In this document: positions 1-64,000 of the stretch, piece by piece
Layout: every line of letters begins with the position of its first letter
Numbering within the stretch: the stretch's first letter is position 1
DNA from: Chloroflexota bacterium
Lineage (GTDB): Bacteria; Chloroflexota; Anaerolineae; Anaerolineales; Villigracilaceae
Assembly (NCBI GenBank): GCA_016191845.1
Contig: JACPVF010000007.1
Location: 434,001-498,000, forward strand
Direction of reading: 5' to 3'
DNA: 64,000 nt
The notes under the pieces: generated by a model
Told to the model about the DNA's origin: nothing
The model's input: only the letters and a program-made list of their open reading frames with translations
Databases searched by the model: none
Position numbers and translations under genes: made by a program

Positions 1-82
1 CAGAACCGCAAAAAACACAGATCGACTTCATTTTCATCCTTTACAGGCAGGTTAGAGTTGCATTAGACAGACGTTCGGGCGC

Positions 83-112
83 TTGACGCTGCATTGCCGT
101 GGTGCTAATAAT
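83..112 (+). promoter_or_regulatory. Sigma-70-type promoter for the J-protein gene
   Basis: TTGACG at 83-88, a 17-nt spacer and TAATAA at 106-111. The hexamer ends 9 nt before the ATG at 121 and there is no Shine-Dalgarno sequence, so the transcript is probably leaderless. No CIRCE element is visible. Confidence 0.6.
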
Positions 113-120
113 GGTACATT

Positions 121-1011
121 ATGGAATATAAGGACTATTATAAAGTGCTTGGTGTGGCGCGCAATGCCAGCGCGGACGATATCCGCAAGGCATACCGCAA
201 GCTCGCCATGCAATATCACCCCGATCGCAACGCCGGCGATAAGCAGGCCGAGGAGCGCTTCAAGGAGATCAACGAGGCCTACCAGGTGCTGAGCGACGAG
301 CAGAAGCGTGCCCGCTACGACCAACTCGGCAGCGACTATTCCAACTGGCGGCAGCGCGGCGGTTCGCCCACCGACTTCAACTGGGGACAGTGGACCTCAG
401 GCGGCGGCACGCGCGTGGACATGGGCGACCTGAACGACCTGTTCGGCAGCGAGGGTGGCACTTTCTCCGATTTCTTCCGCAGCATCTTCGGCGGCATGGG
501 CACCGCCCAGGCAGCGCGCACCCCGATGGCGAATCAGCAGCCGGTGCGCATCACGCTCAAGGAAGCCTATGAAGGCACCACCCGTCAGTTGACCAGCGAG
601 GCACGCAAGGTGCAGGTCCGCATCCCGGCCGGGGTGAAGGAGGGCTCCAAGGTGCGGGTGGCAGGCGCGGGTCCACAAGGCACGGATGTGTACCTGATCG
701 TCGAGATCGAGGAGGACGAGCGCTTCGAGCGCGACGGGAACGACCTGCGCGCCACTGCCAGCGTGGACGTGTTCACCGCCATCCTGGGCGGCGAGGCCGA
801 GGTCGAGACGATGACCGGCAAGGTCAAGCTGACCATCCCGCCGGGCACCCAGCCCGAGCAGGTCTTCCGCCTGGCCGGGCGCGGCATGCCTCAATTAAAA
901 AACTCTCATGTAAAAGGGGACCTGTACGTGCGTCTAAAGGTGCAAGTTCCCAAATACCTGTCGTCCAAACAGAGAGAGTTGCTGGAAGAGGCCGCCAGAA
1001 TCAAGTTTTGA
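121..1011 (+). CDS. J-domain co-chaperone (CbpA/DnaJ type without zinc fingers)
   Basis: A cytosolic co-chaperone that stimulates DnaK ATP hydrolysis and delivers unfolded clients. The 296-residue protein has an N-terminal J domain with the invariant HPD at residues 33-35, then a linker and two C-terminal substrate-binding beta domains (roughly 135-290). There are no CxxCxGxG zinc-finger repeats, which makes it CbpA-like rather than a type I DnaJ. The ATG at 121 starts exactly at the J domain and lies 9 nt after a -10 hexamer. The HtrA lipoprotein protease follows after 13 nt and is probably co-transcribed, which would give a small protein-quality operon. Its likely partner dnaK is 52 kb away at 53269. 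The family assignment is secure; the choice between the names cbpA and dnaJ is not. Confidence 0.93.
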
Positions 1012-1024
1012 TGTTAGGAGTCTC

Positions 1025-2176
1025 ATGAAAAACACCCGTTTTGTGTTGATGATCGCGATATTGGTATTGACCACCCTGGCCTGCCAGAGTGTGGGCCTGG
1101 CCCCCATCTCGGCGCCCACCCTTGTCCCCAGCCAATCCTTCTCACAGTCCAGTCCTGTTTCGGGCGAGACCCTAAACCCTGCCGCCCGTCAGGACGTGCT
1201 GACCAGCTTGTATGACCAGGTCAGCCCCAGCGTAGTCGCCATCCAGGTCACCACGCAGAATGGCGGCAGCCTGGGCTCGGGTTTCGTGTACGACACCCAG
1301 GGTCACATCATCACCAACTATCATGTGGTGGACGGTGCGGAAAAAGTGGAGGTGGACTTCACCTCCGGCTACAAGACCTACGGCAGCGTAATCGGCACCG
1401 ACCTCGACTCGGACCTGGCCGTCGTCAAAGTGGATGCCCCCGCCGAGGAACTGCATCCCGTCAAGATGGGAGATTCCAGCGCCCTGCGTGTCGGACAGAC
1501 GGTGGTGGCCATTGGCAATCCCTTCGGCCTGAACGGGACCATGACCATCGGCATCGTCTCGGCCCTCGGCCGCACCCTCGATTCGGAACACACCGCCCCG
1601 GGCGGCAGCCTCTTCACCGCAGGCGACATCATTCAGACCGATGCGGCCATCAACCCGGGCAACTCAGGCGGCCCGCTCTTCAACCTGGACGGTGAGGTGA
1701 TCGCAGTCAACCGCGCCATCCGCACCACCAACTATACCAGCACAGGCGAGCCCATCAACTCAGGCATCGGTTTCTCCATCTCGGTCAATGTGGTCAAGCG
1801 TGTCGTTCCGGTGCTGATCGCCGAGGGCAAATACGATTATCCCTACCTTGGCATCTCTTCGATGAATGACCTGAGCCTGCCGGTCATCGAGGAACTGGGG
1901 TTGAAGTCGTACGTTGGCGCGTACGTCACCAGCGTGACCCCCGGCGGACCCGCCGACCGGGCGGGCATCCGCGCCGGGAACAAAGAGACCAGCATCCTCG
2001 GGCTGAAGTCCGGCGGCGACCTGATCATCGCCATCGACGGCAAATCCATTCGCAGCTTCGATGAACTGCTGGCCTACCTCATCAGCAACAAATCGCCCGG
2101 CGACTCGGTCGTGCTGACCGTCCTGCGCGGTGAAGAACAATCGGACATCACCGTGAAGTTGGATAAGCGTCCTTAG
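1025..2176 (+). CDS. HtrA/DegP-family serine protease, lipoprotein
   Basis: An extracytoplasmic ATP-independent protease that degrades misfolded proteins. The 383-residue protein starts with a lipoprotein signal ending in TLAC (Cys20), so it is probably membrane-anchored. The trypsin-like domain has the full catalytic triad: His100 in NYHVVDG, Asp130 in SDLAVVKV and Ser214 in NPGNSGGP. One PDZ domain follows from about residue 270 (YLGISS start, GGDLIIAIDGK). TTAGGAG stands just before the ATG. It lies 13 nt after the J-protein gene, forming a two-gene stress unit, and a strong bidirectional hairpin follows the stop. It is typical in length for a single-PDZ HtrA. Confidence 0.95.
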   Translation: MKNTRFVLMIAILVLTTLACQSVGLAPISAPTLVPSQSFSQSSPVSGETLNPAARQDVLTSLYDQVSPSVVAIQVTTQNGGSLGSGFVYDTQGHIITNYHVVDGAEKVEVDFTSGYKTYGSVIGTDLDSDLAVVKVDAPAEELHPVKMGDSSALRVGQTVVAIGNPFGLNGTMTIGIVSALGRTLDSEHTAPGGSLFTAGDIIQTDAAINPGNSGGPLFNLDGEVIAVNRAIRTTNYTSTGEPINSGIGFSISVNVVKRVVPVLIAEGKYDYPYLGISSMNDLSLPVIEELGLKSYVGAYVTSVTPGGPADRAGIRAGNKETSILGLKSGGDLIIAIDGKSIRSFDELLAYLISNKSPGDSVVLTVLRGEEQSDITVKLDKRP

Positions 2177-2187
2177 ATCATGGAATC

Positions 2188-2217
2188 AAAACGGCGGCCC
2201 GAATGGGCCGCCGTTTT
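2188..2217. terminator. Bidirectional intrinsic terminator
   Basis: Perfect 13-bp inverted repeat AAAACGGCGGCCC / GGGCCGCCGTTTT with a GAAT loop, between the convergent HtrA and sulfite-oxidase-like genes. T runs follow on both strands. Confidence 0.9.
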
Positions 2218-2221
2218 CTTA

Positions 2222-2863
2222 TTAAGCGAAGCGTTCTTCGCGCCAGACATCCGCACGGTTGTGATAACCAGCCTGTTCCCAAAACCCATGGCGGTCACGG
2301 GACATGAACTCGAGCGAGCGCAGCCACTTGGCACCCTTCCAGAAGTAGGGTGTTTCCAGGTCCTCGCGGCCAGGAATGAATCCCACCACGCCGCGCAGGG
2401 GATAACCGTGATCGGGGGTGATGGGCTCGCCGTTCAAATGGGTGGCCATCAGGAAGTTATCCTGCAAGACCACTTCCAACGGCAGATTGACGGTGAAGCC
2501 ATACTCGGCGTGCTGCATGACGTGCGTGGCGCTCGGCTTGATGCGGATCAGGCCGTTGTCCACCAGGGTGCGGACGGAAACACCTTCCCAAACCGTGTCA
2601 GCCTTGCTCCAGCGTGTCACGCAATGGATGTCCATTTTGATCTCACTACGCGGCAGGCGGTTGAACTCGTCCCAGGTCCAGGAGACTTCCTGCTCCACAT
2701 CACCCCACACACGGAAATTCCACGAAGCGGGGTTGAAAGAGGGTACAGGGCCATAGTGCAAAACAGGAAACTTCAGGGTCAGCGCCTGGCCCGGGGGCAG
2801 GCGTCCCTCGCTGCGGATGCGGTCTTCTTCTTTACGTCGGTCGGGGCCTTCAAATGAAAACAT
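2222..2863 (-). CDS. Sulfite-oxidase-like molybdopterin protein
   Basis: A 213-residue protein of the oxidoreductase molybdopterin-binding (sulfite oxidase/MsrP-like) superfamily. Visible hallmarks are the segment MDIHCVTRWSK, in which Cys81 is the expected Mo ligand, and the later HGYPLRGVV and KWLRSLEF motifs that shape the cofactor pocket. No Tat or Sec signal is seen, unlike periplasmic MsrP (YedY), so the protein is probably cytoplasmic. The start at 2863 is chosen because CAGGAG lies 7-12 nt upstream and the sequence before it is unlike a protein. It stands alone and divergent from the ion-channel gene. The substrate cannot be told from sequence; a heme-binding MsrQ partner is not adjacent. 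Confidence 0.82.
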   Translation of the reverse strand: MFSFEGPDRRKEEDRIRSEGRLPPGQALTLKFPVLHYGPVPSFNPASWNFRVWGDVEQEVSWTWDEFNRLPRSEIKMDIHCVTRWSKADTVWEGVSVRTLVDNGLIRIKPSATHVMQHAEYGFTVNLPLEVVLQDNFLMATHLNGEPITPDHGYPLRGVVGFIPGREDLETPYFWKGAKWLRSLEFMSRDRHGFWEQAGYHNRADVWREERFA

Positions 2864-2984
2864 GCTAAAACTCCTGGGAAAATTATAACAAATGCCGTGC
2901 GGACTAGACCGCCCCAGCGCGCAGCTTGTTACCCCAACAAAGATTACAAAATGGTTAAAGACCGATGGGGGATGCGATTTCTTG

Positions 2985-3013
2985 TTGGCAAGCGCGCGGA
3001 ACCGTCCTATAAT
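2985..3013 (+). promoter_or_regulatory. Promoter of the ion-channel gene
   Basis: TTGGCA at 2985-2990, 17-nt spacer, perfect TATAAT at 3008-3013, then an AGGAG ribosome binding site at 3031-3035 before the ATG at 3041. Confidence 0.75.
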
Positions 3014-3040
3014 TCGGCGAAATTCACCGCAGGAGTCTTT

Positions 3041-4951
3041 ATGAAAAAGCCAACTCTTCAACAAAAGTGGCAATATTTTTTCGATAATTACATGTCGCGT
3101 GGAACAGGCGCATTGATCGCCGGGCTAGCCGTGGTCGCATTGATTGTGATCTTTATTGCGGCTGCCGTGATCAGCGCAGGCGGAGCAGCGCTCGCGCCCG
3201 CTGGCAGCGAGGGCAGTATGTCCTTCGGCGAGGCAGCCTGGGAGGGTCTGATGCGCACCCTCGATGCGGGCACCATGGGCGGGGATCAGGGCTGGGGCTT
3301 CCGGGCCGTGATGTTCATCGTCACCCTGGGCGGTGTGTTCTTCGTCAGCGCATTGATCGGTATCCTCAACAACGGCCTCGAAGACAAGCTCGATGAGCTT
3401 CGCAAGGGTCGTTCGCTGGTGCTCGAAAGCGACCACACCGTCATCCTAGGCTGGTCGCCGCAGATCTTCACGATCATTTCCGAACTGGTGGAAGCCAACT
3501 CCAACCGCAAGCAGGGTGCGGTCATCGCCATCCTGTCCGAGCAGGACAAGGTCGACATGGAAGACGAGATCAAGGAGCGCATCCCCGACACAAAGAACAC
3601 GCGGGTCATCTGCCGCTCGGGCAGCCCCATCGATCTGACCGACCTGGAGATCGTCAGCCCGCACGCTGCGCGTTCGATCATCGTCCTGCCCGAAGGCGCG
3701 GACCCCGACACGCACGTCATCAAGTCGGTGCTGGCACTGACCAACAACCCCAACCGCCGCGAAGAACCCTACCTGATCGTCACGCAGATCCGCGACCCGA
3801 AGAACATGGATGTGGTGAAGATGCTCGGTGCACGGGACCAAATCCTGCCGATCCTGACCAACGACCTGATCGCCCGTGTGGTGGCACAGACCTCGCGCCA
3901 GTCGGGCCTTTCGGTGGTCTACACTGAACTGATGAATTTCGGCGGCGACGAAATCTACTTCGCCGACGCATCCGCCCTGGCGGGTGGCACCTATGGCGAC
4001 TCCCTGCTCGCCAGTGAAGCCTCCACCATCATGGGCCTGCGCAAGAAGGATGGGACCCTCCTGATGAATCCCTCGGTGGATACTCCCATCGAAGCGGGCG
4101 ACCAGGTCTTTGCCCTGGCCGAGGATGACGACAAGCTCGTCCTCTCCGCTTCGTTCAAACCGTCCATTCAGGAATCTGCGCTCTGCAGTGATCGCGCTCC
4201 GCGCCAGGCCGCCCCGGAGAAATGCCTGATCCTCGGCTGGAACCGCTCGGGAGCCACCATCGTGCGCGAACTGGACAACTACGTGGCGGCCGGCTCGCAG
4301 GTGACGGTCGTCTCCGACCTGTTCAACCTCGACAAGCAGATCCGCCAACAGGCAGGCGAACTCAAGAACCAGCAGGTGATCGTCAAGGAAGGCGACACCA
4401 CTGACCGCGCCCTGCTGGACGAACTCGGCGCGCCCGACTTTGATCATGTCATCGTGCTGGCCTCCAGCCACCTCGAACCGCAGGAAGCCGACGCCCGCAC
4501 CCTGGTCACACTGCTGCACCTGCGCGACATTGCCGAGAAGGACGAGACGCCCTTCTCCATCGTCAGCGAGATGCTCGACCTGCGCAACCGCGAACTGGCC
4601 GAGGCCGCCAAGGTGGATGATTTCATCGTCAGCGACCACCTCGTCAGCCTGATGACCACCCAGCTCTCTGAGAACCGCGAACTGTTCGCCGTCTTCACCG
4701 ACATCTTCGACCCCGAAGGTTCGGAGATCTACCTCAAGCCGGTCAGCGACTACGTCGCCACAGGACAACCCGTCAGCTTTGCCACCGTGGTCGAGGCGGC
4801 CCGCCGCCGCGGTGAGACCGCCCTCGGTTACCGCCTGATGAGTGAGGTCGGCGACGCGGAAAAGGCTTACGGCGTCCACACCAACCCGAAGAAATCCTCC
4901 ACCGTGACCTTCTCCCCCGACGACAAGGTCATCGTCATCGCCGAAGATTAA
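3041..4951 (+). CDS. CASTOR/POLLUX-like ion channel with two RCK/TrkA-N domains
   Basis: A 636-residue membrane protein resembling the CASTOR/POLLUX (DMI1) cation channels and their bacterial relatives. Residues about 24-48 form a first membrane helix, and a second hydrophobic region (roughly 90-115) is followed by GILNNGLEDKLDELRKG, a segment typical of this family. A large cytoplasmic part follows with two Rossmann-like regulatory modules: VILGWSPQIF near 135 and LILGWNRSGATIVREL near 395. Each is expected to bind a nucleotide or ion and gate the pore. The short pore region lacks an obvious TVGYG K+ filter, so ion selectivity is open. The start at 3041 follows AGGAG. A terminator hairpin closes the unit just before the KAP gene. 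Confidence 0.82.
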   Translation: MKKPTLQQKWQYFFDNYMSRGTGALIAGLAVVALIVIFIAAAVISAGGAALAPAGSEGSMSFGEAAWEGLMRTLDAGTMGGDQGWGFRAVMFIVTLGGVFFVSALIGILNNGLEDKLDELRKGRSLVLESDHTVILGWSPQIFTIISELVEANSNRKQGAVIAILSEQDKVDMEDEIKERIPDTKNTRVICRSGSPIDLTDLEIVSPHAARSIIVLPEGADPDTHVIKSVLALTNNPNRREEPYLIVTQIRDPKNMDVVKMLGARDQILPILTNDLIARVVAQTSRQSGLSVVYTELMNFGGDEIYFADASALAGGTYGDSLLASEASTIMGLRKKDGTLLMNPSVDTPIEAGDQVFALAEDDDKLVLSASFKPSIQESALCSDRAPRQAAPEKCLILGWNRSGATIVRELDNYVAAGSQVTVVSDLFNLDKQIRQQAGELKNQQVIVKEGDTTDRALLDELGAPDFDHVIVLASSHLEPQEADARTLVTLLHLRDIAEKDETPFSIVSEMLDLRNRELAEAAKVDDFIVSDHLVSLMTTQLSENRELFAVFTDIFDPEGSEIYLKPVSDYVATGQPVSFATVVEAARRRGETALGYRLMSEVGDAEKAYGVHTNPKKSSTVTFSPDDKVIVIAED

Positions 4952-4969
4952 AACTCGACTACCCAAAAT

Positions 4970-5009
4970 TGCCCCGTCACGCTATCATAGTGGCGGGGCA
5001 CTTCTTTTT
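4970..5009 (+). terminator. Intrinsic terminator after the ion-channel gene
   Basis: Stem TGCCCCGTCAC / GTGGCGGGGCA (one mismatch) with a 9-nt loop containing TATCAT, followed by CTTCTTTTT. It ends only 14 nt before the KAP start codon, so the KAP promoter may overlap it. Confidence 0.75.
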
Positions 5010-5022
5010 AAGGATCACACGT

Positions 5023-7245
5023 ATGGAAGCAAAATCATATATCCTGTCTGACCTGCCTACCGAAAAAGACGGACTCGACTTCGCACCGTACGTCAACACG
5101 CTGGTGGAGGTCATCACCTCGCCCAACACCAGCACCCCGCTGACCCTGGGCATCTTCGGCACCTGGGGGTCGGGCAAAACGTCTCTTATGCGTATGATCG
5201 AGAAGGGACTGCCCAAGTCCTTCCGCACCACCTGGTTCAACGCCTGGATGTACGACAAGGAGGACACGCTCTGGCGTGTCCTGTTATTGCACGTACTGAC
5301 CGCGCTCAAGGAAGCCATCCCCGAGAACAAGCCTCACGACATCGAACGCCTCAACGACCTGGAGGCCGCCCTCTACAAGCCCGTGGACCGCGAGAAACTC
5401 GGCGGCTTGACCATCGACTGGGGGAAACTTGGACATGGCGTGACGGGTGGAGCCGTGCAGATCGGGCTGGCTTTCCTGCCTGGCGGGACAGTGGTCAATG
5501 ACCTGCTGAAGGAATTGCGCGATAAGGACAAAGCCGATCAGGCCCTGACCGACCTGTTCACCGCCATCCACCGAGAGAGTGCCAAGATCCATATCGACCA
5601 GATCCGCTTCTTCGAGCAGTTCCAGCAATACTTCTCGGAATTGGCTGAAGAATACCTGGTGAAGAAGAACCTGCGTCTGGTAGTCTTCATCGACGACCTG
5701 GACCGCTGTCTGCCAGACAAGGCGGTGGAGGTGCTGGAGGCTATCAAACTGTTCTTGGATACGACGGGCTGCGTCTTCGTCCTCGGCCTGGACCAGGGCG
5801 TCATCACACGCGGCATCGAGTTGAAGTATCGCCGCCAGGAAACCGCGGGCCAGTTCGAGGTCCAGGAAGGGCCGCGGGGCAGTTTCAACGGGGAGCGTTA
5901 TCTCGAGAAGATCATCCAACTGCCGTTCCGCATCCCGCCCATCGACAAGAGCCTGATGAACTCCTACGTCCAGTCCCTGGTGGCCGAGTGGCCGCATCCC
6001 GCCTGCCCGCAGGTATTTGCAGAAGGGTTGAGCGACAACCCGCGCCAGGTCAAGCGCACGGTCAACATGTTCCTGCTGTTGTGGAGTCTGGCCCAGCAGC
6101 GTTCGGGAAAGTTACAGAGCACCATCAAACCGGTGCGGCTGGCCAAGTTGGTGGCCTTGCAGGCCGTGTACCCGGAGTTGTACGAGTTATTGCGCGAAAT
6201 GCCGCTCTATCTGCGCGAGCTGGAGGAATATTACATGAACGAATTCCTCAAAGCTGAAGCGCGGATGGCCCTGGCGGGTAAGGCGCGCGGACACCTGCCG
6301 ACCGCCCTGGCCGAATTCACCGACCGCGACGCAGTACGCCGAATCCTGACCCTGCACCAGCCCAACACCCCGGACGTTAACTTCAGCGACCTGCGCCCCA
6401 ACGACATCCGTCTGTATTTCACCCTCACACGGCGAACCGAGTCCGTGCCGGCGGTTGGGGCGAACCTGCCGCGCCTGTTCTTCGAGCCGCAGATGATTCA
6501 CATCCCGGCCGGCACCTTCATCATGGGGTCGAGCGAGGATCAGATCCAGCAGGTGATCGAGACGGGGGTGGAGCCCGAGCGCCTCAAGCGCGAATTTCCC
6601 CAACACCTGGTGGAACTTTCAGACTATTACATCGGGAAGTATCCCGTCACCAACCGCGAATATCAGGCCTTCATCATGGAGACAGGCTTTCAGCCGCCGG
6701 CCGGCTGGAACGAGTTCCACTACCCCGAAGACAAGGGCGACCATCCCGTGGTCAATGTCTCATGGGAAGCCAGCATCGAATATTGCAAATGGCTGAGCGA
6801 AAAGACCGGCAAGGAGTACCGCTTGCCCACCGAGGCCGAGTGGGAGAAGGCGGCACGAGGCACCAATGGGCGTGTCTACCCGTGGGGGAACAAGTTCGAC
6901 CGCAACCGCTGCAACACCGGCGAGGCCAAGTTGAGCGATACCACGCCTGTGGGCCAATATTCGCCGCGTGGCGACAGCCCCTATGGCTGCGCTGATATGT
7001 CAGGCAACATCTGGGAGTGGTGCGCCGATTGGTTCAACGAGACCGAATACGAGGATCGCATTGGCACCGTGGTGCGCGATCCGCATGGCCCCGAAGAAGG
7101 GGAATACCGCGTATTGCGCGGAGGTTCCTTCATCCTCGGACAGAATGAGGCACGCTGTGCCTCCCGCTTCCGCCTCAAGCCGTTCTATTGGTTCGACTTC
7201 GGCTTCCGCGTGGCGATGTCTATGCCGACTTCTGAAACAGACTGA
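5023..7245 (+). CDS. KAP-family P-loop NTPase fused to an FGE/sulfatase-modifying-like domain
   Basis: A 740-residue fusion. The N-terminal part is a KAP NTPase: Walker A GTWGSGKT at 46-53, Walker B FIDDLDRC near 222, and a hydrophobic stretch near 140-165 of the kind that inserts KAP proteins into membranes. From about residue 490 a formylglycine-generating-enzyme-like (C-type-lectin fold) domain begins at IPAGTFIMG. It runs through YPVTNREYQAF, RLPTEAEWEKAARG, YPWGN, DMSGNIWEWC and RGGSF to the terminal GFRV. KAP NTPases are linked to membrane complexes and to phage conflict; FGE-like domains on NTPases are thought to act as recognition modules. The start at 5023 is preceded by AAGGA. The last 26 nt overlap the convergent methyltransferase gene. 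The function of the fusion is inferred, not shown. Confidence 0.85.
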   Translation: MEAKSYILSDLPTEKDGLDFAPYVNTLVEVITSPNTSTPLTLGIFGTWGSGKTSLMRMIEKGLPKSFRTTWFNAWMYDKEDTLWRVLLLHVLTALKEAIPENKPHDIERLNDLEAALYKPVDREKLGGLTIDWGKLGHGVTGGAVQIGLAFLPGGTVVNDLLKELRDKDKADQALTDLFTAIHRESAKIHIDQIRFFEQFQQYFSELAEEYLVKKNLRLVVFIDDLDRCLPDKAVEVLEAIKLFLDTTGCVFVLGLDQGVITRGIELKYRRQETAGQFEVQEGPRGSFNGERYLEKIIQLPFRIPPIDKSLMNSYVQSLVAEWPHPACPQVFAEGLSDNPRQVKRTVNMFLLLWSLAQQRSGKLQSTIKPVRLAKLVALQAVYPELYELLREMPLYLRELEEYYMNEFLKAEARMALAGKARGHLPTALAEFTDRDAVRRILTLHQPNTPDVNFSDLRPNDIRLYFTLTRRTESVPAVGANLPRLFFEPQMIHIPAGTFIMGSSEDQIQQVIETGVEPERLKREFPQHLVELSDYYIGKYPVTNREYQAFIMETGFQPPAGWNEFHYPEDKGDHPVVNVSWEASIEYCKWLSEKTGKEYRLPTEAEWEKAARGTNGRVYPWGNKFDRNRCNTGEAKLSDTTPVGQYSPRGDSPYGCADMSGNIWEWCADWFNETEYEDRIGTVVRDPHGPEEGEYRVLRGGSFILGQNEARCASRFRLKPFYWFDFGFRVAMSMPTSETD

Positions 7246-8443
7246 TACTTTCGATGTGATAGGTTTGGGGGAACAGGTCGAAGGGTGTCACCTCGACCAG
7301 ACGATATCCGCCTGCCACAAGCCGCGCGGCGTCGCGCGCCAGCGTGGAGGGGTCACAGGAGACGTACAGGATTGTGGGCGGATTCAGCCTGAGAATGGAA
7401 GCCAGTACCATGCGTTCCAACCCCGCCCGCGGCGGGTCGACCAGGACCAGGGCTGGATCTGCTTCGAGATGTGGAATCACCTCCTCGGCCATCCCCTCGT
7501 ACAACTCCACCCCCTCGAACTCATCCAGATTGACAGCAAAATCCTCGCAGGCCGACGCAGACGACTCGATCCCGATCAACCGCTGGCAGCGCGGCGCGAG
7601 GAAGGCGCTGAACAGCCCCACGCCGCAATATAGATCGAGGACGGTATCCATCTCAGCGGGGAGTTTCGAGAGCGCATGCTCCACCATCTTCTCCGCCATG
7701 GCTGTGTTGACCTGGAAGAACGAAGCCGCCGAGACTTGAAAGTCACGGTCCAGCACACGCATACGCAAGGCGCCGTCGCCCGCCATCACGACAGGGTTGT
7801 CCTCGTACAGATGCACCACCGAGATGCCCGCCTCCAATTCCAACTCGGGCGTGGCGGAACTCTCAGATTCCAAGACCAACATCAGGTCATCGCCGGCGCG
7901 CAGGGACACGCGTTCGATCTCGGTATCAGGCTCGAAGTCCAGGTGCGGCCATAGGTCATTGATCGGCGCCTCGGGCAGGTGACATTCTGAGACCGGAATC
8001 ACATCTGCGCCGCGCGCCGAGACATATCCCAGTCTGCCATCCTCAGTCAGGTGAAACTGCACGTGATTGCGATAATTCCATGGGCTGGGACATCCCACCG
8101 TCGGCTTCACAGGCGGATTCTCCAGCTTGCCGATGCGCGTTAACTGATCGCGGACGATCTCCGCCTTGGCCTTGAGCTGCGCCTCATACGGCAGGTGCTG
8201 GTAATGACATCCGCCGCAGACACCAAAATGCAAACAGCGCGGCGCAATCCGCTCGGACGACGGCTCCAACACTTCGACCAACTCACCCCGCGCAAAACCG
8301 CGCTTCTCGTCGGTCAAGCGGATGCGCACGCGCTCACCCGGCAGCCCAAACGGGACGAAGACCGCGCGATTGTCGGATAAGCGTCCCATCGCCTCGCCGC
8401 CATAGGTAAGAGTGTTCAGGGTCAGTTCGTGGAGCGGTTCCAT
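7220..8443 (-). CDS. 23S rRNA (uracil-C5)-methyltransferase, RlmD/RlmCD type
   Basis: A 407-residue SAM-dependent tRNA/rRNA uracil-5-methyltransferase of the TrmA/RlmD family. Residues about 1-60 form a TRAM (OB-fold) RNA-binding domain. A 4Fe-4S site is formed by Cys70, Cys76, Cys79 and Cys154. The C-terminal Rossmann domain carries VLDLYCGVGLFS (SAM-binding motif I), LVDPPRAG (motif IV) and the nucleophilic cysteine Cys363 in YVSCDPSTLARD. The target uridine (for example U1939 or U747 of 23S rRNA) cannot be fixed from sequence. The 3' end overlaps the end of the KAP gene by 26 nt in convergent orientation. It sits downstream of the sortase pair on the same strand. Confidence 0.92.
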   Translation of the reverse strand: MEPLHELTLNTLTYGGEAMGRLSDNRAVFVPFGLPGERVRIRLTDEKRGFARGELVEVLEPSSERIAPRCLHFGVCGGCHYQHLPYEAQLKAKAEIVRDQLTRIGKLENPPVKPTVGCPSPWNYRNHVQFHLTEDGRLGYVSARGADVIPVSECHLPEAPINDLWPHLDFEPDTEIERVSLRAGDDLMLVLESESSATPELELEAGISVVHLYEDNPVVMAGDGALRMRVLDRDFQVSAASFFQVNTAMAEKMVEHALSKLPAEMDTVLDLYCGVGLFSAFLAPRCQRLIGIESSASACEDFAVNLDEFEGVELYEGMAEEVIPHLEADPALVLVDPPRAGLERMVLASILRLNPPTILYVSCDPSTLARDAARLVAGGYRLVEVTPFDLFPQTYHIESISLFQKSA

Positions 8444-8481
8444 GAAAGAGAAGAGCGGCCTTGCGGCCGCCCTGGTCCCGT

Positions 8482-8646
8482 CTACTTCAGGAAGAATGAA
8501 AGCACGATCAGGATGGCGAAGAAGGACCCCGCCAGGATTCCGATGCGGGTCAGGTCGCGCTTGACCTGCGTGTAATCGGGGTTGAACTCGCTGCGGGCCG
8601 GGGCCTGCCCGTTCGCGGAGGGTCGAACATTGCGCTTGGTTGCCAT
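8482..8646 (-). CDS. Small single-pass membrane protein downstream of the sortase
   Basis: A 54-residue protein. The N-terminal half is polar and positively charged (begins MATKRNVRPSANGQ), followed by YTQVKRDLTRIGIL and a C-terminal transmembrane helix LAGSFFAILIVLSFFLK. That gives one membrane span with the N-terminus most likely in the cytoplasm. AGGAG stands 7 nt before the ATG and overlaps the stop codon of the sortase gene, so translation is probably coupled. No family is recognised. Its position suggests a sortase-associated or general envelope role, which is only inference. Confidence 0.75.
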   Translation of the reverse strand: MATKRNVRPSANGQAPARSEFNPDYTQVKRDLTRIGILAGSFFAILIVLSFFLK

Positions 8647-8655
8647 TTGGAACTC

Positions 8656-9537
8656 CTAGTTCAAAAGTTTTGCAAAAACCACGATGCGATCCTTATCCAC
8701 AAGATAGGGATAGCATGAGATTAACGTAACGGTCGGGTCGGCGGTGGGGGCCATCACCTCCACCTGAGTCGGCTTGACGATGACCGTGCGGTCCACCACG
8801 TAGGTATACTGCCGCTCCTGCGTGTACAGGATGACCTGGTCTCCGGGCTGGAGGCGATCGAGGTAACGGAAGATCTCGCCGTACACATCGTTGTGCGCCG
8901 AGAGGACCACGTTCCCGTCCGTGCCCGGGTCAGCGGACCCAATGTGCTGGCCCACGCCCTTCTTCAACTGCTCCCAGCCGTCACCCTGGACGATGGGCGC
9001 ATCCACTTTCAGCGAAGGGATCTGAATGCGGATGGCCTGCGCGGCGCTGGCCGGCGGCGCCGGGAGATTCTCCAGCGACTGGACCATCGGACGCAGATGC
9101 TCAGGAATCTCCGTCTCGTTCGGGCGGGTGTTTCCTTGTGCGTCCGGCGGAGTGTGACCCGAGGGCAACACCACTGCCATGACCAGCGGCGTGGGAGTGG
9201 GCGTCGCGGGATTGAGGGCTGCAGCCACTTCGCGGTTCAAATCCTGCAACAGGCCAAAACCGCTCATCAACACGCCGATGATTCCCACCACGGCCAACAC
9301 CTCCACGCTCAACAGCACGCGGTCCATGATGCGGCGACGGGGCGTGACCGGAACGGAGGAAGCCTCCTCTACATCGCGCGTGTCCACCGAGGGGATCACC
9401 TCGGGGGCTGCATCCACCACGCGGCCCGTGCGGCGGAAGTGTTCGAGGCGCTCCTTACGCGTCCCGCGGCGCTTTTCCACCAGCAGGCGGCGCAGTTCCT
9501 CCACCGATAAATCTTCAGGCGCTTTACGTCGGGCCAT
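8656..9537 (-). CDS. Sortase (class D/E-like) with basic N-terminal cytoplasmic region
   Basis: A 293-residue transpeptidase that joins surface proteins to cell-envelope partners. The first 80 residues are charged (begins MARRKAPEDLSVEELRRLL), then comes one membrane helix (VLLSVEVLAVVGIIGVLM) and a Pro/Thr linker. The C-terminal sortase barrel has all three catalytic residues: His215 in SAHNDVYG, Cys275 in TLISCYPY and Arg284 in DKDRIVVF. The start at 9537 is chosen because a perfect TATAAT ends 9 nt upstream; a further seven upstream codons lie inside that promoter. No sorting-signal substrate is seen in the window. The small membrane protein at 8482 follows with a coupled ribosome site. 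Confidence 0.9.
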   Translation of the reverse strand: MARRKAPEDLSVEELRRLLVEKRRGTRKERLEHFRRTGRVVDAAPEVIPSVDTRDVEEASSVPVTPRRRIMDRVLLSVEVLAVVGIIGVLMSGFGLLQDLNREVAAALNPATPTPTPLVMAVVLPSGHTPPDAQGNTRPNETEIPEHLRPMVQSLENLPAPPASAAQAIRIQIPSLKVDAPIVQGDGWEQLKKGVGQHIGSADPGTDGNVVLSAHNDVYGEIFRYLDRLQPGDQVILYTQERQYTYVVDRTVIVKPTQVEVMAPTADPTVTLISCYPYLVDKDRIVVFAKLLN

Positions 9538-9546
9538 GGCGAAGGG

Positions 9547-9552
9547 ATTATA
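9547..9552 (-). promoter_or_regulatory. -10 hexamer of the sortase gene (probably leaderless)
   Basis: TATAAT on the minus strand, 9 nt before the sortase ATG, with no Shine-Dalgarno sequence. It lies back-to-back with the tRNA promoter. Confidence 0.55.
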
Positions 9553-9562
9553 CCGCAAGCCA

Positions 9563-9591
9563 TTGTCAAAATCGCATGGCCTCGTTATAAT
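9563..9591 (+). promoter_or_regulatory. Promoter of tRNA-Val
   Basis: TTGTCA at 9563-9568, exactly 17 nt, then TATAAT at 9586-9591, 17 nt before the tRNA 5' end. Confidence 0.8.
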
Positions 9592-9608
9592 GTGTGCCTG
9601 TCCGTTTC

Positions 9609-9682
9609 GGGCGGATAGCTCAGTTGGTTAGAGCACTGCTTTGACATAGCAGAGGTCGTAGGTTCGAGCCCTATTCCGCCCA
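9609..9682 (+). tRNA. tRNA-Val (GAC)
   Basis: A 74-nt cloverleaf without encoded CCA. The acceptor arms GGGCGGA / TCCGCCC pair perfectly and the discriminator is A. The D arm has AGCTCAGTTGGTTAGAGC. The anticodon stem CTGCT / AGCAG encloses the loop TTGACAT with anticodon GAC (reads GUC/GUU valine codons). The T arm carries GGTTCGAGCCC. It is a single-gene unit with its own promoter and terminator. Confidence 0.96.
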
Positions 9683-9685
9683 CAC

Positions 9686-9709
9686 AAAAATCCCCTTGCG
9701 GGATTTTTT
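9686..9709 (+). terminator. Terminator of tRNA-Val
   Basis: Stem AAAAATCCC / GGGATTTTT with a CTTGC loop and a following T run, 3 nt after the tRNA. Confidence 0.85.
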
Positions 9710-9821
9710 GTTTCCCAAACTCTAATCTTTTTCACATCTGAAAACATATCCAGAAAAAGCCATACGGGTTGTAAATATTCGGACACATATGTCCAAATTT
9801 ACAAGTACCAAGGAGCCCCGT

Positions 9822-10400
9822 ATGTTTATCGATTATCTGACCCTGATCATGATCAATATGGTGGCAGGCACCGCCCTGCTGGCCTACTATTTGTGGAAAG
9901 GCATGGACGAGGCGGACCAGCGTCCCTATGCCGCCGCCTTCTTCGGTGTAGGCCTGCTCTCTCTGATCACAGGGCTGCAACTGTCCTTCACCTGGCCTCT
10001 GCCCGGCAGCTACAATGTAGGATATGGCGACACCACCACCCTGTTCGGCGTGGTCTTTCTGATCACGGCCATTGCCCTCTGGCAAGGCTGGAATCTGGTC
10101 CCGGTCAGCCTGTATGCGTTCTTTGCCGGCATAGACGCCGTCATCGTGGGCATCCGCATCTTCTCGTTGCAACTGACGAAGGAGCCGTTGCTCTCGGCCG
10201 TCGGCTTCGTGTTGGCCGGCCTGGGAGGCTTGGGGGCCGCGCCGTTCTTCCTGTGGTTCAAAGGCAACAAGACCGTCCGCATGTTGGGCGTGTTGCTGCT
10301 CTTAGCGACGGCAGCGCTGTGGGCGGTGACCTTCTACGGCTCATTGTGGGGTCACCTCGACAGCTTCAGCAAGTGGGTTCCCGCTACGATGGGCAAATAG
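9822..10400 (+). CDS. DUF981-like integral membrane protein
   Basis: A 192-residue protein with about six predicted membrane helices. It starts MFIDYLTLIMINMVAGTALLAYYL, and the opening FIDYLTL..NM..G pattern is typical of DUF981 proteins, whose function is unknown. Later helices include FFGVGLLSLITGLQ, FGVVFLITAIALW, GFVLAGLGGLG and VLLLLATAALWAV. AAGGAG lies 6 nt before the chosen ATG; an in-frame upstream ATG at 9789 has no ribosome site. An interrupted palindrome, GGACA-CATA-TGTCC at 9781-9794, lies just upstream and might be an operator. It is monocistronic; the next promoter begins 5 nt after the stop. Confidence 0.7.
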   Translation: MFIDYLTLIMINMVAGTALLAYYLWKGMDEADQRPYAAAFFGVGLLSLITGLQLSFTWPLPGSYNVGYGDTTTLFGVVFLITAIALWQGWNLVPVSLYAFFAGIDAVIVGIRIFSLQLTKEPLLSAVGFVLAGLGGLGAAPFFLWFKGNKTVRMLGVLLLLATAALWAVTFYGSLWGHLDSFSKWVPATMGK

Positions 10401-10404
10401 CGGC

Positions 10405-10432
10405 TTGACAAGCCATCCGCCGCGCATATAAT
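10405..10432 (+). promoter_or_regulatory. Promoter of the thrS leader
   Basis: Consensus TTGACA at 10405-10410, 16-nt spacer, TATAAT at 10427-10432. Confidence 0.8.
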
Positions 10433-10440
10433 AACGGAAT

Positions 10441-10703
10441 ACTGAAAACGCGTTGACCGAGATGAGTAGGCTGGTCCCGTTTCTGACAGGGAGAAGTGGC
10501 CGTTGATTGAGAGCCATTTCCAGAAGCCCCACCGAAAACCACTCGCGAGCATGACCTTGAACCCGCCCTTCGACTTCACTCAGGGCGAACAGTATGGGAA
10601 ACGGCTGGCCCCGTTATCGGCTTAAGAGATACCCCGCAAGGGGTAAATCGGGTGGAACCGCGTGAGCTTAACTCTCGCCCCGTGTTGGGCGAGAGTTTTT
10701 TAT
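10441..10703 (+). promoter_or_regulatory. T-box riboswitch with terminator, thrS leader
   Basis: A tRNA-sensing leader upstream of thrS. The conserved T-box sequence GGTGGAACCGCG is at 10651-10662. It is followed by the terminator stem AACTCTCGCCC (10670-10680) / GGGCGAGAGTT (10687-10697) and a T run. A GATGAGTA segment near 10460 fits the stem I GA/AGTA motif. GAAA-ACC-A at 10535-10541 is a plausible specifier region reading the threonine codon ACC, which agrees with the downstream gene. Uncharged tRNA-Thr binding should favour the antiterminator and allow readthrough. A dispersed palindromic repeat (10564-10587) is embedded between stem I and the T-box. The specifier assignment is inference. 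Confidence 0.88.
10564..10587. repeat. Dispersed palindromic repeat, copy 1 (inside the T-box leader)
   Basis: Same 24-bp palindrome as at 53142-53165 (two differences in the centre). Its stem CGCCCT / AGGGCG would form an extra hairpin between stem I and the T-box. Confidence 0.7.
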
Positions 10704-10719
10704 TTACTTGGAGGTCGCC

Positions 10720-10770
10720 ATGACTGAAGACAGCACTACCTTCACTCGAACGCGACCCGCAGGCTGGTGA
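10720..10770 (+). CDS. Putative threonine-rich leader peptide
   Basis: A 16-codon reading frame encoding MTEDSTTFTRTRPAGW, five threonines in 16 residues (codons ACT, ACT, ACC, ACT, ACG). GGAGG stands 5 nt before the ATG. It lies after the T-box terminator and 66 nt before thrS. Its last codons form the 5' arm of a hairpin, ACCCGCAG (10755-10762) / CTGCGGGT (10777-10784). This is the classical layout of an attenuator leader peptide that senses threonyl-tRNA by ribosome stalling. No T run follows the hairpin, so if it acts it may control translation or RNA stability rather than termination. A chance small frame cannot be excluded. Confidence 0.55.
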   Translation: MTEDSTTFTRTRPAGW

Positions 10771-10836
10771 CCGTCTCTGCGGGTTGCGGAAATATCGACA
10801 GACGGTACCAGACAAAAGTCAAGAAAGGAAGCCAGA

Positions 10837-12648
10837 ATGGCAGAACAAATTCAGGAAAAGTACGAAGAGTCCCAACTCTATAAGATCCGTCACTCGGCCG
10901 CGCACATCATGGCGCAGGCCGTGCTGGAGTTTTATCCCGACACGAAGTACACGATCGGGCCGCCCGTCGAAAACGGGTTCTATTATGATTTCGAACTGCC
11001 CGAGCAGATCACGAATGAAGATCTCGAAAAGATCGAGAAGCGCATGCGCCAGATCATCGCGGGCCATCATGAGTTCAGGAAGGAAGTCATCTCGGCCGAC
11101 GAGGCGCGCGTAGTCTTCAAGGATCAGCCCTATAAGCTGGAGCTGATCGACGGCCTCGAAAAGGGCGGCCTCGACGAGTATGGCAATCCGCTCGATACGA
11201 AGCCCGACATCTCGCTCTATCGCCACGATACGTTCACGGACCTGTGCCGTGGTCCGCACGTGGAGAACACGAAGCAGATCAACCCCGCCGCGGTCAAGTT
11301 GACGTCCATCGCGGGCGCGTACTGGCGCGGCGACGAGAACAACAAGATGCTGACGCGCATCTACGGCACGGCCTGGCGCACGCCCGACGAACTGAAGCAA
11401 TATCTGCAGATGCTCGAAGAGGCCAAGAAGCGTGACCACCGCAAGCTGGGCAAGGAACTGGACATCTTCTTCTTCGACGATGAGGTGGGTCCCGGCCTGC
11501 CGATGTGGATGCCGAACGGCGGCATCATGATCGAGGAACTGGAAAAACTCGCCAAGGAAATGGAAGACGCCGCGGGTTATTCGCGTGTGCGTACGCCCAA
11601 CCTGACGAAGGAAGACTTGTTCCTGCGCTCGGGCCACCTGCCCTACTACGCCGAAAGCATGTACCCGCCCATGGAACTGGAAGGCGTGAAGTATTACGTC
11701 AAGCCAATGAACTGCCCGATGCATCACAAGATCTTCGGGGCCCGTCCGCACTCGTACCGCGACCTGCCCATCCGCCTGGCGGAATACGGGACGTGCTATC
11801 GCTACGAGAAATCGGGCGAGTTGTTCGGCCTGATGCGCGTGCGCTCGATGCAGATGAACGATGCCCACATCTACTGCTCTGAGGAACAATTCGAGCAGGA
11901 ATTCATGGGCGTGATCGACTTGTACAACAAGTACTTCGACATCTTCGGCATCGAGAAGTACGTCATGCGCCTGTCGCTGCACGGCAAGGCGGGCCTCGGC
12001 AAGAAGTACGTGGACAACGAGCGCCTGTGGATCAAGACGGAAGACATGGTACGCCGCGCGATGACGAACGGCAAGGTGCCCTTCGTGGAAGTCCAGAACG
12101 AAGCCGCCTTCTACGGCCCCAAGATCGACGTCCAGATCTGGTCGGCCATCGGACGCGAGTTCACGCTGGCGACGAACCAGGTGGACTTCGCCGTACCCGA
12201 GCGCTTCGACCTGAAGTTCGTCAACAAGGAAGGCGCGGACGAGATCCCGCTGTGCATCCACCGTGCGCCGCTCTCCACGCACGAGCGCATGATCGGTTTC
12301 CTGATCGAGCACTATGCGGGCGCGTTCCCTGTCTGGCTGTGCCCTGAGCAGGTGCGCGTCATCCCGATCACGGATGGCCAGAACGATTACGCTGCCCAGA
12401 TCGCGGCCCAACTGCGGGCGGAGGGCATCCGCGTCAGTGCGGACATGAGCTCCGAGCGCATGAATGCCAAGATCCGCCAGGCGCAGTTGATGAAGGTCCC
12501 GTACATGCTGGTGGTCGGCGCCAACGAAATGGCGGCGAGACTCGTCTCGCTGCGTGCCCGCGACGGCAGCCAACAGAACAACATCGCGCTGGGCGATTTC
12601 ATCGCAAGGGCGAAGGATCGGATTGCACGCAGAGCGAAGGAACTGTAA
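10837..12648 (+). CDS. thrS: Threonyl-tRNA synthetase lacking the TGS domain
   Basis: A 603-residue class II synthetase that charges tRNA-Thr. It begins almost directly with the editing domain (RHSAAHIMAQ near residue 18, which holds the HxxxH site) and so lacks the usual 60-70-residue N-terminal TGS domain. The catalytic core shows MNCPMHH (zinc cysteine), NDAHIYC (zinc histidine), FYGPKID and LSTHERM. The anticodon-binding domain starts near CPEQVRVIPITD and ends with the LMKVPYMLVVGANEM segment. AAGGAAG precedes the ATG. Expression is expected to be controlled by the T-box and possibly the threonine-rich leader peptide upstream. A bidirectional hairpin separates it from the convergent WD40 gene. 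Confidence 0.96.
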   Translation: MAEQIQEKYEESQLYKIRHSAAHIMAQAVLEFYPDTKYTIGPPVENGFYYDFELPEQITNEDLEKIEKRMRQIIAGHHEFRKEVISADEARVVFKDQPYKLELIDGLEKGGLDEYGNPLDTKPDISLYRHDTFTDLCRGPHVENTKQINPAAVKLTSIAGAYWRGDENNKMLTRIYGTAWRTPDELKQYLQMLEEAKKRDHRKLGKELDIFFFDDEVGPGLPMWMPNGGIMIEELEKLAKEMEDAAGYSRVRTPNLTKEDLFLRSGHLPYYAESMYPPMELEGVKYYVKPMNCPMHHKIFGARPHSYRDLPIRLAEYGTCYRYEKSGELFGLMRVRSMQMNDAHIYCSEEQFEQEFMGVIDLYNKYFDIFGIEKYVMRLSLHGKAGLGKKYVDNERLWIKTEDMVRRAMTNGKVPFVEVQNEAAFYGPKIDVQIWSAIGREFTLATNQVDFAVPERFDLKFVNKEGADEIPLCIHRAPLSTHERMIGFLIEHYAGAFPVWLCPEQVRVIPITDGQNDYAAQIAAQLRAEGIRVSADMSSERMNAKIRQAQLMKVPYMLVVGANEMAARLVSLRARDGSQQNNIALGDFIARAKDRIARRAKEL

Positions 12649-12663
12649 TCGAAAGTGAAAGAA

Positions 12664-12692
12664 AACAGGCGGAGGATTTTCCTCCGCCTGTT
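12664..12692. terminator. Bidirectional terminator between thrS and the WD40 gene
   Basis: Perfect 13-bp stem AACAGGCGGAGGA / TCCTCCGCCTGTT with a TTT loop. On the minus strand it is followed by TTTTCTTTC. Confidence 0.85.
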
Positions 12693-12695
12693 GAT

Positions 12696-14768
12696 TCATT
12701 GTCCAAACATGCCGCCCGCACCCTGAAATTCATACAAGATCTGACCCGTGTCCACGTCCCAAAAACGGACGATGGTGGCTGCTGGGTCGCCGTTACCAGT
12801 CTGCAGCGAAACGAGCGGATTATTCGCAGGCCACTGCAACTCTGTGTACAGGGTGTTCGAGGCTTCTCCAAAAGAAGTTACCAGTTGTCCTGTATGCGTA
12901 TCCCAGATCCGAATGATTCCGCCGCCCGTGGCGAGACGGTTGCCACCAGGCGACCACGTCAGGCTGTACACCACGTTGGCATGGGCATAGATCAGGCCAT
13001 CGCATTGATTCGTTGCCACGGTCCAGAAACAGACTACGCCATCAGAATGTCCCGACGCAATGCGAGTCCCATCGGGCGACCAGGCGGCATGCATGGAACT
13101 GCCCGCCCGCTGGTCGAACAGGCGCACTGACTCGTCCGTGCTGACCTTCCAGCGGCGAATGCCATAAGCCAGGTCACCCGTTCCCACCAGTCTCGTCTCA
13201 TCGGGTGACCATGCAATTTCATAAGCAGAGAGCATATCCTGCTGCGAAACGATCGCGCCAGTTTGAATGTCATGAACCTGTACCCCTATACCATTGATAC
13301 TATTCGCCAGCAGCTTGCCATCGGGGGACCAGGCAACATCGCCGTAAATGGAATCCAGGGTCTCGTCTTTGCCTGTCTGTTCGAAGATGACCTTCCAGGT
13401 GGAAGTATCCCAAACAGCCAGATGTGCCGTGCCAAACTCAGCACCTTTTATCAGATCGGCGCTTGCCAATTGAGAACCGTCAGGTGACCAGGCCACGAGG
13501 TAGGCATTCCCAGTCAAGGTACGGAGTGGTTGGAAGGATTTGAGGTCATACAGTTCAATGCCGTTCGACGTGGCAAAGGCGATCGTCTTGAGGTCGGGGC
13601 TGACGTCGAAGGCGCGGATGCGGCCCTTGAGTTTTGCCACAACCCGCGGTTCCGTCTCAGAGAGTGGAATAGGCGCGGGCATGCCATAGGTCGAGGTGGT
13701 AAAACGGGGCGCGGATTCGCTTTCAGGGCTTAGCTGCACGTCGAAGGTCCATTGGCCATAATAGACATAGCCCAACGCCTCGACGAATTTACGATAGGCC
13801 TGCTGTTCCGTCATCCCCGCAGGCAGCTTTTTGTATTCGACCTGGGTGCCGTGATCCACAGCACGCCATTCCATGTCAATACTATCCCAGTCTCTAAGTT
13901 GTTTGAGGGCTGCCTGCAATCTATCTTCGGGAATCACCTCGGGCATCGATTGCTCCAGAGACGGGACGGTTAACGTAAGCGCGTGCGGATTTGCAGAACC
14001 AATGGAGAAGCCCAACTCAACGCATCGCCCCACGTTGACAGGTGGAGTCCAGCCAGGCTCCCCGCCCTTGTCGCCGACGTTGTAGTCCGTATCGGACAGG
14101 AGGCTGTAAGACATCATCTGTGCCCGCTGACCATCGATCTCCAGCGCGGTTTCGCTGCTGACTCCCCAATCTCCGTCATCGGGTTTGGTGTAACACAAAA
14201 ACACCAACGTCGAGGATGGCGAGACTACCACGCGGTCCAAAAGCATCTTCATGCCATTGACAGATTGGTAGCTGCGTTTCGGCTCGAAAATCAGCGCTGG
14301 GTGGATAGGAACATTGAGCTTGAAATTAAAATGGGCCAGGGGTTCAATGTCTTCGATGGACTGGACAACCGCAAAATCCAGACTGCCGTTGAAATGTTCC
14401 GCCGTCAGTGGCGCGGTCAAGCCAAAGTCCACCTGATAAGTGGAGAGGTCGTCTGCCGGGCCATACCATGCACTGGCATTGACAAAGTTTCCACTCCAAT
14501 CCAGAAGTTGCACCTGACTCAACATGGTATTGGGCCCGCTCAAACGGACTCGAAAGACAAAGCGATTCGCGTCGGCGTAATAGGCCTGCAGGCTGGCCGT
14601 GATGCCATTTTGAGTCTGTGGCGGCAGGTCCAGGTACGAAAGGACAGGTGAGCCACTTGCCTGCGGCAAGGGCGGGAGCAATGCCTTCCCCAGACGATAG
14701 GACCCAAATGCGGTTAAAATCAGGGCTACCAGGGTTAGAACGTTCAGCAGAAAGGACTTTTGGCGCAT
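12696..14768 (-). CDS. Membrane-anchored WD40 beta-propeller protein
   Basis: A 690-residue protein. An N-terminal membrane anchor (FLLNVLTLVALILTAFG) is followed by an extracytoplasmic region of about 350 residues with no recognised family. A C-terminal WD40-like propeller (from about residue 370) has repeated blades such as SPDGSQLASAD, SPDGKLLANS, SPDETRLVGTG, SPDGTRIASGHSDG and SPGGNRLATGGG. Such propellers are scaffolds for protein contacts. The start at 14768 follows AAGGAGG. It is monocistronic between a shared terminator and infC. Partners are unknown. Confidence 0.8.
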   Translation of the reverse strand: MRQKSFLLNVLTLVALILTAFGSYRLGKALLPPLPQASGSPVLSYLDLPPQTQNGITASLQAYYADANRFVFRVRLSGPNTMLSQVQLLDWSGNFVNASAWYGPADDLSTYQVDFGLTAPLTAEHFNGSLDFAVVQSIEDIEPLAHFNFKLNVPIHPALIFEPKRSYQSVNGMKMLLDRVVVSPSSTLVFLCYTKPDDGDWGVSSETALEIDGQRAQMMSYSLLSDTDYNVGDKGGEPGWTPPVNVGRCVELGFSIGSANPHALTLTVPSLEQSMPEVIPEDRLQAALKQLRDWDSIDMEWRAVDHGTQVEYKKLPAGMTEQQAYRKFVEALGYVYYGQWTFDVQLSPESESAPRFTTSTYGMPAPIPLSETEPRVVAKLKGRIRAFDVSPDLKTIAFATSNGIELYDLKSFQPLRTLTGNAYLVAWSPDGSQLASADLIKGAEFGTAHLAVWDTSTWKVIFEQTGKDETLDSIYGDVAWSPDGKLLANSINGIGVQVHDIQTGAIVSQQDMLSAYEIAWSPDETRLVGTGDLAYGIRRWKVSTDESVRLFDQRAGSSMHAAWSPDGTRIASGHSDGVVCFWTVATNQCDGLIYAHANVVYSLTWSPGGNRLATGGGIIRIWDTHTGQLVTSFGEASNTLYTELQWPANNPLVSLQTGNGDPAATIVRFWDVDTGQILYEFQGAGGMFGQ

Positions 14769-14826
14769 AAAACCTCCTTGGCGGGCAATCATACAACAGA
14801 AGAAGGCTTCCGAAACCTACTATTCG

Positions 14827-14856
14827 TTGACGATTCCCCGCCGGATATGGTATCAT
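14827..14856 (+). promoter_or_regulatory. Promoter of the infC-rpmI-rplT operon
   Basis: TTGACG at 14827-14832, 18-nt spacer, TATCAT at 14851-14856. The leader then holds a small hairpin ACCAGC-CTTGT-GCTGGT (14870-14886) followed by CGTCCGTTTTTG, which could attenuate transcription. Confidence 0.6.
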
Positions 14857-14915
14857 TCGCCCGCTAAAAACCAGCCTTGTGCTGGTCGTCCGTTTTTGAT
14901 AACGAGGAGAAGCTT

Positions 14916-15473
14916 ATCAGCGCCAACGAATTTCGAGTCAATGAGGGCATTCGCGTTCCCGAGGTCCGCCTGATCGGGCCCGACGGCGGGAACGTGGGAG
15001 TGGTCCCCATCCGCCAGGCCCTGCAGATCGCGCGCGACGCCGAACTGGATCTGGTGGAGGTCTCGCCGAACGCTACGCCGCCCGTCTGCCGCGTGATGGA
15101 TTTTGGTAAATTCATTTACGAACGCGCCAAGAAGGACCGCGAGGCCAAAAAGTCACAGACGAAGATCGAAGTCAAAGAGATTCGCCTGCGCCCGAAGACC
15201 AATGAGGCCCACCGTGGTTTCAAGGTGGATGATGCGCGCCGCTGGCTGCTTCAGGGCCACAAGGTGCGCGTCACCGTCAAATTCCGCGGACGCGAGATGG
15301 ATTACCCCGAGATCGCGCTGGAAGATCTGCGCGAGATCGCTCAGGATCTTGCCGATGTGGCCGTGATCGAAGTCCCGCCACAGATGGAAGGCCGCACGAT
15401 GCTCGTGGTGCTGTCGCCTGGCAAGGGCGGGTCCAAAAAGAAAGACAAGAGCGAAGCGGAAGCCGAAGCGTAG
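14916..15473 (+). CDS. infC: Translation initiation factor IF-3, probable AUC start
   Basis: A 185-residue IF-3 that binds the 30S subunit, blocks premature 50S joining and proofreads start codons. The N-terminal domain begins ISANEFRVNEGIRVPEVRLI and the C-terminal domain has the RGREMDYPE segment. No ATG, GTG or TTG lies near the family N-terminus. The codon at that point is ATC (14916), placed 6 nt after a strong GAGGAG, so an AUC start fits best. A rare start codon is the known basis of IF-3 autoregulation in E. coli (AUU). The in-frame TTG at 14877 would add 13 residues inside the hairpin leader. It is first in a canonical infC-rpmI-rplT operon. Confidence 0.95.
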   Translation: MSANEFRVNEGIRVPEVRLIGPDGGNVGVVPIRQALQIARDAELDLVEVSPNATPPVCRVMDFGKFIYERAKKDREAKKSQTKIEVKEIRLRPKTNEAHRGFKVDDARRWLLQGHKVRVTVKFRGREMDYPEIALEDLREIAQDLADVAVIEVPPQMEGRTMLVVLSPGKGGSKKKDKSEAEAEA

Positions 15474-15509
15474 TCTCGAAACGAAAGCAAGACCCAGGAT
15501 GTTGATCGT

Positions 15510-15533
15510 CCGCGGGAAGCAAGTCTCCCGCGG
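15510..15533 (+). promoter_or_regulatory. Hairpin between infC and rpmI
   Basis: Stem CCGCGGGA / TCCCGCGG with an 8-nt loop, then TTCATTTTG. It lies 30 nt before rpmI. It could be a weak attenuator or an L20-binding element; neither is proven. Confidence 0.45.
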
Positions 15534-15562
15534 TTCATTTTGTCAGAAAGGAGCAATCAGCC

Positions 15563-15793
15563 ATGCCTCGCAAAGCAAAAGCTGGAAAAACCAAGCTCAA
15601 GACCCACAAGGCGACCTCCAAGCGGTTCCGCCTGACGGGAGCTGGTAAACTCGTGCGCACCAAAGGCGGCAAGAGCCATCTGCGCCGCAACACGTCGAAG
15701 CGCACCAAGGGCGAATTGAGCGAGATGCAGACCGTCAAGGGTCGCAGCATCATCAAGCGCGTCAAACGCCTTGCCCCCAACATGGAAGATTAA
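15563..15793 (+). CDS. rpmI: Ribosomal protein bL35
   Basis: A 76-residue, strongly basic 50S protein. It begins MPRKAKAGKTKLKTHKATSK and has the typical RFRLTGAGK and SHLRRNTSKRTK segments. AAAGGAG stands before the ATG. It is the middle gene of infC-rpmI-rplT, 89 nt after infC and 95 nt before rplT. The last residues (RLAPNMED) are slightly longer than in many homologues. No oddities. Confidence 0.97.
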   Translation: MPRKAKAGKTKLKTHKATSKRFRLTGAGKLVRTKGGKSHLRRNTSKRTKGELSEMQTVKGRSIIKRVKRLAPNMED

Positions 15794-15888
15794 TCTTCCG
15801 ATCCGTCGTATCCGCAAGATTTGCGGCTTTCGGGTGTACACAACTGGCGCAACCCGCCGACGCCCGCAGGACCGCAGGAGGTTAAGAA

Positions 15889-16233
15889 ATGGCACGTGTT
15901 AAGGGAGGCCCGCAAGGGCACCTTCGTCACAAGAAAGTTTTGAAGATCACCAAGGGCCAGCGCGGCGCGAAGCACTTTTTGTTCAAGCGCGCCAACGAGG
16001 CCATGCTCAAGAGCCTGTGGTACGCCACCCGCGACCGCCGTGTTCGCAAGCGTGATCTTCGCAAACTGTGGATCGCGCGTATCAACGCCGCGGCCCGCCT
16101 GAACGGCACCACCTACAGCCGCCTGGTGGCTGCGCTCAAGAAGGCGAACATCATCCTCAATCGCAAGATGCTGGCTGACATCGCTGTGCGCGACCCCAAC
16201 GCCTTCGCCAAGATCGTGGCGCAGGCCAAGTGA
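15889..16233 (+). CDS. rplT: Ribosomal protein bL20
   Basis: A 114-residue 50S assembly protein that binds 23S rRNA early in subunit assembly. It starts [19 protein letters not shown], has the family motif [18 protein letters not shown] and the C-terminal globular part [23 protein letters not shown] precedes the start. In many bacteria L20 represses its own operon through an mRNA site; the hairpin at 15510 would be a candidate here. A strong terminator follows 17 nt after the stop. Confidence 0.97.
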
Positions 16234-16250
16234 GAAAATAGAATCAAATT

Positions 16251-16283
16251 GTAGAGCGAGATGTGAATCTCGCTCTACGTTTT
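16251..16283 (+). terminator. Terminator of the infC operon
   Basis: Perfect 12-bp stem GTAGAGCGAGAT / ATCTCGCTCTAC with a GTGA loop, followed by GTTTTT. Confidence 0.92.
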
Positions 16284-16291
16284 TAACGGGG

Positions 16292-16297
16292 TAAAAT
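16292..16297 (+). promoter_or_regulatory. -10 hexamer of the macrodomain gene (probably leaderless)
   Basis: TAAAAT, 6 nt before the ATG at 16304, with no ribosome binding site. No good -35 is seen; that region is occupied by the preceding terminator. Confidence 0.45.
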
Positions 16298-16303
16298 ATT
16301 TGC

Positions 16304-16867
16304 ATGAACACCGTCTTGATCGAACGCAGCCTGCCCACAGGCCAAACCGTCCAACTGGTACAGGGCGACCTGACCGCCGAGCAGGTGGACGCCATCGTCA
16401 ACGCGGCCAACAAACACCTGGCGCACGGCGGCGGCGTGGCCTGGGCCATCGTGCGGAAGGGCGGCGAGGTCATCCAACAGGAAAGCGACGAGTGGATCCG
16501 CGCCCACGGCCCTGTCAGCCATGCCCATCCTGCCTGGACCTCGGGCGGGCTCCTGCCTGCGAAATACGTGATCCACGCGGTGGGCCCCGTCTGGGGCGAT
16601 GGCGACGAGGATGCAAAGCTTTCGGCGGCGGTGCGCGGGTCCCTGCATGTGGCTGATGAATTGGGATTGGCGTCCATTGCGATGCCCGCTATTTCCACAG
16701 GCATCTTTGGTTTTCCCAAAGGCCGTGCCGCAGATGTGACCTTCCGCGCCATCGCGCATTATTTCAGTGAGCACCCTGAATCAGGCCTAGGCCTGGTGCG
16801 CATCGTGCTATTTGACTCTGCCACCATCGATGCGTTCATGGACGTGTGGAAGGAATGGGGCGCTTGA
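16304..16867 (+). CDS. Macrodomain ADP-ribose-binding protein/hydrolase
   Basis: A 187-residue single macrodomain related to YmdB/MacroD-type O-acetyl-ADP-ribose deacetylases, which remove ADP-ribose from proteins, nucleic acids or acetyl groups. It shows GDLTAEQVDAIVNAANKHL, then AHGGGVAWAI (substrate loop), KYVIHAVGPVW and the phosphate-binding loop PAISTGIFGFP. Its 3' end overlaps the start of the TrmH-type methyltransferase gene (stop TGA overlaps the TTG start), so both are co-translated. The pair might link NAD metabolism to RNA modification, but that is speculation. Confidence 0.92.
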   Translation: MNTVLIERSLPTGQTVQLVQGDLTAEQVDAIVNAANKHLAHGGGVAWAIVRKGGEVIQQESDEWIRAHGPVSHAHPAWTSGGLLPAKYVIHAVGPVWGDGDEDAKLSAAVRGSLHVADELGLASIAMPAISTGIFGFPKGRAADVTFRAIAHYFSEHPESGLGLVRIVLFDSATIDAFMDVWKEWGA

Positions 16868-17634
16868 TCACCTCGGCTCAGAACCCAAAACTGAAACTGG
16901 TCCGTTCCCTGCTCGGACGTGCAAAGGAACGCCGCGAGGCGGGCGCGTTCGTGGCCGAAGGCGTGCGGCTGGTAGAGGAAGCAGTAAATAGCAACTGGGT
17001 TTTCCGCTTTGCGCTATATGACACAACTCTGAGTGAGCGTGGGCTGTCGCTGGTCAAGACTCTACAATCGCGCGGTGTGGAATGCGAAGAGATCGCGCCC
17101 GAGTTGATGAAGTCGCTCAGCGAGACCGAAACCCCGCAAGGCATTCTGGCCGTTTTACCCTTCACCGATCTACCGATTCCCGATTCTCCAACTTTCCTCC
17201 TCATTCCTGACCAGATCCGTGACCCTGGCAACTTGGGCACGTTGATCCGCTCTGCGGCGGCGGCGGGGGTTCAGGCCGTGCTGCTTCCACCCGAGACGAC
17301 TGATGCCTTCGCACCGAAGGTGGTCCGCGCGGGGATGGGCGCACATTTTCGGCTGCCGATCCGTGCGATGACGTGGGATGCGATAGAGCAAGTTGTCAGG
17401 TTGGAAAGTTTAAAAGTTTACGTTGCAGACATGGACGGCGTTTCCTGCTGGGAGACCGACCTACACGGACCGTTGATGCTGGTGGTGGGCAGCGAGGCGG
17501 AAGGGGCAAGCGAGTCTGCACGAAAGCTGGCGACGCGGAAGATCTCAATACCTATGTCGGGAAAAGTCGAGTCGCTGAACGCGGGCGTGGCGGGGTCGGT
17601 GTTGATGTTCGAGGTTATGAGACAAAGAATTTAA
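16864..17634 (+). CDS. TrmH/SpoU-family RNA 2'-O-methyltransferase
   Basis: A 256-residue SPOUT methyltransferase acting on the ribose of tRNA or rRNA. The N-terminal L30e-like substrate-binding domain starts LITSAQNPKLKLVRSL, which matches the family N-terminus when read from the TTG at 16864; AAGGA lies 9 nt upstream. In-frame starts at 16846 (GTG) and 16855 (ATG) are alternatives. The SpoU domain has motif 1 LIPDQIRDPGNLGTLIRSA, motif 2 LMLVVGSEAEG and motif 3 IPMSGKVESLNAGVAGSVLMFE, the knotted SAM site. The start overlaps the macrodomain stop. The RNA target is not predictable. Confidence 0.9.
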   Translation: MITSAQNPKLKLVRSLLGRAKERREAGAFVAEGVRLVEEAVNSNWVFRFALYDTTLSERGLSLVKTLQSRGVECEEIAPELMKSLSETETPQGILAVLPFTDLPIPDSPTFLLIPDQIRDPGNLGTLIRSAAAAGVQAVLLPPETTDAFAPKVVRAGMGAHFRLPIRAMTWDAIEQVVRLESLKVYVADMDGVSCWETDLHGPLMLVVGSEAEGASESARKLATRKISIPMSGKVESLNAGVAGSVLMFEVMRQRI

Positions 17635-17700
17635 CACAAAGGGCACAAAGGGTCTCCTTGGCATCCTTCGTGTCTTTTATGTTTACAAGGAAATCTTTCA

Positions 17701-18909
17701 ATGAAAATTCGCTCTATTACCTATTTTTGTAACCCACAATTTCCGTTAGACGAACAGATTCTGCAACAGGCGGGGGATTTTTTGATGCAGGCCAGGGCTG
17801 CCTTTCAGACGGAAGGCTACGAAGTGCAGACCACGCGCATGGCGACCACGCCGTTTCCACGCTTGTTGGGCGATCACATCGACCAGTTGCCGAAGTTCGC
17901 TGCGGACTTATCGAAGCTGTTACCTGAGTTCAACATTGCGTATGCTGCGCTGGGGCCCGCCCTGCCCGAGTCGCCGCGCAGCTATGAGCTGATCCCCGAG
18001 GCCATCGCCACCTCGCAGAATATTTTCTTCAGCGGCGTGATGGCTGATGCGCGCGGCATCCACATGGACGCGCTGCGTGCCTGCGCCGAGGTCATCGTGC
18101 GTTGTGCACCCATCGACCCGAACGGCTTTGCCAACCTGAACTTCGCCGCGCTGGCTAACGTCCCTGCGGGCGCGCCGTTTTTCCCTGCCGCGTATCACGA
18201 CGGCGACGAACCCATGTTCGCGGTGGCGGTCGAGTCAGCAGATCTGGCGGTGGACGCTTTCAGCGGCGCATCCAGCCTCGAAGACGGCCGCCAGGCCCTG
18301 GTCCGCGAGATCGAACGGCACGGGCAGGCCATCGCCAAAGTCGCGGCCACCCGCCTGTGGCACGTCCCGTTTGGCGGCATCGACTTCTCGCTGGCGCCCT
18401 TCCCCGACGACGCGCATTCGCTGGGCGGCGCCGTCGAACGCATGGGTGTTCCGCGCATCGGCCTGCATGGGTCGGTTGCTGCCGCCGTGCTGCTGACCGA
18501 GGCCATCGACCGCGCTGACTTCCCGCACACGGGCTTTAGCGGATTTATGCAGCCTGTGCTCGAAGACTCGGTGCTGGCCCGCCGCGCCGCCGACGGCACG
18601 CTGACCGTGAAGGATGCGCTGCTCTACTCGACGGTATGCGGCACGGGCCTGGACACGGTGCCGCTCCCAGGCGACACCCGCGCCGAGCAGTTGGTCCCGT
18701 TATTGTTGGACCTCTCCGCCCTGGCCCTGCGTCTCGACAAGCCGCTGACCGCGCGCCTGATGCCCATCCCTGGCAAAGGGGCAGGCGACGAGACTACCTT
18801 CGATTTCGGGTTCTTCGCCAACAGCCGTGTGATGAAATTGGATGCGGAAGCCTTGTCTGCACCGATGATGACTGGTGCGTTGATCCCCCTCAATCCACGT
18901 AAGAAATAA
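17701..18909 (+). CDS. DUF711 family protein
   Basis: A 402-residue cytosolic protein of the DUF711 (UPF0210-related) family, which starts with the characteristic MKIRSITYF. The family is related in fold to pyruvate-formate-lyase-like proteins but has no assigned reaction. Segments such as FANLNFAALANVPAGAPFFPA and GGIDFSLAPFPD are conserved-looking. AAGGAAA precedes the ATG at 17701. It is 66 nt after the TrmH-type gene; that gap contains a short direct repeat (CACAAAGGG twice) and no clear promoter. A strong bidirectional terminator follows. Confidence 0.82.
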   Translation: MKIRSITYFCNPQFPLDEQILQQAGDFLMQARAAFQTEGYEVQTTRMATTPFPRLLGDHIDQLPKFAADLSKLLPEFNIAYAALGPALPESPRSYELIPEAIATSQNIFFSGVMADARGIHMDALRACAEVIVRCAPIDPNGFANLNFAALANVPAGAPFFPAAYHDGDEPMFAVAVESADLAVDAFSGASSLEDGRQALVREIERHGQAIAKVAATRLWHVPFGGIDFSLAPFPDDAHSLGGAVERMGVPRIGLHGSVAAAVLLTEAIDRADFPHTGFSGFMQPVLEDSVLARRAADGTLTVKDALLYSTVCGTGLDTVPLPGDTRAEQLVPLLLDLSALALRLDKPLTARLMPIPGKGAGDETTFDFGFFANSRVMKLDAEALSAPMMTGALIPLNPRKK

Positions 18910-18912
18910 ATT

Positions 18913-18947
18913 ATTATAGGGGCGACCCGACGGGTCGCCCCTATAAT
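18913..18947. terminator. Bidirectional terminator
   Basis: Perfect 16-bp stem ATTATAGGGGCGACCC / GGGTCGCCCCTATAAT with a 3-nt loop, between the convergent DUF711 and ArsR-DUF2087 genes. The minus-strand stop codon lies within it. Confidence 0.9.
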
Positions 18948-19498
18948 TCTCGCCAATAATCTCCACCCCCACCTTCGCGTTTCATTAATCCATAACCGAC
19001 CAGTTCGCGCCGCAGAGTGGCCGTGTCTTCGTGGTAGCCGCTCAAGATCTCGTTGACTTGCTTCTCGCTGTAACGCTTGCCGACCTTGAAGGCTTTGGCC
19101 ACGTAACGCAACACGGCCTCCAGCTTTTTGCGCTGGGCAGGGATGGTCTTGAGGCTGCCGTCCTTGCGCGCATAATCGTTGATGACCTTCTGGTCGTAGG
19201 CGTCGAGATCCACGTCGGCGATGGAGGCGGAAAGATCCTCGCTGGAGAACAGGCTGCGCGATTTGCTCTCCAGCGCATCCTTCTCCAATTGGTAGACGTT
19301 GTAATAACTCTGCGTACGGGCGCTGACCAGTCCTGCCTCGGCCAGCCGCGCCAGGTGATGCGACACGGTCGAGGCTTTCAGGTCGAGCAGGGCGGCCAAT
19401 TCCTCCACGCTGTATGGACGCTGGGCCAGCAATCCGACAATCTTGAGGCGGTTGGCATCGGCCAGGGCTTTGAAGAAATTGACCATTTCCTCGCTCAT
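18941..19498 (-). CDS. ArsR-type winged-helix regulator with C-terminal DUF2087 (copy 2)
   Basis: A 185-residue transcription factor. The N-terminal winged helix has ALADANRLKIVGLLAQRPYSVEELAALLDLKASTVSHHLARL, where ASTVSHHL is the recognition helix of ArsR-type repressors. The C-terminal part (about residues 100-185) is DUF2087, ending in the family RRELVGYGLMKRE...YWRE. No metal-binding CxC motif is present, so the signal is not an obvious metal. The ATG overlaps the stop of the paralogue upstream (ATGA), giving strict translational coupling. The two copies may form a heterodimer. Confidence 0.88.
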   Translation of the reverse strand: MSEEMVNFFKALADANRLKIVGLLAQRPYSVEELAALLDLKASTVSHHLARLAEAGLVSARTQSYYNVYQLEKDALESKSRSLFSSEDLSASIADVDLDAYDQKVINDYARKDGSLKTIPAQRKKLEAVLRYVAKAFKVGKRYSEKQVNEILSGYHEDTATLRRELVGYGLMKREGGGGDYWREL

Positions 19499-20046
19499 GA
19501 CACTCTCCAATAACGCGAGCCATCGCTTTCGCGGGCCAGCAGGTTGGAGTCAATCAGGTCGCGGCGCAAACCCGAGGTATCGAGGTGGAAGCGGCGCAGG
19601 ATGGTGTTGACTTCCTTTTCTGTGTAGTTGACGCCGGGCGTAAAGGCCGTTACCAGGTATTCGAGGATGGCACGCAACTTGGCGGGCTGGGAGGGGATCT
19701 GCTTGATGCTACCGTCCTTGTTGAGATGCGCAGTCAGCACCTTGCGGGACTTTGCATCCAGTTCGGGCGCGGGCGTGTAGCTCTCGCGTTCAGCTTTAGC
19801 GAACTGCCGCTTGGACAGTGCTTCCATGCCGCTTTCGTCCAGCTCGTAGATGTCCTCATTCTTGCGGACGACACCCACAAAGTGCAGAAATTCCAGATGG
19901 TCGAACGCATCGCGGACGGGCATACCGAGTTCGGCAGCCACATCGGCAACGCGCGCGGAACGTTGGGCCAGCACGCCAATGATCCGCAGACGGTCGGCGT
20001 CAGACATGGCTTTGACAAAGTCGAGCATTCCAGAATTTTCATTCAT
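19495..20046 (-). CDS. Winged-helix regulator with C-terminal DUF2087 (copy 1)
   Basis: A 183-residue paralogue of the following gene. Its N-terminal helix-turn-helix (AMSDADRLRIIGVLAQRSARVADVAAELGM) is more diverged than that of copy 2, and the DUF2087 part contains KDGSIKQIPSQPAKLRAILEYL and ends SRYWRVS. The ribosome site is weak (GGAAG). Two overlapping perfect 10-bp palindromes lie 25-42 nt upstream and are the likely autoregulatory operator. The gene heads a two-gene operon divergent from ilvE. The effector is unknown. Confidence 0.85.
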   Translation of the reverse strand: MNENSGMLDFVKAMSDADRLRIIGVLAQRSARVADVAAELGMPVRDAFDHLEFLHFVGVVRKNEDIYELDESGMEALSKRQFAKAERESYTPAPELDAKSRKVLTAHLNKDGSIKQIPSQPAKLRAILEYLVTAFTPGVNYTEKEVNTILRRFHLDTSGLRRDLIDSNLLARESDGSRYWRVS

Positions 20047-20070
20047 TTTTCACTTCCGTAAATTTAATTC

Positions 20071-20088
20071 GATAATTATCTAATTAGA
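20071..20088. promoter_or_regulatory. Overlapping twin palindromes, likely ArsR-DUF2087 operator
   Basis: GATAATTATC (20071-20080) and TCTAATTAGA (20079-20088) are each perfect 10-bp palindromes and overlap by 2 bp. They lie in an AT-rich patch between the regulator operon and ilvE, so one site could control both directions. Confidence 0.55.
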
Positions 20089-20217
20089 TTCTAGCAAGAT
20101 TCAGCGGGGTGTCAAGAGGCAATTTAAACGGGATCAGGCACGGGGTCCACGAACCATGCCAGGATAATGCGGGTTATAATTTTAGTGCAAGCAAATCCAC
20201 TCACTCGGAGGTATTCT

Positions 20218-21135
20218 GTGACAGGAGAGAGTCATGCGTTCTTCGAAGGGAAGATCGTCCCTTTTTCAGAAGCAAAGGTCAGCATCGCGTCACATGCCTT
20301 TTTATATGGCACGTCGGTTTTTGGCGGCATGCGCGCTTATTGGAACGAGGAGCAGAAAAAGCTCTTCGTCTTTCGCCCTTTTGATCACTTTCGCCGTTTA
20401 TTGAATTCAGGTCGCATGCTGCGCATGCAGGTGGACTACGATGAAGAAAGCCTGACCCAATTGCTGCTGGACCTGCTCCGCACCGACAACTGGCAGCGCG
20501 ATGTGTACATCCGTCCCACCATTTACAAAGCAGATATCGGCATCGGCGTGCGATTGCACGATCTGCGCGATGATCTGAGCATTTTTGTTTTACCCTTTGA
20601 CAAATACGTCAAGAACGACAGCAACGCGCACGTGACATTTTCCTCGTGGCGGCGCATCGACGACAATGTCATTCCCGCGCGGGCCAAGGTGGCGGGCGCC
20701 TACGCCAACTCGGCGCTGATCAAAACGGACGCAAACCTGGCGGGCTTCGACGAGGCGTTGGTCCTCGACCATAACGGACACGTCTCAGAAGGCTCGGCCA
20801 TGAACATCTTCATGGTGCGCGACGGGGTACTGGTCACGCCGCCGATCACCGACAACATCCTCGAAGGCATCACGCGCCGTTCGATCATCGAACTGGCTCA
20901 AAAGGAGCTGGGGCTCCAGGTGGTGGAACGCACCATCGATCGCACCGAGATTTTCCTGGCCGAAGAGTTGTTCATGACGGGCACTGCCGCCCAGGTGGTG
21001 GTCGTCACGAAGGTGGACCACCGTCCCGTGGGGCGCGGCGAGATGGGACCGATCGCCTCGAAGCTGCGCACGATGTTCGATGACATCGTACGCGGGAAGA
21101 ATCCCAAATACGCGCACTGGAACACGGCAGCATAA
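20218..21135 (+). CDS. ilvE: Branched-chain amino acid aminotransferase
   Basis: A 305-residue fold-type IV PLP aminotransferase that interconverts Leu/Ile/Val and their 2-oxo acids. Lys157 in RAKVAGAY is the expected PLP lysine. Other family motifs are HAFLYGTSVFGGMRAY (substrate loop), FDEALVLDHNGHVSEGSAMNIFMV (PLP phosphate and glutamate site) and FMTGTAAQVVVV. The GTG at 20218 is chosen because GGAGG lies 6 nt upstream and the homology begins there. A TATAAT occurs at 20175-20180 without a good -35. A terminator follows at once. Confidence 0.93.
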   Translation: MTGESHAFFEGKIVPFSEAKVSIASHAFLYGTSVFGGMRAYWNEEQKKLFVFRPFDHFRRLLNSGRMLRMQVDYDEESLTQLLLDLLRTDNWQRDVYIRPTIYKADIGIGVRLHDLRDDLSIFVLPFDKYVKNDSNAHVTFSSWRRIDDNVIPARAKVAGAYANSALIKTDANLAGFDEALVLDHNGHVSEGSAMNIFMVRDGVLVTPPITDNILEGITRRSIIELAQKELGLQVVERTIDRTEIFLAEELFMTGTAAQVVVVTKVDHRPVGRGEMGPIASKLRTMFDDIVRGKNPKYAHWNTAA

Positions 21136-21138
21136 ATT

Positions 21139-21175
21139 AAATGAGCGCATCTACAAAGGATGCGCTCATTTTTTA
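21139..21175 (+). terminator. Terminator of ilvE
   Basis: 13-bp stem AAATGAGCGCATC / GATGCGCTCATTT with a 7-nt loop and T run. Confidence 0.9.
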
Positions 21176-21182
21176 TTCGCTA

Positions 21183-21992
21183 CTACTGGATGTATTTTCC
21201 CAGCAGCCCGTTCGGATCAATAATGTCCTTCAGGGCGCTGTAGGGTATCGTGACCGTCTGCGGACCCGCCGCATAGGCTGCGACCTGATATTCATCGAAG
21301 GTGATAAGCAGGCCGTCGGCGGTGATGTTCCAACTCTTGTAATTCTCAGGCGTGGGGTCCGCGCCGGTGAAGAACGTCGGATCGAAGCCGATATCTCGGG
21401 CAGACAGGTCCGTCTTGCTTATGTCGGAAAGGATTTGCAGGTAGTTCGAGCCGGGCAGGAAAAGTTTATCGAGCGTGACTTCCTTGCCCGTTTCGAGATT
21501 GAAGGTGACCGTCTTGCTGAAGTGATACGGGTGCGCCGCGCCGTCCGTGTAGCCCATGACGTTGAACTTGACGCTATAGATGTAACCTGACGGCGAGAGC
21601 AGCTCATATTTCACGTCGAACGAACTACCCGCAACGATGGGCGTCGCAGGCTGGTCTTTCATACTATCCTTGAAGCCATTCACCATCTCATTCACGGTCA
21701 TCTGCATGGATACATTGAACTCGAGCACACGACCGTCGTCCACGCCTTCCAGAGTGGGCGTTTCGGTGGTGATGGTGTATTTGGGTGCGTCATTCGATTC
21801 ACTGGCGCTGACGGTGGTGAATCTCACCTGTTCATAGAGCGGGACCTCGGTGGGAGTGAGCGTGGCCTGCTCGACAGGTGGAATCGTCGAAACGGGAGCA
21901 ACCGTCGGCGCGGAAGGCTGGGTCAGGGTACAAGCCGCGGCGCTGAAGGCCAGCGTCAACAGGACAGATATCATTTTTTGTCTTGCATCCAT
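21183..21992 (-). CDS. Lipoprotein of the DUF3298/RsiV-like family (copy 2)
   Basis: A 269-residue secreted protein. The signal peptide ends in a lipobox-like SAAAC, followed by a Thr/Pro-rich linker. The body resembles DUF4163/DUF3298 (PdaC/RsiV-like) domains: FDVKYELLS...YIYSVKFNVMGYTDGAAHPYHF, then FNLETGKEVTLDKLFL and the C-terminal ITFDEYQVAAYAAGPQTVTIPYSALKDII. In RsiV the related domain binds lysozyme; here the ligand is unknown. It is a tandem paralogue of the gene at 22015 (22-nt gap) and the last gene of the run that begins at the helicase. A GAGAGG site precedes the ATG. Confidence 0.78.
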   Translation of the reverse strand: MDARQKMISVLLTLAFSAAACTLTQPSAPTVAPVSTIPPVEQATLTPTEVPLYEQVRFTTVSASESNDAPKYTITTETPTLEGVDDGRVLEFNVSMQMTVNEMVNGFKDSMKDQPATPIVAGSSFDVKYELLSPSGYIYSVKFNVMGYTDGAAHPYHFSKTVTFNLETGKEVTLDKLFLPGSNYLQILSDISKTDLSARDIGFDPTFFTGADPTPENYKSWNITADGLLITFDEYQVAAYAAGPQTVTIPYSALKDIIDPNGLLGKYIQ

Positions 21993-22014
21993 ACAAATTT
22001 CCTCTCGAAATAAC

Positions 22015-22785
22015 CTATTTGACGTATTTTCCCAGCGGACCCTGCGGATCGATGAGGTCCTTCAGGGTGCTGTAAGGCACGGTGACGGCCTGCTGACCGG
22101 CGGCGTAATCGGCCACCTGATATTCGTCGAAAGTGATGACCAGGCCGTCGGCGGTGATGTTCCAGTGTTGATAATTTTCAGGGGACGGGTCTGCTCCGCT
22201 GGCAAAGGCCTCGAAGCCGATCTTGCGCGAGGCCAATTCGGTAGCGCAATACGCGGACAGGGTCTGTAGATAATTGGAACCTGCCAGGAAGAGCGAATCG
22301 AGCTGGACTTCCTGTCCTGTCTCGATGTTGAAGTTAATCGTGACGATGTTATGGAAGGGCTGCGGTTCGCCATCGGCATAACCCGCGATGAGATATTTGA
22401 GGCTGATGATCTCCCCGGGCAGAGAGACCAACTCGTAGCGAACATCCAGCGTGCTGCCGCCGCTAACCGGCTCGGCGGGCATGCCCTGCAAGGCCCCCTT
22501 GAGTTCACCGACGAATAATTGATAGTCGGCATAGGTCAGGTCATTGAAGGCCTTCACGCGCGGATCGTCGACCCCGATAATGGTGGGCACGTCGGCGGTG
22601 ATTTTGTATCTCGGAGCCTCGCCCGACTCTTCGAAGTGCAGCGGACTGACGCTCACCTGTTGGCTGAGCGGGCGGGATGGATCGACCACACGGGGCGAGG
22701 TGGATGTCGAAGACGGAGAACAGGCCGCAAGGACCAGGGTCAGGATGAAAAGCATGACGAGCAGGTTGAAACGATGAGATTTCAT
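22015..22785 (-). CDS. Lipoprotein of the DUF3298/RsiV-like family (copy 1)
   Basis: A 256-residue paralogue of the next gene. The signal peptide LLVMLFILTLVLAAC places the lipid on Cys21. The mature part has LDVRYELVS, YADGEPQPFHNIVTINFNIETGQEVQLDSLFL, the shared SPENYQHWNITADGLVITF segment and the end VTVPYSTLKDLIDP. It is more diverged in the first third (different linker) than in the last 150 residues. Its ATG overlaps the stop codon of the helicase (ATGA), so it is translated from the helicase mRNA, an unexpected pairing of a nucleic-acid enzyme with a surface lipoprotein. Confidence 0.8.
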   Translation of the reverse strand: MKSHRFNLLVMLFILTLVLAACSPSSTSTSPRVVDPSRPLSQQVSVSPLHFEESGEAPRYKITADVPTIIGVDDPRVKAFNDLTYADYQLFVGELKGALQGMPAEPVSGGSTLDVRYELVSLPGEIISLKYLIAGYADGEPQPFHNIVTINFNIETGQEVQLDSLFLAGSNYLQTLSAYCATELASRKIGFEAFASGADPSPENYQHWNITADGLVITFDEYQVADYAAGQQAVTVPYSTLKDLIDPQGPLGKYVK

Positions 22786-25337
22786 TGGGTGAGTTCCTTA
22801 AGAATGGAGAGGGTCTCTTGTTTGCCGCCGTAGCCGTTCTCGCCGCCCGGGCCGACGCACGAGGGACAACCGTCGGCGCATTCACATTGGCTGACGAGTT
22901 CCAGCGCACGGCGCATCAGGTCGTCGTGAATCTCGAACAGGCGTTGGCTGAATCCGATGCCTGCGGGGACAAGGTCGTACAGCACCACCGATGGGTTGGG
23001 AAAATCCTCGGTCGGGGCGGGCTCGATGTGTGTGCCCAGGTCGCCGCTATCGCACATCAGGAAGAGCGGAGCCAGGTTCCCGAGCACGTAACTCAACCCC
23101 GCCAATCCGCTGCGCATACGGACGTTGGCTTCCACCTTGCGATGGCAGGAGGAGCACAGCGTGGTCAGGTTTTCGAGGCGGTTGGCCTCCTCACGCGAGG
23201 TGAAGGCCTTGAACGGGATTTTGTGATGCACATCGTGCTGACGACCGTTCTCAGGCGCACCGCAGACCTGGCATTTGAATCCGTCTCGGGCGCGGACCTG
23301 CTCACGGATCTTCGCCCAGCCTGGGCCGTAGTCGTTCGGGTCGTTGGTCCAGGCGCCTGCTTCGCGCAACCGCTCGACCATCTCCTCGGAGAGGGTCAGC
23401 CAGTAGCCTGTGGTTTGCAACTCGGAAGGCGGCAGGTCGAGCGGCTCCTGGCCCAGGTTCTCGTGCGTGTACCAACGACGTATCTGAAAGCCCGTCACCT
23501 GCGTGGTGACCTGCAATTCCCCCCAGTTCTTATCCGCGCTTTGACTGTGTTCCTCTCCGCTCAACGCAAGAACTTTGATGGTCGTGCCGCGCATCGGCTC
23601 GGTGTAATAGTCCATGGTGGCGGCGCGGAGGTGCGCGATGCTCTGTTCGAGATCAAGGCTCTCGACGAAATAGGATTGCGCCTCGTGCAGATAGACCGCG
23701 CCCGGGTGAACCATCCAGGCCGCGCTCTCGCCATCCACTGTGCCGACAGTGCGCGGGCCGTCCTCGGTCATGGCCTGCAAGACCACCCCTTGCGGCGACG
23801 CTGAACGCAGCGAGATGTTCGCTGCGGGATACTGGTCGGCCATCCAGAAATACTTGTCGTTCGAGAGATGTGCCTCGTGATTGCTGACCAAAAATTGCAG
23901 AAAATCACCAACCTGCCCGGCACTCAGATGACCAAAGCCTTCATTCGTTTGAAAAGGCAGTTCGAACATGGCACAGCGCAGATGCTCCAGCAGGATCAGC
24001 AGATGGTCAGGGTTGACCAATGCCTGCTCGGGCGAACGGCCAAAGAAATATTCGGGATGATGGGCCAGGAACTGGTCAATGGGATTCGCAGATGCGACCA
24101 GCACCGCCGCCGCGGATTCGAGTCCACGCCCGGCTCGACCCGCCTGCTGCCACGTGGACGAGATGCTGCCCGGGTAGCCGACCAGCACCGCCGCACCCAG
24201 CCCGCCGATGTCGATCCCCAGCTCGAGGGCATTGGTCGCCACCACGGCCTGGACCGAACCATCGCGCAATCCCTGTTCGATCTCGCGGCGCTGCGAGGGG
24301 AGGTAACCTGAGCGATAGCCGCGAATGCGGTCCGCGGCATTCGATATGCGGAATTCGCCGCTCGAATCGCGAATGTCAAATATTGGATTTTGTCCGCCGC
24401 TTTGCAGATAGGTGAGGATCAATTCCACGCTGCGGCGCGAACGCGCGAAGACCACGCTTTGCACATTCTGCGTGATCAAGTCCTGTGTGAGGCGCACCGC
24501 TTCGAGTAGAGAACTTTTGCGCAGACCGAGCGCTTCATCCACGACAGGCGGATTGTAGATCAGGAAGTGACGCGGACCGCGCGCCGAACCGTCCTCGTCG
24601 ATGAGGTGGACGGGCGCTTCGATCAACCGCTCAGCCAGTTCGCGCGGATTTCCAATCGTCGCCGAAGCAAGGATGAACTGTGGCCTGGCACCGTAGAATT
24701 TTGCCACACGCTGGATACGCCGCAGCACGTTGGCCACGTGCGAGCCGAACACGCCGCGATAGGTGTGCGCCTCGTCCACGACGATGAATTTCAGGTTCGT
24801 AAAAAACTCGGCCCAGTTGGTGTGATGCGGCAGGATGCCGGTGTGCAGCATGTCGGGGTTGGTCAACACGACACGTGCCTGCTTGCGGATGGCGGGACGA
24901 TCCTTTTGCGGGGTATCTCCATCGTAAATGGCAGCGGACAGGTCCGCAGGCTGGGCAATGGAAAGGCCAAAGCGTTCCAGCGTGTTGAGTTGGTCCTGGG
25001 CCAGGGCCTTGGTGGGGAAGAGATACAGCGCGCGCGCGCGCGAATCTTCGGTCAGCGCGGATAAGACGGGCAGGTTGTAGGCCAGGGTCTTGCCGCTGGC
25101 CGTGCCGGTGGCGAGGATGATATTCCCGCCGCTACGGACGTGGATCCAGGCCTGGGATTGATGCGAATAAAGGGAATGGATACCAGACGCGATCAAGGCC
25201 TGTTTGACGGGAGCAGGCAGATCGGTCGGCAGGGGGACGGTGGAGGCGGGACGCGGGGGCAGGGTCCGCCAGGCGGCGAAATGCTCCGCCGTCAGCGGGT
25301 CACGTTTCCACAGGTCCAGTAGTGCAGCGAGCGGCAT
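22782..25337 (-). CDS. MrfA/YprA-like DEAH helicase with HNH domain inserted near the zinc-binding C-terminus
   Basis: An 851-residue superfamily 2 helicase resembling MrfA (YprA), a 3'-5' DNA helicase of mitomycin repair. Walker A ATGTASGKT is at 76-84, then VVDEAH (DEAH box), SATIGNP (motif III) and QAGRAGRG (motif VI). The MrfA zinc-binding domain ends in Cys818, Cys820, Cys824 and Cys827 (CECADGCPSC). Between the helicase body and this cluster, residues about 688-740 form an HNH module: CQVC, then HDVHHKIPF and LTTLCSSCHRKV. That is a nuclease-like insertion not present in standard MrfA. It starts 5 nt after the stop of the cyclase gene and overlaps the lipoprotein gene by 4 nt. Confidence 0.9.
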   Translation of the reverse strand: MPLAALLDLWKRDPLTAEHFAAWRTLPPRPASTVPLPTDLPAPVKQALIASGIHSLYSHQSQAWIHVRSGGNIILATGTASGKTLAYNLPVLSALTEDSRARALYLFPTKALAQDQLNTLERFGLSIAQPADLSAAIYDGDTPQKDRPAIRKQARVVLTNPDMLHTGILPHHTNWAEFFTNLKFIVVDEAHTYRGVFGSHVANVLRRIQRVAKFYGARPQFILASATIGNPRELAERLIEAPVHLIDEDGSARGPRHFLIYNPPVVDEALGLRKSSLLEAVRLTQDLITQNVQSVVFARSRRSVELILTYLQSGGQNPIFDIRDSSGEFRISNAADRIRGYRSGYLPSQRREIEQGLRDGSVQAVVATNALELGIDIGGLGAAVLVGYPGSISSTWQQAGRAGRGLESAAAVLVASANPIDQFLAHHPEYFFGRSPEQALVNPDHLLILLEHLRCAMFELPFQTNEGFGHLSAGQVGDFLQFLVSNHEAHLSNDKYFWMADQYPAANISLRSASPQGVVLQAMTEDGPRTVGTVDGESAAWMVHPGAVYLHEAQSYFVESLDLEQSIAHLRAATMDYYTEPMRGTTIKVLALSGEEHSQSADKNWGELQVTTQVTGFQIRRWYTHENLGQEPLDLPPSELQTTGYWLTLSEEMVERLREAGAWTNDPNDYGPGWAKIREQVRARDGFKCQVCGAPENGRQHDVHHKIPFKAFTSREEANRLENLTTLCSSCHRKVEANVRMRSGLAGLSYVLGNLAPLFLMCDSGDLGTHIEPAPTEDFPNPSVVLYDLVPAGIGFSQRLFEIHDDLMRRALELVSQCECADGCPSCVGPGGENGYGGKQETLSILKELTQ

Positions 25338-25342
25338 GAGGG

Positions 25343-25942
25343 TCAGTACTTGAGGGCCAATGCATCGAGTTTCAGGCCGGAGATGGTCAACTCGAGCGGC
25401 TCCGCATGAATGCGCGGGTCGGCGGGCATGCGGTCGAAGGCGGTCTTGGTGATGAGGATCTCCCCGCCGCTGGCGATGTCTTCGCCGAGTTTGCTGGCGC
25501 GGTTGACGGCCATGCCGAAATAATCAGGGCCTTCGACGAGCAGCACCTCGCCATAATCGATGCCTGTGCCAACCAGGATATCGAACTTCTCATCGGTGTT
25601 GGCGTTGAGCTCGGTAAAGGCGCGATTGATGGAAAGCGCGGCGCGCACGGCAGGATACACGTCATCGAACACGGCAAAGCAGTTGTCGGCCTCGTACTTG
25701 ATCACCTGTCCACCCTCGCGCTCGATGAGAGGCTGGGAGACGGACTGCATGCGATAGACCATCGCCAGGTTGTAGACAATGCCGTATTTCTGGGTCAACA
25801 TCGAGAAGCGCGAGAGGTCCATGATCAGCACGGCCTTGGTCGCGCCGAATTCGCGCCAGAGTTGTTCTTCGATCGGCTTGCGCTGCTGGTGATCGTCCTG
25901 CTCGATATATTGCTGTAAAAGTTCTTCGAAACGTTTATCCAT
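25343..25942 (-). CDS. Class III nucleotide cyclase-like protein
   Basis: A 199-residue adenylate/guanylate cyclase homology domain protein with a short N-terminal region and no membrane segment. Expected metal aspartates are in IMDLSRFS (first) and KYEADNCFAVF (second). The transition-state Asn is in GMAVNRASKLGE, but the usual Arg at ASR/AAR is Lys here, which may weaken or change activity. The start at 25942 overlaps the stop of the flippase gene by 8 nt (ATGGATAA) with GGAG upstream. In-frame ATGs at 25969, 25963 and 25957 are alternatives. Product (cAMP, cGMP or none) is uncertain. Confidence 0.78.
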   Translation of the reverse strand: MDKRFEELLQQYIEQDDHQQRKPIEEQLWREFGATKAVLIMDLSRFSMLTQKYGIVYNLAMVYRMQSVSQPLIEREGGQVIKYEADNCFAVFDDVYPAVRAALSINRAFTELNANTDEKFDILVGTGIDYGEVLLVEGPDYFGMAVNRASKLGEDIASGGEILITKTAFDRMPADPRIHAEPLELTISGLKLDALALKY

Positions 25943-26951
25943 CCTGCCGGACTCCATTTCCATTGACATGCAGCCTGCGGAAGGCCGCCGCCCCCACCCC
26001 CAACGGTACCCAGAAGGTGACAGCGCGATACGCCAACGTGACAATGACACCCTGACTCCAGGCCACGCGCAACGACGACAACGCCAGCGGCATGAGACCT
26101 TCCACCACGCCGATGCCCGAAGGCGTGGGAGACACGATCAGGAACAGATAACCGATGGAGAATCCGCCGACGATGGTTCCCGCGGAAAAGGGCACATCGA
26201 AGGCGAGAAAGGCGGCCGCCAGGATGGCCATCAGCATCACCTTGTTCAGCAGGCCCCACAACACCGGGCGAACCATCACATTCGGCTGCTCGGTCAAGCC
26301 CGAGAGCCCCTCGGCGATCTCGTGCGCAAAGGCGTGGGCGCGATCCTCGCTCAGGTAATCGCGGTGGATCACAAAGCGGGTCAGACGATTGATGACGTGC
26401 GAGCCCCTGGCCAACACGTTGCCGAGCGTGACTGCAGACCGGTACCCGAGATATAAAAGAAAAGCGATGACCAGTGCCAGGGCCAGCAACAGGAGCGAAG
26501 CCGTGATCTCGCCTGCCGAGAGGTTTCCGCGTCGCAGCAGAACCAACAGCCCCATCGCCAGGATGACCAGAAAGGCCGCCTGGTCGAAGAGCAGGAAGAG
26601 CGCTGCGGCGACGGTGGCCTTTCCGCTGGGGTGTCCACGCCGACGGGCCTCCGCCGCGAAGAGGGCGATCCCGCCCATGCCACCCGTGGGCATGACCACG
26701 TTGACGAAGGCCGCAGCAGCGGCGACGACGCTCAGGTTCAGGGTGGAGTCGTCCATGCCGAGCAGGCGGTAGATGGATTGATACATCTGCCCCACCACCA
26801 GGAACCAGGCCATTTGAATGGTCAACGCCAGCAGGAGGTACCAGTGATTCCCACTTTTCAAGGTCTTGAGGATGGTCTCCAATTCTCCGAAACTCAGGAT
26901 GACCAGCGCCACACCCAGGAACAGGATCACCACAAAAATGAATTTATTCAT
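25935..26951 (-). CDS. Flippase-like / lysylphosphatidylglycerol-synthase TM-domain protein (UPF0104)
   Basis: A 338-residue polytopic membrane protein with about eight helices, resembling the N-terminal flippase part of MprF and the UPF0104 family. Typical segments are ALTIQMAWFLVVGQMYQSIYRLLG, the loop VVMPTGGMGGIALFAAEARRRG and near the end IVSPTPSGIGVVEGLMPL. There is no aminoacyltransferase domain. Probable role: lipid or lipid-linked substrate transport across the inner leaflet. A TATAAT ends 8 nt before the ATG without a ribosome site, so it may be leaderless. It heads an apparent operon flippase-cyclase-helicase-lipoproteins. Confidence 0.85.
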   Translation of the reverse strand: MNKFIFVVILFLGVALVILSFGELETILKTLKSGNHWYLLLALTIQMAWFLVVGQMYQSIYRLLGMDDSTLNLSVVAAAAAFVNVVMPTGGMGGIALFAAEARRRGHPSGKATVAAALFLLFDQAAFLVILAMGLLVLLRRGNLSAGEITASLLLLALALVIAFLLYLGYRSAVTLGNVLARGSHVINRLTRFVIHRDYLSEDRAHAFAHEIAEGLSGLTEQPNVMVRPVLWGLLNKVMLMAILAAAFLAFDVPFSAGTIVGGFSIGYLFLIVSPTPSGIGVVEGLMPLALSSLRVAWSQGVIVTLAYRAVTFWVPLGVGAAAFRRLHVNGNGVRQDG

Positions 26952-26959
26952 CGATATGG

Positions 26960-26965
26960 ATTATA
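26960..26965 (-). promoter_or_regulatory. -10 hexamer of the flippase-like gene (probably leaderless)
   Basis: TATAAT on the minus strand, 8 nt before the ATG at 26951; no Shine-Dalgarno sequence. Confidence 0.5.
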
Positions 26966-26970
26966 CACAC

Positions 26971-27003
26971 AAAAAAACTCCCGCAAGCCGAAGCCCGCGG
27001 GAG
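26971..27003 (-). terminator. Terminator of the zinc peptidase gene
   Basis: Minus-strand stem CTCCCGC / GCGGGAG with a 12-nt loop and seven T residues. Confidence 0.85.
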
Positions 27004-27025
27004 CCGTTGGTCATACATTCGCCGG

Positions 27026-27718
27026 CTAACTGCGGCGGCGTCCGCCGCCCACCAGAGTGACGAAATATAGCAATTGCAGGATGGCAGCAGCCAGCCCAGC
27101 CACATAGGTCAAAGCCGCGGCGTTCAGCACATTGTTGACGCCGGCCTGCTCGTCCTCGCCGCTGATGATGCCCGTCTCGGCCAGCAGGCGCTTGGCGCGC
27201 GCCGAGGCGTTGAATTCCACGGGCAGGGTGGCCAGAGCAAAGACTGCGCCGCCCGAGAAGAACAGCACGCCCAGCCAGGCCAGGTTGGTGATCTTCAGGA
27301 ACAGACCCGCCAGGATCATAATCCAGCCAAGCCACGAGCCGATGTTGACCATCGGGACGAGCGCAGCGCGGAAGCGCAGCGGGAAGTAGCCTTCGTGGTC
27401 CTGCATGGCATGTCCCAACTCGTGAGCGGCAATGGCCACCGCCGCCACCGATGGACTGTTAGCCACACCCTGTGACAGGTTGAGGACCTTGGAGCGCGGA
27501 TCGTAATTATCGGTCAACTGCCCGCCGATGCCCTGAATCTGAACTCCGGACAGGCCGCCGTTATAGATCAGCCGCTGGGCAGCCTCGGCCCCGGTCAGGC
27601 CGCTGCGGGTGCGGATCTGGCTCCACTTGCGGTACGCCGAGTTGACATACCATGAAGCCAGCATCACCAACAGCATGCCGGGCAGCATGAAGCATAGATA
27701 GGTCGGATCGTAAAACAT
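27026..27718 (-). CDS. Membrane zinc metallopeptidase (YugP family)
   Basis: A 230-residue membrane protease of the YugP/Zn_peptidase_2 family. An N-terminal helix (CFMLPGMLLVMLASWYV) is followed by the catalytic HELGHA (His99, Glu100, His103) and further membrane helices (IGSWLGWIMILAGLFL, LAWLGVLFFSGGAVFAL, AALTYVAGLAAAILQLLYFV). FNASARAKRLL...GIISGEDE is a conserved-looking loop. The third zinc ligand is not certain from sequence. GAGGTGA precedes the ATG. It lies 15 nt downstream of the S41 protease gene on the same strand, giving a two-protease operon closed by a terminator. Confidence 0.9.
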   Translation of the reverse strand: MFYDPTYLCFMLPGMLLVMLASWYVNSAYRKWSQIRTRSGLTGAEAAQRLIYNGGLSGVQIQGIGGQLTDNYDPRSKVLNLSQGVANSPSVAAVAIAAHELGHAMQDHEGYFPLRFRAALVPMVNIGSWLGWIMILAGLFLKITNLAWLGVLFFSGGAVFALATLPVEFNASARAKRLLAETGIISGEDEQAGVNNVLNAAALTYVAGLAAAILQLLYFVTLVGGGRRRS

Positions 27719-27733
27719 CGTTCACCTCACAAA

Positions 27734-29080
27734 TTACGGGGCGGGAGTAGCCGTCGGCATCGAGGTGGGGATCGGCTGCCCGCCGATGATGGCCAGCAGG
27801 GTCTGCACAGCGGCATCCAGCTGCGGGTCCAGGTTATTCAGGTAATCATCTTCCGTCATCTGGACGAAGACGTCGGGAGTCAGACCCTTCTGATGGATGG
27901 TACGGCCGTTGGGGGTCAGCCACTTGGCGACGGTCACGCGCACCGCGCCCTGGTCGCCCGAGAGCGGGATCCAGTTCTGCACCGAACCCTTTCCATAGGA
28001 GGTGACGCCCACCAGCTTGGCGCGGCCGTAATCCTGCAGCGCGCCTGCCACGATCTCAGACGCGGACGCTGAGCCTTCGTTGATCAGTACCACCATGGGG
28101 ATCTGGGTGGCCAGGCCGCCGGGTTGGACCTCGTAGGTATTTTTCTTGCCGTCGCCGAACTGCTCGTAGAGCACCACGCCTTTGTCGATGAATTGCGAGG
28201 CCACCTCGACCGCGGTCTGCACGTAGCCGCCGCCGTTGTTGCGCAGGTCGAGGACGATGCCCTTCGGGTTCTGAGCCAGCACATCGTTCAGGGCCTGGGT
28301 CAGCTCAGCGGAGGTTTTATCTCCGAAGGTGGTGACCTGAATGTAGGCGATGCCGTTGTCGAGCATCTTGCCCGTGGCGCTCTTGATGACGATCTTATCG
28401 CGGGTGACGTCGAACTCGAGCAGGTTCTTCTCGTCCTTGCGTGCAATGGTCAGGTGGACCACCGAACCGGCCGGGCCAAGCACCTGCTGGCGGGCCACTT
28501 CGGGGTCCACGCCGGTCATGTCCTTACCGTCGATCTTGACGATGATGTCGCCCGGGCGCAAACCCGCCTTCTCGGCCGGGGAACCGGGGATCGGGCTGGT
28601 AATGGTCAGGAAGTCGCCGCCGGTATCGACGTAGGCACCGATACCTTCGTACTCACCTGCCAGACTCTGGTTGGCCTGTTGGAAATTGACCGGGTCCATG
28701 TAGGAACTGTGCTTGTCGCCCAGAGACTCCATCATGCCGCGGATCGCGCCCTGCATCAGTTTGACGTCGTCCACAGGCTGGTCCACATATTGCTGGTGGA
28801 CCAGGTTCCATGCCTCCCAGAACGGGGAGAACAGGGCCTGCAGATCCTGCGGGGTAGCCGAGTTTTGGTCGGTAGAGGGTGTGGGAGCCACGGGCAGGAA
28901 AGTCTGCCCGGAAGATTCGTTCAGGGTGGGGACAAAATGCCCCGTGACGAATCCGCCCGCGAAGGAAGCGGCGCCAATAAAAAGAACAGCCACGACCGCC
29001 AGGATGGTCATCAAGGCTTTGTTGGGCGACTTGGCCGTCGGTTGAGGGGCGGGCGTGGTTGCGTGTACAGGTTCGTTCAT
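27734..29080 (-). CDS. S41-family C-terminal processing peptidase (CtpA-like)
   Basis: A 448-residue membrane-anchored serine protease with Ser-Lys dyad. A short cytoplasmic N-terminus and one helix (ALMTILAVVAVLFIGAASF) are followed by the extracytoplasmic part. A PDZ domain (IGAYVDTGGDFLTITSPIPGSPAEKAGLRPGD) and the S41 core follow, with VVLINEGSASASEIVAGAL holding the nucleophilic Ser and GVTSYGKGSVQ the general-base Lys. The Thr/Pro tail at the C-terminus is low-complexity. GGAGG stands 4 nt before the chosen ATG. A promoter TTGAGC-N16-TGTAAT lies just upstream. The zinc peptidase is co-transcribed. Confidence 0.94.
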   Translation of the reverse strand: MNEPVHATTPAPQPTAKSPNKALMTILAVVAVLFIGAASFAGGFVTGHFVPTLNESSGQTFLPVAPTPSTDQNSATPQDLQALFSPFWEAWNLVHQQYVDQPVDDVKLMQGAIRGMMESLGDKHSSYMDPVNFQQANQSLAGEYEGIGAYVDTGGDFLTITSPIPGSPAEKAGLRPGDIIVKIDGKDMTGVDPEVARQQVLGPAGSVVHLTIARKDEKNLLEFDVTRDKIVIKSATGKMLDNGIAYIQVTTFGDKTSAELTQALNDVLAQNPKGIVLDLRNNGGGYVQTAVEVASQFIDKGVVLYEQFGDGKKNTYEVQPGGLATQIPMVVLINEGSASASEIVAGALQDYGRAKLVGVTSYGKGSVQNWIPLSGDQGAVRVTVAKWLTPNGRTIHQKGLTPDVFVQMTEDDYLNNLDPQLDAAVQTLLAIIGGQPIPTSMPTATPAP

Positions 29081-29101
29081 GATTCCTCCAGGCAAAATGC
29101 C

Positions 29102-29129
29102 ATTACAGCGTACTGCATAAATAGCTCAA
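29102..29129 (-). promoter_or_regulatory. Promoter of the S41-zinc peptidase operon
   Basis: Minus strand TTGAGC (29129-29124), 16-nt spacer, TGTAAT (29107-29102), then a GGAGG-led ATG at 29080. Confidence 0.55.
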
Positions 29130-29271
29130 CTGGGATTTTGATTCTGCCCGACTTCTGGCATATACAAGTTCAAATGTTGATGCAAAAAGCAGTAAGTCAG
29201 GGTCGGTTTTATCATGGCGGGATTAAAGCGGCATGAATTCGGTATATGCGTTTTGTAAAAACCGTTTGCGA

Positions 29272-29481
29272 TCAATCTTCCTTTTTCTCGTCCGAGAGTT
29301 CGCGCATTTTCTGGCGCAACTCATCGTAGGGAGCGCGGTCCTTCGTCAGCGGCGTCTGCATGCCTTTGCCCATCGACGAGAACCAGTCGGACATGCCGCG
29401 CGCGGCGGCATACAGGGCAAAGTTGATGACTACAATCCCCAAAATCATCAGAGCCAGGGCAATGATCGCTTTTGTTTCCAT
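29272..29481 (-). CDS. Small membrane protein of unknown function
   Basis: A 69-residue protein. One N-terminal membrane helix (IIALALMILGIVVINFALYA) is followed by a polar, highly charged tail ending LRQKMRELSDEKKED, which may be a short amphipathic helix. GAGGTAG precedes the ATG. It lies 7 nt downstream of the HAD phosphatase gene and is probably co-transcribed with it. No family is recognised. A real gene is supported by the spacing, ribosome site and plausible topology. Confidence 0.65.
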   Translation of the reverse strand: METKAIIALALMILGIVVINFALYAAARGMSDWFSSMGKGMQTPLTKDRAPYDELRQKMRELSDEKKED

Positions 29482-29488
29482 AACTACC

Positions 29489-30118
29489 TCACATCAACAA
29501 GGCGGGAAGTTTCGTCCAGTCGTCGAAACAGGCATCGGCATCAGAATGCGGCCCGGGCTGACCGTACAGGACTCCATACAAACCAGCGTTCATCGCGGCG
29601 CTCGTGGTACGCGCCAGGTCATCGATCATCACGCAGCGCGCCGGGTCGGTCTCACCGGCAGCCTTCATCGCAATGGCAAAGGACTCGGGCATCGGCTTGC
29701 AATACGGCGCAACGGCGTTCACATCCACGATGCCATCGAACAGGCCGTCCAGTTGCAGGGTGGACAGCACGCGCTGGGCATGCGGAACGTCGGCATTGGT
29801 GAAAATCAGCTTGCGGCCCGGCAGTGAAGCGATCACCTCGCGCTGGGTCGGATTCGGGATCAGGTACTCAGCCAGGGGCGCATCGTGGACGTAGGCCAGG
29901 AACTCCTGCGTATCCACGTGGTGATAGGCTTGCAGTCCGCGCAGGGTAGTGCCGAATTTCAGGAAATATTGTTCGCGCAAGGTCTGGATCTGGTCCTCGG
30001 GGATGCCCAGGCGGTCGCGCATGTAATCGCTCATGCGCCGCTTGAGCAGGGTCCACAGGCCGGTCGAGGCAGGATACAACGTATCGTCGAGGTCGAACAA
30101 AAGGGTGGTAAAACGCAT
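29489..30118 (-). CDS. HAD-superfamily phosphatase, pyrimidine 5'-nucleotidase type
   Basis: A 209-residue HAD hydrolase. The nucleophile and acid/base aspartates are Asp9 and Asp11 in LLFDLDDTLY. Motif II is IFTNADVPH, motif III Lys lies in APYCKPMPESF and motif IV is CVMIDDLART. The helical cap after TLYPASTGLW and the overall pattern resemble SDT1/YjjG-like pyrimidine 5'-nucleotidases. Substrate remains uncertain. A TATAAT ends exactly 6 nt before the ATG and no ribosome site is present; the divergent mutL has the same architecture. Confidence 0.88.
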   Translation of the reverse strand: MRFTTLLFDLDDTLYPASTGLWTLLKRRMSDYMRDRLGIPEDQIQTLREQYFLKFGTTLRGLQAYHHVDTQEFLAYVHDAPLAEYLIPNPTQREVIASLPGRKLIFTNADVPHAQRVLSTLQLDGLFDGIVDVNAVAPYCKPMPESFAIAMKAAGETDPARCVMIDDLARTTSAAMNAGLYGVLYGQPGPHSDADACFDDWTKLPALLM

Positions 30119-30124
30119 CAGCCG

Positions 30125-30130
30125 ATTATA
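30125..30130 (-). promoter_or_regulatory. -10 hexamer of the HAD gene (leaderless)
   Basis: Minus-strand TATAAT, 6 nt before the ATG at 30118; TTGGAT lies 18 nt upstream of it. Confidence 0.6.
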
Positions 30131-30185
30131 CCCACCCTTTACAGCCGTATCCAAAAAGGAAATGCAATTTTAGACGCGGGTAATA

Positions 30186-30191
30186 TATAAT
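30186..30191 (+). promoter_or_regulatory. -10 hexamer of mutL (leaderless)
   Basis: TATAAT, 6 nt before the mutL ATG at 30198; no Shine-Dalgarno sequence. Confidence 0.6.
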
Positions 30192-30197
30192 CGACAT

Positions 30198-31949
30198 ATG
30201 CCTATTCGCCTGCTTTCCTCTGAAGTCGCCTCGCAGATCGCTGCGGGAGAAGTCATCGAACGCCCCGCCTCGGTGGTGAAGGAATTGGCCGAGAATGCTC
30301 TGGATGCGGGTGCGCGTGCGTTGACCATCTCCATTGCGGAGGCGGGACGCGCGCTGGTCGAGGTGGCCGACGATGGAAGCGGCATCCCCGCCTCGGAACT
30401 GGCGCTGGCTGTCGAGCGGCATGCGACCTCGAAGCTGGTTCAGTCCGAGGACCTGTTCCACATCTCAACGCTGGGATTCCGCGGCGAGGCGCTGGCCTCC
30501 ATTGGCTCGGTCTCGCGCATGACCGTCACCTCACGGGTGGCGGAATCCGCTACGGGGGCGCGGCTGCGCGTCGAAGGCGGGATCAGTTCGAAGGTCGAGC
30601 CGGTCGGGGCACCGGTCGGCACGGTGGTACGCGTCGAGGATCTGTTCTACAACGTCCCCGCCCGCTTGAAATTCCTCAAAGCCGATGTGACCGAGCGCCG
30701 CGCCATCGACAACCTGGTGACGCGCTACGCGCTGGCTTACCCCCATGTGCGCTTCAAGTTAAGTGAAGGCAAGAACGTCTCACTGCAAACCGCAGGCGAC
30801 GGCGACCGCCGTTCGATTCTCGCCGCGCTCTACGGCGTGGACGTGGCCAGGCAGATGCTCGAAGTGATTGCGGAGGAGGAAGGCCTGCGCCTGACAGGTT
30901 TCATCAGCCCCACTTCTCTGACACGCTCGAACCGCAAGGAGATCACCTTCTTCGTCAACGGCCGCTGGGTGCAGGAGGTGGCACTCAACACGGCCGTCAT
31001 CCAGGCCTATCACACCCTGCTGATGGTGGGACGCTACCCGCTGACGGCACTCTTCCTCGACATGCTCCCCGGAGACGTGGACGTGAACGTGCATCCCGCC
31101 AAGGCCGAGGTGCGTTTCAAAAATCAGGATCGCGTTTTCAGCTTCGTGCAACGTGCGGTGCGTCGCGCCTTGCTGGCCTACACCCCCGTGCCATCCGTCG
31201 CACCGACCACGCTGTGGGGTGGACGCCCGTCCGAGCCGCGCGAGCCCGGGCTGGATTGGACGATGGCGCGCGAGACGGTGGACGGTGGACGGCCGACCGC
31301 AGAAGGCCAACCGTCCGAGGCTTCATCCCCGACCCCGCAGCCTGAAACCAGACCCGCCTTCAACCTTCCGCTTCTGCGCCTGATCGGGCAGATCGGCTCG
31401 GCCTATCTGGTAGCCGAAGGCCCCGATGGGTTATACCTGATCGACCAACATGCCGCGCACGAGCGTGTGTTGTTCGAGAAACTCATGGCCCAGCACGGGA
31501 TGAAGAGCATCCTCTCACAGGCCTTGCTGACCCCCGCCGTGGTGCATCTGCCGCCCGCACAGGCCAAGTTACTCGAAGGTCAGATCGATGTATTGAACCA
31601 TTTCGGCTTCGAGGTCGAGGCTTTCGGCGCGAACACCTTCCAGGTGCGGGCCATGCCAACCCTTTTCCGTGGCAGTGACCCATCGCTGGCGCTGCGGGCC
31701 CTGGTCGAGGATTTCGAAGAGGACGAGGCTCCGCTGCAGGCCGAGGTCGAGGCCAGACTGGCGGGACGCGTCTGCAAGCGGCTGGCCGTCAAGGCGGGGC
31801 AAACGCTCACGCCCGAGGAACAGCGCGCGCTGTTGAGCGACCTCGAGACCTGCGAGTCGCCGCGCACCTGTCCGCATGGCAGGCCGACCATGATCCACCT
31901 TTCGGTGGACATGCTCGAACGACAATTTGGGAGGAAAGGACCGCGTTGA
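30198..31949 (+). CDS. mutL: DNA mismatch repair protein MutL with endonuclease motif
   Basis: A 583-residue MutL. The N-terminal GHKL ATPase has VIERPASVVKELAENALDAGA, DDGSGI and the FRGEALASI lid. The C-terminal dimerisation domain carries DQHAAHERVLFE (near residues 416-427), which fits the DQHA(x)2E(x)4E metal site of nicking MutL proteins, plus VCKRLAVKAG and CPHGRP. It is therefore expected to be an endonuclease-type MutL, as in bacteria without MutH. The linker (about 325-390) is Pro-rich. No mutS is adjacent. The GGDEF gene starts 1 nt after its stop. Confidence 0.96.
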   Translation: MPIRLLSSEVASQIAAGEVIERPASVVKELAENALDAGARALTISIAEAGRALVEVADDGSGIPASELALAVERHATSKLVQSEDLFHISTLGFRGEALASIGSVSRMTVTSRVAESATGARLRVEGGISSKVEPVGAPVGTVVRVEDLFYNVPARLKFLKADVTERRAIDNLVTRYALAYPHVRFKLSEGKNVSLQTAGDGDRRSILAALYGVDVARQMLEVIAEEEGLRLTGFISPTSLTRSNRKEITFFVNGRWVQEVALNTAVIQAYHTLLMVGRYPLTALFLDMLPGDVDVNVHPAKAEVRFKNQDRVFSFVQRAVRRALLAYTPVPSVAPTTLWGGRPSEPREPGLDWTMARETVDGGRPTAEGQPSEASSPTPQPETRPAFNLPLLRLIGQIGSAYLVAEGPDGLYLIDQHAAHERVLFEKLMAQHGMKSILSQALLTPAVVHLPPAQAKLLEGQIDVLNHFGFEVEAFGANTFQVRAMPTLFRGSDPSLALRALVEDFEEDEAPLQAEVEARLAGRVCKRLAVKAGQTLTPEEQRALLSDLETCESPRTCPHGRPTMIHLSVDMLERQFGRKGPR

Positions 31950-31950
31950 T

Positions 31951-32928
31951 ATGCAGGAATTATCCGAGTTACTGGGGTCGCAGGGCCTCCCTGCCATTCT
32001 GAAATATAGTCACGCCCTGATCGCCCTGCTGGATGCGAATGGCCGCATCCTCGAATGCAACCCCGCTTGTGAGTCGTTGACGAAATCGGACCCGTCAGCA
32101 GAGACGATCCAGACGCTGCTGGTCCTCGAAAGCCGCTCCTTCTTCGACCGCCTGGCAGGCCTGGCCATCGAAAAGCAGGCCCCCGCCCACGGTGCGCTGA
32201 CCCTGCTCCCCAACCGCGGCAGCGGCGAGACCGAGTATGACTGCACCCTCATCCCCACCACCGACGGACGCATCCTATTCTTTGCCGAGTTGGTCTCGCT
32301 CGACCCTGTGCTGGCTGAACGCTATCAACGCGTGAGCCGACGCGCCGCGCAGTTGAAACTGGATTACGAATACTCCAAACAGACTCTCCTGCAAAAGCAG
32401 ATGGAGATCGACCTGGTTGTGACTCAGGCCCATGAGGTGGCCAACACCGATGCGCTCACCTTCCTGCCCAACCGACGGCAAATCCTCGGCGAGTTGCAGC
32501 GCGCGGTCATGGCCTCCAACCGCTACCACACACCGTTGTCTGTCTCCATGCTGGACGTGGACCACTTCAAGATCATCAACGACACCTACGGCCACGCCGT
32601 GGGTGACCTGGTCCTGCGGCAGGTGGCCAGTTACCTGCGTGACAACGTCCGCAACCCGGACCTGGTCGGGCGTTACGGCGGCGAGGAATTCCTGGTGGTG
32701 CTGCCCCAGACTTCGCTCGAGTCCGCCACCGAGCAGGCCGAACGTCTATGCAAGAGCCTCCGCGAGACGTCCATCCCCAACGGTGACCAGGGCATCCACG
32801 TCACCATCAGCGTGGGGGTGGCGCAGTACCAGATCGAACAGGAGGACTGGCAGCGATTGCTGGCCCGCGCCGACTCGGCCCTGTACGATGCCAAGGCTGC
32901 CGGTCGAGATCGTTGGGCTGCCGCCTAG
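31951..32928 (+). CDS. Diguanylate cyclase (PAS-like sensor, GGDEF domain)
   Basis: A 325-residue protein that should make cyclic di-GMP. The first 120 residues resemble a PAS-like sensor (HALIALLDANGRILECNPACESL). A helical linker leads to a GGDEF domain with TDALTFLPNRR, MLDVDHFKIINDTYGHAVGD (metal and guanine sites) and the active-site RYGGEEF. An inhibitory RxxD motif just upstream of the active loop is not evident; the equivalent site reads RNPD. There is no EAL domain. The start at 31951 follows GGAGGAAAGGA and lies 1 nt after the mutL stop, so the gene is co-transcribed with mutL. Confidence 0.92.
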   Translation: MQELSELLGSQGLPAILKYSHALIALLDANGRILECNPACESLTKSDPSAETIQTLLVLESRSFFDRLAGLAIEKQAPAHGALTLLPNRGSGETEYDCTLIPTTDGRILFFAELVSLDPVLAERYQRVSRRAAQLKLDYEYSKQTLLQKQMEIDLVVTQAHEVANTDALTFLPNRRQILGELQRAVMASNRYHTPLSVSMLDVDHFKIINDTYGHAVGDLVLRQVASYLRDNVRNPDLVGRYGGEEFLVVLPQTSLESATEQAERLCKSLRETSIPNGDQGIHVTISVGVAQYQIEQEDWQRLLARADSALYDAKAAGRDRWAAA

Positions 32929-32939
32929 TTAAAGACAAC

Positions 32940-32961
32940 GCGCCATCCGAATGGATGGCGC
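32940..32961. terminator. Bidirectional hairpin after the GGDEF gene
   Basis: Stem GCGCCATCC / GGATGGCGC with a GAAT loop, between convergent genes. The following T tract is weak (CTTCATTTC). Confidence 0.65.
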
Positions 32962-32985
32962 GCTTCATTTCTTGGATGTTCTGCT

Positions 32986-34206
32986 TCAAGCTTTCGAACG
33001 GGCATGCGGTTGAGTCTTGTGACTTCCGCGCGGCAAATGGATCATGAACATGGTCCCGATCCCCATCTTACTCTTGACCTCGATGCGCCCGCCGTGTCCC
33101 TGAATGATCTGCTTGCAGATCGAGAGTCCCAGCCCGGTGCCTGAGGCCTTGTTCTCGTGTTCGCGCACGCGGTAGAACTTTTCGAAGAGGTGCGGCAGGG
33201 CCTGCTCGGGGATGCCCACACCGGTATCCTGCACGGAGATGAAAATCTCAGTGTCGGTGCTCTCGGCGCGCAAGATGACCGAACCGTTCGCGCGGTTGTA
33301 CTTGATGGCGTTGCTCAACAGATTCAGCAGCACCTGCTTGATCTTGTCGCGGTCAGCTTCGAGGACGGGCAGTCCTTCGGGTGACTCGACCCGCACCTGG
33401 ATGCGCTCTTCGTCCGCCTTGGAGGACATCACATCCTTGCACTCGTAGAGCAGGTCCGCCAGGCTGAAGGCCGTCTTGCGGAACTGCACCCGTCCCGACT
33501 CGAGACGGGCCAGGTCCAGGAAGGATGAAGCCAGCGCATTCAGCCGCAGCGTCTCGGCATGGATGCTGTTGACAATCTGATCCCGCTGCTCTTGCGACAT
33601 CTCCGGGCGTAATAGCAGGTAGGTCGCCGTGCTAAGCGAAGCCAACGGCGTGCGCAGCTCGTGAACGAACTCGGAGATCAGATCCGATTGCTGGAAGAGT
33701 CGGGCGTTCTCGATGGCCACAGCGGCCTGAGCCCCCAACACCAGCAGCATGGACTCGTCCTGGTCGGTGAACTTTCCGCCGTGCTTGTTGAGCGCTTCCA
33801 GCACGCCGACGATCTTGTTCTTGGTGATGAGCGGCACTCCCAGGATCGACTCGGTGGGAAAGCCCGTCGTTTGTTCCACATCGCCGAAGAAACGCGGGTC
33901 CTCGTGCGCATTGGTAATGCGCACCGACTTGCGGTTGGTGACGATCCAGCCAGCGATGCTTTTATCGATGGGGACCACCAGTCCGCGGCGGGTCGGCTCG
34001 TCGATATTGGTCGCCACCTGGAAGTACAGCCGCCGAGCGGCATCGTCGTAGAGCAGGATCGAGGCGGCCTCGGCTCCACTCACCTCCGCCGCAGCGTGGA
34101 CGATGCGCGAGAGCAGAATGTCCAAATCAAGGGTCGAGGCCAGGTCGCGTGAAATATCGATCAGGCGGCGGTATCCGTCGAGCCGTTCGGTTTTGATCTC
34201 AGCCAT
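32986..34206 (-). CDS. Cytoplasmic GAF sensor histidine kinase
   Basis: A 406-residue kinase without membrane segments. A GAF domain covers about residues 20-170 (LDILLSRIVHAAAEVSGAEAASILLYDD). The phosphoacceptor is His182 in SEFVHELRTPLASL. The HATPase domain has N box LLNLLSNAIKYNR, G1 VQDTGVGIP and G2 GTGLGLSICKQII. The start overlaps the end of the sirtuin gene by 8 nt. It is last in an apparent operon REC-CpaE protein, sirtuin, kinase; the REC domain of the first gene is a natural candidate partner. No transmembrane sensing region, so the signal is probably cytosolic. Confidence 0.92.
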   Translation of the reverse strand: MAEIKTERLDGYRRLIDISRDLASTLDLDILLSRIVHAAAEVSGAEAASILLYDDAARRLYFQVATNIDEPTRRGLVVPIDKSIAGWIVTNRKSVRITNAHEDPRFFGDVEQTTGFPTESILGVPLITKNKIVGVLEALNKHGGKFTDQDESMLLVLGAQAAVAIENARLFQQSDLISEFVHELRTPLASLSTATYLLLRPEMSQEQRDQIVNSIHAETLRLNALASSFLDLARLESGRVQFRKTAFSLADLLYECKDVMSSKADEERIQVRVESPEGLPVLEADRDKIKQVLLNLLSNAIKYNRANGSVILRAESTDTEIFISVQDTGVGIPEQALPHLFEKFYRVREHENKASGTGLGLSICKQIIQGHGGRIEVKSKMGIGTMFMIHLPRGSHKTQPHARSKA

Positions 34207-34978
34207 GAAGGGTTCTCTCCGCGATGGCGGGCAGGATGCTGGCCACATCTTCGAGGATGTTGACATCCGCGCGCACATTCAAATAAGTGGACGTATTGTT
34301 GATGATGATCAGGTGCGCGCCGCGATCCAGGGCCTGGATGGGAAGTCCCGCCACCGGCAAAACTTCCAACGAGGACCCAGCCACCACCATCAGGTCACAT
34401 TGACGGGCTTCGCGCTGGGCCTCGTACCAGGCCGTCTGCGGCAATTGCTCGCCGAACAGGATTACATCGGGCTTGAGCACCGCGCCGCACTGCGGACAGT
34501 GTGGGATGGCGCCCGTCTCAGCAAAGGGTTTTAAATACGGCGCGGACTCGACCTGCTGAAAACATTGTGTGCAGGACAGGGTCCGCATGGAACCGTGCAT
34601 TTCGATCACGCGTTTCGAACCAGCCTTCTGGTGCAGGACGTCGATGTTCTGGGTGATAATCGCCCGCACGCGTCCCGCAGTTTCGAGTTCGGCCAGCGCC
34701 CGGTGAGCGGGGTTGGGTTGGGCATTGAAGATTTGATTGGCCAGTGGGCGGAACCATTGAAAGAAACGTTCGGGCGCGATGCGAAAGGTGCTGAGAGAAG
34801 CCACCTCCAGCGGCTCATCCCGTGACCATAACCCTTTGCCCTCCGAGCGGAAGTCGGGGATACCCGAAGGCGTGGATAACCCTGCCCCGGTCAACACCAC
34901 TGCGCGTTTTGCACCGCGAAACAGGTCGGCTGCAAACTCGATCGCAGATTGGGTCTGACCGGAGAAGGCAACGGTCAT
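34199..34978 (-). CDS. Sirtuin (NAD-dependent protein deacylase)
   Basis: A 259-residue SIR2-family enzyme. It has the NAD-binding VVLTGAGLSTPSGIPDFRS, the TQNIDVLHQKAG segment and the catalytic His in EMHGSMR. Two zinc pairs are present (CTQC and CPQC), and GSSLEVLPVAGLP and INNTSTY shape the ribose site. Removes acyl groups from lysines using NAD. CobB-like in length. The start overlaps the stop of the REC-CpaE gene (ATGA) and the end overlaps the kinase gene, so all three are tightly coupled. That links NAD state to the signalling module, an inference. Confidence 0.95.
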   Translation of the reverse strand: MTVAFSGQTQSAIEFAADLFRGAKRAVVLTGAGLSTPSGIPDFRSEGKGLWSRDEPLEVASLSTFRIAPERFFQWFRPLANQIFNAQPNPAHRALAELETAGRVRAIITQNIDVLHQKAGSKRVIEMHGSMRTLSCTQCFQQVESAPYLKPFAETGAIPHCPQCGAVLKPDVILFGEQLPQTAWYEAQREARQCDLMVVAGSSLEVLPVAGLPIQALDRGAHLIIINNTSTYLNVRADVNILEDVASILPAIAERTLHG

Positions 34979-36138
34979 CGCGCCTGCTCGTGCTCCATGA
35001 CCTGGTCAGCCAGTTTGAAGAACTGCTGGGCGGTGACATTCGTGGGCTGGCATACCACGGCGGGCGTCAACATGCGGGCCGCCTGGAAGAAGAGCTCAGG
35101 AGCGGGTGTGAAGGTAGTGGCGATGGAATGGGCCAGTTTTTCCTGCACCTGCGTCCACGGCATCTGCGACTCGGAGCGGACGCGATTGTTCAAGACGGCG
35201 GTGATCGCCTTACGGTCGATGCCGATGGCAGCGATCTCATCGATCAGGATCTTTGAATTGTGGATGGAATTGGGCACGCCCTCCACCACCAGGATGCGCT
35301 CCGCGCACATCGGCAGAATCCGCTGCACGAAGAGAGGCAACCCCACCCCCAGGTCCAGGACGATGAAGCGGGCCAGTGTCGAGAGACGCGAGACCAACGC
35401 CTCATAATGTGCCACCTGCGAAGTAAGATGCACGTCGCGCGGATTATCGGATGCCGCCAGCAGGTTGATGCCCGAAACATGCGGAATGAGCGCCGCCTGC
35501 ACCTTCTCGCGCGTGACCTCCACGGTTGCTCCTGAAAGGAGATCGTTCAGACGCTTGCCGTCGTTCAAACCAAGGTCAAGGCCAAGGGTGCCGTGACCGG
35601 GCGTCATCTCGGCCAGGATCACATCGGCCTGGGCCCGGCTGGAAAGCGCCGCCGCCAGGTTGGCCGCCACCGATGAAACTCCCAGACCGCCGCGTGCAGC
35701 CAGCACGCCGATCACAAATCCACGGTGTTCCTTATTGGCTTCCGCGTCCCCACCTTCATCCCTCTTCTCGGAGCGAGCCAACAGGGCGCGGACATGCGCC
35801 TGCAGTTCGGAGGGATGAGTGGGCTTGGTGAGGTAATCATCCGCTCCGACCTCGAAGCCGGTCACCTTGTCGTCGAGCTGGGTCTTGGCGGTGAACATCA
35901 AGATGGGAGTGGTGGCGGTGATGGGATTTTTGCGCAGTCGGCGTGTGACCTCATAGCCGTCCATGTCGGGCATCATCACGTCGAGCAGAATCAGGTCAGG
36001 TTTTTCTTCGAATGCTTTGGCCAGGCCTTGCTCCCCATTGGTCGCAGCCACGATGTTGTAGCCCTGACGTTGTAACATCAGCCCCACCAGTCGCAGGGTG
36101 TCCAAATCATCGTCAACGATCAAAATTTTTTCAGCCAT
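34975..36138 (-). CDS. Response-regulator receiver fused to a CpaE/MinD-like ATPase
   Basis: A 387-residue fusion. Residues 1-120 are a REC domain with acidic pocket DDD near 9-11, phosphoacceptor Asp53 (LLDVMMPDMDGYE) and a conserved Lys in LTKPTHPSEL. Residues about 140-385 form a ParA/MinD-type domain like the pilus protein CpaE, starting VIGVLAARGGLGVSSVAANLAAALS. The deviant Walker A lysine positions are replaced (RGGLGVSS), so ATP hydrolysis is doubtful. CpaE proteins position Tad pilus machinery, but no tad/cpa genes are in the window. A promoter TTGCCC-N17-TAGACT lies 22 nt upstream. Confidence 0.88.
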   Translation of the reverse strand: MAEKILIVDDDLDTLRLVGLMLQRQGYNIVAATNGEQGLAKAFEEKPDLILLDVMMPDMDGYEVTRRLRKNPITATTPILMFTAKTQLDDKVTGFEVGADDYLTKPTHPSELQAHVRALLARSEKRDEGGDAEANKEHRGFVIGVLAARGGLGVSSVAANLAAALSSRAQADVILAEMTPGHGTLGLDLGLNDGKRLNDLLSGATVEVTREKVQAALIPHVSGINLLAASDNPRDVHLTSQVAHYEALVSRLSTLARFIVLDLGVGLPLFVQRILPMCAERILVVEGVPNSIHNSKILIDEIAAIGIDRKAITAVLNNRVRSESQMPWTQVQEKLAHSIATTFTPAPELFFQAARMLTPAVVCQPTNVTAQQFFKLADQVMEHEQAR

Positions 36139-36159
36139 GTCGCCTCATTCCTTTAATAA

Positions 36160-36188
36160 AGTCTAGCACAAAGAACCATATTGGGCAA
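36160..36188 (-). promoter_or_regulatory. Promoter of the REC-CpaE/sirtuin/kinase operon
   Basis: Minus strand TTGCCC (36188-36183), 17 nt, TAGACT (36165-36160), then AAAGGA before the ATG at 36138. Confidence 0.6.
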
Positions 36189-36260
36189 GATTATCCAGTT
36201 TTTTACACGAAAATCCCCATTTAAGCAATCAACCTCCGGTTCTCGGAGGTTGACACTGCG

Positions 36261-36938
36261 TCATTTGCCGCGCGGCTCGCGCTGGACGATGCCGCTTTGC
36301 CAGGCGTAGACCGCCACTTGCGTACGGTCAGCCAGATGCAGTTTACTGAGGATGTTACTGACGTGGCCCTTGACGGTGTTCTCGCTGATGACCAGTTTCT
36401 CGGCGATCTGGCTGTTGGTCATGCCGTTGGCAATCAGCTTGAGCACGTCCAGCTCACGGTCGGTCAACTCAGTGAAGAGCGGCTGCTCCTCGGTGTTTTC
36501 GCCGCGGATGTTCTCCAAGACGCGCGCCGCTACACGCGGATGCAGGGTCACCTCTCCTTGCAGGGCACGGTGCAGCACCTCGACCAATTTGTCCATCTTC
36601 ATATCTTTCAGGATGTAGGCAATGGCGCCCGCTTTGAGCGCGGGGAAGATGTGCACATCCTCATGATAGGAAGTCAGCACCACCACCTGGGTGCGCGGAC
36701 TGATCTGCTTGATGCGGCGGGTGGCCTCCACACCGTCCATGCCGGGCATGATCAGATCAAGCAGGACGATGTCGGGGATCAACTCGGTCACCATGCTGAT
36801 AGCCTCCTCGCCCGAAACTGCCTCGCCTACCACATGGAATTCGGGCAGGGTACCGAGGTAGGCGCGAATGCCGTTGCGGACCACTTCGTGGTCGTCCACG
36901 ATCAGGATACTCATGGGGGGTATCATCGGATTGGTCAT
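36261..36938 (-). CDS. NarL/FixJ-family response regulator
   Basis: A 225-residue regulator. The REC domain has LIVDDHEVVRNG, phosphoacceptor Asp61 (IVLLDLIMPGMDG) and AYILKDM. The C-terminal LuxR-type helix-turn-helix is LTDRELDVLKLIANGMTNSQIAEKLVISENTVKGHVSNILSKL. It begins 3 nt after the stop of the large propeller kinase on the same strand and is its obvious partner. No clear ribosome site is seen; starts at 36938, 36926 and 36914 are possible, and 36938 is taken because of the operon spacing. A stem CAACCTCCG / CGGAGGTTG (36230-36252) follows. Confidence 0.92.
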   Translation of the reverse strand: MTNPMIPPMSILIVDDHEVVRNGIRAYLGTLPEFHVVGEAVSGEEAISMVTELIPDIVLLDLIMPGMDGVEATRRIKQISPRTQVVVLTSYHEDVHIFPALKAGAIAYILKDMKMDKLVEVLHRALQGEVTLHPRVAARVLENIRGENTEEQPLFTELTDRELDVLKLIANGMTNSQIAEKLVISENTVKGHVSNILSKLHLADRTQVAVYAWQSGIVQREPRGK

Positions 36939-36940
36939 GG

Positions 36941-39900
36941 TTACATGTTCTCCATCTCTGCCATCTCGGGGATCTTGATCGGGACCTGGATCAGAACCCG
37001 CGTCCCCTGGCCGGGTTCGCTTTGAATCTGCACACTGCCGCGGATGCTGGCCGCCCGCTCGCGGATGGACCGCAGTCCCATGCCGCGAATCTTCTGGTTG
37101 ACGTCGAAGCCGCGTCCATTATCTTCCACCGCCACTTCCAGCAGGATCGGACGGTAGATCAGCGATATGTCCACGCGCGTCGCACCGCTATGACGGGCAA
37201 TGTTCGCCAGTGTCTCCTGAATGATACGATAGATTGCCTGCTCCCTGTCCAGTTCGAGCGGGCGTTCGTTGCGAATGATGAGGTTAACCGGGATGTCGTT
37301 GCGGTTCTCCCATTCGAAAATATATTCGCGCAGGGTGGTGGGCAGTCCCTTCTCCTGCAAGGCGATGGGGTAAATCTCCTGAATCAGGAAGGTCAACTCC
37401 TGGATAACTTCATATACAAGGTTCTCGGCCTCGTTCAAATGCGAGCGGATATTGACCGGGTTAAGCTGGCTGAGGATGCCATTGGCGGTGCCAAGTTGTG
37501 CCAGGGCGGCAAAAGCCTTCTGCTTGGCGCTGTCGTGCAGATCGCGTGCCAGACGGTTGCGTTCTTCCATCACCGCCAGGTCCTTGGTCTGCTCGAAAAG
37601 CTGCATATTCGCCACGGACAAAGAAGCGCGCTGCACCAGGGCCGTGAACAGACGAACGATGTCGTCATTGATGGCACCAGCGCGGATGAACCCTACATTG
37701 AACACACCGATCGTATGAGCATCCACTTTGATGGGCAGGTGCACGAAGGATTGAATCCCTTCCGCCAGGATGGCCTCGCGGATATCAGGACGCAGGTCTT
37801 CGGGCTGGATTTCGGGCACGATGGCCGCTTCACCCGTCTCGAACACCTTCCCGACCATCCCTTCGCCGCGCGCGTAGCGCATCACCGACAGGGTCTTCTC
37901 ACTGAACCCGCGGCTGACTCGCGGCACCGCCAGGGACCTTTCCTCGTCCCAAACGAAGACAGCAGCACGGTCGGCACGCAGACTGTCGGCGGCCACATCC
38001 ACCAGGGTACGGAAGACCTGATTGAAGCTAACCGTACGAAGGATGCGTTCATCGGCATCGTAGAGTGTCTCGATCTCAAGCGTACGCTTTTCGAGATCGC
38101 GGGTGCGCGAACGAACCAGGTCGGCCAGTTCACGGTTGCGGCGCTGGACAGTCTCCATCCTGAAGCGGTATCCGCCTGCGATGGCTACGGCCAGCACGAG
38201 CACGGCCAGCACACGGAACCAGTTCGTCTGCCAGAAGGGCGGCACGACCGTCACCTGGACGCGCAAGGGTGAGTCGCTCCAGATGCCATCGCTGTTCGAA
38301 CCATTCAACAGCAAGGTATACGTGCCACCTGGCAGGTTAGTATAACGTCCGTTGCGACGAGTGCCAATGAAGTTCCAGCTTGTATCGAAGTTTTCGAGCA
38401 TGTAGGCATACTGGTTACGGTTAGGCTGACCGTAAGCCAGGGCGGCAAACTCGAACTCGAAACCGTTCTGCGGCCAGGTGAGGGTGATGGCTCGCGTGTA
38501 TTGGATCTGCTGATCGGTTCGCAAAGGCTGGCCATCCTGGGTGATCGAGGTCAGCGTCACCGAAGGAACATACACACTGTCAGAGATCTGCAACGGGCGG
38601 AAGGAATTGATCCCGTTGATACCGCCAAAGTACATCTCGCCACGCGGGCTGAGGGCGTAGGCGCTCATGTTGAACTCATTGCTCTGCAAGCCGTCACTGG
38701 AGGTGAAGGCGCGGAAGGTTTCGGTCTTGCGGTCGAAACGGGCCAGACCGTTGTTGGTGCTCATCCACAGGTCGCCGGCATCGTCCTCAAGAATGCCGTA
38801 AATGACATTGCTGGGCAGCCCATTCTTCTCTGTGTAATGCATGAAGCTGTCCGTCTCGGGCACATAACGATCCAGGCCGCCGCCGCCCGTACCAACCCAC
38901 AGGATGCCCTCACGATCCTGTAACAGAGAGAAGACGGTATTGTTACTCAGGCTGGAAGGGACCCTGGGATCGTTGTAATAGCTGATGAAGCCCTCGGCAC
39001 GGCTGTTGAATCGGTGCAGACCTCCGCCAAAAGTTCCGATCCAGAGGTGATGGCTCGCATCTTCCAGGATGGACACCACCTGGTTGTCCTCGTTGGCAGG
39101 ATTCGGCTGGAAGTGGATGAAAGTCTCGGTCTGCGGTTCGAACTGATCCAGGCCGCGGCTGGTCCCCGCCCACAGGACGCCATTACTATCTTCGTAGATG
39201 ACGTAGACCGGCAGTCCTGAGAGGCTGAGGTCATCGTCTTTGGTGGAGGGAAAGAAATGCTTGAACTTGTTCGTAGACGGGTCGAGGCGGTCGAGGGAGC
39301 GGGAGGTCCCCACCCATACGAATCCATTCGTATCCGTGAAGACCGAATAGACCTCATCACTGCTGAGGCTGTCTGAGTTTTGCGTGCTATGACGATAATG
39401 AATAAATCGCCCGGTAATAGGGTTGAAACGATCAAGGCCTGCGCCGTAGGTGCCAATCCAGACCATGCCACGCAGGTCCACGTGGATGGGGAAAATCATG
39501 TTGGCCCCCAGACTGCCAAAATCATCCGGGTCATGGCGGAAATAAGTGAAACGGTCCTGCTGGCGGTTGTACTTGTTCAAGCCGCCGCCGTAGGTACCGA
39601 CCCACAACACCCCGCTATTATCCTCGAAGATACACAGGACGGAATCGTTGCTCAGGCTGTTGGTATTGGCGGGCTGGTTACGATAATGCACAAAGCGATC
39701 ATTGCGGATATTGTAAAAATCCAGGCCTTCGTTGGTCCCCACCCACATGCCGCCATTATGGTCGCGGTAAATACTAAGGACCATGTCATCGGCCAGGCTG
39801 TAGGTGACGGCGGGATCGTGCTGGTAGCGCTTGATGGCGCCCGTCACGCGGTCGACACGAGCCAGCCCGCTGCTGGTTCCCACCCACAGGTTGCCGTCCA

Positions 39901-40687
39901 CGTCCTCGGCCAGCGCGGTGATGCGGCTGCTGCCAAGCGTGGCAGGATCACTCGCATCATGCTTGAAGACCCGCATACTGCCGTTCTCGGGGTCGTAACG
40001 GGTAAGACCATCGGTGGTGCCAACCCACACCGCGCCATTGATATCCTCATATAAGGCAGTAACGCGGTCACCGCTCAAGCCGTCGGCCACACCGTAACGG
40101 GAGAAGGTTCCGTCGGCGGGGTTGAATCGGTTCAACCCGCTTTGGGTGCCAACCCATAATACGCCGCGGCTGTCGAACAACAGGGCCGTGACACGGTTGT
40201 CACTCAGGCTGGAGGATTGATTGGGGTCGCGGCGATAGGTGGTGAACTGACTCAGGTGCGGGTCAAAGCGATTGAGTCCACCCTGGCGGGTACCCACCCA
40301 TAGATTACCGTCGCTATCTTCGGCCAGGGCTGTCACCCAGCGATCGCTGATGGCGTGGGGGTTGTCCACGTCGGGGCGGTAGATGGTGAAGGTATAGCCA
40401 TCGTAGCGGTTCAGTCCATCCTGCGTACCAAACCACAGGAAACCCTGCGAGTCCTGCAGGATGACATCGACCGAGTTCTGCGAAAGCCCTTCCTCGATAC
40501 CGATCCGCTCGAAGCGGATCGAGGGATTGTAGCGACTGCTGCGGATGATGGAGGAGGCAACCCCCGCCTGAGGTGTGGCCGTGGGGCTGGGAATGGGGCT
40601 GGGGGTGGGAGTCGGCCCGCCACACGAGACCAGGGCCAGGGTCGTGGCCAGGAACAGGAATAGGAGGGCGAGCGGACGGGCTTTCAT
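36941..40687 (-). CDS. Giant two-component-regulator-propeller histidine kinase (NarX-type transmitter)
   Basis: A 1248-residue one-piece sensor. A lipoprotein-like signal (ALVSC, Cys22) leads to about 650 residues of Reg_prop repeats. Each has the pattern LWVGT..GL.R.D....F..Y, and they should fold into two seven-bladed periplasmic propellers. A Y_Y_Y Ig-like domain follows (near 780-850: FEFAALAYGQPNRNQYAYMLENFD), then a membrane helix (VLAVLVLAVAIAGGYRF). The cytoplasmic half has a GAF domain (about 890-1030), a HisKA_3 helix with His1051 in LARDLHDSAK, and a HATPase domain (DNGRGFD, GMGLRSIRERA). Polymer sensing is typical of such proteins. A leaderless-type TATAAT lies 8 nt before the ATG. 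Confidence 0.93.
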   Translation of the reverse strand: MKARPLALLFLFLATTLALVSCGGPTPTPSPIPSPTATPQAGVASSIIRSSRYNPSIRFERIGIEEGLSQNSVDVILQDSQGFLWFGTQDGLNRYDGYTFTIYRPDVDNPHAISDRWVTALAEDSDGNLWVGTRQGGLNRFDPHLSQFTTYRRDPNQSSSLSDNRVTALLFDSRGVLWVGTQSGLNRFNPADGTFSRYGVADGLSGDRVTALYEDINGAVWVGTTDGLTRYDPENGSMRVFKHDASDPATLGSSRITALAEDVDGNLWVGTSSGLARVDRVTGAIKRYQHDPAVTYSLADDMVLSIYRDHNGGMWVGTNEGLDFYNIRNDRFVHYRNQPANTNSLSNDSVLCIFEDNSGVLWVGTYGGGLNKYNRQQDRFTYFRHDPDDFGSLGANMIFPIHVDLRGMVWIGTYGAGLDRFNPITGRFIHYRHSTQNSDSLSSDEVYSVFTDTNGFVWVGTSRSLDRLDPSTNKFKHFFPSTKDDDLSLSGLPVYVIYEDSNGVLWAGTSRGLDQFEPQTETFIHFQPNPANEDNQVVSILEDASHHLWIGTFGGGLHRFNSRAEGFISYYNDPRVPSSLSNNTVFSLLQDREGILWVGTGGGGLDRYVPETDSFMHYTEKNGLPSNVIYGILEDDAGDLWMSTNNGLARFDRKTETFRAFTSSDGLQSNEFNMSAYALSPRGEMYFGGINGINSFRPLQISDSVYVPSVTLTSITQDGQPLRTDQQIQYTRAITLTWPQNGFEFEFAALAYGQPNRNQYAYMLENFDTSWNFIGTRRNGRYTNLPGGTYTLLLNGSNSDGIWSDSPLRVQVTVVPPFWQTNWFRVLAVLVLAVAIAGGYRFRMETVQRRNRELADLVRSRTRDLEKRTLEIETLYDADERILRTVSFNQVFRTLVDVAADSLRADRAAVFVWDEERSLAVPRVSRGFSEKTLSVMRYARGEGMVGKVFETGEAAIVPEIQPEDLRPDIREAILAEGIQSFVHLPIKVDAHTIGVFNVGFIRAGAINDDIVRLFTALVQRASLSVANMQLFEQTKDLAVMEERNRLARDLHDSAKQKAFAALAQLGTANGILSQLNPVNIRSHLNEAENLVYEVIQELTFLIQEIYPIALQEKGLPTTLREYIFEWENRNDIPVNLIIRNERPLELDREQAIYRIIQETLANIARHSGATRVDISLIYRPILLEVAVEDNGRGFDVNQKIRGMGLRSIRERAASIRGSVQIQSEPGQGTRVLIQVPIKIPEMAEMENM

Positions 40688-40695
40688 TCAGACCA

Positions 40696-40701
40696 ATTAT
40701 A
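40696..40701 (-). promoter_or_regulatory. -10 hexamer of the propeller kinase (probably leaderless)
   Basis: Minus-strand TATAAT, 8 nt before the ATG at 40687; no ribosome site. Confidence 0.5.
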
Positions 40702-41235
40702 TATCCAGGGCGGCAGAAGGATGCAACCCAAGTATATTGCACTTCCCCCCGTACGGACTGGGCAGGGTTTTGGGATTCCTCCCCTCCCCAAGAAGGGTCT
40801 TTGCAGGTGGGATTCCTCCTCCTGAAGAAGGGGGCGGGTAGGCAAACGTGGGCACGGGCAAACCGTCCCGATGGGGGGGGCGAAATGGGCATGCAGGCGC
40901 ATGTCAGGCGCGGACAATGTTCTTATGATTCCAACATCAAACGTACTTGGGTGCGACTCAAACAGGCCTCCCGGAGCAGTTTCTTCTCCTCACATTCTCC
41001 TTAGGAAACGGCCTGGAATGTCCTCCCACAGGGCTACCGAATGACGAGCGGACCAGCCCGGTGGGACCGGCGGAGCGGACGTCAGCACGGGTCGACGAAC
41101 CCGAGCCGGCGTCCCACCCGCAGCTTTTTCCAGCCCCGTTCCGGGCCGCCCCTTTGAGCCGCCACCCTCCACATGGCGAAAGGAGGTTGACAGCGCATAT
41201 CCGTTTCGAGTTCGTTTATGACCCAACCCACCCAC
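40702..41235. other. Long intergenic region upstream of the ABC importer
   Basis: No gene is supported here on either strand; the in-frame extension of the binding-protein frame has no ribosome site before 41236 and an implausible composition. One imperfect direct repeat is visible: GGGATTCCTCC...AAGAAGGG at 40772-40797 and again at 40809-40833. TTGACA occurs at 41188 without a matching -10 at normal distance. The importer promoter and any leader regulator must lie here but cannot be assigned. Confidence 0.5.
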
Positions 41236-41249
41236 AAGGAGAAAGAGAT

Positions 41250-43835
41250 ATGAGATCGAAAGTCCTGTACGCCACCCTCGGTCTGCTGATGATCGCAAGC
41301 ATGATCCTTTCCGCATGCCAGCCTGCAACGCAGACCGCCGCTCCCACCGAGGAGCCCGCCATGACCGAGGCCCCGTCCGCTACGGAGGCCGCAACGGAAG
41401 CCCCTACCCAAGCGCCGAAGACCGACCGCCACGGCGGCTGGCTGGATGAGATCGACGTGTCGGTGATCGCCGGCGACTCCGCCATTTCCCAGCTCAAGGC
41501 TGGAGATATCGACCTGTATTCCTACGGCCTGGCCTCGGACGTGTACCCGGCCATCAAGGAAGCAGGTTTGAAGTATTCACAGTCATACGGCGGCAGCTAC
41601 TCCATCATGTTCAACCCGGCCGCGTTCGACGATACGACCGTCTTGAATCCGTTCTCCAACCGCAAGATCCGCGAAGCGGTCAACTGGCTGGTCGACCGCA
41701 ACTATGTCAACCAGGAGATCTACGCGGGCGGCTCCCTCCCCAAGTTCTTCGCCATCACCACCCAATTGGTGGAATACACCAACCTGATCGACACAGCCCG
41801 CGCCCTCGAGGCCAAGTATGCCTATAACATGGAAAAGGCCAAGCAGGTCATCGCAGATGAAATGACCGGCATGGGCGCCACCCAGGGCGCCGACGGTAAG
41901 TGGCAATACAACGGCAAGCCGGTCAACCTGATCTTCTTGATCCGCTCGGACGGCGACGGCACCCGCAAGCCGATGGGCGATTACGTGGCCAACCAACTCG
42001 AGGCCGTCGGCTTCACGGTGGAACGCGCTTACAAGACCTCCTCCGAAGCGGCCCCCATCTGGCGCGGATCCAAGGCCTCGGAAGGCCTGTGGAATCTGTA
42101 CACCGCCGGCTGGCTGCCCTCCGGCCTGACGCGCGATGAGCGCTCCCAGATCCAGCAGATGTACCTGAACAGCAGTGTCCAGGCGGTGGATCCCTTCATC
42201 TCGAACGTGTCCGATCCCGAGTTCCAGAAGCTGGGCGATGACCTGGCCCAGGGCACCTTCTCCTCGAAGGAAGAACGCGACCAGATGATGGCCCGCGCGC
42301 TCGAACTCTCGCTGGAAGATTCGCTCCAGGTCTTCGTGATCGAGCAGGTGCAATACTCACCCTATAACAACAACGTCCAGGTGACCTATGACCTGGCCGC
42401 AGGCGTGGAAGGTGCGTACGCTGGCCCGTACAACCTGCGCTTCGACGGTCAGGAAGGCGGCACAATGAAGGTCGGTACCGTCGACCTGTTCACCGAACCG
42501 TGGAACACCATCTCCGGCAGCAACTGGGTGTGGGATTCCAACATCATGCGCGCCACCTCCACCGGCGTTGCCAACGTGGTGGGCAGCGGCGGCCTGATGG
42601 GCGACCCGTACACAGGTCTGGCCTGGCCGCAGCGCATCGAAAGTGCCGAACTGACGGTCAAGACCGGCCTGCCGGTCACAAAGAACCTTGACTGGTTCAC
42701 CATGAAGACCGCCGACAGCATCGAGGTCCCCGGTGACACGTGGGTGGACTGGGATGCCAAGACCCAGAAGTTCATCACCGCGGCTGAGAAATACCCCGAT
42801 GGCACCACCGCCAATGTCAAGAGCGTGGTGACCTTCCCTGCCGACCTGTACACCACCGTCAAGTGGCACGACGGCAGCCCCATCTCCGCTGCTGACTTCG
42901 TCATGGCGATCATCGAGACCTTCGACCGCGCCAAGCCCGAAAGCGTCATCTACGATGAATCCTATGTGCCGAGCTTCGAAGCCTTCCTGGCTTCCTTCAA
43001 AGGCTATCGCGTCGTCTCCACCGACCCGTTGGTGATCGAGTCCTACTCGGACGCCTACAACGCCGACGCCGAACTGAACATCCTGCCGCTGTGGCCCAGT
43101 TCCCCCACCGGCCTCTCCGGTGAGAATAGCTGGCAGGTCTTCGCCATTTCGAACCTGGCGGAAGAGAACGGCGAGTTGGCCTACACCTCCGACAAGGCCG
43201 ACACCAACCAGATCGAACAGACCTCCTGGGTGGGTGGACCCAGCCTCGAGATCCTAGCCAAGTACCTCGACCAGGCTGAGAGCGAGACCTATATCCCGTT
43301 CGAGCCGACCCTGGGCCAGTATCTCACCAAAGAAGAAGCCGCCCAGCGCTATGCCAGCCTGAAGAAGTGGTACGAAGCGCACGGTCATTTCTGGATCGGC
43401 ACGGGCCCCTACTACCTCGACAAGGTCTACACCACCGAGAAGTCGCTCGTCCTCAAGCAGTTTGCCGACTCCTCCGATCCGTCGGATGAATGGGCCGTCT
43501 TTAGCGAACCCAAGCTGGCCAGCATCCAACTCGACGGTCCCGCCCAAGTGAGCGGCAGCGCTGAATCCATCTTCGACGTGATGGTGACCTTCAAGGATCA
43601 ACCCTACGCCCAGGCCGACATCAAGCAGGTCAAGTACATCCTGTACGATGCCAGTGGTGCCGTGGTCAAGGTCGGTGAAGCCAGCTTCGTCTCCGATGGC
43701 CAGTATCAGGTAACCCTGGATGCGGCCACCCTGGCGCAGATGCCGACCGGCTCCGCCCGCCTCGAAGTAGCAGTGGTCCCGATCCCTGTGGCCATCCCTG
43801 CCTTCACCTCCATCGACTTCGTCGTCGTCCCATAA
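41250..43835 (+). CDS. Oligopeptide-type ABC substrate-binding lipoprotein, apparently circularly permuted
   Basis: An 861-residue lipoprotein (signal ends LSAC, Cys23; Thr/Pro linker) of the SBP_bac_5 (DppA/OppA) class. The order of family blocks is unusual. Segments normally found late in the fold come first: ISQLKAGDIDLYSYGL near residue 79, then FSNRKIREAVNWLVDRNYV near 135 and YNMEKAKQVIADE. Segments that normally open the protein follow: GGTMKVGT at 403, KWHDGSPISAADF at 538 and GTGPYYLDKV at 717. The last 100 residues resemble an Ig-like domain. AAGGAG stands 8 nt before the ATG. It is the first gene of a five-gene importer operon. The function as a solute receptor is sound; the ligand is unknown. 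Confidence 0.88.
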   Translation: MRSKVLYATLGLLMIASMILSACQPATQTAAPTEEPAMTEAPSATEAATEAPTQAPKTDRHGGWLDEIDVSVIAGDSAISQLKAGDIDLYSYGLASDVYPAIKEAGLKYSQSYGGSYSIMFNPAAFDDTTVLNPFSNRKIREAVNWLVDRNYVNQEIYAGGSLPKFFAITTQLVEYTNLIDTARALEAKYAYNMEKAKQVIADEMTGMGATQGADGKWQYNGKPVNLIFLIRSDGDGTRKPMGDYVANQLEAVGFTVERAYKTSSEAAPIWRGSKASEGLWNLYTAGWLPSGLTRDERSQIQQMYLNSSVQAVDPFISNVSDPEFQKLGDDLAQGTFSSKEERDQMMARALELSLEDSLQVFVIEQVQYSPYNNNVQVTYDLAAGVEGAYAGPYNLRFDGQEGGTMKVGTVDLFTEPWNTISGSNWVWDSNIMRATSTGVANVVGSGGLMGDPYTGLAWPQRIESAELTVKTGLPVTKNLDWFTMKTADSIEVPGDTWVDWDAKTQKFITAAEKYPDGTTANVKSVVTFPADLYTTVKWHDGSPISAADFVMAIIETFDRAKPESVIYDESYVPSFEAFLASFKGYRVVSTDPLVIESYSDAYNADAELNILPLWPSSPTGLSGENSWQVFAISNLAEENGELAYTSDKADTNQIEQTSWVGGPSLEILAKYLDQAESETYIPFEPTLGQYLTKEEAAQRYASLKKWYEAHGHFWIGTGPYYLDKVYTTEKSLVLKQFADSSDPSDEWAVFSEPKLASIQLDGPAQVSGSAESIFDVMVTFKDQPYAQADIKQVKYILYDASGAVVKVGEASFVSDGQYQVTLDAATLAQMPTGSARLEVAVVPIPVAIPAFTSIDFVVVP

Positions 43836-43857
43836 CCTAACGTTTGTTCCATAGATC

Positions 43858-43889
43858 AGGCAGGGGTAAGGATGACCTTACCCCTGCCT
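43858..43889 (+). promoter_or_regulatory. Intercistronic stem-loop after the binding-protein gene
   Basis: Perfect 14-bp stem AGGCAGGGGTAAGG / CCTTACCCCTGCCT with an ATGA loop and no T run. Such hairpins often protect the upstream receptor mRNA and lower expression of the permease genes downstream. Confidence 0.7.
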
Positions 43890-43913
43890 GCATCCCTACC
43901 TGCGAGGTGTTTT

Positions 43914-45038
43914 ATGGCAGTTGTTGCCCAAACCCCATCCCAAACTTCGGGAGCGAAGACCTCCCTCCGCAACAGCACCTTCTTGCGCGTCTCACGCTAC
44001 GTGGTCGTGCGCCTGTTGACCCTGTTTGCCACGGTGGTGGTCGGCGTGTACCTGACCATCATGATCGCCAACATGGGCGGCTATGTGGACCAGATCATGC
44101 GCAACGAGGTCCGCGATACGATCACCCAGCGGATCGCGTTGAATCCGTCCATGCAAAAGCTCGATCCGGCTGTCCGCAAACAACTGATCGAAGACACGAT
44201 CTCACAGGAGGAAAAGCGCCTCGGGTTGAATGTGCCCCTGGCCGTGCGGAATGCCCGCTACCTCAGCAACGCCCTGACCCTGAACCTGGGCCGCGCCATC
44301 AACATGACCAGCGACGCGGGCTCCAAACAGGTGCGTCTGATCATTCTGGAACGTCTACCCGCCACCCTGCTGCTGATGGGCTCCTCGCAGTTGTTCCTCT
44401 TCTTCGCCAGCATCTTCCTGGCTCTGGGACTTTCCCGCCGGTACGGCAATTTCTGGGACAAGCTGGTCGTGGCGCTCTCCCCTACCTCGGCTGTGCCCCC
44501 CTGGTTCTACGGGATCTTCCTGATCCTGATCTTCGCCGCAATCTTTCAAATCCTGCCCTTTGGCGGCATGGTCGATTCGCCGCCGCCGACCGGTACGCTG
44601 GCTTATTCGCTCAACCTGCTCAAGCACCTGATCCTACCCGCTTCCTCGCTGGTCATCAGTTCCTTCTTTCTGAGCATCTATAACTACCGCACCTTTTTCC
44701 TGATCTACTCCAGCGAAGACTACGTGGAAATGGCCAAGGCCAAGGGCCTGCCCGCACGCGACATCGAAAGCCGCTACATCCTGCGCCCAACCCTGCCCAA
44801 CATCATCACCAACTTCGCCCTGCTGATCATCACCCTGTGGACAGGCGCCACCATCACCGAGACGGTCTTCCTGTGGCCCGGGCTGGGACGCACGCTTTAT
44901 CGAGCCATCGGCCTGTACGACATCCCGATCATCGTCGGCTCGACCATCATCTACGCCTACCTGCTGGCCATGACCGTCTTCCTGCTCGATTTTGTGTACG
45001 CGCTGGTCGATCCACGCGTCAAGATCGGGGAGAACTGA
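43914..45038 (+). CDS. ABC transporter permease, OppB/DppB type
   Basis: A 374-residue inner-membrane permease. After a short cytoplasmic N-terminus comes the first helix (YVVVRLLTLFATVVVGVYLTIMI), a long extracytoplasmic loop (about 55-140) and the transport domain, with four or five more helices. The EAA-type coupling loop is YVEMAKAKGLPARDIESRYILRPTLPNI. GAGGT precedes the chosen ATG at 43914; a start at 43872 would lie inside the intercistronic hairpin. Second gene of the operon, 78 nt after the binding protein. Confidence 0.93.
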   Translation: MAVVAQTPSQTSGAKTSLRNSTFLRVSRYVVVRLLTLFATVVVGVYLTIMIANMGGYVDQIMRNEVRDTITQRIALNPSMQKLDPAVRKQLIEDTISQEEKRLGLNVPLAVRNARYLSNALTLNLGRAINMTSDAGSKQVRLIILERLPATLLLMGSSQLFLFFASIFLALGLSRRYGNFWDKLVVALSPTSAVPPWFYGIFLILIFAAIFQILPFGGMVDSPPPTGTLAYSLNLLKHLILPASSLVISSFFLSIYNYRTFFLIYSSEDYVEMAKAKGLPARDIESRYILRPTLPNIITNFALLIITLWTGATITETVFLWPGLGRTLYRAIGLYDIPIIVGSTIIYAYLLAMTVFLLDFVYALVDPRVKIGEN

Positions 45039-45048
45039 GGTGAACGCG

Positions 45049-46377
45049 ATGAAATCTTCCCTACAAAATTTATTGAAGTATCCCTCGGCGGTGCTGGGGA
45101 TGCTGGTGGTCCTGCTGCTGGTGGGCACCGCGATCTTCGCCATGGTCAAGATTCCCTATGCCGAGGCGATCCGCTTATGGCGCGGCGGCGAGGACGTTTG
45201 GTACCAGAACCCAAAATTCGCCCCCCCCGCCTGGATCAATAATTTTTCGAGCAAGAAATATGCCGAGTCCTTCTCGGTGCGCACCACCGACGGCAGCCTG
45301 GAGAAGACCGTCACGCCCGGCAAGGAAGGCACGGCCTCGATCAGCATCAACTATCCGCTCGACTTCCAATATGACTTTTACCCACAGGAGATGATCCTGT
45401 ACGTCACGTCGAAGTATCAGACCAAGCAGCCGTTCCTTTCCGTCGAACTGCTGACCCCTGACGGGCGCAAGATCCGCATCACCAACGCCAGCCTGGGCGA
45501 GAAACTGACCTATCGCTTTTCGCAGGATCAAAAGTTGATGACGCGTCTGCGCACCGAGGATGTCTTTCCCGTCCTGTTCTCGGACCCCAAGACCGGGCAG
45601 CCGCTCAAGGGTCAATACCAGCTTCAGATCAGCGGGACCACCTTCGAGCCTGGCTCCGATATCGACGTGGAATTCGTCTTCCACGGGCAGGTCTACGGAC
45701 TGGCAGGCACGGACCAGTCCCGCCGTGACCTGGTCGTGCCGCTGCTGTGGGGTGCGCCTGTGGCCCTGGCCTTCGGCCTGATCGCCTCGCTCGGCACCCT
45801 GGTGCTGACCATGGTCATCGCGGCGATCGGCACCTGGTACGGCGGCTGGCTCGACGAGTTGATCCAACGCATCACCGAGGTCAATCTGGTGCTGCCCTTC
45901 CTCTCGATCCTGATCATGATCGGCACGTTCTACTCGCGCAGCATCTGGGTCATCCTGGGCGCGACCATTTTGCTGAGCATCTTCACGGGTGCCATCAAGG
46001 GCTATCGCTCCATCTTCATGCAGGTCAAAGAGTCGATGTATATCGAGGCGGCCCAGGCGTATGGCGCCAGCAGTCCGCGCATCATCTTCTTTTATCTGAT
46101 CCCGCGCATGATTCCGCTGCTCATCCCTGGGCTGGTTTCCTCGGTGCCTTCGTTCGTCTTTCTGGAAGCCTCTCTGGCCGTGCTGGGGCTGGGTGACCCG
46201 GTCCTACCCACCTGGGGCAAGATCATCCAGGACGCACAGGCCAATGGCGCGTTGTACCGCGGCTACTATTACTGGATCCTTGAACCTGCCGTGCTGCTGA
46301 TGATCACCGGTCTGGGCTTTGCCATGCTCGGCTTCGCCCTGGACCGCGTATTCAACCCGAGATTGAGGGACGTATGA
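45049..46377 (+). CDS. ABC transporter permease, OppC type with a large extracytoplasmic insertion
   Basis: A 442-residue permease. Helix 1 (YPSAVLGMLVVLLLVGTAIFAMV) is followed by an insertion of about 170 residues (roughly 45-215) that is predicted to be extracytoplasmic and beta-rich (FQYDFYPQEMILYVTSKYQ, YQLQISGTTFEPGSDIDVEFVFHG). The normal permease core resumes at PLLWGAPVALAFGLIASLGTLVL, with the EAA loop SMYIEAAQAYGASSPRIIFFYLIPRMIPL. Ordinary OppC proteins are near 300 residues. GAGGTGA precedes the ATG; a GTG 9 nt upstream is possible. Its stop overlaps the next start (ATGA). Confidence 0.92.
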   Translation: MKSSLQNLLKYPSAVLGMLVVLLLVGTAIFAMVKIPYAEAIRLWRGGEDVWYQNPKFAPPAWINNFSSKKYAESFSVRTTDGSLEKTVTPGKEGTASISINYPLDFQYDFYPQEMILYVTSKYQTKQPFLSVELLTPDGRKIRITNASLGEKLTYRFSQDQKLMTRLRTEDVFPVLFSDPKTGQPLKGQYQLQISGTTFEPGSDIDVEFVFHGQVYGLAGTDQSRRDLVVPLLWGAPVALAFGLIASLGTLVLTMVIAAIGTWYGGWLDELIQRITEVNLVLPFLSILIMIGTFYSRSIWVILGATILLSIFTGAIKGYRSIFMQVKESMYIEAAQAYGASSPRIIFFYLIPRMIPLLIPGLVSSVPSFVFLEASLAVLGLGDPVLPTWGKIIQDAQANGALYRGYYYWILEPAVLLMITGLGFAMLGFALDRVFNPRLRDV

Positions 46378-47339
46378 ACCCAACACCGACCAAACAACTC
46401 CTGCACGTCGAAGATCTGGTGCTGCACTTTCGGACCGGCCACGGCACTGTCCAGGCCGTGGATGGCGTGGACTTCGACCTGGACGCCCACCGCGCCGTGG
46501 TCATCCTGGGCGAGTCGGGCTGCGGAAAAAGTTCCCTGGCCAAGGCCATGCTGAGGCTCCTGCCACGCAATGTGGAAAGCTACTCGGGCAAGGTCTTCAT
46601 GCAAGGCGTGGACGTGATGGCGCTGACCGAGGAGGAGTTCCGCCACAACGTGCGATGGGCGGCGATGTCGCTCGTGCCGCAGGCCGCCATGAACGCACTC
46701 AACCCGGTGTTGCGCGTGGGCGAACAGGTGGCCGAACCTGCCATGGTCCACCTCGGCGCGAAAAAGGCCGAGGCGCTCGACCTGGCAAAGCGCATGTTCC
46801 AGCACGTGGGCGTCCCCGAGGATTTTCTCAACCGTTATCCATTCGAACTGAGCGGCGGGATGCGCCAGCGCGTGGCTCTGGCGATGGCGCTGGTCACCTC
46901 GCCGGCGCTGATCGTGCTCGACGAGCCGACCTCCGCCCTCGACCTGCTGACCCAGGCCAACATCATGAACGTGCTCAAGCGCATCAAACATGAGTTGGGC
47001 ACCAGTTTCATCCTCATCACGCACGACATCGCCACCTCCAGCGAACTGGCCGACGAGGTCGCCATCATGTACGCGGGCCAGATCGTGGAAGTGGGGGGCG
47101 CCAAGGATTTCTTCCCCGCGCCGCTGCATCCCTACTCACAGATGTTGATGGCCAGCGTCCCGCACCTGCGCAGTGAATCCGACCCGATGTTCATCACCGG
47201 TCAACCGCCCAGCCTGATCGACCTGCCCAAGGGCTGCCGCTTTGCCGCACGCTGCCCCTTCCGCATGGAAAAATGTTCCGAGGAACCGCCCGTCGTGACC
47301 CAGGGCAACCGCAAGGTCAAATGCTGGCTGCACGCCTGA
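46374..47339 (+). CDS. ABC transporter ATPase, OppD/DppD type
   Basis: A 321-residue ATP-binding subunit. Walker A is GESGCGKSSL, the signature is LSGGMRQRV, Walker B is LIVLDEPTSALD and the switch His is in LITHDIA. The C-terminal oligo_HPY region has GCRFAARCPFRMEKC, as in transporters for oligopeptides, nickel and some sugars. The ATG overlaps the OppC-type stop codon (ATGA). It should pair with the second ATPase as a heterodimer below the two permeases. Confidence 0.95.
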   Translation: MNPTPTKQLLHVEDLVLHFRTGHGTVQAVDGVDFDLDAHRAVVILGESGCGKSSLAKAMLRLLPRNVESYSGKVFMQGVDVMALTEEEFRHNVRWAAMSLVPQAAMNALNPVLRVGEQVAEPAMVHLGAKKAEALDLAKRMFQHVGVPEDFLNRYPFELSGGMRQRVALAMALVTSPALIVLDEPTSALDLLTQANIMNVLKRIKHELGTSFILITHDIATSSELADEVAIMYAGQIVEVGGAKDFFPAPLHPYSQMLMASVPHLRSESDPMFITGQPPSLIDLPKGCRFAARCPFRMEKCSEEPPVVTQGNRKVKCWLHA

Positions 47340-47348
47340 GGAGTGAAC

Positions 47349-48389
47349 ATGGTTGCCGAAATCAAACAAACCAGGATCAAAGAAATGAAGATCGAACTCG
47401 CTCCCCTGCTCTCCATCCGCGACCTGCACGTCTGGTACGAACTGCGCCGCCTAGGATTCGGCCACGCAGGCTACGTCAAAGCTGTGGACGGCGTCAGCTT
47501 CGACCTGGCGCCCGGTGAAACGGTGGCCGTCGTCGGCGAGAGCGGTTGCGGCAAATCCAGCCTGATGAAGACCATCCTCGGGTTGAATGTCCCCACCAGC
47601 GGCGAGGTCGTCTTTGATGGCAGGAATCTGTCCGAACTCAAAGGCTCCGACCTGCGCGACTATCGTTTCCAGGTCGGCTACGTCCAGCAGGACCCGTACG
47701 GCGCGCTGCCGCCCTTCATGAGCATCCAGAAGATTTTGGAGGAGCCGCTCATCATAAGCGGCATGAAGGACAAAGACGCGCGGCTGGAGCGCATCCGCAA
47801 GGTGATGAGCGAGGTGAAGCTTTATCCAGCCGACGACTTCCTCCCCAAATTTCCGCACATGCTCAGCGGCGGACAGCAGCAACGCGTGGTCATCGCCCGC
47901 GCCATGCTGCGCGCCCCCAAGCTGATCGTGGCCGATGAGCCGGTCTCGATGCTGGACGCCTCGGTGCGCGTGGAGATCCTCAAGCTGATGCATGCCCTGC
48001 AAGCCGAACACAACCTGTCGGTCATCTATATCACACACGATCTCTCGACCGTGAAGTATTTCTCGGCGCGCATCTTCGTGATGTATGCAGGCAACCTGGT
48101 CGAGAAAGCTGAGACGCGCCGTCTGCTGGAGAATCCACTGCACCCCTACACGTTGGCGCTGTTGGCCGCCACCTCCGACCCCGACGCGCGCAACGCCGAG
48201 TCTTTCAAGGAAGTACCGCCCGGCGAACCGCCCAGCCTGGTCAACCCGCCCAGGGGCTGCCGCTTCCATCCGCGCTGCGCCCGTGCCATCGCCGGTCTAT
48301 GTGACCAGCAGGAACCGCCCGACTTCGAACCCGAGCCGCGTCATTTTGTAGCCTGTTGGCTGTATCGGCCCGAGGAACAGGAACAGTGA
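47349..48389 (+). CDS. ABC transporter ATPase, OppF/DppF type
   Basis: A 346-residue ATP-binding subunit. The N-terminal segment IRDLHVWYELRRLGFGHAGYVKAVDGVSF is typical of OppF proteins, which act when the substrate path includes an extra loop before the first strand. Walker A is GESGCGKSSL, the signature LSGGQQQRV, and the Walker B region reads LIVADEPVSMLD, the common OppF variant. The C-terminal oligo_HPY region has GCRFHPRCARAIAGLC. GAGGAG lies 6 nt before the ATG. Fifth gene of the importer counting the receptor. Confidence 0.95.
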   Translation: MVAEIKQTRIKEMKIELAPLLSIRDLHVWYELRRLGFGHAGYVKAVDGVSFDLAPGETVAVVGESGCGKSSLMKTILGLNVPTSGEVVFDGRNLSELKGSDLRDYRFQVGYVQQDPYGALPPFMSIQKILEEPLIISGMKDKDARLERIRKVMSEVKLYPADDFLPKFPHMLSGGQQQRVVIARAMLRAPKLIVADEPVSMLDASVRVEILKLMHALQAEHNLSVIYITHDLSTVKYFSARIFVMYAGNLVEKAETRRLLENPLHPYTLALLAATSDPDARNAESFKEVPPGEPPSLVNPPRGCRFHPRCARAIAGLCDQQEPPDFEPEPRHFVACWLYRPEEQEQ

Positions 48390-48399
48390 GGAGGTCCAG

Positions 48400-48621
48400 A
48401 TGATGATGAAACCGTTGCACATGCTCGTCCTGAGCGGAATCCTGCAAGTCACGGGCTGCGCCATCCCGTTCCTGATCCTGATCCACAAGCTCGAGTCGAC
48501 TTTCTTCCTTAACTTCCTTGCCTGGGGCTTGATGGTCACGGGCATGTTCATTGGTGTGATCGGCCTGGCCAGTCACGCCCGCCTGGAGCACAAGAAAAGG
48601 GGCACAGTAGATCGCAATTAG
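48400..48621 (+). CDS. Small membrane protein at the end of the importer operon
   Basis: A 73-residue protein with two membrane helices (MLVLSGILQVTGCAIPFLILI and FLAWGLMVTGMFIGVIGLA) joined by a short loop, ending in a basic tail (RLEHKKRGTVDRN). A perfect AGGAGG lies 5 nt before the ATG, and the gene starts 10 nt after the OppF-type stop, so it belongs to the operon. No family is recognised; an accessory or regulatory subunit of the transporter is possible. A strong terminator follows at once. Confidence 0.75.
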   Translation: MMMKPLHMLVLSGILQVTGCAIPFLILIHKLESTFFLNFLAWGLMVTGMFIGVIGLASHARLEHKKRGTVDRN

Positions 48622-48658
48622 AAAAAAGGGCTCCCGTTATTTCTGGGAGCCCTTTTTT
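48622..48658. terminator. Bidirectional terminator of the importer operon and the TPR gene
   Basis: 14-bp stem AAAAAAGGGCTCCC / GGGAGCCCTTTTTT with a 9-nt loop, serving both converging genes. Confidence 0.93.
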
Positions 48659-48669
48659 CTTGGCATACG

Positions 48670-50892
48670 TTATTTTAGTTGCTGAAGATATTGCTCGGCT
48701 AATTGTTTTTCGTCCATCATGTAACCGCGCTCCCAGTATAAATCCAAGAACGTCTCGAATTCTCTGACTGCTTCAGCCTTCATTCCACTATCTTTATAAC
48801 ACAATCCCAGGACATAATGGACACGGTCATACTTCGGCATGAATTTCAAACTGGTCTGCGCTGCTTCGATTGCCTCAGCGGTTTTACCTTGAGCCTGATA
48901 AGCGAATGCCAATTCGACATACGCCTGTCCATCGTATGGATCAAGCGCAATAGCCTGCTCGGCGTCCCTGGCAGCTTGAGCATACAATCCCATATCGTAG
49001 TGCACGGAGCTTAGTTCGCTTAATAAGGACCCTTCCTCAGGCTCATCCTTGAGCCCATCCAGGAGAAGCGCCTCAGCACTTTTGTAATCGCCTGTATTTT
49101 GTGCCAAGTTACTTCTGGCTTCGATCACATCCGATGAGCGAGCGCCCAATCTTTCTGCCTCTGCAATAGCCTTTAAGGCCCGGTCATATTTCTCCTGGGC
49201 CGAATACACGCGTGCAAGGATGAAGTAATCTGACGGCTCATTCCCCAACTTAACAGCCTGGAGTGCATATCCTTCAGCCTTTTGAAAATCGTGGATTTGC
49301 AGATAGTACCCAGCCAGGTATATGCTGGCCTGCTCGTCATTCCCTGCATATTGGACAGCCATCTGGAGCTCAGATTGGCTCTTTTCCACTCTGTCGTTTT
49401 CATAATATAAGATGGCCAACATGGCATGCGGCATTGCCCAAGCTGGCTGGGAGGCGGCAACAACTTCAAAGTGGTCGATGGCCGTCTGACTTTCGCCAAC
49501 GCCCACCTGCAAAAATCCCATGATCAAATTTCCGCCCAGGCTTTTTGGATCAATCTGCATGGCTTTGCTCAAGTCAGCCTGCGCCCGGTCATAATCCTTC
49601 AGTGCCATCGCCCCCACCGCGTGATCTGAAAGGGTCATTACCGAATCTGGCCAGAGATTAATCGCCTGGTCGAGTTTTTGCATGGAAGTCACATAGTCAT
49701 AACGATTACCCAAATCCATGCCTTCTGCAACCAGGGCCCATACATGTTCCACGTTGACGGCCTTGCCAGGAAACAACAGGACAAAAACCAGTAAAGGCAC
49801 AGCTGACATTACAGCCAGGCTGCCCCAAGAGGCCAGCGCCGAATTTTCCTCCCGGTTCTCCACTACGCTGCGGACCTGATCCAAACGCCCCTGCCAGCGG
49901 GTTACATCGAGGCCCTTGTAAATGCCGGCATATGCACCAATTCCCAGCCCGGCCAGGATAAGCGTAAGGTGGATAATGCCATACAGGTTCGAATAGCCAA
50001 AATTATTGACAATCGAAAAATATGCCCCGGAGGTAAGGATGCTGCGCAAATAAAAAATGCCATCCTTCGACGAAAAGGCGAACGCCTGCGTCACCTGCCC
50101 GATATTCCTCAAAATGAACTCGGTCTCTATGATGTTGTAGATGAAAGTAAACGCTGCTACAACAGCCAAAACGATTGCCAGCGTCTGATAAGGCTGACGG
50201 TTCTTCGTTAAATGGGCGCCGACCAGGGACTGAAGGATCAAGGCTCCCAGGAACATCAGCAGGACCAACGGAGCCCAACTGAGGATATCCAGAAAGATCG
50301 AAGAGACGGAAGTATATACAGGCTGCAAAAAAGTAGTGATGATTGTATCGAATACGCCTGTTAGAACACCCATCACAACAGCCAAAAAGAGAACGACGAA
50401 CACGCCCCAAGCCTGCCATAGGAAGCCGGGCGAGTCGAGTTTGACCAGGGAACGGTGCGTCTGATACAGGGTTGTCAACCTGCGGCGTACCTCGGGATCA
50501 TCTTCAAAGCGCAGGCTTTCCTCCAGACAGCGGATCGCGCCCGCGGTATCGCCGTCCGCAAGCTTCTTGTCTGCCACCTCCAGCAATAACTCAAAGTTCC
50601 CATGCCGGCTGATGAGGCCGCCACGCGCCAACTTGAGCAGAGTCATCGGAGTCCAGACCAGCCCAAACGGGATGCCGATCCACCCGAATATGGCGGTAAT
50701 CACGCTGGCCAACAGGTGATATTGGCGGCGGTGTTTACGGCAGTAGATGCCTGAAAAAGCACGCTGGAACGTCATCACGACGACGCTGAATACGTAGGGA
50801 AAGGTGACAGCTCGAAGGGTTTCATTCTGAGCCTTGCACACCTGGCAAACTGGTGCAAATCGAGGGGCAGCGGTTTGGGGTTGGATATCCAT
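48670..50892 (-). CDS. Membrane protein with C-terminal TPR repeats
   Basis: A 740-residue protein. Near the N-terminus VCQVCKAQ and YCRKH form a Cys/His cluster that could bind zinc (about residues 15-60). Several membrane helices follow (ITAIFGWIGIPFGLVW, WGVFVVLFLAVVMGVLTGVF, ILVLLMFLGALILQSLVG, YGIIHLTLILAGLGIGAYAG, SLAVMSAVPLLVFVLLFPG). From about residue 395 there are nine or so tetratricopeptide repeats (for example AVGAMALKDYDRAQADLSKAM and LAFAYQAQGKTAEAIEAAQ). Such repeats bind other proteins; the partner is unknown. The start at 50892 follows GGAGGAAG. It is divergent from tmRNA. Confidence 0.85.
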   Translation of the reverse strand: MDIQPQTAAPRFAPVCQVCKAQNETLRAVTFPYVFSVVVMTFQRAFSGIYCRKHRRQYHLLASVITAIFGWIGIPFGLVWTPMTLLKLARGGLISRHGNFELLLEVADKKLADGDTAGAIRCLEESLRFEDDPEVRRRLTTLYQTHRSLVKLDSPGFLWQAWGVFVVLFLAVVMGVLTGVFDTIITTFLQPVYTSVSSIFLDILSWAPLVLLMFLGALILQSLVGAHLTKNRQPYQTLAIVLAVVAAFTFIYNIIETEFILRNIGQVTQAFAFSSKDGIFYLRSILTSGAYFSIVNNFGYSNLYGIIHLTLILAGLGIGAYAGIYKGLDVTRWQGRLDQVRSVVENREENSALASWGSLAVMSAVPLLVFVLLFPGKAVNVEHVWALVAEGMDLGNRYDYVTSMQKLDQAINLWPDSVMTLSDHAVGAMALKDYDRAQADLSKAMQIDPKSLGGNLIMGFLQVGVGESQTAIDHFEVVAASQPAWAMPHAMLAILYYENDRVEKSQSELQMAVQYAGNDEQASIYLAGYYLQIHDFQKAEGYALQAVKLGNEPSDYFILARVYSAQEKYDRALKAIAEAERLGARSSDVIEARSNLAQNTGDYKSAEALLLDGLKDEPEEGSLLSELSSVHYDMGLYAQAARDAEQAIALDPYDGQAYVELAFAYQAQGKTAEAIEAAQTSLKFMPKYDRVHYVLGLCYKDSGMKAEAVREFETFLDLYWERGYMMDEKQLAEQYLQQLK

Positions 50893-50962
50893 GACTTCCT
50901 CCACTATTAGAATAACATGAGAAGCATTATATCAAAGGCAGGACCTGTCCAAACCGGCATGA

Positions 50963-50968
50963 TATAAT
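50963..50968 (+). promoter_or_regulatory. -10 hexamer of the tmRNA gene
   Basis: TATAAT, 31 nt before the tmRNA 5' end; no good -35 is seen. Confidence 0.5.
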
Positions 50969-50999
50969 CAATTTTGTAAGGGACGTTCCCTCCTGTTAT

Positions 51000-51380
51000 G
51001 GGGATGACAGGCTTCGACGGGAGAGGCTGGTCCCGGAATGCGAGCCGAGAGCGCACCGAACTCGATAACTCAGTGCAACCATTAAGTGCCAATCGCACTT
51101 CCTATGCTGCTATGCCCCTCGCCGCCTAAGGTGAGACCATAACAGTACAGTCTCCTAGATGAGACTGCGTCCGCCGGCCCCGTTCTCCACCCGGTGACGG
51201 ATCGGGCGACACAATGATGGAGCGCTGCGCATGACGCTGCTAAATGCGCCTAAGACCAGCAGATGGCTGTCGGGTTACCTGCCCGCCGAGATCCCGACAG
51301 TGACAAAATTCGGCAGGCTACGCTCGTAGAGTTCCGAGGGTCGATTCTTTCGGACCCGGGTTCAATTCCCGGCATCTCCA
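51000..51380 (+). ncRNA. ssrA: tmRNA
   Basis: Transfer-messenger RNA of about 381 nt for rescue of stalled ribosomes. The 5' end GGGGATG-ACAGGCTTCGAC and the 3' end GGTTCAATTCCCGG-CATCTCC-A pair as a tRNA-like acceptor (one G-U pair); CCA is not encoded. The tag frame runs 51088-51129 (GCC...TAA) and encodes ANRTSYAAMPLAA, ending in the LAA degron read by ClpXP-type proteases. Pseudoknot-like G/C-rich arms follow the tag. A hairpin terminator lies 8 nt downstream. Confidence 0.96.
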
Positions 51381-51387
51381 CCTTCGC

Positions 51388-51413
51388 TTGCCCGACAGGT
51401 TTCTGTCGGGCAA
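51388..51413 (+). terminator. Hairpin after tmRNA
   Basis: Perfect 11-bp stem TTGCCCGACAG / CTGTCGGGCAA with a GTTT loop. No T run follows, so it may also act as a 3' end stabiliser. Confidence 0.7.
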
Positions 51414-51431
51414 TGCCGTTAAAATACTCCC

Positions 51432-52178
51432 ATGAAAAAAATTCTCATCCTTGGATGCCTGCTCCTGACTGCCGCCTGCCAGCCGTCGACTCCCACCCTC
51501 GCACCTGAATCCACGCCGACGGCCACGCTCCTTCCCCCGACCGCAACGGCCTCCGTCACCCCCGAGCCGACTCTCACCCCCAGCCCGATCCCGCCCACAC
51601 CCCTGCCGCGTTTCTTCCGCGAGGAGTTCGACGGTGTCTTCCCATCCTGGTCGCTGCTGCAAAGCAACGGGGACTCTCCGCAGGTGACCGTAGGGAACGG
51701 TACACTGACCTTCACGCTGGCTGCGCCCTACTCGTGGAGCTACGTCATCCTCGGCGCGGAGGAATACACCGACGCGCACATCACCGCCAGTTTCGACAGC
51801 CGCTCGGCGAGCCCGTCTGCGCTGGGCGTGGTCTGCCGCTACAGCGAAGCCAACGGCTGGTACGAGTTCAACATCTCCGAAGATGGGACGTACAATGTGC
51901 TGTTCGGTCAATGGCTGGCAGCCGGTGTGGCCGACTATCAGCCCATCGCCTCGGATTTTTCCGAATACATCCGCCCGAACGGCGAGGCCAATGAGGTCGG
52001 CATGGACTGTCAGGACAACACGCTCTGGCTGTATCTCAACGGCAAACTCTTCCGCAAGATCGACGTGACTCGCTTCGGGCTGACCGGCGGCCGGCTGGGA
52101 CTCTCGATGGCCTCGTTCGAGAATGCGCCCGTGGTGGCGGGGTTCGAGTGGGTGCAGGTAGGACAATCAGGTGAGTAA
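51432..52178 (+). CDS. Lipoprotein with a lectin-like (DUF1080/LamG-type) domain
   Basis: A 248-residue lipoprotein. The signal LILGCLLLTAAC gives lipidated Cys16, followed by a long Thr/Pro linker to about residue 58. The rest resembles the concanavalin-like beta-sandwich of DUF1080/laminin-G proteins: FREEFDGVFPSWSL, GVVCRYSEANGWYEFNIS and VGMDCQDNTLWLYLNGKLF. These folds often bind carbohydrate. TAAAAT lies exactly 6 nt before the ATG with no ribosome site, so the transcript is probably leaderless. It is a paralogue of the next gene. Confidence 0.8.
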   Translation: MKKILILGCLLLTAACQPSTPTLAPESTPTATLLPPTATASVTPEPTLTPSPIPPTPLPRFFREEFDGVFPSWSLLQSNGDSPQVTVGNGTLTFTLAAPYSWSYVILGAEEYTDAHITASFDSRSASPSALGVVCRYSEANGWYEFNISEDGTYNVLFGQWLAAGVADYQPIASDFSEYIRPNGEANEVGMDCQDNTLWLYLNGKLFRKIDVTRFGLTGGRLGLSMASFENAPVVAGFEWVQVGQSGE

Positions 52179-52185
52179 GCAACCG

Positions 52186-52213
52186 TTGTATTAACGGTGA
52201 TTGTCACTATAAT
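52186..52213 (+). promoter_or_regulatory. Promoter of the second lectin-like lipoprotein gene
   Basis: TTGTAT at 52186-52191, 16-nt spacer, TATAAT at 52208-52213; GGAGG follows before the GTG start at 52253. Confidence 0.65.
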
Positions 52214-52252
52214 GATTTTGTCGTACTGTTTTTTTATCTTTCGGAGGAAAAA

Positions 52253-53044
52253 GTGAAACGCCGCCTGACCACCCCACCCGTCCTTGCATTGACCGTTCTT
52301 TTGTCATTGAGCCTGGCCTGCAGTTTTCTGACCGGCAGCCCGGCCACGCCTGCTCCCCAGCAGCAACAGCAACAACAGCAGCAACCGCCCGACCAGCCTA
52401 CCGCGGTTCCGCAACAGGACCAGCCCACGGCCGTCCCGCCCACCGAAGCGCCGCCTCCCACCCAGGCCAATGCGCAATTCTTCACCGAAGAGTTCGACAA
52501 TGGCGCGGATAACTGGAAGCCCTTCGTCACGCATGGCAACATGAGCCAGTTGGATTTCTCCGTCAAGAATGGCAGCCTGGTCTTCGACATGAAGGAGAAA
52601 CAGTTGTGGAGCTACGCCATCTATCAGCCGCAGACGTACACCGACGTCAAGATCGAGGTCCAGGCTGAGAACTTCGGCAACAACGAGAACAACGTCACCC
52701 TGGTTTGCCGCTACAGCGACCGCGGCTGGTACGAGGTCAGCATCGCCAACAGCGGCCTGTACTGGATCTACTTCGGCAGATGGGATGACAGCGGTACCAG
52801 CGCCAGCTATGCCAAGATCGCCGATGGCGGCTCGAACAACATCAAGCAGGGACAGGCCGTCAACACCTACGGCTTGAGCTGCAAGGGCAATACCATCACG
52901 GTCTATATCAACGACAAGGAGATCAAGCGCGTGGACGACAACCAGCGCAATTTGGGCGCGGGCCAGATCGGCATCGGCTTGTCCTCCTTCCGCTACCTGC
53001 CGGTCGAGGTCCACTTCGACTGGGTGCGCATCTCTGAGCCGTAA
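52253..53044 (+). CDS. Lipoprotein with polyglutamine linker and lectin-like domain
   Basis: A 263-residue paralogue of the preceding gene, started by GTG with CGGAGG 8 nt upstream. The signal ends SLAC, and the linker has nine consecutive glutamines (codons CAG/CAA, 52358-52384) followed by Pro/Thr repeats. The domain has FFTEEFDNGADNW, TLVCRYSDRGWYEVSIAN, GLSCKGNTITVYINDKEIKR and VHFDWVRIS, matching the first copy block by block. It has its own promoter and terminator. The polyQ tract is a likely slippage site. Confidence 0.82.
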   Translation: MKRRLTTPPVLALTVLLSLSLACSFLTGSPATPAPQQQQQQQQQPPDQPTAVPQQDQPTAVPPTEAPPPTQANAQFFTEEFDNGADNWKPFVTHGNMSQLDFSVKNGSLVFDMKEKQLWSYAIYQPQTYTDVKIEVQAENFGNNENNVTLVCRYSDRGWYEVSIANSGLYWIYFGRWDDSGTSASYAKIADGGSNNIKQGQAVNTYGLSCKGNTITVYINDKEIKRVDDNQRNLGAGQIGIGLSSFRYLPVEVHFDWVRISEP

Positions 53045-53092
53045 CTTCGACCGATGACGGAAGCCTAAAGGGCCCGCCTCTTAATCCTGAAC

Positions 53093-53125
53093 ACACCCGG
53101 CGCTGTTCTCAGCGCCGGGTGTTTG
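53093..53125 (+). terminator. Terminator of the second lectin-like lipoprotein
   Basis: 13-bp stem ACACCCGGCGCTG / CAGCGCCGGGTGT with a TTCT loop, then TTGTTT. Confidence 0.85.
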
Positions 53126-53141
53126 TTTCCATTCGGTTCTC

Positions 53142-53165
53142 CGCCCTTCGACTGTGCTCAGGGCG
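53142..53165. repeat. Dispersed palindromic repeat, copy 2
   Basis: Imperfect palindrome with arms CGCCCT and AGGGCG around TCGA and CTC; 22 of 24 positions equal those at 10564-10587, where the other copy sits inside the thrS T-box leader. It resembles the CCTTCGA...CTCAGG repeats that are scattered through many bacterial genomes. Confidence 0.7.
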
Positions 53166-53268
53166 AAGCGAAATCCTGTTCTTTATTATTTTTTCTACAC
53201 GCCGTTAACGAGATTCTTGCAAGGCTGGGGTATCCTGTAGCCATTGAACTTATGTAAAGGAGAACCCT

Positions 53269-55161
53269 ATGGGAAAAATCATTGGCATCGACCTCGGCAC
53301 CACCAACTCCGTCGTCTCCGTCATGGAAGGCGGCCAGCCCGTCGTCATCTCGACCGCGGAGGGCGGGCGGCTTTGTCCGTCGGTGGTGGCGTTCAATAAA
53401 AACGGCGAACGACTCGTCGGTCAGACCGCGAAGCGGCAGGCCGTCGTCAACTCGGAAAATACCGTTTACTCCATCAAGCGTTTTATCGGCCGCCGTTACG
53501 AAGAGACCGAACAGGAACGCCGCATGGTCCCGTTCGAAGTCGTACGCGGCAACGCGGACGATGTGAAGGTCAAGGTCCCCATCACGGGACGCGAGTACAG
53601 CCCGCAGGAGATCTCCGCGATGGTGCTGGCCAAACTCAAGGCGGACGCCGAGGCCTATCTCGGCCAGGCCGTGACGCAGGCTGTCATCACCGTGCCCGCC
53701 TACTTCAACGATAGTCAGCGTCAGGCCACCAAGGACGCGGGCAAGATCGCGGGTCTGGAAGTCATGCGCATCATCAACGAGCCGACCGCCTCCGCGCTGG
53801 CCTACGGCCTGGACAAGAAGAAGAACGAGACCATCCTGGTCTTCGACCTGGGCGGCGGCACGTTCGACGTGTCGGTGCTGGAAGTGGGCGAAGGCGTGAT
53901 CGAGGTCAAGTCGACCAACGGCGACACCCACCTGGGCGGCGATGACTGGGATCAGAAGGTCGTCAACTGGGCCGCGGACGAGTTCAAGAAGGAGCAGGGC
54001 ATCGACCTGCGCAACGACCGTCCCGCGCTGCAACGTCTGCGCGAGGCCGCTGAGAAGGCCAAGATCGAACTCTCCACGATGATGGAGACCGAGCTCAACC
54101 TGCCCTACATCACCGCCGACGCCTCGGGCCCCAAGCACCTGCAGCTCAAGCTGACCCGCTCGAAGTTCGAGCAGATGACCGAAGACCTGCTGGAGCGCTG
54201 CCGCAAGCCGTTCGAGAACGCACTCAAGGACGCAAACCTCTCGGCGGGCAGCCTCAACGAGGTGGTGCTGGTCGGTGGGTCCAGCCGCATGCCGATGGTC
54301 CAGGACCTGGTCCGCAGGCTGACGGGCGGCAAGGAACCCAACAAGGGCGTCAACCCCGACGAAGTCGTGTCGGTGGGCGCGGCCATTCAAGGCGGCGTCC
54401 TGGGCGGCGAAGTCAAGGACATCCTGCTGCTCGACGTGACCCCGCTCTCGCTGGGCGTCGAGACCCTTGGCAACGTCATGACCGTGATGATCGAACGCAA
54501 CACGACCATCCCCGTCAAGAAGACCGAGACCTACTCCACTGCTGCGGATAACCAGACCGCCGTGGACATCCACATCCTGCAGGGCGAGCGCCCGATGGCC
54601 GCCGACAACATGTCCCTGGGCCGCTTCCGCCTCGACGGTATCCCACCGGCCCCGCGCGGCGTCCCGCAGGTGGAGGTGACCTTCGACATCGACGCCAACG
54701 GCATCCTGCACGTGACCGCAAAGGATAAGGCCAGCGGCAAGGAGCAGAAGGTGACCGTGACCGCCTCGACCAACATGAACAAGGAAGAGGTGGAGCGCAA
54801 GGTGCAGGAGGCCCGTCAGCACGAGGCTGAGGACAAGAAGCGCCGCGAAGTGATCGACGCGCGCAACACCGCCGACAGCCTGGTCTACCAGACCGAGAAG
54901 GCCCTGCGCGACCTGGGCGACAAGGTCCCCTCGGCCGAACGCGGTGCGATCGAGGCCAAGATCAATGACCTCAAGTCTGCCGCCCAAAGCGACGACCTGA
55001 CCCGCATCCAGAAGGCCAGCCAGGAAGTGGAGCAGGCCTTCCATGCCCTGAGCCAGCAGCTCTACGCCCAGGGCCAGCCCCAGCCCAATGGACAGGGCCC
55101 CAGCGGTCCCGCCGCGAGCGGCCCGCAAGGCGACGTGATCGACGGCGAAGTGAAAGAGTAG
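53269..55161 (+). CDS. dnaK: Chaperone DnaK (Hsp70)
   Basis: A 630-residue Hsp70. The ATPase domain starts [20 protein letters not shown] and has [15 protein letters not shown] and [10 protein letters not shown]. The linker [18 protein letters not shown] joins it to the substrate domain ([21 protein letters not shown]), followed by the helical lid and a Gly/Pro tail. AAAGGAG precedes the ATG. No CIRCE or neighbouring grpE/hrcA is seen. The terminator directly follows the stop. The last 43 nt of the gene and the terminator are duplicated, with divergence, at 61250-61335. Confidence 0.98.
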
Positions 55162-55169
55162 ATAACGAA

Positions 55170-55199
55170 ACGGACGACCTGTACAGGTCGTCCGTTTTT
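55170..55199 (+). terminator. Terminator of dnaK
   Basis: Perfect 26-bp palindrome with half-site ACGGACGACCTGT (55170-55195) followed by TTTT. Related copies lie at 60083-60106 and 61306-61331. Confidence 0.92.
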
Positions 55200-55240
55200 G
55201 ATTTAAGGATTGTTAGGGCTTAATTTACTCAATGAGTGTA

Positions 55241-55384
55241 TTAGTGTTTGGCGGCAGGTGTGGATGATACTTGGGAGCAGGAAAAACTCAAGAATGCCGC
55301 ACGCTGCCCGAAGGACAGCAGTCCCACACATCAGGCCGCTTGCCCCGTGAGCAAAGCAAAACGGGGTGCACGCTTTGTTAGCGT
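55241..55384 (-). repeat. attC-like imperfect palindrome A, 3' of the ABC-3C operon
   Basis: An imperfectly palindromic region lying directly 3' of the minus-strand ABC-3C operon. Read on the minus strand it opens GCTAACAAAGCGTGCAC and continues with inner arms GTGTGG / CCACAC near its middle. Its end is degenerate. The 48-nt block 55331-55378 matches 58136-58183 at 41 positions. The outer GCTAAC and the interrupted inner stem resemble the R''-L''-L'-R' plan of integron attC sites. The plus strand also contains a terminator-like GCACGC-TTTGTTA-GCGTGC-TTTTT (55369-55392). Confidence 0.5.
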
Positions 55385-55403
55385 GCTTTTTAATTTCTCT
55401 CTG

Positions 55404-57020
55404 TTATTTTCGCCAATCCTTAATATATAAAACATTGTTATTGTCTAATTGAATAACTGTTCTTTTTATGAGTTTCGATTCTGCCTCTTGTCCGTATTTT
55501 TCAATCTCATCTATTGCAATAAAAGTTTGCTTGTTAGTTTTTTCATAGAGGTCAACCAATTCAGCGACAGCATCGTTCTGTATGTTTTTAAATAGGACTG
55601 AATCATGTATTAAGAAAGGCAGTCTTGTCATCTCTAAAAAAGCTAAGTCTAGAAGAATAAGGTTTGAGTATGCTTTCCCTGTTCCTGTGTCTTCAACTAC
55701 TTCAAAAGAATATCTGTTTTGATGCAGGTGAAGTATAGGACTTCTCCGTTCTTCATTGTAAATAGCTGTAACATAACGTCTTGTTTTGTCGTTTACAACA
55801 TTCTCGATATATTCAAGAATTCTTGACATCTCGACTATCAATTGCTCTCTGGCTTCTTTAAAATCTGATACGATCTGATTATTTTTTTCAAAATACTCTA
55901 TTTCGGTAGATGCTGCTGCATGTGCTTGGGATAAACCGTAAACTCTATCGATAATTATGCTAGGATTTTCTATTTTTTTGTTGGATATCAATGATTCAAG
56001 TTTTTCGTCGACTGTATCTATTTCGGATGTAATATTTTCTAATAATGCGCTCAGCTCTCTTTCACTGCTTCTAAGTTCTTTTTCCAATATTTTTGTAATA
56101 TTAGAGTGAAACGACTCAACTTCGGCTAATCTTTCAATGTTTATGTCAGGGAAATATTTTAGAAGCGGGGATAGGTGTTTACTTTTAATATTCTTGTTGT
56201 TAGACAAATCGTTTCTTACTCTTTGTAGGCGAGTATCTAAAGTAAACTTTTCAGATAATAATTTGTCTTTTCTGGCTTTCAATTCTAATATTTCTTTATT
56301 GGCGATTTCAGCAATATTTACAGAGTATTTTGCAAGATTGGTTTTTATGTCTTCAATTTCGTTGTTGATTGCTGTAATAGTTGCTAAGTGACTGTTATAT
56401 TGCGGCTTTGATGGTTTAGAAATTATTTTATTTTTAAAGGCTTGAGTAATAGCCGTTTTTTCTTCTTTTTTTCGAGAAACTTCTTCTGACAGAATCTCTA
56501 TAGAACGGTATTCTTCAAATAGTTTGATTGTGTTTGTGATGCAGTCAACATACTTTTGCTGTGCGAAATTATGCAAAGGGCGCTTCACATCAAGGTTCTC
56601 TTTTCCCCAGATACGGGAAAATAATGATGTGATTGTTCTGAATGGCGAATCTATTTGCGAAAGTTCGTATGATGTCTTAAGAAACGTTTTATATTCTTCA
56701 ATGCTTAGAGGTTTTGTCTTGGGGGAATATTGATCGTCGCATTTAAATACTAAATCCGGTTTGTATATGCCTCTTCTAAAATAGTGCTGCTCGCTTCCAA
56801 ATTGAAAGGAGAAATTGTAGTCGTGATGACCAAGTTCTTGAATTACATCTTTATTGTGTTCTAGAAATGTTTCTCCTCCGAACACAAAATCCAATACCAT
56901 TAGTAAGGTAGATTTTCCAATAGAATTTGTCGCTGTGCTATCGCCAAGTACAACATTTAGCCCAGGATGGAATGTTATTATTTTCTTGCGGAATTTTTCG
57001 CATTGAATTTCAACTAACAT
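55404..57020 (-). CDS. ABC-3C-type SMC-like ATPase (DUF2326-like)
   Basis: A 538-residue AT-rich-coded ATPase. It starts MLVEIQCEKFRKKIITFHPG, then Walker A GDSTATNSIGKST (26-38) and FVFGGETFL. A coiled-coil region runs about 160-400 (for example EVSRKKEEKTAITQAFKNK and NKEILELKARKDKLLSEKF). The C-terminal half of the head has YSNLILLDLAFLEMTRLPFLIHDSVLF (Walker B-like) and TFIAIDEIEKYG. This matches DUF2326-class SMC-like ATPases of ABC-three-component systems, which sense invasive nucleic acid and license an effector. Its start overlaps the end of the small middle-component gene by 11 nt. Codon use is clearly unlike the neighbouring core genes, a sign of transfer. Confidence 0.85.
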   Translation of the reverse strand: MLVEIQCEKFRKKIITFHPGLNVVLGDSTATNSIGKSTLLMVLDFVFGGETFLEHNKDVIQELGHHDYNFSFQFGSEQHYFRRGIYKPDLVFKCDDQYSPKTKPLSIEEYKTFLKTSYELSQIDSPFRTITSLFSRIWGKENLDVKRPLHNFAQQKYVDCITNTIKLFEEYRSIEILSEEVSRKKEEKTAITQAFKNKIISKPSKPQYNSHLATITAINNEIEDIKTNLAKYSVNIAEIANKEILELKARKDKLLSEKFTLDTRLQRVRNDLSNNKNIKSKHLSPLLKYFPDINIERLAEVESFHSNITKILEKELRSSERELSALLENITSEIDTVDEKLESLISNKKIENPSIIIDRVYGLSQAHAAASTEIEYFEKNNQIVSDFKEAREQLIVEMSRILEYIENVVNDKTRRYVTAIYNEERRSPILHLHQNRYSFEVVEDTGTGKAYSNLILLDLAFLEMTRLPFLIHDSVLFKNIQNDAVAELVDLYEKTNKQTFIAIDEIEKYGQEAESKLIKRTVIQLDNNNVLYIKDWRK

Positions 57021-57234
57021 ATTTTATGCGCTCCTTACTTTCGTCTAGTTCGATTTTTCCTAAAACATAAAGTACATCCAGCGCCAGCATAAATTCTCCA
57101 ATATCAATAAACTTGGAAAGTCTTAGCTTTACTAACTCCGACAATTCAATATATTCAGTGTTATCTAAAATTAGTAAACTTATTTTAGATAATATAGATT
57201 GGTCAAATTTCACGAATTTACTAGGAAATGCCAT
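57010..57234 (-). CDS. ABC-3C middle component (small helical adaptor)
   Basis: A 74-residue helical protein (begins MAFPSKFVKFDQSILSKISLL, ends KIELDESKERIKYVS), with the segment FMLALDVLYVLGKIEL typical of the small winged-helix-like middle components that bridge the effector and the ATPase in ABC-3C systems. It abuts the HNH gene stop directly (ATG at 57234, stop at 57237-57235) and overlaps the ATPase start. The assignment rests mainly on size and position between the two other components. Confidence 0.75.
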   Translation of the reverse strand: MAFPSKFVKFDQSILSKISLLILDNTEYIELSELVKLRLSKFIDIGEFMLALDVLYVLGKIELDESKERIKYVS

Positions 57235-57993
57235 CTAGAATACCTCACAGTTTTGAACAAAAAAAGATGTTAAGATTTCAGCAGCATCGTAGGTTTTAGG
57301 GCTTGTTTTTGTGTGTATCCACATGACAATATTGTCAAATATTTTTTGCTGCTCAAATCCCATTCCTTTTTGTTTTAAGTAGTAAGTTTTAATTTGTAGC
57401 GAAATAGTTTCGGATAAATCGCCTTTGGTGCTATCTAATTCGGCGAAATTATCTCTAATAAGAATGTAATAATCGGTGACGTTATTCTTGATTTTGCGTT
57501 TTGTAGGTCTAGTGATAGTTTCGTCTAATTTATCATCAATTTCTTTGGGGTTGAAATCAATCTTTGCATCACCTTCTAGCTGGATATCATTGTATATTGC
57601 TTCAATAATTTCGTTAATCTCTTCTTCAATGGAATACTTTTTCCAAATGTTTTCCTGAGTGTTTCGTTCAATCAGGCTTTTCTTTATGGTAAAGAGTTTT
57701 CGATATTCTTCTACTGTTCTGGGATTATCAAATTGCCCATGACATATTTTGCAAAGCGGGATTAAATTATCTTCGTCATTGACGTTATCACTTAGACGAG
57801 GTTCTTTTTCAAGCAATTTTTGTTCAAATAGAGTTGGGTTAAGGGGATAAATATGTGCTAATTCGTAGTTTTTGTGGGTCTTATTATTTTTTTGATAGAA
57901 AAGAGGTTCTTGGCAAAGTGGACAAACCCGATTAACCTGTGACACCAATGAAATATTCTGCGATTCCGAATATTTTTCCCTTGTATTACTCAT
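57235..57993 (-). CDS. HNH endonuclease effector of the ABC-3C system
   Basis: A 252-residue protein. The HNH nuclease part has CPLC (Cys24, Cys27), the catalytic-region YELAHIYPLNP (His47), and NLIPLCKICHGQFDNP (Cys81, Cys84, His85). The remaining 150 residues form a helical C-terminal domain ending SPKTYDAAEILTSFFVQNCEVF, which fits the ABC-3C C-terminal domain that attaches effectors to the complex. It is the first gene of the operon effector - middle component - ATPase. GGAG lies 8 nt before the ATG. Likely role: DNA cleavage in response to phage or plasmid; the trigger is unknown. Confidence 0.85.
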   Translation of the reverse strand: MSNTREKYSESQNISLVSQVNRVCPLCQEPLFYQKNNKTHKNYELAHIYPLNPTLFEQKLLEKEPRLSDNVNDEDNLIPLCKICHGQFDNPRTVEEYRKLFTIKKSLIERNTQENIWKKYSIEEEINEIIEAIYNDIQLEGDAKIDFNPKEIDDKLDETITRPTKRKIKNNVTDYYILIRDNFAELDSTKGDLSETISLQIKTYYLKQKGMGFEQQKIFDNIVMWIHTKTSPKTYDAAEILTSFFVQNCEVF

Positions 57994-58029
57994 ACTGTTT
58001 ATCTCCAGAATATGAAACTACGACAGCAC

Positions 58030-58187
58030 GCTAACGGTTTGCGTTACCCGCACTGGGGCGGGGACGGCGAAGCCGTCCAACCAGAAAAATGATAAGGCGT
58101 GAAAAAGGCTTGTGATGTGTGCAGAATCCCCAGCGTCAGGCTGCTCACCCCGTGAACGAAGCGAAACGGAGTGCACGCTTTGTCGAC
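58030..58187 (-). repeat. attC-like imperfect palindrome B, 3' of the two small unknown genes
   Basis: On the minus strand the site opens CGACAAAGCGTGCACTCC and ends GGGTAACGCAAACCGTTAGC. The outer segments GCGTgCAC and GGGTaACGC, and GTTAGC opposite a degenerate GTCGAC, pair with bulges. The inner arms CTGGGG / CCCCAG and a small GACGGC-GAA-GCCGTC hairpin (58063-58077) lie between. This matches the folded-strand plan of integron attC sites. It shares a 48-nt block with site A. Confidence 0.55.
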
Positions 58188-58199
58188 TGGCGTTTTTAG

Positions 58200-58643
58200 T
58201 TAACCACCTTTTAGCCTTTCAAGTTCGCCTAAAAGTGGAGGCTCAAAAGTGATTTTTACATTTTCTGACGTGTCTATTTCGATTTGTACCCAATCTTTTC
58301 CCATACTCAATACGCTTTTGCCAATTCGTTGCATGTCATCATCTAACCTTTCATCATTAAGCAGTTGAGTCTGGATTTTATAAAGTTGGCGTACCGTTAC
58401 TACAATTAATTTCCAGAAAAAGCCTAATAATTTAAACCAATCGCCAATAGAAGCTCTGCGCTGTCGAGACAATATTGCCTTTGAATTTGAACGGGCAACA
58501 ATTAAGAAATCCATTTTCGTATATTTCTTTATTTCGCTCTCTAAAAAAGACTTTATTCTCTCATTATCCGCTGAAAGAATTGTTATGTTTTCAGCATTAA
58601 ATTGTTTATTTACCTGCTGTCCTCTCTGATCAAATTCTGCCAT
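58200..58643 (-). CDS. Unknown protein with N-terminal FDQRGQxV motif
   Basis: A 147-residue protein of no recognised family. It begins MAEFDQRGQQVNKQFNAENI, sharing the FDQR.Q.VN.Q.N motif with the gene just upstream. A hydrophobic segment GDWFKLLGFFWKLIVVTVRQLY lies near the middle and could touch a membrane. The C-terminal third (WVQIEIDTSENVKITFEPP) looks like beta strands. Its ATG overlaps the stop of the upstream gene (TAATG), so the two are translated together. The coding sequence is AT-rich. Function unknown; location suggests a conflict or cassette role. Confidence 0.65.
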   Translation of the reverse strand: MAEFDQRGQQVNKQFNAENITILSADNERIKSFLESEIKKYTKMDFLIVARSNSKAILSRQRRASIGDWFKLLGFFWKLIVVTVRQLYKIQTQLLNDERLDDDMQRIGKSVLSMGKDWVQIEIDTSENVKITFEPPLLGELERLKGG

Positions 58644-58991
58644 TAGAATAGTCTCCTAATTACTTCCGCCGCCTCTGCAAGTATTTTAATTAATCCTGCT
58701 GCCGAGGCGACACTACCTAATAACCTTTGAGCCTCTTGAAGATTTTCAAGCATACTTTTTTTGTCGGGCTTTGAACTCTCTGCTTGTGAGACAACTTGAT
58801 TAATTTTTTGCTTCTAAATCTTTTACCGCTTCCGAATTTAATTTATTAATTACTATACCCTTAATTTCGTCACGCAATTTTTGTAATTCTCGGACAAACT
58901 CTATACCATTATCTACATTACTGAAGTTTACATTTCCAGCAATGTTGTATTGAGTATTTACCTTTTGCTTGCGTTGGTCGAAAGTCGCCAT
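58643..58991 (-). pseudogene. Small FDQR-motif protein interrupted by a frameshift at an A6 run
   Basis: The first frame (58991-58800) gives 63 residues, starting MATFDQRKQKVNTQYNIAGN and ending LEAKN at a TAA. Removing one A from the AAAAAA run just before that stop joins it to a second frame that continues QVVSQAESSKPDKKSMLENL and ends AAGLIKILAEAAEVIRRLF at the TAA 58645-58643. The joined product of about 115 residues has a polar start, a helical middle and a C-terminal glycine/alanine-rich helix. The intact C-terminal frame and TAATG coupling to the next gene suggest a recent mutation, a sequencing error or programmed slippage rather than decay. Confidence 0.7.
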
Positions 58992-59059
58992 GTTTTCTTT
59001 TACCTAAGATTCATAAAATGATTTTGCACGAAGCAAACCAACTATGGTTTATACAGCAC

Positions 59060-59157
59060 GCTGTATAACGACCCTTTATCCTTCAAAAAATTATACATCC
59101 ATTTTCGTCGAAAGCAGGGACACCTCACGGCGTCCCTGCCTTCCTTTCCAGTCTATG
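59060..59157 (-). repeat. 3'-flank repeat, copy 1
   Basis: About 98 bp closely similar to 62263-62357. Both start GCTGTATAAC on the plus strand, pass TTATCC and AAAATTATA, and end with an inverted repeat (here GGGACAC / GTGTCCC-like: CAGGGAC...GTCCCTG). Each lies directly 3' of a minus-strand gene and supplies its terminator. Here a perfect palindrome TTATACAGC-AC-GCTGTATAA (59050-59069) overlaps its edge. Confidence 0.7.
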
Positions 59158-59506
59158 CCGCCGTCGTCTTGCGGGTGGGGCGCTTGCGTTCGCTCTTGCG
59201 TTTGCCGCCTGCCATTTCGTATTCGCTGCTGTTCTTGCCGTACTTGGAGGCGACACCCGCCAGCATGCGTTCGCTCAGGTCGCGGATGGCCTTTTCAGCG
59301 GCCTGGAATTCGTTGTAGGCCTGGTCCACCTGCGAGAGCAGGGTGTTGTACGCGTCCTGTTTGGCCTGCGCAGAGGTGACCTCGGCGCGGTACGCGGCCA
59401 GGGTCAGGCCGTTGCCCAGGTCCAGGGCGGGGTCGATGGTGGAGAGGGCGTTCAGGCGCTGTTGGGCACCTTCGACAAAGGGGGACAGTTTCTTTTGGCG
59501 AGCCAT
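59153..59506 (-). CDS. Conserved unknown helical protein
   Basis: A 117-residue, G+C-rich-coded protein. After a basic start (MARQKKLSPFVEGAQQRLNAL) comes IDPALDLGNGLTLAAYRAEV, a long helix (QAKQDAYNTLLSQVDQAYNE), then EKAIRDLSERMLAGVASKYGKNSSEYEMAGG and a Lys/Arg-rich tail (KRKSERKRPTRKT). I recall near-identical small proteins of unknown function from cyanobacteria and Chloroflexota, but cannot name a family. AAGGAG lies 7 nt before the ATG. It is 27 nt downstream of the heptad-repeat frame and probably shares its promoter. Confidence 0.75.
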   Translation of the reverse strand: MARQKKLSPFVEGAQQRLNALSTIDPALDLGNGLTLAAYRAEVTSAQAKQDAYNTLLSQVDQAYNEFQAAEKAIRDLSERMLAGVASKYGKNSSEYEMAGGKRKSERKRPTRKTTAA

Positions 59507-59533
59507 GTTTTTTCTCCTTATTGGCTTTGGTTT

Positions 59534-59944
59534 TTAAGCGTTTCCGCCCGCGGCAGGAACGCTCTCACACAAGAAGTTATCGTTTTGTACAACGCTCCTT
59601 ACATCGAGAAACAGGTTCTTATCATCGAGTAAGAGGTTCCTCGTATCAAATAACAAGTTCTTCACATCGAGTGGGAAGTTCCTCTCATCGAGTAAAAGAT
59701 TCTTCACATCAAGTGAGAAGTTCCTCACATAGAGCGACAGGTTCTTCGCATCGAATGATAGGTTCCATGCATCGAATAACAAGTTCTGCATATCGAATGA
59801 AATGAAGTTTTGGTTCGAATTCAGGCGCGTCCATCAAATGCAAAGTTCTTCCAATAGCCCTGTCAGGCCTATGTGGAACTGATTCTCTTCCATCCCTCTA
59901 ATGGCTCTCTCGGCTGGATCGATTGGAAATGTGTGGGTGACCAT
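59534..59944 (-). pseudogene. Heptad-repeat reading frame interrupted by one in-frame UGA
   Basis: A promoter and GGGAG site lead to an ATG at 59944 and 36 codons (MVTHTFPIDPAERAIRGMEE...LLEELCI), then TGA at 59836-59834. The same frame continues for 99 codons without another stop. It contains ten consecutive seven-residue repeats of the type NLLLDER / NFPLDVK / NLLFDTR and ends ESVPAAGGNA. The second part has its own ATG at 59791 but no ribosome site. Possibilities are a nonsense mutation, a separate 36-residue leader peptide, or UGA readthrough. No selenocysteine element is evident. No known family; the leucine heptads could form an amphipathic repeat fold. Confidence 0.5.
59593..59802. repeat. 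Ten tandem copies of a 21-bp repeat
   Basis: Exactly ten units of 21 bp without gaps; plus-strand consensus close to RGTTCYTCACATCGAGTRAxA. Units differ at several positions, often by transitions. Because 21 is a multiple of 3 each unit codes a heptad in any open frame. The minus-strand frame at 59534 reads N-L-x-L-D-x-(K/R). Confidence 0.92.
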
Positions 59945-59999
59945 TGGTTTCGCTCCCTTTCAATGGGTCTTCCCTGAGGCACGCCCCCAGATTGTTTAT

Positions 60000-60028
60000 A
60001 GTATGCAGAAAATCAGATTGAATGTCAA
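60000..60028 (-). promoter_or_regulatory. Promoter upstream of the heptad-repeat frame
   Basis: Minus strand TTGACA (60028-60023), 17-nt spacer, CATACT (60005-60000); TATAAA overlaps just after. A GGGAG site follows before the ATG at 59944. Confidence 0.6.
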
Positions 60029-60066
60029 CTTACAAAAAAGTTGGCTTGAGGTCCACACCGTGGCGG

Positions 60067-60118
60067 AAGAGTAGAAAACGAAACGGACGACCATGAGGTC
60101 GTCCGTGTTTGATTCAAG
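60067..60118 (-). repeat. Terminator repeat of the dnaK type, copy 3
   Basis: Shares a 22-bp identical block (AGTAGAAAACG followed by AAACGGACGACC) and GATTCAAG with copy 2 at 61285-61335. The stem is ACGGACGACC / GGTCGTCCGT (60083-60106) with an ATGA loop. On the minus strand it is followed by TTTCGTTTT and so terminates the GNAT gene. Confidence 0.75.
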
Positions 60119-60122
60119 TATA

Positions 60123-61097
60123 TTACCCTTCTTTTCCAGCCCGCAGCTCTTTTTCGTACATGGCAAATTCACCTGCCACAGTCATGCCTGCGCGTTGATA
60201 AAGCCGTGTGGCTCCTGTGAGGTTGGCAGAGTCCACGCCGAGGCCGATGGTGGTTGTACCACGCTTGTGAAACTCCCCAAAGGTATGGCGCAACAAGGCA
60301 ATGCCAAGACCTTTTCCTCGCCAAGGGCGGCGGACAGCAATGGTTCCGATCCAACCGATCCCTTTACGGAATCGGTTCTGTGAAAACCCCGCCACTTCAT
60401 CCCCATCCCAGGCAATCATCCACAGCGTGGGGTCGAAATTTGGATTGCCGAATTTTCCATGCGACCACTCTTCATAAACTCGGTCATGACTACCCCAATG
60501 GTCACGGAAGGCCTCATTATCTGCCTGCCAGACTGCAATTGCATGTTCCTCTTTGACGAAGGGTCGCAGTTCGATACCAGCAGGAAAAGTCACAGGAGCA
60601 GGGGCCTCCTGCAATTTAATTTCCATGCGCCAATAATAGCGAACGGGAGAGTATCCATTGTTGCGCAACAGGCTATGTCCTGCTTCATCCTTATTATTGA
60701 TCAAACTCTGGACGACTACCTGTACATCAGGCGCGGCAAGCTCCATTTCAGTCTGCGCGCGCTCTTCCACCTTCTCCAGCAGGGACGAACCAATACCCCG
60801 TCCTCTGAATTCTGGATGGACACATCCATCTGCTTTAAGTTTGTAGTGGCCCCTTTCGTTATAGAATTCCTCACTGCCCACCAAACGCCCGTCCCTGGTT
60901 TCTACGACAAAAACATCGCGTTCCACCTTGAAACCTTCGCTTTTCCATTCATTTGCCAGTTCTTCTGCGGTAAGGACAAAAAGCGAATCGCCTTCCATTT
61001 CCGCGACATCATGGACAAGTTTTGCCAAGGCGTTGATATCTGACAACCGGGCGGGGCGCAGTATTAGGTCAGGACCAAGACATTTTTCTTCATTCAT
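60123..61097 (-). CDS. Tandem-GNAT N-acetyltransferase
   Basis: A 324-residue protein with two GNAT domains, the layout of mycothiol-synthase-like and other double acetyltransferases. Domain 1 (about 8-150) has the acetyl-CoA loop VHPEFRGRGIGSSLLEKVE. Domain 2 (about 170-315) has VRRPWRGKGLGIALLRHTF and ends with ATRLYQRAGMTVAGEFAMYEKEL. Both pyrophosphate loops (R/Q-x-x-G-x-G/A) are intact. Substrate is unknown. GAGGTTC precedes the ATG. It is a single-gene unit in the accessory array, flanked on both sides by dnaK-type terminator repeats. Confidence 0.9.
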   Translation of the reverse strand: MNEEKCLGPDLILRPARLSDINALAKLVHDVAEMEGDSLFVLTAEELANEWKSEGFKVERDVFVVETRDGRLVGSEEFYNERGHYKLKADGCVHPEFRGRGIGSSLLEKVEERAQTEMELAAPDVQVVVQSLINNKDEAGHSLLRNNGYSPVRYYWRMEIKLQEAPAPVTFPAGIELRPFVKEEHAIAVWQADNEAFRDHWGSHDRVYEEWSHGKFGNPNFDPTLWMIAWDGDEVAGFSQNRFRKGIGWIGTIAVRRPWRGKGLGIALLRHTFGEFHKRGTTTIGLGVDSANLTGATRLYQRAGMTVAGEFAMYEKELRAGKEG

Positions 61098-61249
61098 AAG
61101 AACCTCAAATCTCTCTTATCATTATTGATAAAGGACACAGGAATCAGTACACTGTATTTAAACCCTTTGTATTTTACAAAGATACATCATTTCCAGTCTT
61201 TGCCATAGGCCGGAACAGTTTGTAGGTGGGGCACTTTACACTCAGGCTC

Positions 61250-61335
61250 CGCGGGCGGCCCGCAAGGCGGCATGATCGACGGCGAAGTGAAATAGTAGAA
61301 AACGAAACGGACGACCTGCACAGGTCGTCCGTTCT
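61250..61335 (+). pseudogene. Remnant copy of the dnaK 3' end plus terminator
   Basis: About 86 bp matching dnaK 55119-55204 at roughly nine of ten positions. It includes the coding tail (GGPQGGMIDGEVK then a stop, against [14 protein letters not shown] in dnaK), the AACGAAACGG spacer and the palindromic terminator (61306-61331). Nothing upstream of it resembles the rest of dnaK. It lies 3' of the LuxR-DUF805 gene and provides that gene with a terminator on the minus strand. Confidence 0.8.
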
Positions 61336-61366
61336 TGATTCAAGCACATGCCTTGTCGGCTGGCGT

Positions 61367-62080
61367 CTATGCTGAAAGTGCTTCTTTCTCCGACAAAGAA
61401 TCTGTCGATGGCGCTGCCCATAAAATCCCCACTATTACAATGCCGCCAACTGGAACCAGGAGAAACAATTGCCACCATGCGCTTTTACCGCTGTCACGGA
61501 GACGGCGTGCCCCAACTGCCAGCAGGGGCAACAAGACGGCCAGCAAAAATATGCCTCCCAGTTTCTCATTCAAGAGTTCCAGGGCCGAAGTACAGATGGC
61601 GACGAATAACGCAAACCACCAGAATTCGGGCCGCGATGCGCGACCCGTGAAATCCGCGTATTTCGTCAGGCACTTGCGAATGGATTCGAAGAACGTAATT
61701 GGGCCCGTTTTGTTGTCGGTGTCCGAATCTGAAGAAACCTTCACTTTTAACTCCTTGCCGATTCTAAAGACGGCTTCTCTCAAAGATGTAACCCAATTCG
61801 ATAAATTGAGTCCGCCGCCATTTTCAGCAAAAATCCCCCCGTCCGCAACTGTGGAATCCCCTAGTTTTTCAGATTCAAGCCAATTTATGTCGTTTTTCAG
61901 CCTCAAAACCAGTTCCATTCTCGAATGGACTTGAAATTTTGCGTAGATATTCTTCAAGTGAAACTCGACCGTGCGCTCAGAGACCCCCATAGCCAGCGCA
62001 ATTAATTTATTGCTTTTTCCTTCCAATAAAAGTTGTATTGTTTCCCGTTCTCGGTGACTTAATCGGGGGAATGGTTGCAT
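61367..62080 (-). CDS. LuxR-type helix-turn-helix fused to a DUF805 membrane domain
   Basis: A 237-residue fusion. Residues about 6-65 are a LuxR/GerE DNA-binding domain (LSHRERETIQLLLEGKSNKLIALAMGVSERTVEFHLKNIYAKF). A linker leads to a DUF805 membrane domain (from FTGRASRPEFWWFALFVAIC) with three or four helices (FLLAVLLPLLAVGARRLRDSGKSAWW, LFLLVPVGGIVIVGIL). A membrane-bound transcription factor is implied. The start at 62080 begins the helix-turn-helix directly; the ribosome site is weak. Single gene in the array. Confidence 0.88.
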   Translation of the reverse strand: MQPFPRLSHRERETIQLLLEGKSNKLIALAMGVSERTVEFHLKNIYAKFQVHSRMELVLRLKNDINWLESEKLGDSTVADGGIFAENGGGLNLSNWVTSLREAVFRIGKELKVKVSSDSDTDNKTGPITFFESIRKCLTKYADFTGRASRPEFWWFALFVAICTSALELLNEKLGGIFLLAVLLPLLAVGARRLRDSGKSAWWQLFLLVPVGGIVIVGILWAAPSTDSLSEKEALSA

Positions 62081-62262
62081 GGTAAGGTTTCCTTTTAGAT
62101 TATTTTGCCGGCAGCCACCCTGCACACTCCTACAGAATGCCATGCGTGTGGGCAAGCGTGGACTCTGCTTGGAAGCAGGAAAAAACTCAATAAAACGCCC
62201 AACTACGGCTTACATAGCGTGCCGTATAAAATCCAAAATTGGGGGGATTAAATAGCAATTTT

Positions 62263-62357
62263 GCTGTATAACACCATTTATCCCTCCCAAAATTATAAAT
62301 CCATCTCACTCAAATCAGAGACACTGCACGGCGTCCCTGATTGCTTTTCCAGTCATG
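62263..62357 (-). repeat. 3'-flank repeat, copy 2
   Basis: About 95 bp homologous to 59060-59157, directly 3' of the DinB gene. It contains the hairpin CAGGGACGCCGTG...CACTGTCTCTG-like inverted repeat. Upstream on the plus strand GCCCAACTACGGC (62206-62218) and TACGGC...GCCGTA give a further palindrome; on the minus strand it reads GTTGGGC, the attC R' consensus GTTRRRY. Confidence 0.6.
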
Positions 62358-62874
62358 TGTCTTTCCTTGCGTTGGTCACCCACCGTGGAGACCAGTTGGC
62401 CTTCTGACCGAGGATCAAATTCAACTGTGCGACGTGTTCCTGGACATGCCGCATATCGTCCAACAGCAGGGCCGCAAACGTAACCTCTCCCCAGGGGAAG
62501 GTGCAAAGTTGGCGGGCCTTCTCATCGGTCAGGGTTTCGATGGTCGCCTGGCATTTCCTGCGCGTATGCTCCAGATAGGACTGCAATTCTTCCTTTTCGA
62601 AGGATCTCTCTGGGAGGATACCCGCCGGGTCCAGCTCATCGAGCGTGAACGGAGCGGGGGGCAGGAAGCCTTCGGTGGCGCCAGACAGATACAGATCCAG
62701 CCAAAACAGGGTGTGATAAACGATATACCAAAACTCGGAGGCCCTCGGCAACTGCGGATCCTCCCACAGGCGGACCTGCCATAATGAGTCGGGACAGGCC
62801 AGCATGGCATTCTCGAGCATGTCAATGGTGGCCCCAAATTGTCGGGCAAGCGCGGTTCTCAAAGTTTCATCCAT
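62353..62874 (-). CDS. DinB-family putative metal enzyme
   Basis: A 173-residue four-helix-bundle protein of the DinB/YfiT-like superfamily. The three expected metal histidines fit WYIVYHTLFWLDLYL (first) and DDMRHVQEHVAQLNLIL (second and third). Members include thiol-dependent S-transferases and many of unknown function. AGAGGA lies before the ATG. It is a single gene in the accessory array with a repeat-borne terminator at its 3' end. Substrate unknown. Confidence 0.85.
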   Translation of the reverse strand: MDETLRTALARQFGATIDMLENAMLACPDSLWQVRLWEDPQLPRASEFWYIVYHTLFWLDLYLSGATEGFLPPAPFTLDELDPAGILPERSFEKEELQSYLEHTRRKCQATIETLTDEKARQLCTFPWGEVTFAALLLDDMRHVQEHVAQLNLILGQKANWSPRWVTNARKDT

Positions 62875-62955
62875 GTCATCCTCTTGAAATAGTATCGTCG
62901 CAAAACAAGAACATTGCTTGAAATGAAACAGGTCGTGTCCTAATTTCTGAATTGG

Positions 62956-63528
62956 CTAATACCCCCAACTTGCCACCCAAACCTGGTTCAACTCTGGGTC
63001 GAGGACAACCAGACTCCCGTCATGAAAACGCATTCCATCGCAACATCGATCCACAGCTGCGTACCAAATCTGATCGGAAGTCACCAGGCGCACCAGGCGC
63101 TCATCGCCATCGTAACGCGCCAAACCATTTTCGTCATGCCATTGCATGACGCTGTCCATGCCAAAAGAAGGCTTGAGTGCCTCAAAGGGGGCAGGTCCCC
63201 TCGTCCATATCTCCACATCCAAGGGCGGGGCCGCGGATAGCCAGCGCTCGATTGTCTTGTGATCGGTCTCGAAGGCCAGATAATATTCCCAATCCATGAT
63301 CCAGTCATCGTAAGCATAAGCAATGACTTTGGCATCGGCTGGCGGCTCCAGACCTGTAATGCGTACGAATCCATTCCAGGGAGGAAGGTAGAAATCTCCA
63401 AACAGGTGTCGCACATGGAGTGCTTCTCTGTTAACGTAGAGCGTTCCTGTCAACAAGAGACAAACAGAGAAGCCGAACAACAAGATCCCGATCCATTTCC
63501 CTTTTTCCAGGTTACTGCTCCTACTCAT
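62956..63528 (-). CDS. Unknown single-pass membrane protein
   Basis: A 190-residue protein with no recognised family. One membrane helix (WIGILLFGFSVCLLLTGTLYV) near the N-terminus is followed by a soluble, presumably extracytoplasmic domain with several Trp residues (DDWIMDWEYYLAFETDHKTIERWL, SDQIWYAAVDRCCDGMRFHDGSLVVLD). The start at 63528 follows a weak GGAAA; in-frame ATGs at 63621 and 63612 would extend it into a less protein-like region. It is last of the minus-strand run before the divergent sigma-factor gene. Confidence 0.65.
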   Translation of the reverse strand: MSRSSNLEKGKWIGILLFGFSVCLLLTGTLYVNREALHVRHLFGDFYLPPWNGFVRITGLEPPADAKVIAYAYDDWIMDWEYYLAFETDHKTIERWLSAAPPLDVEIWTRGPAPFEALKPSFGMDSVMQWHDENGLARYDGDERLVRLVTSDQIWYAAVDRCCDGMRFHDGSLVVLDPELNQVWVASWGY

Positions 63529-63647
63529 CAACGAATTTCCTTTGCAGCCCTTGATGCCAAACTCCACCTCCTGCGTATGAAAGCACAACTTGTTTCCCCA
63601 AAAATTATACATTGACTCCATCGTGTGATACTTTCTCCACCGGGCCG

Positions 63648-63653
63648 TATAAT
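63648..63653 (+). promoter_or_regulatory. -10 hexamer of the sigma-factor gene (probably leaderless)
   Basis: TATAAT, 8 nt before the ATG at 63662; no ribosome site and no clear -35. Confidence 0.5.
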
Positions 63654-63661
63654 GAAATAGG

Positions 63662-64000
63662 ATGACAGAGTCGCTGCGTTCGCTCGGCAAGTCGCTGTTC
63701 CCCGCCCGCGAGGTGGATTGGGAGTCCGTGTATCGGGCGGAACTGCCGCGCATCTACAACTTCTTCCGCTATCGCGTGGGCGATGGGCGCCTGGCCGAAG
63801 ACCTGACCGCCGAGACCTTCGAGAAGGCTTGGCGCAACCGTCAGCGCTACCGCCGCGACCTGGCCGCATTCTCCACCTGGCTGTTCACCATCGCCCGTCA
63901 CGTGGCCGCCGACCATTTCCGCAGGCCGCACCCCGAAGTCCCATTGGAGGCGGCGGCGGCCGTCAGCGGCGGGGAGAACGTCGAAAGCCTGGTCCAGCGG
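63662..64000 (+). CDS. ECF-type RNA polymerase sigma factor (truncated by the window end)
   Basis: The first 113 codons are visible, with no stop. Sigma region 2 is clear: IYNFFRYRVGDGRLAEDLTAETFEKAWRNRQRYRRD, with the core-binding and -10-melting part FSTWLFTIARHVAADHFRR. An acidic/Ala linker (EVPLEAAAAVSGGENVES) follows, and region 4 must lie beyond the window. This fits a group IV (ECF) sigma factor for an envelope or stress regulon. Any anti-sigma factor would be downstream. The start is fixed by the -10 hexamer 8 nt upstream. Confidence 0.9.
   Translation, partial: MTESLRSLGKSLFPAREVDWESVYRAELPRIYNFFRYRVGDGRLAEDLTAETFEKAWRNRQRYRRDLAAFSTWLFTIARHVAADHFRRPHPEVPLEAAAAVSGGENVESLVQR

Follow-up and report, generated by a model that had tools for sequence, protein, structure and literature searches.

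To our knowledge, aminoacyl-tRNA synthetase genes usually carry a single tRNA sensor. The window analysed here, a stretch of 64,000 nucleotides from a Chloroflexota bacterium (genome G000, family Villigracilaceae), raises the question of whether thrS, the gene for threonyl-tRNA synthetase, may have two. An earlier note on this DNA had proposed that a T-box in the thrS leader is followed by a threonine-rich leader peptide. We observed that a module consisting of a short reading frame and a predicted pseudoknot lies between the T-box and thrS in part of the family. Sequence comparisons point to two sensors of threonine tRNA, the T-box and the leader frame, with the module linked to thrS and with translation of the frame and ribosome pausing as presumed steps.

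The thrS leader of the window

All features of the thrS leader described here lie on the forward strand. We take the open reading frame at 10837..12648 (603 aa) to be thrS, based on the earlier note and on known family motifs; its Shine-Dalgarno site is at 10824..10829 in the sequence. Upstream, a promoter (TTGACA-16-TATAAT, 10405..10432) matched the consensus at 12 of 12 positions. It is followed by a T-box leader RNA at 10444..10685, which matched the full RF00230 model with 88.3 bits (E 5.8e-20). This score is just below the gathering score of 93, and the T-box of the window is absent from the Rfam listing at the gathering threshold. The specifier codon, read off the sequence and the RF00230 alignment, is ACC (10538..10540, within GAAA-ACC-AC), a threonine codon in agreement with the amino acid of thrS. 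The T-box sequence GGGTGGAACCGCG occupies 10650-10662. Reading of the sequence, an inverted-repeat scan and a terminator scan placed the terminator hairpin at 10670-10697 and, including its T-rich tail, at 10670..10706, upstream of thrS. The T-box that the earlier note had assigned to this leader is thus present, together with its terminator and a Thr specifier.

Rfam 15 on the window region returned the T-box plus two matches at chance level, and nothing for the module. We observed that seven of the eight T-boxes of the window genome (10444-10685 and loci L001-L008) score under the Rfam gathering threshold, yet precede fitting genes as judged by eye. T-boxes in Chloroflexota may be under-reported by Rfam. 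At L001, the T-box ahead of a gene that we named pheS by eye is itself followed by a small-membrane-protein frame, and may control both. T-boxes ahead of thrS are ordinary in Firmicutes, and a 2008 count arrived at six T-boxes for two Chloroflexi genomes, with thrS named for none of them in the part of the paper available to us (PMC2494555). Elsewhere in the window, a tmRNA with the tag ANRTSYAAMPLAA was observed at 51000-51383.

Behind the T-box terminator, a GGAGG Shine-Dalgarno site (10710..10714) precedes a frame of 16 codons, MTEDSTTFTRTRPAGW followed by a stop (10720..10770), whose translation contains five threonines. The frame, its good ribosome site, its Thr content and its place were all as the earlier note had described them. 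The note had also claimed that the last codons of the frame form one arm of a hairpin. We observed that this hairpin, P1, is real: its 5' arm (10751..10762, within the leader frame) and 3' arm (10777..10788), located by inverted-repeat search and backed by covariation, are 12 nt long and 92% complementary, and the remaining pair is G-U. The hairpin is, however, only half of a pseudoknot, and the second repeat that crosses it had been missed. This second inverted repeat (10770-10776/10800-10806, ACCGTCT/AGACGGT) is lengthened by CTGGT/ACCAG (10764-10768/10807-10811) to form P2. The P2 5' arm (10764..10776; P2a CTGGT, a bulged G, P2b ACCGTCT) lies in the P1 loop, and the P2 3' arm (AGACGGT, ACCAG) is at 10800..10811. 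P2b came from the repeat search and from relatives, and P2a was read off the sequence. Because the P2 helix crosses P1, the sequence is predicted to form an H-type pseudoknot. The region folded better than its shuffles (z = -2.27; 4 of 200 shuffles did as well) in a nested folding program that leaves out pseudoknots.

Conservation of the leader frame and the pseudoknot

We found a thrS match in 144 of 150 genomes of the family and read the thrS leaders of 132 (130 in L009-L038 and L072-L171, plus those of G067 and G112); G090 and G099 have less than 300 nt upstream. The module was present in at least 44 of the 132 leaders, spread over 11 of 26 genera and always between the T-box and thrS, and a T-box motif lay upstream in all 44. 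The other 88 leaders lack the module, and most of them have a T-box. Across the 130 leaders the T-box motif pattern was present in 120, and several of the other ten have variant motifs as seen by eye. The pattern GAAA-ACC-AC[TC][CT]G was present in 35 of 43 module-bearing leaders. The bacteria concerned are mostly uncultured: the named records with the module are Chloroflexi genomes assembled from metagenomes, mostly labelled Anaerolineales or Anaerolineae.

Forty-three elements were scored by script; the element of G067 is the 44th. The distance from the start codon to P1 was in frame in all 43 despite five different lengths (7, 8, 10, 11 and 12 codons), where the frame was no criterion of the search pattern and the elements were chosen partly by eye and by model. 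Start codons were ATG in 42 elements and GTG in one, and the GGAG of the leader Shine-Dalgarno site was invariant across 39 aligned sequences. Threonine made up 135 of the 392 codons between the leader start and P1 (34%) compared to 906 of 16563 codons in 36 long open reading frames of the window (5.5%), about a six-fold difference in frequency. The other two frames of the leaders contained 30 and 3 Thr codons, each among 349. ACT accounted for 81 of the 135 leader Thr codons, compared to 10% of the Thr codons in the long window frames.

One of these codons has a fixed place. Codon -4 relative to the P1 core codon was Thr in all 43 elements (ACT 39, ACC 2, ACG 2) and is the ACT at 10744..10746 in the window. 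The remaining Thr codons shift in place and number, with between one and five Thr in each leader; an additional Thr codon at -2 is present in G000 and a few relatives. The earlier note had asked for the Thr-rich frame and the hairpin in related thrS leaders, and had named a conserved T-box combined with an unconserved frame or unconserved Thr codons as the outcome that would speak against it. This outcome did not occur: the module was found in 44 of 132 leaders, and both the frame and the fixed Thr codon were kept in 43 of 43 scored elements, counts in which the relatives are not independent. Because Thr is fixed at -4 while the other Thr codons vary in place and number, these data favour the view that the leader frame is under selection as codons read by a ribosome rather than as an RNA motif.

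In 40 of the 43 elements, the leader stop followed the P1 anchor at a distance of 7 to 34 nt. In G032 it was far behind P1, after an insertion. In G104 (L133) the frame ends with TAG ahead of P1, although both stems and the Thr codon are retained. In G047 (L165) the frame has no stop and continues in frame into thrS, giving an open frame of 741 codons. The distance from the leader stop to the thrS start was 39-177 nt (median 69, n = 42). Third codon positions of the leader were barely more variable (1.10 bits) than first (0.91) and second positions (1.05).

For P1, 89.2% of cells were paired in the 39 aligned sequences compared to 36 to 58% for slid partners, in an alignment that was fitted to P1 and is biased towards it. 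We observed changes on both sides in five of ten pairs, and the covariation score was matched by none of 500 shuffles; one of the ten pairs was unpaired in 28 of the 39 sequences. P2 had been left outside the search model. Its best helix reached a mean score of 18.1 compared to 14.2 when 3' partners were swapped among genomes (maximum of 300 swaps 15.8) and 11.9 with shuffled letters. The P2 score was at least 13 in 44 of 45 elements, namely the 43, G067 and G152 (from a second family, below), with the helices of G067 and G152 entered by hand; the exception was G095, and the 35 distinct helix strings differ partly in length only. For G137 and G095 the scripted search found a P1 of only 4 pairs, interrupted by bulges. 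Among the 43 elements, the P2 5' arm and the P1 3' arm mostly adjoin within a few bases, and the linker is 12-22 nt. Two crossing helices, each backed by compensatory changes, make up an H-type pseudoknot, and by this comparative evidence the predicted pseudoknot is under selection. P2 forms a continuous helix of 13-16 pairs in G005, G065 and G136. A switch between the pseudoknot and a long P2 hairpin is possible in some genomes, because too few bases would lie between P1 and P2 for a full P2 and P1 together.

Strong covariation of P1 and P2, and strong matches solely at thrS, would also fit an RNA operator, in which a protein such as ThrRS binds the pseudoknot and the reading frame is secondary. 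The LEU element of actinobacterial leuA also joins a leader peptide to a pseudoknot, and its authors likewise preferred a binding protein in the part of the paper available to us (PMC1262725). We consider an operator of this kind unlikely in thrS. The frame and the Thr at -4 are kept in 43 of 43 elements, the other Thr codons vary in place and number at about six times the frequency of the long frames, and conservation of the unpaired linker positions that follow the 3' arm of P1 stays at or below 79% (as far as column 141 of alignment A5). A frame that is read as codons is the interpretation that we prefer.

The module in the family and in a second family

A search of the 150 family genomes with model R1 (P1 plus flanks) gave 37 matches with E < 1e-6, all just upstream of thrS. 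Seven further matches had E from 1e-6 to 1e-3, five of them at thrS and two elsewhere (G112, G011) that resembled chance. There was at most one match per genome, and G000 had a single match. The modules of G076 and G097 were recognised by eye and missed by R1. We inspected 14 weak family matches; G067 proved to be a true element at thrS and 13 resembled chance. A scan of 80 named genomes flagged 12, all of them known elements and none new, and missed that of G067. A model-free scan, with a Shine-Dalgarno site, a start, a Thr codon and two crossing stems as its criteria, was positive in 31 of the 43 module-bearing leaders compared to 1 of 87 family leaders without it; shuffled sequences gave 1/86, 1/174 and 2/160.

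We made several further observations on the thrS leaders of the family. REP-like or palindromic repeats are inserted between the T-box and the leader, within P2, or in the gap between the pseudoknot and thrS (L111, L164, L126, L122, L132, L152 and others). The family contains two divergent thrS types, ~80% and ~55% identical to that of the window (G047, G019, G004, G013, G038). Divergent types also occur in many genomes of other families, and the module precedes both types (G047, G152). The thrS leader of G037 (L107) has a stretch, GTCAGCGCCCGGGTGAG, that resembles the leader codons and has no clear module, perhaps a decayed copy. In G114, G040 and G050 we saw apparent remnants of the P2 3' arm by eye.

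These apparent remnants, and the absence of the module from 88 of 132 relatives, would be consistent with a functionless relic or a chance frame. We regard this as highly improbable, as the frame, the Thr codon and compensatory changes are maintained across 11 genera and in a second family.

The second family emerged from an order-wide search of 201 genomes, which gave a weak match in G152, a genome of a different family whose thrS is 54% identical to that of the window. Its module has the leader MTNPNTNTIKRPRQRL, P1 GCGGCCCcGGCAaAGG/CCTCTGCCGGGCCGC and P2 TGAACCGC/GCGGTTCG. G190, of the same family, has the leader MTNDHKNTIRRIG, P1 GCGGAT/GTCCGC plus further pairs, and P2 TGAGTCGC/GCGATTCG. 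A C-G pair in the P2 of G152 corresponds to T-A in G190, a compensatory change. When aligned by eye, both leaders have Thr four codons ahead of the P1 core codon and Arg one codon ahead. No T-box match was found up to E 0.01 in the examined thrS loci of G152 and G190, whereas G165 and G178 of the same family have T-boxes (81.5 and 74.3 bits) and lack the module. The family comprises five genomes; in the fifth, G202, we did not locate the start of thrS. In this small family the module and the T-box are thus mutually exclusive, as though either could stand in for the other.

In G152 (L257/L229), a segment that overlaps the P2 3' arm is a second possible partner of the P1 3' arm (CTCTGCCGG/TCGGCAGAG), and we saw a similar alternative pairing by eye in G190 (L262; TCTGCCGA/TCGGCAGA). 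This is a possible alternative fold in that family.

Three other borderline matches of the order-wide search (G173, G254, G273) were rejected on reading, and of the four only G152 was true. Among 80 thrS leaders drawn from 12 further families of the order, G152 alone had the module in a search for frames with three or more Thr, with model R2, and in the model-free scan. The latter was positive in 2 of the 80 leaders, the other being a likely chance match in G213. A class-wide model search of 298 genomes at E 0.01 gave eight positives, all in the home family. G190 lay outside the 80 leaders, was missed by the scans and the model, and was found by reading, so distant members may be missed.

By eye, no similar module was seen at the seven other T-box genes of G000. 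The ileS leaders of 30 family genomes, in which T-box motifs are present, had no conserved frame between terminator and gene as judged by eye, and ileS leaders of the family carry lineage-specific repeats. Behind the ileS T-box of the window genome (G000:C13:283148-283395; L006, L359) there is a frame of 12 codons, four of them for Ile, with GGAGG (MDIEIGIIPVAE). This frame occurs in one of 30 family ileS leaders and is unconserved; we rejected it as a counterpart, as it probably arose by chance.

Candidate action of the leader and known systems

We think it probable that a translated threonine leader peptide carries a ribosome that decides whether the pseudoknot stays folded, which would place two Thr-tRNA sensors in series. 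The T-box would read uncharged tRNA-Thr and let RNA polymerase pass the terminator, and a ribosome would then translate the short Thr-rich frame. At low levels of charged tRNA-Thr, this ribosome would pause at a Thr codon. Counted from the first base of the A-site codon, the ribosome footprint extends over ~11 to 12 nt, and the P1 core codon starts 12 nt from the first base of the fixed Thr codon. Because these distances agree, the front of a ribosome paused with the fixed codon in its A site would end just before the first P1 core pair and would just touch P1. A pause at any Thr codon up to -4 would leave the pseudoknot free to fold and to stay folded. With ample charged tRNA-Thr, the ribosome would cross the P1 5' arm to the leader stop, located in the loop, inside P1 or just behind it, and would dismantle the pseudoknot. 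The folded pseudoknot would set the level of thrS, most likely with more thrS when folded. Candidate outputs would be mRNA protection or processing, Rho, or hand-over of the ribosome.

This reading is strengthened by the second family, because two of its genomes have the module without a T-box. Several observations weigh against it: the G104 leader stops before P1, that of G047 reads into thrS without a stop, the module is absent from 88 of the 132 family leaders, and third codon positions hardly vary more than first and second ones.

We assessed how the signal could reach thrS. A ribosome-mediated transcription attenuator combines enrichment in cognate codons, which we observed (135 of 392 codons are Thr), with a terminator behind the leader. 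In the window, 10380-10900 contained no second intrinsic terminator besides that of the T-box, and we rejected this mechanism for the window leader.

In classical translational attenuation, the P2 5' arm would mask the thrS Shine-Dalgarno site unless paired with the P2 3' arm. Many thrS sites of genomes with the module have the sequence GGAAGC, a potential partner of GCTTC in P2, and their pairing score was 13.4 compared to 11.8 for the sites of genomes without the module (maximum of 300 draws 13.1). However, the pairing did not covary, as own pairs scored 13.4 and swapped pairs 13.0 (maximum of 300 swaps 14.0). The predicted access to the thrS ribosome site was almost unchanged by ribosome position in nested folding (0.75 paused, 0.71 at the stop, 0.73 free); it differed by more than 0.1 in 6 of 42 leaders, which were always more open when paused. 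Long insertions part the pseudoknot from the thrS site in some genomes, which argues against a fixed geometry. Within nested folding, we rejected masking of the thrS ribosome site as the main mechanism, and consider translational attenuation quite improbable here.

The likeliest output would be shielding of the transcript, in which the paused ribosome and the pseudoknot protect the RNA between leader and thrS from Rho or an RNase. The window leader is without a second intrinsic terminator, a Rho gene is present in the genome, and the untranslated stretch behind the leader has a median length of 69 nt (n = 42). C does not outnumber G in this stretch (mean difference, C minus G, -0.03; n = 42), which speaks against Rho. 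Dependence on Rho or RNase would be the favoured reading with its output specified rather than a rival to that reading; taken as a specific mechanism, it is possible, if doubtful.

The proposed ribosome-gated pseudoknot shares features with several known systems. The classical attenuators thrL, hisL, pheL and trpL have short leaders rich in cognate codons. The thrS leader resembles them in this respect, but no terminator was found behind its frame in the window. ThrRS binds the thrS operator of Escherichia coli, which lacks a leader peptide. Control of thrS at the RNA level after transcription start would be common to both, whereas thrS here has a leader frame. In rtpA (anti-TRAP) of Bacillus subtilis, the rtpA ribosome site lies close to the leader stop and is covered by a ribosome positioned there. 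The thrS leader is like the rtpA type in that a T-box and a putatively translated frame for one amino acid occur in a single leader. It is unlike rtpA in that its leader stop lies a median of 69 nt from the thrS start, with a conserved pseudoknot in between. The earlier note had considered two tRNA sensors in series unusual. The rtpA case is a precedent: uncharged tRNA controls rtpA by "tandem transcriptional and translational mechanisms" (PMC2896485), and rtpA also appears as a tandem tRNA-sensing case in PMC11255114, according to the parts of both papers available to us.

The LEU element shares the combination of a leader peptide with a pseudoknot. The available part of that work concludes that Leu codon mutations leave regulation uninfluenced, while its background describes leader mutations with some effect, inconsistent with classical attenuation (PMC1262725). 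By analogy, these reportedly dispensable Leu codons count against a leader peptide in thrS and are a warning for the Thr leader. As far as the same source describes it, the leucine codons form a run that base-pairs with the ribosome site of leuA. In thrS, the Thr codons lie ahead of P1, and such pairing was not found. The two elements also differ in gene, amino acid and phylum. The thrS leader lacks the base stem that marks the LEU element, and its fixed Thr codon lies outside both stems. Both halves of the thrS arrangement have precedents, tandem tRNA sensing in rtpA and a leader peptide with a pseudoknot in the LEU element. A thrS leader peptide of this kind was not found in the open-access literature searched.

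We tentatively suggest that the module may represent a new class of leader-peptide switch. In such a class, a ribosome on Thr codons at a fixed distance would gate an H-type pseudoknot without a terminator or masking of a ribosome site, and with an output unlike that of known amino-acid attenuators. The module would be portable, replacing the T-box in one family and being stacked behind it in the other, where uncharged and charged tRNA-Thr would be sensed in succession. Leaders with two sensors, relatives with only the T-box, and a second family with the module in the place of the T-box would provide a natural comparison of what each sensor contributes, and the fixed distance between the Thr codon and the pseudoknot gives a definite prediction of ribosome position.
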